A DNA stretch of 11,982 nt from Campylobacteraceae bacterium (GTDB lineage Bacteria > Campylobacterota > Campylobacteria > Campylobacterales > Sulfurovaceae), in assembly GCA_027056615.1 (NCBI GenBank), contig JALUKJ010000150.1, positions 1-11,982 of the forward strand, read 5' to 3'. Positions 1-11,982 of this stretch are shown in pieces. Numbering within the stretch: position 1 is the stretch's first letter; the number at the start of each line of letters is the position of its first letter. A program made the translations under genes and the position numbers. The notes beneath the pieces are model-generated. The model ran no database searches and had not been told where the DNA came from. It saw nothing but the letters and a program-made list of their open reading frames with translations.

Positions 1-550
1 CTTTAACCTCTAAAACGCTATTGGTTATAATCTTATATTTATAGTTATCTCCTATGCACATTGCATCATAATAGTGTTCTTTTGGCAGAGCAACCTCTTT
101 TCTATTAAAATAAGTTTCCCACCCCTCGCCTGTAGTTACTTCAAAATATTTTGCTAATTCTTTTAGTGTATAGGTTCTAGCACGAGGTAACCAACTATTA
201 GGTCTTACTCTATTATCAAATCTTGCTTCTCTATATCTTGTTTTTCTATTTCGTCTACCTCTTCTTATTGCTCTTCTTGAATCTATTGCTTTTTTAACAG
301 CTTTTCCTCTATGTAGTATTTCTGCAAAGAAGAAACATTTTACAGCATCAACAATAGCCATGCCTGTGACTGATGCACCTACATCAAACTTTATTTCAAA
401 GCTTTTTGTACCAACTTTGTTTTCTTTTAATCTTATGGTAAAAAGAAATATTTTATGCACAACAGCTTTACCTTTTTTTAGTAAAATTCTAGCCTTAGCT
501 TTAGTTGTTGGAGCTAAGGGGGTTTTAGTTTTATCTAATACAAAAACCAT
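1..550 (-). CDS. iscB: IscB-family OMEGA protein with internal deletion (3' end off window)
   Basis: 183 codons are visible, reading from an ATG at 550 down to the window edge. An AGGA ribosome site lies 9 nt before that ATG. Residues 1-41 form the PLMP/RRXRR-type head (TPLAPTTKAKARILLKKGKAV). RuvC-I is at about 51-68 with Asp56 (FDVGASVTG). The Arg-rich bridge helix is at about 89-114 (RRAIRRGRRNRKTRYREARF), followed by RPNSWLP at 116-122. In IscB proteins this motif is followed by RuvC-II and an HNH domain. Here the next residues (RTYTLKE, 125-131) match the segment just before RuvC-III, and RuvC-III follows with LPKEH and His159/Asp162. So RuvC-II (its catalytic Glu) and HNH are missing, roughly 150-250 residues by family recall, with no frameshift or stop. 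About 80-100 C-terminal residues should lie outside the window. Family identity is strong. Whether this is a decayed copy or a retained nuclease-dead form is open. Confidence 0.87.
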   Translation of the reverse strand, partial: MVFVLDKTKTPLAPTTKAKARILLKKGKAVVHKIFLFTIRLKENKVGTKSFEIKFDVGASVTGMAIVDAVKCFFFAEILHRGKAVKKAIDSRRAIRRGRRNRKTRYREARFDNRVRPNSWLPRARTYTLKELAKYFEVTTGEGWETYFNRKEVALPKEHYYDAMCIGDNYKYKIITNSVLEVK

Positions 551-559
551 TTTTAAAAA

Positions 560-824
560 TCCTTTTTCAGATTAGCTCACTTTTCAGTGGTAACGGGCTT
601 TCGCCTCTCTCCTCGACAATGATAAAAATGCTTGTTCGCAATGGCGAATCGTCCTTAGGTTCACAGGGCTTTAACCCAACTTAAAGAGCCTACACAGAGC
701 TTGGAACTGGAGAAGCATTCCAAGGTGTGATAACACTGTTATCGTAGTTGGCTATTTCTAGCTACTCAGTCTGGTCAATCAAGCCTCTTCCATAACCTTT
801 AAGGTTTGGGAGAGGTTATTGACC
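560..824 (-). ncRNA. omegaRNA / HEARO RNA of the IscB element
   Basis: The space directly 5' of the iscB-like ATG is more G+C-rich than other spacers here and is full of short hairpins, as expected of the HEARO/omegaRNA that precedes iscB. Visible stems (plus coordinates) are: a 7-bp closing stem 773-779/818-824 with further pairing inside; GCTA/TAGC 751-754/759-762, whose loop reads GAAA in the RNA; GATAAC/GTTATC 729-734/738-743; CTTGGAA/TTCCAAG 700-706/718-724; TTCGC/GCGAA 635-639/644-648; and CACT/AGTG 578-581/586-589 with a GAAA loop. The block reading GGGTTAAAGCCC then TGTGAACC on the minus strand resembles the conserved HEARO core from memory. All stems look undamaged, so the RNA may still fold even though the protein is shortened. 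Exact 5' and 3' ends are estimates. Confidence 0.82.
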
Positions 825-840
825 TTAATGACTCTCCTAT
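825..840 (-). other. Candidate omegaRNA guide (left-end flank)
   Basis: In IscB systems the guide is the 5' end of the omegaRNA and is taken from host DNA just outside the transposon's left end. The closing stem of the RNA ends at 824, so the next 16 nt on the minus strand (ATAGGAGAGTCATTAA) are the predicted guide. This rests on the family rule and on my placement of the stem. The boundary could be off by several bases. Confidence 0.4.
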
Positions 841-877
841 AAATGAATTATGTTATTATTCCATTTTAATATATAAT

Positions 878-883
878 AGAGGA
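878..883 (+). promoter_or_regulatory. Ribosome binding site selecting a TTG start
   Basis: AGAGGA sits 6 nt before the TTG at 890. No ATG in that frame would leave an intact signal peptide, so this site supports TTG initiation. A TATAAT at 872-877 is too close to the start to act as -10 for an mRNA containing this site. TATTAT at 854-859 is a more plausible -10, though no convincing -35 is visible. Confidence 0.6.
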
Positions 884-889
884 TAAAAT

Positions 890-1714
890 TTGAAAAAATT
901 ATTTTTAATACTTCTTTTTACAGCTATTGGCTTTGCAAAAGTCAACATAGTAGTTAGTATTGTACCCCAAAAGGTTTTTGTCAATAAAATTGGTGGAGAT
1001 AAAGTAGATATTACCGTTATGGTTAAAAATGGAGCTTCTCCTCATAACTACACACCTAAACCCCAACAAATGAAAAAACTAAGCAAGGCAAAACTTTATC
1101 TCTCAATAGGTGTAGAGTTTGAAAAAGTATGGCTTAGTAAATTTATAAACCAAAACAGAGATATGCTTGTGGTTGATAGTTCTATGGATATAAACAAAAC
1201 AACTCTACATCATCATAACGAAGAGGAACTTGACCCTCATGTATGGGTTGACCCTATAAATGTCAAAGTAATTGCTCAAAATATCTATGAAGCTTTAGTA
1301 GAAATAGACAAAGAAAATAAGAGCTACTATAAAAAGAACCTAGAGAACTTTCTAAAAGAGATAGATAAAATTAACCAAAATATTAAAAATACTTTAAAAA
1401 ATACTCCAAAAGGGACAACCTTTATGGTTTTTCACCCTGCTTGGGGCTACTTTGCTAAACGTTACAATTTAAAACAACTTTCCGTTGAAGTAGAGGGAAA
1501 ATCTCCTAAGATGAAAGCTTTAGTAAAGATTATAGAAAAAGCAAAAAAAGAGAAAGTTCAAGCCATATTTACCCAACCTGAATTTTCAGATAAAGCTTCA
1601 CAAATTATATCCAAAGAGCTTCATATCAATGTTATAAAAGCCTCACCTTTAGCTGAAAATTGGGGTGAAAATCTGCAAAACTTAGCCAAAGCTATTGCCC
1701 ATAGAGAGCCTTAA
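890..1714 (+). CDS. znuA: Periplasmic zinc/manganese-binding protein of an ABC importer (ZnuA-like)
   Basis: Captures a divalent metal, most likely Zn(II) or Mn(II), in the periplasm and hands it to the permease encoded two genes downstream. The 274-residue protein starts at a TTG and has a signal peptide (MKKLFLILLFTAIGFA, likely cut after Ala16). Family metal-ligand positions are visible: His52 (ASPHNY), His117 (DPHVWVDP), His182 (FHPAWGYF), and the acidic region around Glu231-Asp234 (TQPEFSD). A short His/acid loop (HHHNEEE, 107-113) sits where ZnuA proteins carry their longer His-rich loop. The C-terminal SPLAENWGENL block is typical of cluster A-I (TroA-like) binding proteins. It is followed by the ATPase after 1 nt, so the three genes form one operon. 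The metal cannot be settled from sequence; the His-rich loop favours zinc. Confidence 0.9.
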   Translation: MKKLFLILLFTAIGFAKVNIVVSIVPQKVFVNKIGGDKVDITVMVKNGASPHNYTPKPQQMKKLSKAKLYLSIGVEFEKVWLSKFINQNRDMLVVDSSMDINKTTLHHHNEEELDPHVWVDPINVKVIAQNIYEALVEIDKENKSYYKKNLENFLKEIDKINQNIKNTLKNTPKGTTFMVFHPAWGYFAKRYNLKQLSVEVEGKSPKMKALVKIIEKAKKEKVQAIFTQPEFSDKASQIISKELHINVIKASPLAENWGENLQNLAKAIAHREP

Positions 1715-1715
1715 G

Positions 1716-2474
1716 ATGTGTATTATAGACATTAAAAATCTTAGCTTCTCTTACAAAAAGCAAAAGGTCTTAGACAATATTAATCTCTGCGTTAAAGAGA
1801 GAGATTTTTTAGCTATTATTGGACCAAATGGTGGAGGTAAATCAACTCTGCTTAAACTTATATTGGGTATTAACTCTGTTAAAGAGGGAAGCATTAAAAC
1901 CTTTGGTGAAAAACCACATAAAAATCTACAAAAAATTGGATATGTTCCCCAAAATACCAATGTAAACACCGACTTTCCTATTAAGATTATAGAGGTGGTA
2001 TTAATGGGTCACATTGGTACAAAACGTCCTCTTTTTGGTTATGCCCAAGAGGAGAAACGTTGTGCATTGGGTGCTTTGGCACAAGTAGGTATGGAGAAAT
2101 TTGCCAATGAAAAGATTGGTTCGCTTTCAGGTGGACAACGTCAACGTGTAATGATAGCTCGTGCTTTGTGTGCCCACCCTAAAGTGTTAATTTTAGATGA
2201 ACCTACGGCAAGTATTGATGTAGATGGGCAAAAACAGATTTATGAACTGCTTAAAGAGTTAAATAGCTATATTACTATTATTGTCGTTAGCCATGACCTA
2301 TCGTTTATTATGCAATATGCCACAACTGTTGTGCATATCAACAAAACTCTATCTTTTCATGGTTTATCTAAAGATAATTTCTCAGAAAACAATATTAACC
2401 AATGTACTAATAAATTTTGTGAAGTTAATCTATTTCAAAAACTTAAAACAATCAAAGGAGACTCTAATGTTTGA
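1716..2474 (+). CDS. znuC: Metal ABC importer ATPase (ZnuC-like)
   Basis: Cytoplasmic ATPase that powers the metal importer, 252 residues. All ABC motifs are present: Walker A GPNGGGKST (36-44), Q-loop Gln79 (YVPQ), signature LSGGQ (137-141), Walker B VLILDE (157-162) and H-loop His193 (VVSHD). I chose the ATG at 1716 rather than an in-frame TTG at 1695. The TTG would add seven residues that overlap the end of the binding-protein gene, whereas the ATG has a purine-rich AGAGAG about 9 nt upstream and gives the normal family N-terminus (MCIIDIKNLSFSY). The 3' end overlaps the permease start by 8 nt, implying coupled translation. Full length, with no missing motif. Confidence 0.92.
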   Translation: MCIIDIKNLSFSYKKQKVLDNINLCVKERDFLAIIGPNGGGKSTLLKLILGINSVKEGSIKTFGEKPHKNLQKIGYVPQNTNVNTDFPIKIIEVVLMGHIGTKRPLFGYAQEEKRCALGALAQVGMEKFANEKIGSLSGGQRQRVMIARALCAHPKVLILDEPTASIDVDGQKQIYELLKELNSYITIIVVSHDLSFIMQYATTVVHINKTLSFHGLSKDNFSENNINQCTNKFCEVNLFQKLKTIKGDSNV

Positions 2475-3279
2475 AGCACTCTCCTATGACTTTGTTCAAA
2501 ATGCTCTTATTGCAGGTATTTTAGTCTCCTTAGCTTCAGGAATTATAGGCTCACTTATTGTAGTTAATAGAATGGTCTTTTTAGCAGGAGGCATTGCTCA
2601 TACAGCTTATGGTGGTATTGGGATTGCTGTCTTTTTTGGTTTGCCTATGTTTCTAGGAGCTTCTATATTTGCTGTTCTATCAGCTCTTATTATTGCCTCT
2701 ATTACTCTGAAAGATAAAGATAGAATGGATACTTTTATTGGTCTTATGTGGGCTGTTGGCATGGCTTTAGGAGTCGTTCTAATTGACCTTACCCCAGGGT
2801 ATCAAGCAGATTTTATGAGCTATCTTTTTGGTTCTATTTTGGCAGTTTCCAGCTCTGACTTATGGTTTATGGGGGGATTATTGGTAATTATCCTTTTTAT
2901 TATGACATTTTGGTATAGAGATATTTTAGCTGTCTCTTACGATAGTGAATATGCTAATCTACGAGGTATTAATGTTCGCTTTTTCTATACTCTCATATTA
3001 GTACTATCTGCTTTAACAGTGGTGGTTGCCATTAAAGTTGTGGGGCTTATTTTAGTTATTGCTCTACTGACTATTCCTGTATATATTGCAGAAAAACTAT
3101 CTAATACCCTATATGTAATGATGATACTTTCGGGTATCTTCTCCTCTATATTTACTATTATTGGGCTTTGGTTCTCGTATCAGTATGAGATTGCATCTGG
3201 TGCATCAATTATCTTAGTTTCGGCTGTAACGCTATTTTTGTTTTTGGGGCTTGGTAGAATTTTTAGAAGAATTAGATAA
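2467..3279 (+). CDS. znuB: Metal ABC importer permease (ZnuB/ABC-3 family)
   Basis: Inner-membrane channel subunit of the metal importer, 270 residues, strongly hydrophobic throughout with about eight likely membrane helices. It begins MFEALSYDFVQNALIAGILVS and carries the ABC-3 family pattern, including GGIAHTAYGGIG near residues 45-56, the place where family members have their conserved S/AH-x-A-G-like segment. AAGGAG at 2455-2460 lies 6 nt before the ATG at 2467, which fixes this start. A longer open frame back to 2281 runs through the ATPase gene and is not credible. It ends the operon; about 120 AT-rich bases follow, with no clear terminator. Confidence 0.92.
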   Translation: MFEALSYDFVQNALIAGILVSLASGIIGSLIVVNRMVFLAGGIAHTAYGGIGIAVFFGLPMFLGASIFAVLSALIIASITLKDKDRMDTFIGLMWAVGMALGVVLIDLTPGYQADFMSYLFGSILAVSSSDLWFMGGLLVIILFIMTFWYRDILAVSYDSEYANLRGINVRFFYTLILVLSALTVVVAIKVVGLILVIALLTIPVYIAEKLSNTLYVMMILSGIFSSIFTIIGLWFSYQYEIASGASIILVSAVTLFLFLGLGRIFRRIR

Positions 3280-3373
3280 TCTATGTTCTTTTTATGGGCA
3301 TAATCTTTTATATAAATTTTAGTTTATAAATTTAAAAATATATTTATAAATATAAATTAGCTATACTTCGGGA

Positions 3374-3379
3374 TATAAT
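3374..3379 (+). promoter_or_regulatory. Probable -10 element for the 3399 gene
   Basis: TATAAT inside GGATATAATATATC lies about 20 nt upstream of the ATG at 3399. No good -35 is visible, as is common in Campylobacterota vegetative promoters. AAGG at 3387-3390 is the ribosome site, 8 nt from the start. It implies the barrel gene is transcribed separately from the metal importer. Confidence 0.5.
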
Positions 3380-3398
3380 ATATCACAAGGTTAGACTT

Positions 3399-3896
3399 AT
3401 GAAAAGAATTAATAAACTATATTTAACATTACTCTTAATATGCTTTACTCCTCTACTAGCAAAAGAGAAAAGTTACTCATTTATTGGGATTCAAACAGGA
3501 ATCTCAAAAATTGACAATAAAGATACTCCTTCTATAGGAGTAAAGTATGGAATTCAACAAGGAAATTCAAGAACATCATTTATCTATAGCTATGACAAAA
3601 AGGGCAATGATAAATTTCAGATGCTTCTTCTTCAAGTAGATATGGGTATCTTTAAAAATGCCTTTAGAAACTCTTCTATTAAACCCTATCTAGGAGCTAC
3701 ATTTGGTCTCGTACAAGCAAAAAACAGTCAATTAGTACGAGATAGAGGTTATGCTTATGGTCTTAATACAGGTTTAGCCTATATCTTAAATGATAACTTC
3801 GACCTAGATTTGAGTTATAGATATTTGAAAACTTCTAAACTAAAAAATATTGATGAGATTAATAATCTTAACCTTTCTATGCACTACTTTTATTAG
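3399..3896 (+). CDS. Small outer-membrane beta-barrel protein
   Basis: 165-residue protein with a signal peptide (MKRINKLYLTLLLICFTPLLA, likely cut after Ala21). The mature part consists of alternating polar/hydrophobic strands (YSFIGIQTGISKI, PSIGVKYGIQ, SRTSFIYSYD, KPYLGATFGLVQA, YAYGLNTGLAYIL, DLDLSYRYL). It ends in LNLSMHYFY, with the terminal aromatic typical of outer-membrane barrels recognised by the BAM machinery. Size and strand number fit an eight-stranded porin-like/OmpW-OmpX-type barrel. The exact subfamily and any ligand are unknown. It has its own -10 and stands between the metal importer and the cell-wall hydrolase; its position suggests, but does not show, an envelope role linked to either. 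Confidence 0.72.
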   Translation: MKRINKLYLTLLLICFTPLLAKEKSYSFIGIQTGISKIDNKDTPSIGVKYGIQQGNSRTSFIYSYDKKGNDKFQMLLLQVDMGIFKNAFRNSSIKPYLGATFGLVQAKNSQLVRDRGYAYGLNTGLAYILNDNFDLDLSYRYLKTSKLKNIDEINNLNLSMHYFY

Positions 3897-3903
3897 AAAT
3901 GGA

Positions 3904-3944
3904 CAATGAAGTAGAGTATGGCAAAGTAGAGCTTCTCTTCATTG
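3904..3944 (+). repeat. Inverted repeat between barrel and lipoprotein genes
   Basis: CAATGAAG (3904-3911) and CTTCATTG (3937-3944) are perfect 8-bp arms, with partial pairing further in. The right arm ends inside the likely -35 box of the next gene. There is no T-run on either strand, so it is a poor terminator; it could be an operator or chance. Confidence 0.4.
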
Positions 3945-3971
3945 AAAATTACATTTAAATTTAGTTATAAT
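3942..3971 (+). promoter_or_regulatory. Sigma70-type promoter giving a leaderless mRNA
   Basis: TTGAAA (3942-3947), an 18-nt spacer and TATAAT (3966-3971). The ATG at 3978 lies 6 nt after the -10, which is where transcription should begin, and no Shine-Dalgarno precedes it. The hydrolase mRNA is therefore probably leaderless or nearly so. Confidence 0.6.
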
Positions 3972-3977
3972 CTTTCC

Positions 3978-5315
3978 ATGAAAAAATTTTTACTACCTCT
4001 TATACTATTACTTCTATTCACTGCCTGTCAAGATATAGATGACAATAAACCTCTTTTATGTAATTCAAAGAAAAAGCAACCCATTATTATTGTTAACCGT
4101 AACCGACACCTAAATATGGCTGAGTTTTGGATAGATAAGGTTGAAAAACCATACAAAGAGATAATGTCAGCTAAAGAGATAGAAGCATTTAATAATGAGA
4201 TTAGCCATAAAAATCATACTCTTAACTACTTTAATGAACTAAATAGTGCATACGGTGCATCTTGGGTCAAAAAAAGTATATTAAATGCTTATGAGGGAGT
4301 TAAAAGCATAACTACCTATTTTGAAGATGACAATAGAATTGATTCAAAATTTTATAAAGATATTAAAAAGGATTTAAACTTAAAGAGTATTGGTAAAGGA
4401 AGTATTAAAACACGATTTGCCATTACTACAAACTATTGCGACCAAAAGATTGTACCTACAGACCTTACACTACTTAAAAAGAAACATCAAATCCATTTTG
4501 ACAGAAATCAAAACTCAGCTTTAGATATTGGTACGCCTATTGCAATTTTACATAGTACAGAAGATGGACTCTGGTACTACGGAATTGGACCTACAAGTTC
4601 TGGTTGGGTGCATAGTAAAGATATTGCTTTTGGAACAAAAGAGGAGATTAGCAACTACCTAAGTTCTAAAAACTTTGTAGTTACTACATCTGCCAAAACA
4701 GCTCTAAAAATTGGAGGTAACTACCATGACTATTTTCGTATGGGTGTTAGATTACCAATGATTATGAGTATAGATGATGAAACAATGGTTCTAGTTCCTA
4801 CTGCTGATGAAGAGGGAAATTTAGTCTTAACTAATGGAACAGTAAAAACAGCCAATATTCATAAAGGGTATCTAAAATATACACCTGAAAACATTCTACT
4901 TCAAGCCTTTAAATTTCTACATTTACCTTACGGATGGGGAGGAATGTATGGAGAGCAAGACTGCTCTAAGTTTATTCAAGAGGTCTTTGCCACCGTTGGT
5001 CTAAAACTACCAAGAAACTCAACCTCTCAATCAAATGTAGGTGAAGACAAAATAGAGTTAGCAGGACTTTCAAAAAACTCAAAACAAACATTTTTAGAAA
5101 CATCAGGAATTGTAGGAGGAACAATTTTACACCTAAAAGGTCACATCACCATGTATATAGGAGAGTACAAAGGAGAACCATATATTATTCATACCGTGTG
5201 GGGAGAGTCTTCTAAACATTTTGCATTAGGTAGAACAGCAGTAACCTCACTTAACTTTAACAACTACTTAGGTAAAATTGATAGATTGACTAATATCACT
5301 CAACAAACCAAATAG
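3978..5315 (+). CDS. NlpC/P60 peptidoglycan hydrolase lipoprotein with SH3 domains
   Basis: 445-residue lipoprotein predicted to cut cell-wall peptides from the periplasmic face. The N-terminus MKKFLLPLILLLLFTAC is a lipoprotein signal with lipid-bearing Cys17. Residues of roughly 25-160 match the N-terminal domain seen in this NlpC/P60 group. About 165-300 contains two SH3-like segments (WYYGIGPTSSGWVHSKDIAFG; a second near NLVLTNGTVKTANIHKGYL). The C-terminal NlpC/P60 catalytic domain has Cys329 (EQDCSKFIQEVF), His389 (LKGHITMYIG) and His405 (IIHTVWGE) as the probable triad. I start at the ATG at 3978. An upstream in-frame TTG at 3942 coincides with the -35 box and would bury the signal peptide. 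Its last 20 bases overlap the tail of lptC on the other strand. Confidence 0.88.
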   Translation: MKKFLLPLILLLLFTACQDIDDNKPLLCNSKKKQPIIIVNRNRHLNMAEFWIDKVEKPYKEIMSAKEIEAFNNEISHKNHTLNYFNELNSAYGASWVKKSILNAYEGVKSITTYFEDDNRIDSKFYKDIKKDLNLKSIGKGSIKTRFAITTNYCDQKIVPTDLTLLKKKHQIHFDRNQNSALDIGTPIAILHSTEDGLWYYGIGPTSSGWVHSKDIAFGTKEEISNYLSSKNFVVTTSAKTALKIGGNYHDYFRMGVRLPMIMSIDDETMVLVPTADEEGNLVLTNGTVKTANIHKGYLKYTPENILLQAFKFLHLPYGWGGMYGEQDCSKFIQEVFATVGLKLPRNSTSQSNVGEDKIELAGLSKNSKQTFLETSGIVGGTILHLKGHITMYIGEYKGEPYIIHTVWGESSKHFALGRTAVTSLNFNNYLGKIDRLTNITQQTK

Positions 5316-5805
5316 AGGCATCTACATTATATGCAGAAATAGTATCACTGTTAATTTCTAACTTTAATTTTCTTCCTCTTATAACACTCTTGTTAAACTC
5401 TAAAAGAAAAGGTTCATTGGTTGTGACTATTTTATCTTTAGTTACATAGTTTAAACTTTTACTATAAAAATCAAGCCCATCAGCCCTTGATAATTTTACA
5501 TTTTGACTCATATATATAGTATTATCTTTATATATTGCTTTTTTAGAAAAAAGAACATGTCCTAACTCATCTGATACATTAACATCATAAAAGTCAATAT
5601 ATTGTTGATATTTCACTGCTTTAGAGGCTCTTATTTCTCTTCCTGAATTATCTTCTTTAATATTATCAGCAGAGAAAAATTCAAACTCAACCTCTTTTTG
5701 ACCATTAGCTGTAACAGCCTCTTTTGAGATAGGATTAAAACCAAAGATACCTACTAATAAGATAATAAAAACTATTACAAGTAGATATTCTATTCTTACT
5801 GCCAT
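5296..5805 (-). CDS. lptC: LPS export ABC transporter periplasmic protein LptC
   Basis: 169-residue bitopic protein: one N-terminal membrane helix (about residues 6-24, YLLVIVFIILLVGIFGF), then a periplasmic beta-rich domain (VEFEFFSADNIKEDNSGREIRASKAVKYQ and later short strands) of the LptC/OstA-like jellyroll type. LptC receives lipopolysaccharide from the LptBFG extractor and passes it to LptA. Sequence conservation in LptC is weak, so the call rests on topology, length, strand pattern and the kdsC-lptC order, which is common in Gram-negatives. It overlaps the end of kdsC by 10 nt, so it is translated from the same mRNA. It overlaps the convergent lipoprotein gene by 20 nt with no terminator between them. 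Confidence 0.82.
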   Translation of the reverse strand: MAVRIEYLLVIVFIILLVGIFGFNPISKEAVTANGQKEVEFEFFSADNIKEDNSGREIRASKAVKYQQYIDFYDVNVSDELGHVLFSKKAIYKDNTIYMSQNVKLSRADGLDFYSKSLNYVTKDKIVTTNEPFLLEFNKSVIRGRKLKLEINSDTISAYNVDASIWFVE

Positions 5806-6293
5806 AATGCCAAATATTCCTCTTTTAGCTTCTCTTTAACTATTAATTGCTCAATCATCTCTCTAATAGCACCATCTCCACCATTTCGACTCAAGATTAT
5901 ATCGGCTATCTCTTTAACATAAGATGACGCATCAGCAGGAACAAATGCTAATTTTGAAGCTTTTAACATCTTAAAATCATTTAAATCATCACCAGCAGAT
6001 GCTACATTTTCCATACTTAGGTTAAGACGTTGAAGTAACTCTTCTAAAACTTCCTGTTTATTATGAACTCCTTGAAAAAAATACTCTATTCCAAGCTCTT
6101 TAGCTCTTCGTTCTACTATCTTAGAGTTTCGACCTGTAATAATAGCTACTTTTTTACCAAGTTTTATCCATGAAGCAATGGCAAGTCCATCTTTTACACA
6201 AAACGATTTAATCTCATCTCCATTTTGAGTGTAAATAATTTTACCATCAGTTAAAGTACCATCAACATCTAAAACAATAAGCTCTATGCCCAT
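5796..6293 (-). CDS. kdsC: 3-deoxy-D-manno-octulosonate 8-phosphate phosphatase (KdsC)
   Basis: Removes phosphate from Kdo-8-phosphate to give Kdo, the inner-core LPS sugar; a cytoplasmic HAD-superfamily enzyme. The 165-residue length is normal for the capless KdsC type, which works as a tetramer. Motifs seen: nucleophile and acid Asp9/Asp11 (LDVDGTLTDG), motif II around Thr53 (ITGRNS), Lys79 region before motif III, and Asp102/Asp103/Asp106 (AGDDLNDFKML). It starts at an ATG whose A is the last base of the hisB stop (TAATG), so translation is coupled to hisB. The downstream lptC overlap joins Kdo synthesis and LPS transport in one message. Confidence 0.93.
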   Translation of the reverse strand: MGIELIVLDVDGTLTDGKIIYTQNGDEIKSFCVKDGLAIASWIKLGKKVAIITGRNSKIVERRAKELGIEYFFQGVHNKQEVLEELLQRLNLSMENVASAGDDLNDFKMLKASKLAFVPADASSYVKEIADIILSRNGGDGAIREMIEQLIVKEKLKEEYLALWQ

Positions 6294-6865
6294 TACAGAA
6301 CTCCTTTTGTACTTGGAATTCCTGCATTTTCATTAATGGTTACTCCACGTCGAAGAGCTACAGCTAAGGCTTTAAAAGAGGCTTCAATTTTATGGTGTTT
6401 GTTAGTTCCACGATTACAAATAATATGAACTGTCATAGAGGCATTAAAAGTTAATGCTCTAAAAAACTCCTCTACTAACTCAACATCAAAAGTTCCAACT
6501 TTACCATCCATTGGCATCTCAAAAACTAAAAAAGGACGATTAGATATATCTAAGTCACAAGTTACCGAAGCCTCATCCATTACTACTGTAGCATTACCAT
6601 AACGCTCAATATTTTTAATAGGATAAAGCTCTTTTTTAAGTGCTTGTCCAATAACAATTCCAATATCTTCAACAGAGTGATGGTCATCTATATGAGTATC
6701 ACCATTACAACTAACTTCAAGATTTATATGAGAGTGTTTAGAAAATGCTTCTAACATGTGGTCAAGAAAGCCAACGCCTGTATCTATGTTTGAGGTACCT
6801 TTACCATAAAGTTCAAGTTTTATAGAGATTTGAGTCTCTTTTGTCTCTCGTGAGAGTTGAATCAT
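6293..6865 (-). CDS. hisB: Imidazoleglycerol-phosphate dehydratase
   Basis: Catalyses dehydration of imidazoleglycerol phosphate to imidazoleacetol phosphate in histidine synthesis. The 190-residue length is that of the monofunctional enzyme, without the N-terminal histidinol-phosphatase domain found in enterobacteria. Metal-binding His/Glu motifs of the internal repeat are intact: GFLDHMLEAFSKHSH (32-46), DDHHSVEDIG (60-69) and NKHHKIEASFKAL (155-167). The C-terminus STKGVL is typical. First gene of the hisB-kdsC-lptC run, with AGGA about 8 nt before its ATG and a recognisable promoter upstream. The cluster mixes amino-acid and LPS synthesis, a gene order I recall from Campylobacterota. Confidence 0.95.
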   Translation of the reverse strand: MIQLSRETKETQISIKLELYGKGTSNIDTGVGFLDHMLEAFSKHSHINLEVSCNGDTHIDDHHSVEDIGIVIGQALKKELYPIKNIERYGNATVVMDEASVTCDLDISNRPFLVFEMPMDGKVGTFDVELVEEFFRALTFNASMTVHIICNRGTNKHHKIEASFKALAVALRRGVTINENAGIPSTKGVL

Positions 6866-6884
6866 ATTACTATCCTAATATTTA

Positions 6885-6904
6885 TTAGCATATTTTAGCA
6901 TATT
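6885..6904. repeat. Two perfect tandem copies of TTAGCATATT
   Basis: Bases 6885-6894 and 6895-6904 are identical 10-mers that overlap the -10 region of the hisB promoter. Could be a small duplication that creates a second -10-like box, or a binding site. No further copies seen nearby. Confidence 0.6.
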
Positions 6905-6921
6905 TACTTATTATCTTACAA
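6892..6921 (-). promoter_or_regulatory. Promoter of the hisB-kdsC-lptC operon
   Basis: Reading the minus strand: TTGTAA (6921-6916), an 18-nt spacer and TAAAAT (6897-6892), followed about 15 nt later by AGGA and the hisB ATG at 6865. Reasonable match to a vegetative promoter with a short leader. Confidence 0.5.
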
Positions 6922-6992
6922 GAGAAGAGTTATTGATTAAAATATTATATAATTTTTAGATTAAATAAATAAAAATATAAAAAAATAAAAGT

Positions 6993-7035
6993 ATATAAAA
7001 TATATTTTTTTTTTTTTTTTTTATATATTTTATAT
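6993..7035. repeat. A/T-only inverted repeat around an 18-T run
   Basis: ATATAAAATATAT (6993-7005) is perfectly complementary to ATATATTTTATAT (7023-7035), 13 bp. Past a 2-nt bulge, pairing goes on for about 8 more A/T pairs outward (6983-6990 with 7036-7043). The loop is a run of T from 7005 to 7022. It lies between the divergent hisB operon and the secreted-protein operon. All pairs are A-T, so it is a weak RNA terminator but a possible cruciform, curved-DNA or length-variable site. Confidence 0.65.
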
Positions 7036-7045
7036 TTTTATTTCT

Positions 7046-7074
7046 TTGTTTAAGCAAAATAGCTTGAATATGCT
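7046..7074 (+). promoter_or_regulatory. Possible promoter for the 7132-9247 operon
   Basis: TTGTTT (7046-7051), 17-nt spacer, TATGCT (7069-7074). The -10 is imperfect. The expected start falls at the foot of the hairpin at 7079-7095. Confidence 0.3.
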
Positions 7075-7078
7075 TTTT

Positions 7079-7095
7079 TAGTTGCTTAGCAACTA
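7079..7095 (+). other. 5' leader hairpin before the 7132 gene
   Basis: TAGTTGC-TTA-GCAACTA forms a 7-bp stem with a 3-nt loop. It is preceded by six T and followed by ATTTATTTT. If the upstream promoter is right, it sits at the very 5' end of the mRNA, a place where hairpins often stabilise transcripts. A weak bidirectional terminator is the alternative. Confidence 0.5.
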
Positions 7096-7131
7096 TTTAT
7101 TTTACAATTAACATAAAAAAGGGAAACTATT

Positions 7132-7917
7132 ATGTTTAAGTATAAAAAAGGACTTATTATAAGTCTATTAACAGGTGTAACACTTCTTAGCTCTTTAGCA
7201 GAGGCTGTCGTACCAAATGCTCCAGGAAGCTATGTTGGTGCTACTAAATTATCGGATTCATCCGTTCGTACTTCAACCAAAGACAATTCAGACAATGAAG
7301 ATGGTTTTTATGCTTCTCTATATGACTATGCAACATCAAGTTTAGTTCAAAGAAAACTAATTTCTTCTTCTAATAATAGTCTTGTCTATGCAGATTTTAC
7401 TAATTTAGTATGTGATAAAGTCTATTCAGTTGACTTTCTTGCCTTTAATTCTGATGGAAATTCGTCAAAAAGTGATAAAAGGTACTTTAATATGAAAAGT
7501 ACATTTTCAACAACATGTCCTGTTCCAGATACAGAGAAACCAAATGCTCCTGGGTCATATATTGGTGTAACAGGTATTGATAAAAATTCTGTGCAAGTGA
7601 ACTTCTTGGATAATTCAGATAATGAAGATGGTTTTTTAGTATTTAATGATAATAGAGATATTAATGTAACTATTCCTGAAAACAATGCAACTACTCCTAG
7701 TCAAACTTATGTAACGTTAACAGGTCTAACATGTGATAAAGTATACACTATTAAAGCATTAGCATTTAATAGCAATGGAAATTCTACAACAAGTGATACA
7801 CGTTCTTTTAATATTCATACTACTTTTGGTATTGATTGTGGTGGTGACGACGACAACTCTAATCCTGTTCCACCTGCATTAGACCCAACAACAATACCAT
7901 CAACAATATTTGATTAA
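7132..7917 (+). CDS. Secreted protein with two Fn3-like repeats, unknown function
   Basis: 261 residues with a clear signal peptide (MFKYKKGLIISLLTGVTLLSS, cleavage after AEA at residue 25). Two repeats offset by 109 residues follow, about 28-130 and 137-236. Each begins PNAPGSY, carries D-NSDNEDGF, then a L-CDKVY block and AFNS-GNS--SD-R-FN, and ends at a second cysteine; each repeat thus has two cysteines that could pair. The layout resembles fibronectin type III modules. In the first copy, residues before DNSDNEDGF have drifted more than in the second. A short acidic stretch (GGDDDNSN) and a Pro/Thr-rich tail follow, with no anchor. AGGGA lies 7 nt before the ATG. The gene is followed after 10 nt by another secreted-protein gene, so the two products probably act together outside the inner membrane. 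I do not recognise a named family. Confidence 0.75.
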   Translation: MFKYKKGLIISLLTGVTLLSSLAEAVVPNAPGSYVGATKLSDSSVRTSTKDNSDNEDGFYASLYDYATSSLVQRKLISSSNNSLVYADFTNLVCDKVYSVDFLAFNSDGNSSKSDKRYFNMKSTFSTTCPVPDTEKPNAPGSYIGVTGIDKNSVQVNFLDNSDNEDGFLVFNDNRDINVTIPENNATTPSQTYVTLTGLTCDKVYTIKALAFNSNGNSTTSDTRSFNIHTTFGIDCGGDDDNSNPVPPALDPTTIPSTIFD

Positions 7918-7927
7918 AGGATAAATT

Positions 7928-9247
7928 ATGTTAAAAAAATTATTATTAACAATAGTAGCAGTTATTTCATTAAGTTACAATCTATATGCTAACCAATATC
8001 ATAAATATGGTGAGTGGAATCCAGGGGGACATGGTGTCTCTGATGTTGGAGGTTTTATAGACAATAATGGTCTTTTAGGTGGTGCAGATGGAGCTCAATA
8101 TATCTTTTTTAGAGAAAACAATACAGGTTACATCTATGAAGTCAATGTGACTGGTGACCCAAATGCACACCCAGATGTTAATGGACAATCTATAGCTCCA
8201 AGAACATTTACATATATAAATCAATTTCCTGTAACTCACGCTTATGCAACAGGTGGTGAATTTTATATAGACAATACAGGTATATACTATGGGTCAGGAC
8301 GAGGTGTTAAAAAATGGGATTTTAATCTAACCAGTCAACCTGATGCAGCAACTAAGGGTATGGATGATTCTGATACACTTGCTCGAAACACTACTACAGG
8401 TGAATGGTGGACAGCAACTTGGAATAGACGTGTCTATAAATATAATAATACAATCAATACTTGGGAGTATCAATTTACCTATCCAAGTTTAGCAGGAAGT
8501 CATCATGATGGTATGGAGATAGTAAATAACCAACTATTTATGTCTGATATGACTAGTGATAAAATTATTAGATATGATATAAATGATACAACAGGAGTTG
8601 TAGATGACCCTACATCATATCAAGAATACAGCTATACAGCAGCACCAGATGTTGAAGGTATGGGATTTGGACCAAACCAACACTTTTGGATGGCAAGTGG
8701 ATGGGGTGGAACAGTTTATGAAATAGGTAATGGAAGCTTAAAACCTACCTGTTCTCAAACATTTCACTATGGAACAAATTGGCAAATGTATCGTTCTAAC
8801 TGTGATAACATAACTGTACCAGGATTTGAAGATGCTGTTATGGTTGCAGAGTCGAATGGTCAACTTAAATTTGCAACAGCTGATGCAGGTGCTACAAATT
8901 GGCTTCAGACTCATGGTTATACAGTTGTACCTCAACTTACACTTAGTTCAGGGGATGCATTCTTTACTCTTGGAAAATATAATACTATAAACAAAACGGT
9001 TGGCAATGGTGAACTTACAAATACTTTTGCAAATCTACATAATAATGTTTATAGCTTAATAGGATTTAGTTTAGCTGTTGACCTTAATTCTAAATTTGGA
9101 ACATATCCAGTTGAATCAATATCTTATTATATTAATGGTGTATGGAAAACATGGACACCAAATAACCCTAATGTAAATAATAATATTCCAGCAGGGCAAG
9201 GTATATATGTTCTTCCAAATGGAGATTTTGGAATTTTAGTAAATTAG
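7928..9247 (+). CDS. Secreted beta-propeller-like protein, unknown function
   Basis: 439 residues. The signal peptide MLKKLLLTIVAVISLSYNLYA is probably cut after Ala21. The body has repeated Gly/Asn/Tyr/Trp-rich strand-turn units that look like propeller blades (GYIYEVN; GVKKWDFN; RVYKYNN; DGMEIVNNQLFMSDMTSDKI; EGMGFGPNQHFWMASGWGG). Two cysteines (KPTCSQ and RSNCDN) could form a disulfide. The last 90 residues form a distinct domain, with SLIGFSLAVDL, then YINGVWKTWTPN and IPAGQGIYVLPNG. It resembles, from memory, a C-terminal module shared by many large secreted Campylobacterota proteins (the pattern x-NGxWxxxSP...IxAGQGFWV). AAAGGA lies 6 nt before the ATG. It forms an operon with the Fn3-like gene. 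Function not recognised; adhesion or carbohydrate binding is only a guess. Confidence 0.72.
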   Translation: MLKKLLLTIVAVISLSYNLYANQYHKYGEWNPGGHGVSDVGGFIDNNGLLGGADGAQYIFFRENNTGYIYEVNVTGDPNAHPDVNGQSIAPRTFTYINQFPVTHAYATGGEFYIDNTGIYYGSGRGVKKWDFNLTSQPDAATKGMDDSDTLARNTTTGEWWTATWNRRVYKYNNTINTWEYQFTYPSLAGSHHDGMEIVNNQLFMSDMTSDKIIRYDINDTTGVVDDPTSYQEYSYTAAPDVEGMGFGPNQHFWMASGWGGTVYEIGNGSLKPTCSQTFHYGTNWQMYRSNCDNITVPGFEDAVMVAESNGQLKFATADAGATNWLQTHGYTVVPQLTLSSGDAFFTLGKYNTINKTVGNGELTNTFANLHNNVYSLIGFSLAVDLNSKFGTYPVESISYYINGVWKTWTPNNPNVNNNIPAGQGIYVLPNGDFGILVN

Positions 9248-9333
9248 ACTATGTATTACTAACATGTATCTGAAACAATAGAAAATTATTAAAAATTGTA
9301 GTCAAAAGTTCAGTTATAAAAGCAAAATAAATG

Positions 9334-9362
9334 TTGACTTATATTTTTTATTGTGATACAAT
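9334..9362 (+). promoter_or_regulatory. Near-consensus sigma70 promoter without a clear gene
   Basis: TTGACT (9334-9339), exactly 17 nt, TACAAT (9357-9362). One of the best promoter matches in the window. Expected start near 9368. Nothing larger than a 19-codon ORF follows for 300 nt, so the product may be a non-coding RNA. Confidence 0.6.
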
Positions 9363-9366
9363 CACA
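9352..9366. promoter_or_regulatory. Inverted repeat over the -10 box (possible operator)
   Basis: TGTGAT-ACA-ATCACA is a perfect 6-bp inverted repeat that spans the TACAAT box, a typical place for a repressor site. It looks like a CRP half-site pair but the spacing is 5 instead of 6 (TGTGA-N5-TCACA), so it is not a proper CRP box. Confidence 0.45.
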
Positions 9367-9417
9367 GTCCACCTTATATAAGACGATAATAAGTCGGTGG
9401 TCATTGAAAAGTTTTCA

Positions 9418-9477
9418 ATGAAAAATAAAAAAAGAGTATCAAAAATCCTTGATATAGTTGGTAAAAAGATATATTGA
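9418..9477 (+). CDS. Possible 19-residue cationic peptide or gene remnant
   Basis: ATG to TGA reading MKNKKRVSKILDIVGKKIY. It is about 50 nt downstream of the promoter at 9334-9362, but no Shine-Dalgarno is seen and the start lies in a palindrome. The basic, amphipathic sequence could be a small peptide. It could also be the N-terminal stub of the membrane-anchored phosphatase whose C-terminal part begins at 9760, since such proteins start with a Lys-rich stretch before a membrane helix. Could equally be chance. Confidence 0.2.
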   Translation: MKNKKRVSKILDIVGKKIY

Positions 9478-9512
9478 GCGATAATGCAGTAATTGTTAGT
9501 TTTACTTATGTT

Positions 9513-9546
9513 CTTTTATAAATTTAACAATAATAATTTATAAAAG
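9513..9546. repeat. 12-bp perfect inverted repeat
   Basis: CTTTTATAAATT (9513-9524) and AATTTATAAAAG (9535-9546) flank a 10-nt loop. No T-run follows on either strand that would make a normal terminator. Possibly part of a transcript started at 9368, or an end hairpin of a small element. Confidence 0.6.
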
Positions 9547-9586
9547 TAACTAAAATGGTAGAATTCATGTATTAAATAGCAATTAC

Positions 9587-9664
9587 CTTAAGCCGCAATA
9601 GTTAGGCTACGACATCTTAACTACCGATTCCTGCAAAGGAAAGTTATAATAATAGTTTATTATA
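9587..9664 (+). ncRNA. Candidate structured RNA (pseudoknot plus GNRA hairpin)
   Basis: AGCC (9591-9594) pairs with GGCT (9605-9608), while TAGTTA (9599-9604) pairs with TAACTA (9618-9623). The two stems interleave as an H-type pseudoknot with loops of 4, 0 and 9 nt. TAGTTAGG with CTTAACTA is an alternative simple stem. A perfect TTCCT-GCAA-AGGAA hairpin with a GNRA loop (9628-9641) follows, then TATAATAA-TAGT-TTATTATA (9645-9664). No known riboswitch class matched. Strand is a guess based on the upstream promoter. Confidence 0.35.
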
Positions 9665-9679
9665 GCTAGTGAGATGAAA

Positions 9680-9708
9680 TTGAAGTAGGTAGATTATTAT
9701 TGTATAAT
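9680..9708 (+). promoter_or_regulatory. Promoter for the phosphatase remnant and eptA-like gene
   Basis: TTGAAG (9680-9685), 17-nt spacer, TATAAT (9703-9708). It is the nearest good promoter upstream of the transferase gene at 10092 and would give a long leader of nearly 400 nt that includes the broken phosphatase gene. Confidence 0.55.
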
Positions 9709-9726
9709 AGATTGATAATCATTTTC
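9708..9726. promoter_or_regulatory. Fur-box-like site at the transcription start
   Basis: By hand alignment, 15 of 19 bases match the classic GATAAT-GATAATC-ATTATC Fur box; the central TGATAATCATT is exact. In the 7-1-7 model, TGATAAT is perfect and the other arm has 5 of 7. It lies just after the -10, where Fur represses. The high A+T of the region raises the chance of a false match. Confidence 0.4.
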
Positions 9727-9759
9727 GATACTTTTATGATTTCTATTATTTTCTATTGA

Positions 9760-10092
9760 AAAGGATACTATAACGATGAGATAGCCATCTCAAAAGAGCA
9801 TAATATTACGCACTACGATTTTGGGTTTGGAGATAGAGAAAAACAATCAATTCAGACAATGAACAAGCTTGTAAAATTGATGAAAGAGGCAAAAAAGCCT
9901 CTACTCATACACTGTAAAGCAGGAGCAGACAGAACTTCTCTTGCTTCGGCACTCTATCTCTATGGTACACACGACAAACAGAACCCACAAGAGGCTATCT
10001 CTATTGTTTATGGTCATTTTCCTTGGTTAGGTTCAAAAACAAAAGCGATGGATGAGAGCTTTCTACTATATCAACAACAGAGGAGAGATTAA
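9760..10092 (+). pseudogene. 5'-truncated cysteine (tyrosine/dual-specificity) phosphatase
   Basis: The frame is open from just after a TGA at 9757-9759 to the stop at 10092 and reads like phosphatase from its first codons (YYNDEIAISKEHNITHYDFGFGD). The only ATG is at 9859, inside the domain and without a ribosome site. The C-x5-R signature is intact (LIHCKAGADRTS; Cys19 and Arg25 counted from 9859). Family members carry about 60-80 further N-terminal residues (often a membrane anchor, then the first strands and an INLRG-type motif), and none of that is found upstream in any frame. So either the 5' part was lost by deletion or insertion, or a short C-terminal protein is made. Its stop overlaps the transferase start (TAATG), so its translation may still matter for coupling. 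The pairing with a lipid A transferase hints at a role in membrane phosphate metabolism, which is inference. Confidence 0.7.
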
Positions 10093-11636
10093 TGTTTAAA
10101 AAAGAGTATACACTTCTTCAAGTGACTATTTTTGCTGTTTTTATCAACCTTATCTTATACCATTACCCCTTTATATCCTATGTGACCGAACACCTTGAAC
10201 TCTCTAAAAGCAGTGCCTACATTACTTTTGCTTGTGCTGTTATTGCTCTTTTTGGTGTTCAGATGCTTCTTTTTCATCTTATGGCACTACTTGGCGTTCG
10301 ATTTTTTAAACTTTTTTTAATGATTACCTTTGTTGCTAACTCCATTGCTTTCTATTTTGTGCAAACATACAATGTCATTCTTGACCGTGCAATGATGGAT
10401 AATACGTTCAATACTCGTTACTCGGAAGCCTCTGCCTATTTTGACCCTAAGATACTGCTATATGTTCTGCTTTTGGGTATTTTACCAAGTTTCATTATCT
10501 ATAAACTTCGGATTAAACCCTCTAAGAGAAAACATTTACTTCTATCGGGATTTGGTACGTTTATCTTAAGTGCATTAATCCTCTATCTTAACTCTTTTAC
10601 ATGGCTATGGCTCGATAAAAATGCAAAATATTTAGGGGGTCTTGCCATGCCTTGGTCGTACTCCATTAACGCTGTTCGTGTTGAACTTAAAAAGCGTAGA
10701 ACCAATCAAAAACAACTCCTCTTACCTGATGGTAAATTCAGAGACAACAATAAAACAGTAGTGGTATTGGTCATCGGAGAATCGGCACGAGCAAGTCAAT
10801 TCTCTCTTTATGGCTACAACAAAGAGACCAATCCTCAACTAAAAAAAGAGAATATTCTTGTCCTTAAAAATACCTACTCTACAGCAACATATACCACCAA
10901 ATCAGTAGCAAGTATTCTCTCTTATGATGGTTCTACCTCTAACAGTTACGAACCTCTAACTAATTACCTACACCGTATGGGGGCGTATGTAGAGTGGCGA
11001 ACAAAAAATTGGGGAGCACCTAAAGAGAAAGTTAACCATTTTTATGAAGCTGGTGAACTAAAAAAAATGTGTCAAGGTGAGGGGTGTGACTATGATGAAG
11101 TACTTATCTCCAATCTAAACAAAAGTATACTTTCAGCCAAAGAGTCTAAAATTCTTATGGTTCTTCATACAGCAGGTAGCCATGGACCAACCTATTTTAA
11201 AAAATACCCACCTAGTTTTGAACACTTCACCCCTGTGTGTAAAACGGTTGACCTCAAAGAGTGTTCTAAAGAGTCGCTCTTTAATGCCTATGACAATACC
11301 ATTCTCTATACCGATTATTTTTTAGCTAAAACTATTAATAAACTTAAAAAGCTTCACCTACCTGTTCTTTTTTTATATCTATCTGACCACGGAGAGAGCT
11401 TAGGTGAATATAACCTCTATCTTCATGGAACACCCTATGCCATAGCACCTGATGTTCAGAAAAAAATTCCTTTTATTGTTTGGGAATCAAAAGAGTTTCT
11501 TAAGCTTAAAGGGTTTACTAAACCTTATATTCGACCTAAAGAACGCTATGGACAAAATAATATTTTTCATACAGTTTTAGATGCGTTCGGGGTTGAGTCT
11601 CCTGTATATAAGAGAGTGGATGATTTGCTTAGATGA
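10092..11636 (+). CDS. eptA: Lipid A phosphoethanolamine transferase (EptA-like)
   Basis: 514-residue inner-membrane enzyme that moves phosphoethanolamine from phosphatidylethanolamine to lipid A (or another envelope glycan) on the periplasmic side, lowering negative charge. Family members protect against cationic peptides and polymyxin. About five membrane helices lie at 8-175. The sulfatase-fold catalytic domain follows: Glu230 (VIGESARAS), likely nucleophile Thr264 in STATYTT, His364 (HTAGSHGPTYFKKYP), Asp432/His433 (LSDHGESLGE) and His445 (YLHGTPYAIAP). Cysteine pairs (CQGEGC; VCKTVDLKEC) match the disulfides of the EptA group. The ATG shares its A with the upstream stop (TAATG), and AGAGGAGAG precedes it. 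EptA as opposed to EptB/C-type substrate choice cannot be settled from sequence. Confidence 0.88.
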   Translation: MFKKEYTLLQVTIFAVFINLILYHYPFISYVTEHLELSKSSAYITFACAVIALFGVQMLLFHLMALLGVRFFKLFLMITFVANSIAFYFVQTYNVILDRAMMDNTFNTRYSEASAYFDPKILLYVLLLGILPSFIIYKLRIKPSKRKHLLLSGFGTFILSALILYLNSFTWLWLDKNAKYLGGLAMPWSYSINAVRVELKKRRTNQKQLLLPDGKFRDNNKTVVVLVIGESARASQFSLYGYNKETNPQLKKENILVLKNTYSTATYTTKSVASILSYDGSTSNSYEPLTNYLHRMGAYVEWRTKNWGAPKEKVNHFYEAGELKKMCQGEGCDYDEVLISNLNKSILSAKESKILMVLHTAGSHGPTYFKKYPPSFEHFTPVCKTVDLKECSKESLFNAYDNTILYTDYFLAKTINKLKKLHLPVLFLYLSDHGESLGEYNLYLHGTPYAIAPDVQKKIPFIVWESKEFLKLKGFTKPYIRPKERYGQNNIFHTVLDAFGVESPVYKRVDDLLR

Positions 11637-11696
11637 AAAATTTAATCATAGAATATGACAAAGAGATTCTATCTTTTAACAATCCTCTATGGTTGC

Positions 11697-11982
11697 TCAA
11701 AAATCTAAACCCTCAGAGAGTACTTGCCCTACAAACTTGTCACCCTTTTCATAGGTACTCACCCTTTAGGGGTTCCTGTCATAACAATATCACCATCTTC
11801 AAAACTCATAAATGAGCTTACTTCTTTTACTACCGTTAAAGGTTTATACATCATCAACTCATAGTTTGCAAACTGTACCAACTTGTCGTTTCTATAAAGT
11901 TTCATCTCTAAAGAGTCTAATGGTACATCTAATGAGATAAACTTACTAAAAACAGATGAGCCATTAAAGGCTTTTGCCCTTT
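11697..11982 (-). pseudogene. Fumarylacetoacetate hydrolase-family protein, 3' part, frameshifted
   Basis: Reading in from the right edge (first full codon at 11980), the frame gives KAFNGSSVFSKFI, LEMKLYRNDKLVQFANYELMMYKPL and FEDGDIVMTGTPKG, the C-terminal catalytic core of FAH-family enzymes (acylpyruvate hydrolase/isomerase type). Directly after GTPKG comes a TGA (11761-11759). Adding one base at the GGG run (plus-strand CCC, 11762-11764) restores STYEKGDKFVGQVLSEG and a proper stop at 11699-11697, just what the family has next. So one G seems to be lost. The stop removes about 21 residues, including the last strands of the domain. Real mutation, sequencing error or a variable G-run cannot be told apart here. 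The 5' portion lies outside the window. It is convergent with the transferase gene. Confidence 0.8.

What the first reader, a model, noticed from the sequence alone, without database searches (positions are those of the whole stretch)
1..550. IscB-like protein missing exactly RuvC-II and HNH, in frame
Head domain, RuvC-I, bridge helix and RuvC-III all align to IscB, but the sequence jumps from the RPxxWLP motif (residues 116-122) to the segment before RuvC-III (RTYTLKE, 125-131). The frame stays open and the catalytic Asp56, His159 and Asp162 are kept, while the RuvC-II Glu and the whole HNH are gone. Known relatives are IscB (both domains), IsrB (RuvC without HNH) and IshB (HNH without RuvC); none that I know has this layout. 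It could be a non-cutting, RNA-guided DNA binder, comparable in idea to nuclease-dead TnpB repressors, or simply an early decay product.
Basis: partly seen in the sequence, partly recalled or inferred. Interest (0 to 1): 0.75.

Follow-up and report, generated by a model that had tools for sequence, protein, structure and literature searches.

The report
Internally deleted IscB transposon copy
One copy of a bacterial mobile element has lost, without breaking the reading frame, the middle of its RNA-guided DNA-cutting protein (both cutting centres), while fuller sister copies sit elsewhere in the same genome; it is most likely a recent decay product rather than a new kind of DNA-binding protein.

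Summary
The minus-strand ORF (window 550 to beyond 1) is an IscB that keeps the RRXRR head, RuvC-I Asp56, bridge helix and RuvC-III His159/Asp162, but lacks RuvC-II and HNH. The same genome holds fuller, 88-92% identical copies (C180, C81, C250). Against them the window copy has one 423-bp in-frame deletion without microhomology, so an assembly collapse is unlikely. "Exactly RuvC-II and HNH" is too strong: flanking linkers went too. The HEARO (omega) RNA at 601-823 is complete. The contig stops inside the gene; both candidate continuations (C205 by synteny, C232 by exact overlap) have an open C-terminus. The junction was found in no other genome searched. Three otherwise invariant N-terminal residues are changed, no more than in some sisters. 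The guide has no second target in the genome. A sister species has an independent in-frame HNH loss. Best reading: a single, recent, nuclease-dead internal-deletion derivative that could still be moved in trans. A selected RNA-guided binder is not excluded, but nothing specific supports it. Side finding: right ends of these elements sit at ATGA start codons and carry their own Shine-Dalgarno.

The parts
2..550 (-). iscB with internal in-frame deletion; start codon at 550, runs off the contig at 1
183..184 (-). deletion junction TTACCTC|GTGCTAG; 423 bp missing against C180/C81/C250, 0 bp microhomology (measured on C250)
383..385 (-). RuvC-I Asp56 codon
65..76 (-). RuvC-III H159-Y-Y-D162 codons
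601..823 (-). HEARO (omega) RNA, RF02033, 88 bits, complete model 1-211
   Evidence: compared with other copies
824..840 (-). inferred guide segment: element flank directly 5' of the HEARO RNA, the old leader (with Shine-Dalgarno AGGAGAG) of the displaced host gene
   Evidence: its role as guide is inferred from the known IscB/HEARO design (PMC9755519 passages)
868..896 (-). weak sigma-70-like promoter that could drive guide, omega RNA and iscB
   Evidence: 9 of 12 matches; 2 sites found against a mean of 0.9 in shuffles, so not evidence by itself

Best explanation
It is one copy of a multi-copy HEARO/IscB mobile element, in a bacterium whose same-genus relatives are named Sulfurovum or Campylobacteraceae, that suffered a 423-bp in-frame internal deletion in iscB. 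The protein would keep the omega-RNA-contacting head and bridge helix and, through the neighbouring contig, the TAM-binding C-terminus (about 280 residues in all). It lacks the RuvC-II strand with its catalytic Glu and the whole HNH, so it should cut neither strand and probably does not fold as a normal RuvC. The visible element end and the omega RNA are intact, so the copy could still be moved by a transposase acting in trans while being unable to defend its site by cleavage. Shown here: layout, deletion, complete RNA, fuller sister copies, singleton status in what was searched. Inferred: loss of cleavage, misfolding, passive persistence, mobilisation in trans, the C-terminus.
For: Fuller copies in the same genome: C180 (complete but for its very end), C81 and C250 (cut at the N-terminal side). 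Exact 423-bp gap. Junction found only in the window copy: pattern in 1 of 100 genomes, the window's own; in 34 genus genomes, 5 with a match, no other copy matches across the junction (contig-cut copies and fragments cannot be judged); 0 matches of the degenerate pattern in viral contigs; exact junction in 7 of 147 loci, all of them this contig. HEARO RNA complete at 88 bits; the five same-genome copies scanned score 87.2, 87.1, 82.2 and, contig-cut, 66.7 and 66.2. Three residues invariant in all other copies are changed (C47G, V64M, G119S). Other deleted or fragmentary copies exist in the genus.
Against: The frame is open and no stop or frameshift is present in what is visible. The private residues are not clearly more than in copies without this deletion (3 of 80 N-terminal columns, against 2 of 79 in C180 and 3 of 80 in each of two G016 copies). 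In-frame deletions in iscB recur in the genus (3 of 4 events; chance of 3 or more about 0.11 if each has 1/3, hand calculation).
Confidence: 0.76

Rival explanations
1. A selected nuclease-dead IscB: the short protein binds its omega RNA and DNA without cutting, acting as an RNA-guided repressor (like TldR among TnpB relatives, recalled) or as a competitor of the full-length copies.
For: Open frame, complete HEARO RNA, head and bridge helix retained, C-terminal part open in both candidate contigs. In-frame HNH loss also seen independently in G017:C67.
Against: No second copy of the junction found. Guide plus ATGA matches nowhere else in the genome within 3 mismatches; its only hit is its own flank without TAM. 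Strictly private changes are all non-synonymous, though few. RuvC-II is a core strand, so the fold is doubtful (inference; structure prediction failed).
Confidence: 0.08
2. An assembly or chimera artefact: the middle of iscB was lost when repeats were assembled, and the organism carries only full-length copies.
For: Genome in 467 contigs, probably a MAG; the window ends inside the gene; bases 1-127 are identical to the start of C232, whereas the syntenic partner C205 differs by 1 of 86 bases, so this end of the contig lies in a multi-copy tangle.
Against: The junction has 0 bp shared sequence on either side, so a k-mer or overlap join should not make it, and a scaffold gap would normally show as N. 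The contig also has a private base four codons before the junction (G119S).
Confidence: 0.1
3. A step in re-evolution of a RuvC-only (IsrB-like) form from IscB by HNH loss, with the window copy as an over-long version.
For: G017:C67 lost 279 bp with HNH but kept the RuvC-II Glu, the Asp and His/Asp of RuvC-I and III, an open 327-aa frame and a 98.7-bit HEARO RNA.
Against: The window copy lost the RuvC-II Glu as well, so it is not an IsrB; G017:C67 is also the only copy of its kind seen in the 34 genus genomes.
Confidence: 0.06

Closest known systems
IscB / HEARO ORF (OMEGA RNA-guided nuclease; PF14239, NF040563, RF02033)
   Same: Head, RuvC-I, bridge helix, RuvC-III, upstream HEARO RNA, multi-copy element; 90-93% identical to sister C180 over shared parts
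   Different: No RuvC-II, no HNH; below the NF040563 cut-off (167.5 against 175 bits)
IsrB (RuvC without HNH; PMC9581776, passages read)
   Same: Lacks HNH; small; same RNA-guided element type
   Different: IsrB keeps all three RuvC motifs and a short HNH linker; here RuvC-II is gone and the sequence is an IscB
TldR, nuclease-dead TnpB repressors (recalled, no call)
   Same: Mobile-element RNA-guided protein without a complete catalytic centre
   Different: TldR are conserved families with retargeted guides (recalled); here a singleton with a self-derived guide
Internally deleted, non-autonomous IS copies (general knowledge)
   Same: Deletion inside the coding part, fuller copies in the same genome
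   Different: The deletion happens to keep the frame

Membership tests
IscB | RRXRR/PLMP head and RuvC-I Asp | tested here: met
   PF14239 E 3.5e-42; Asp56 invariant
IscB | RuvC-II Glu | tested here: not met
   C180 Glu151 lies in the deleted segment
IscB | HNH domain between RuvC-II and RuvC-III | tested here: not met
   Profile positions 126-271 missing; alignment
IscB | RuvC-III His/Asp and C-terminal TAM-interacting domain | tested here: inconclusive
   His159/Asp162 present; the C-terminus lies beyond the contig, open to the stop in both candidate contigs
IscB | Upstream HEARO/omega RNA | tested here: met
   RF02033, 88 bits, gathering score 83
IscB | RNA-guided cleavage | not testable with these tools
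   needs a bench assay
IsrB | Three RuvC motifs without HNH | tested here: not met
   RuvC-II absent
TldR-like RNA-guided repressor | Conserved dead form in several genomes | tested here: not met
   junction pattern in 1 of 100 genomes, the window's own; 0 in viral contigs; a form with a different junction outside this family could be missed
TldR-like RNA-guided repressor | Guide directed at another genomic site next to a TAM | tested here: not met
   no such site within 3 mismatches of a 19-base pattern (15 bases of guide + ATGA) in the own genome; genome 94.5% complete, TAM assumed
IS200/IS605-type element | Encoded Y1 transposase in the element | tested here: inconclusive
   one Y1_Tnp match in the genome, at the edge of C224, none in this contig; [quoted passage not shown]

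The most novel reading that the evidence does not exclude
The short IscB is a working, non-cutting omega-RNA-guided DNA binder, produced from the promoter of the gene in front of which the element sits, that marks or represses empty target sites or interferes with the full-length IscB copies of the same cell; a natural dead IscB made by removing the whole catalytic middle.
Probability: 0.07. Interest if true: 0.75.

Novelty: new member of a known kind. Interest (0 to 1): 0.3.

Why it matters
As a single internal-deletion copy it is ordinary for mobile elements. It would matter if the short form bound DNA: it would be a natural guided binder of roughly 280 residues without complete nuclease centres and a parallel to dead TnpB repressors. 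The genus is also a useful natural series: full IscB, an HNH-less copy with all RuvC residues (G017:C67) and this copy without RuvC-II and HNH, which makes the order in which domains can be lost testable.

Tried and rejected
Structure prediction of the window protein and of C180 as control, each with an 8-sequence alignment, both failed (mean pLDDT 31.8 and 33.3). With the intact control equally poor, nothing can be said about the fold, and no fold search was run.

Plasmid and phage hits that seemed to run through the junction: five that I fetched and compared by tblastn (L069, L071, L072, L073, L074) are 5 of 5 continuous matches to nearly the whole C180 protein, i.e. full-length IscBs; a sixth, L070, was fetched and not compared, but its record lists the same protein accession as L069. 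H6 and H57 of that group were not fetched. Of the 17 loci, eight belong to genus genomes already seen; of the nine others L058, L059 and L060 were compared with C180 and span the middle, L061-L066 were tested only for the exact junction. The two viral contigs (L067, L068) also span the middle.

A two-step deletion through a CCTC repeat in the HNH coding part was considered as an origin of the junction; it would also stay in frame. This was read from the alignment by eye; nothing decides between it and one blunt deletion.

C232 was first taken as the continuation because of a 127-base exact overlap. Synteny in G026, G010 and G006 (a small divergent MKKLTLREYA gene next to znuA) and the same gene at the element end in C205 make C205 the likely partner despite 1 mismatch in 86. 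No uvrA was found beside znuA in the flanks held for the 30 loci; those flanks are about 1.5 kb or less.

Selection tests: the counts of private changes are too small for a test (a base shared with any other sequence, such as those giving L36 and N118, was not counted), and the number of private residues does not set the window copy apart.

NF040563 across the order: 119 of 398 genomes have some match, 3 of 398 are over the cut-off (G000, G016, G429); most other listed matches cover only the HNH part, and the list is cut. It showed no second RuvC-II-less form. The genus genomes G017, G019 and G027 do not appear among the matches of that call.

Full report
What was checked. The window is a whole contig (G000:C150, 11,982 bases) of a 467-contig, 94.5% complete genome. 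The finding lies on the minus strand: ORF 550..2, 183 codons, running off the contig end.

The protein. It matches RRXRR (PF14239, E 3.5e-42, residues 2-123) and IscB (NF040563, 167.5 bits, just under the 175-bit cut-off). The same genome holds longer IscB copies: C180 (427-aa open frame), C81 (394) and C250 (351), the last two cut by contig ends at the N-terminal side. Alignment shows one gap of 423 bp in the window copy, junction TTACCTC|GTGCTAG, with 0 bp of microhomology on either side when measured on C250. Missing are C180 residues 123-263: the helix after RPxxWLP, RuvC-II with Glu151, HNH, and the linker to RuvC-III. Asp56, His159 and Asp162 remain and are invariant in 8 aligned sequences.

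Beyond the contig. Two contigs can follow. C232 shares an exact 127-base overlap and leads to uvrA; C205 overlaps by 86 bases with one mismatch. In the three relatives closest by znuA (G026, G010, G006; 85, 83 and 83% identity) a small divergent gene, MKKLTLREYA..., lies next to znuA, and that gene is at the element end in C205. The empty site in G026 reads GGAGAGTAATTAAG-ATG, matching the window flank on one side and C205 on the other. C205 is therefore the likely partner. In both contigs the C-terminal part is open to the same stop. The repeat tangle at the contig end keeps an artefact possible, but a zero-overlap junction is not what k-mer collapse should produce.

The RNA. A complete HEARO RNA lies at 601-823 minus, 88 bits. 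The other copies scanned in the same genome score 87.2 (slightly cut), 87.1 and 82.2 bits, and two contig-cut ones 66.7 and 66.2; copies in three other genomes score 79.7 to 98.7 bits. The flank just outside, the expected guide, followed by ATGA, occurs nowhere else in the genome within 3 mismatches; the only hit is the flank itself, where the TAM is displaced by the element.

Is the short form conserved or selected? A degenerate junction pattern hits 1 of 100 genomes, the window's own, and no viral contig. The exact junction is in 7 of 147 loci, all of them stretches of this contig. The protein search over 34 genus genomes finds matches in 5; only the window copy matches across the junction, while contig-cut copies and fragments cannot be judged. 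Strictly private changes in the window copy are 4 non-synonymous (one created by the junction) and 0 synonymous; in C180 8 and 6, C81 7 and 2, C250 2 and 3, C232 2 and 1, C205 0 and 1. At N-terminal columns where all others agree, the window differs at 3 of 80 (C47G, V64M, G119S), C180 at 2 of 79, each of two G016 copies at 3 of 80, the others at 0 to 2. This neither shows constraint nor sets the copy apart.

Other deletions in the genus. G017:C67 lost 279 bp that carry HNH but keeps the RuvC-II Glu and an open 327-aa frame. Two G016 copies share an in-frame loss of 30 alignment columns between HNH and RuvC-III, and one of them has Tyr at the HNH His. G019:C77 has an out-of-frame deletion near a masked stretch. 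So 3 of 4 events are in frame; with 1/3 each the chance of 3 or more is about 0.11 (hand calculation). Fragments also occur in G016:C83 and G019:C49. Deletion derivatives are thus a normal fate of this element.

Mechanism. With no RuvC-II Glu and no HNH, neither strand should be cut (established roles of these motifs). Whether the rest folds is open: AlphaFold failed for it and equally for the C180 control. I take the copy to be a passive deletion derivative whose RNA and visible end are still intact. Only one Y1 transposase match, at a contig edge, was found in the genome, so mobilisation in trans is inferred.

Literature. Passages, not whole texts, were read of PMC9581776 (IsrB lacks HNH and has a short HNH linker; DtIsrB showed an NTGA TAM preference, TTGA at 60 C, and cuts ATGA targets), PMC9755519 (HEARO ORFs are IscB; only a few were found with TnpA) and PMC13180657. 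Searches on IscB/IsrB with RuvC-II and HNH, nuclease-dead IscB, HNH deletion, truncated IscB, and IshB listed no paper that, by title and start of abstract, reports a natural IscB lacking RuvC-II and HNH; only open-licence papers are held, so this is weak. TldR is recalled.

Side finding. In this genome the nine intact right ends found read ...TTGGAGGTTTTTG followed at once by ATGA, and in 9 of 9 that ATG opens an ORF of at least 96 codons; 6 of the 9 have Pfam matches (UvrA, a flavoprotein, a redoxin, an M14 peptidase, a phosphoribosyltransferase, PdxJ) and 3 have none. A tenth, degenerate end (C215) also abuts ATGA but opens only 18 codons. Six of six ends in three other genomes, four of them with a somewhat different end sequence, also abut ATGA at the start of an ORF of 219 codons or more (for G017:C48 the script measured from a wrong match, corrected). 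In the window only 3 of 126 ATGA sites are starts of the 12 genes I took as real. The element thus sits directly before a start codon and brings its own GGAGG; at the window's site the displaced leader keeps the old Shine-Dalgarno. One of 6 left ends in this genome lies inside an ORF (C180); the other five were not tested by translation, so this is not a strict rule. ATGA fits the known TAM type; insertion of HEARO elements at ATGA/GTGA is recalled from the original HEARO description, not seen here, and searches with HEARO plus ATGA, start codon or Shine-Dalgarno gave nothing on it in their listings.

Noticed in passing
element right ends in G000: C232 (L013:464-490), C205, C81, C250, C248, C3, C145, C214, C210: The 9 intact right ends found abut an ATGA that opens a host-like ORF (9 of 9, at least 96 codons) and carry a Shine-Dalgarno (TTGGAGG) placed for that ATG; at the window's site the left flank is the host leader with its own Shine-Dalgarno, which becomes the guide. 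Looks like start-codon-targeted, translation-sparing insertion; 1 of 6 left ends lies inside an ORF.
   Followed up: partly
L050:3001-3981 (G017:C67): IscB of a sister species with an independent 279-bp in-frame loss of HNH but all RuvC catalytic residues kept: an IsrB-like layout newly made from IscB.
   Followed up: partly
L051:497-1669 and L053:3001-4170 (G016): Two IscB copies share an in-frame loss of 30 alignment columns between HNH and RuvC-III; one has Tyr at the HNH His.
   Followed up: no
window 1-127 against C232 and C205: The contig end is identical to C232 over 127 bases although synteny points to C205 (1 mismatch in 86): a repeat tangle in the assembly.
   Followed up: partly
L105:2389-2679, L106:2387-2677, L107:2422-2712, L015:397-687: Small conserved 96-aa gene (MKKLTLREYA...) divergent from znuA, no Pfam match for the C205 copy; it is the gene in front of which the window's element most likely sits.
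   Followed up: no
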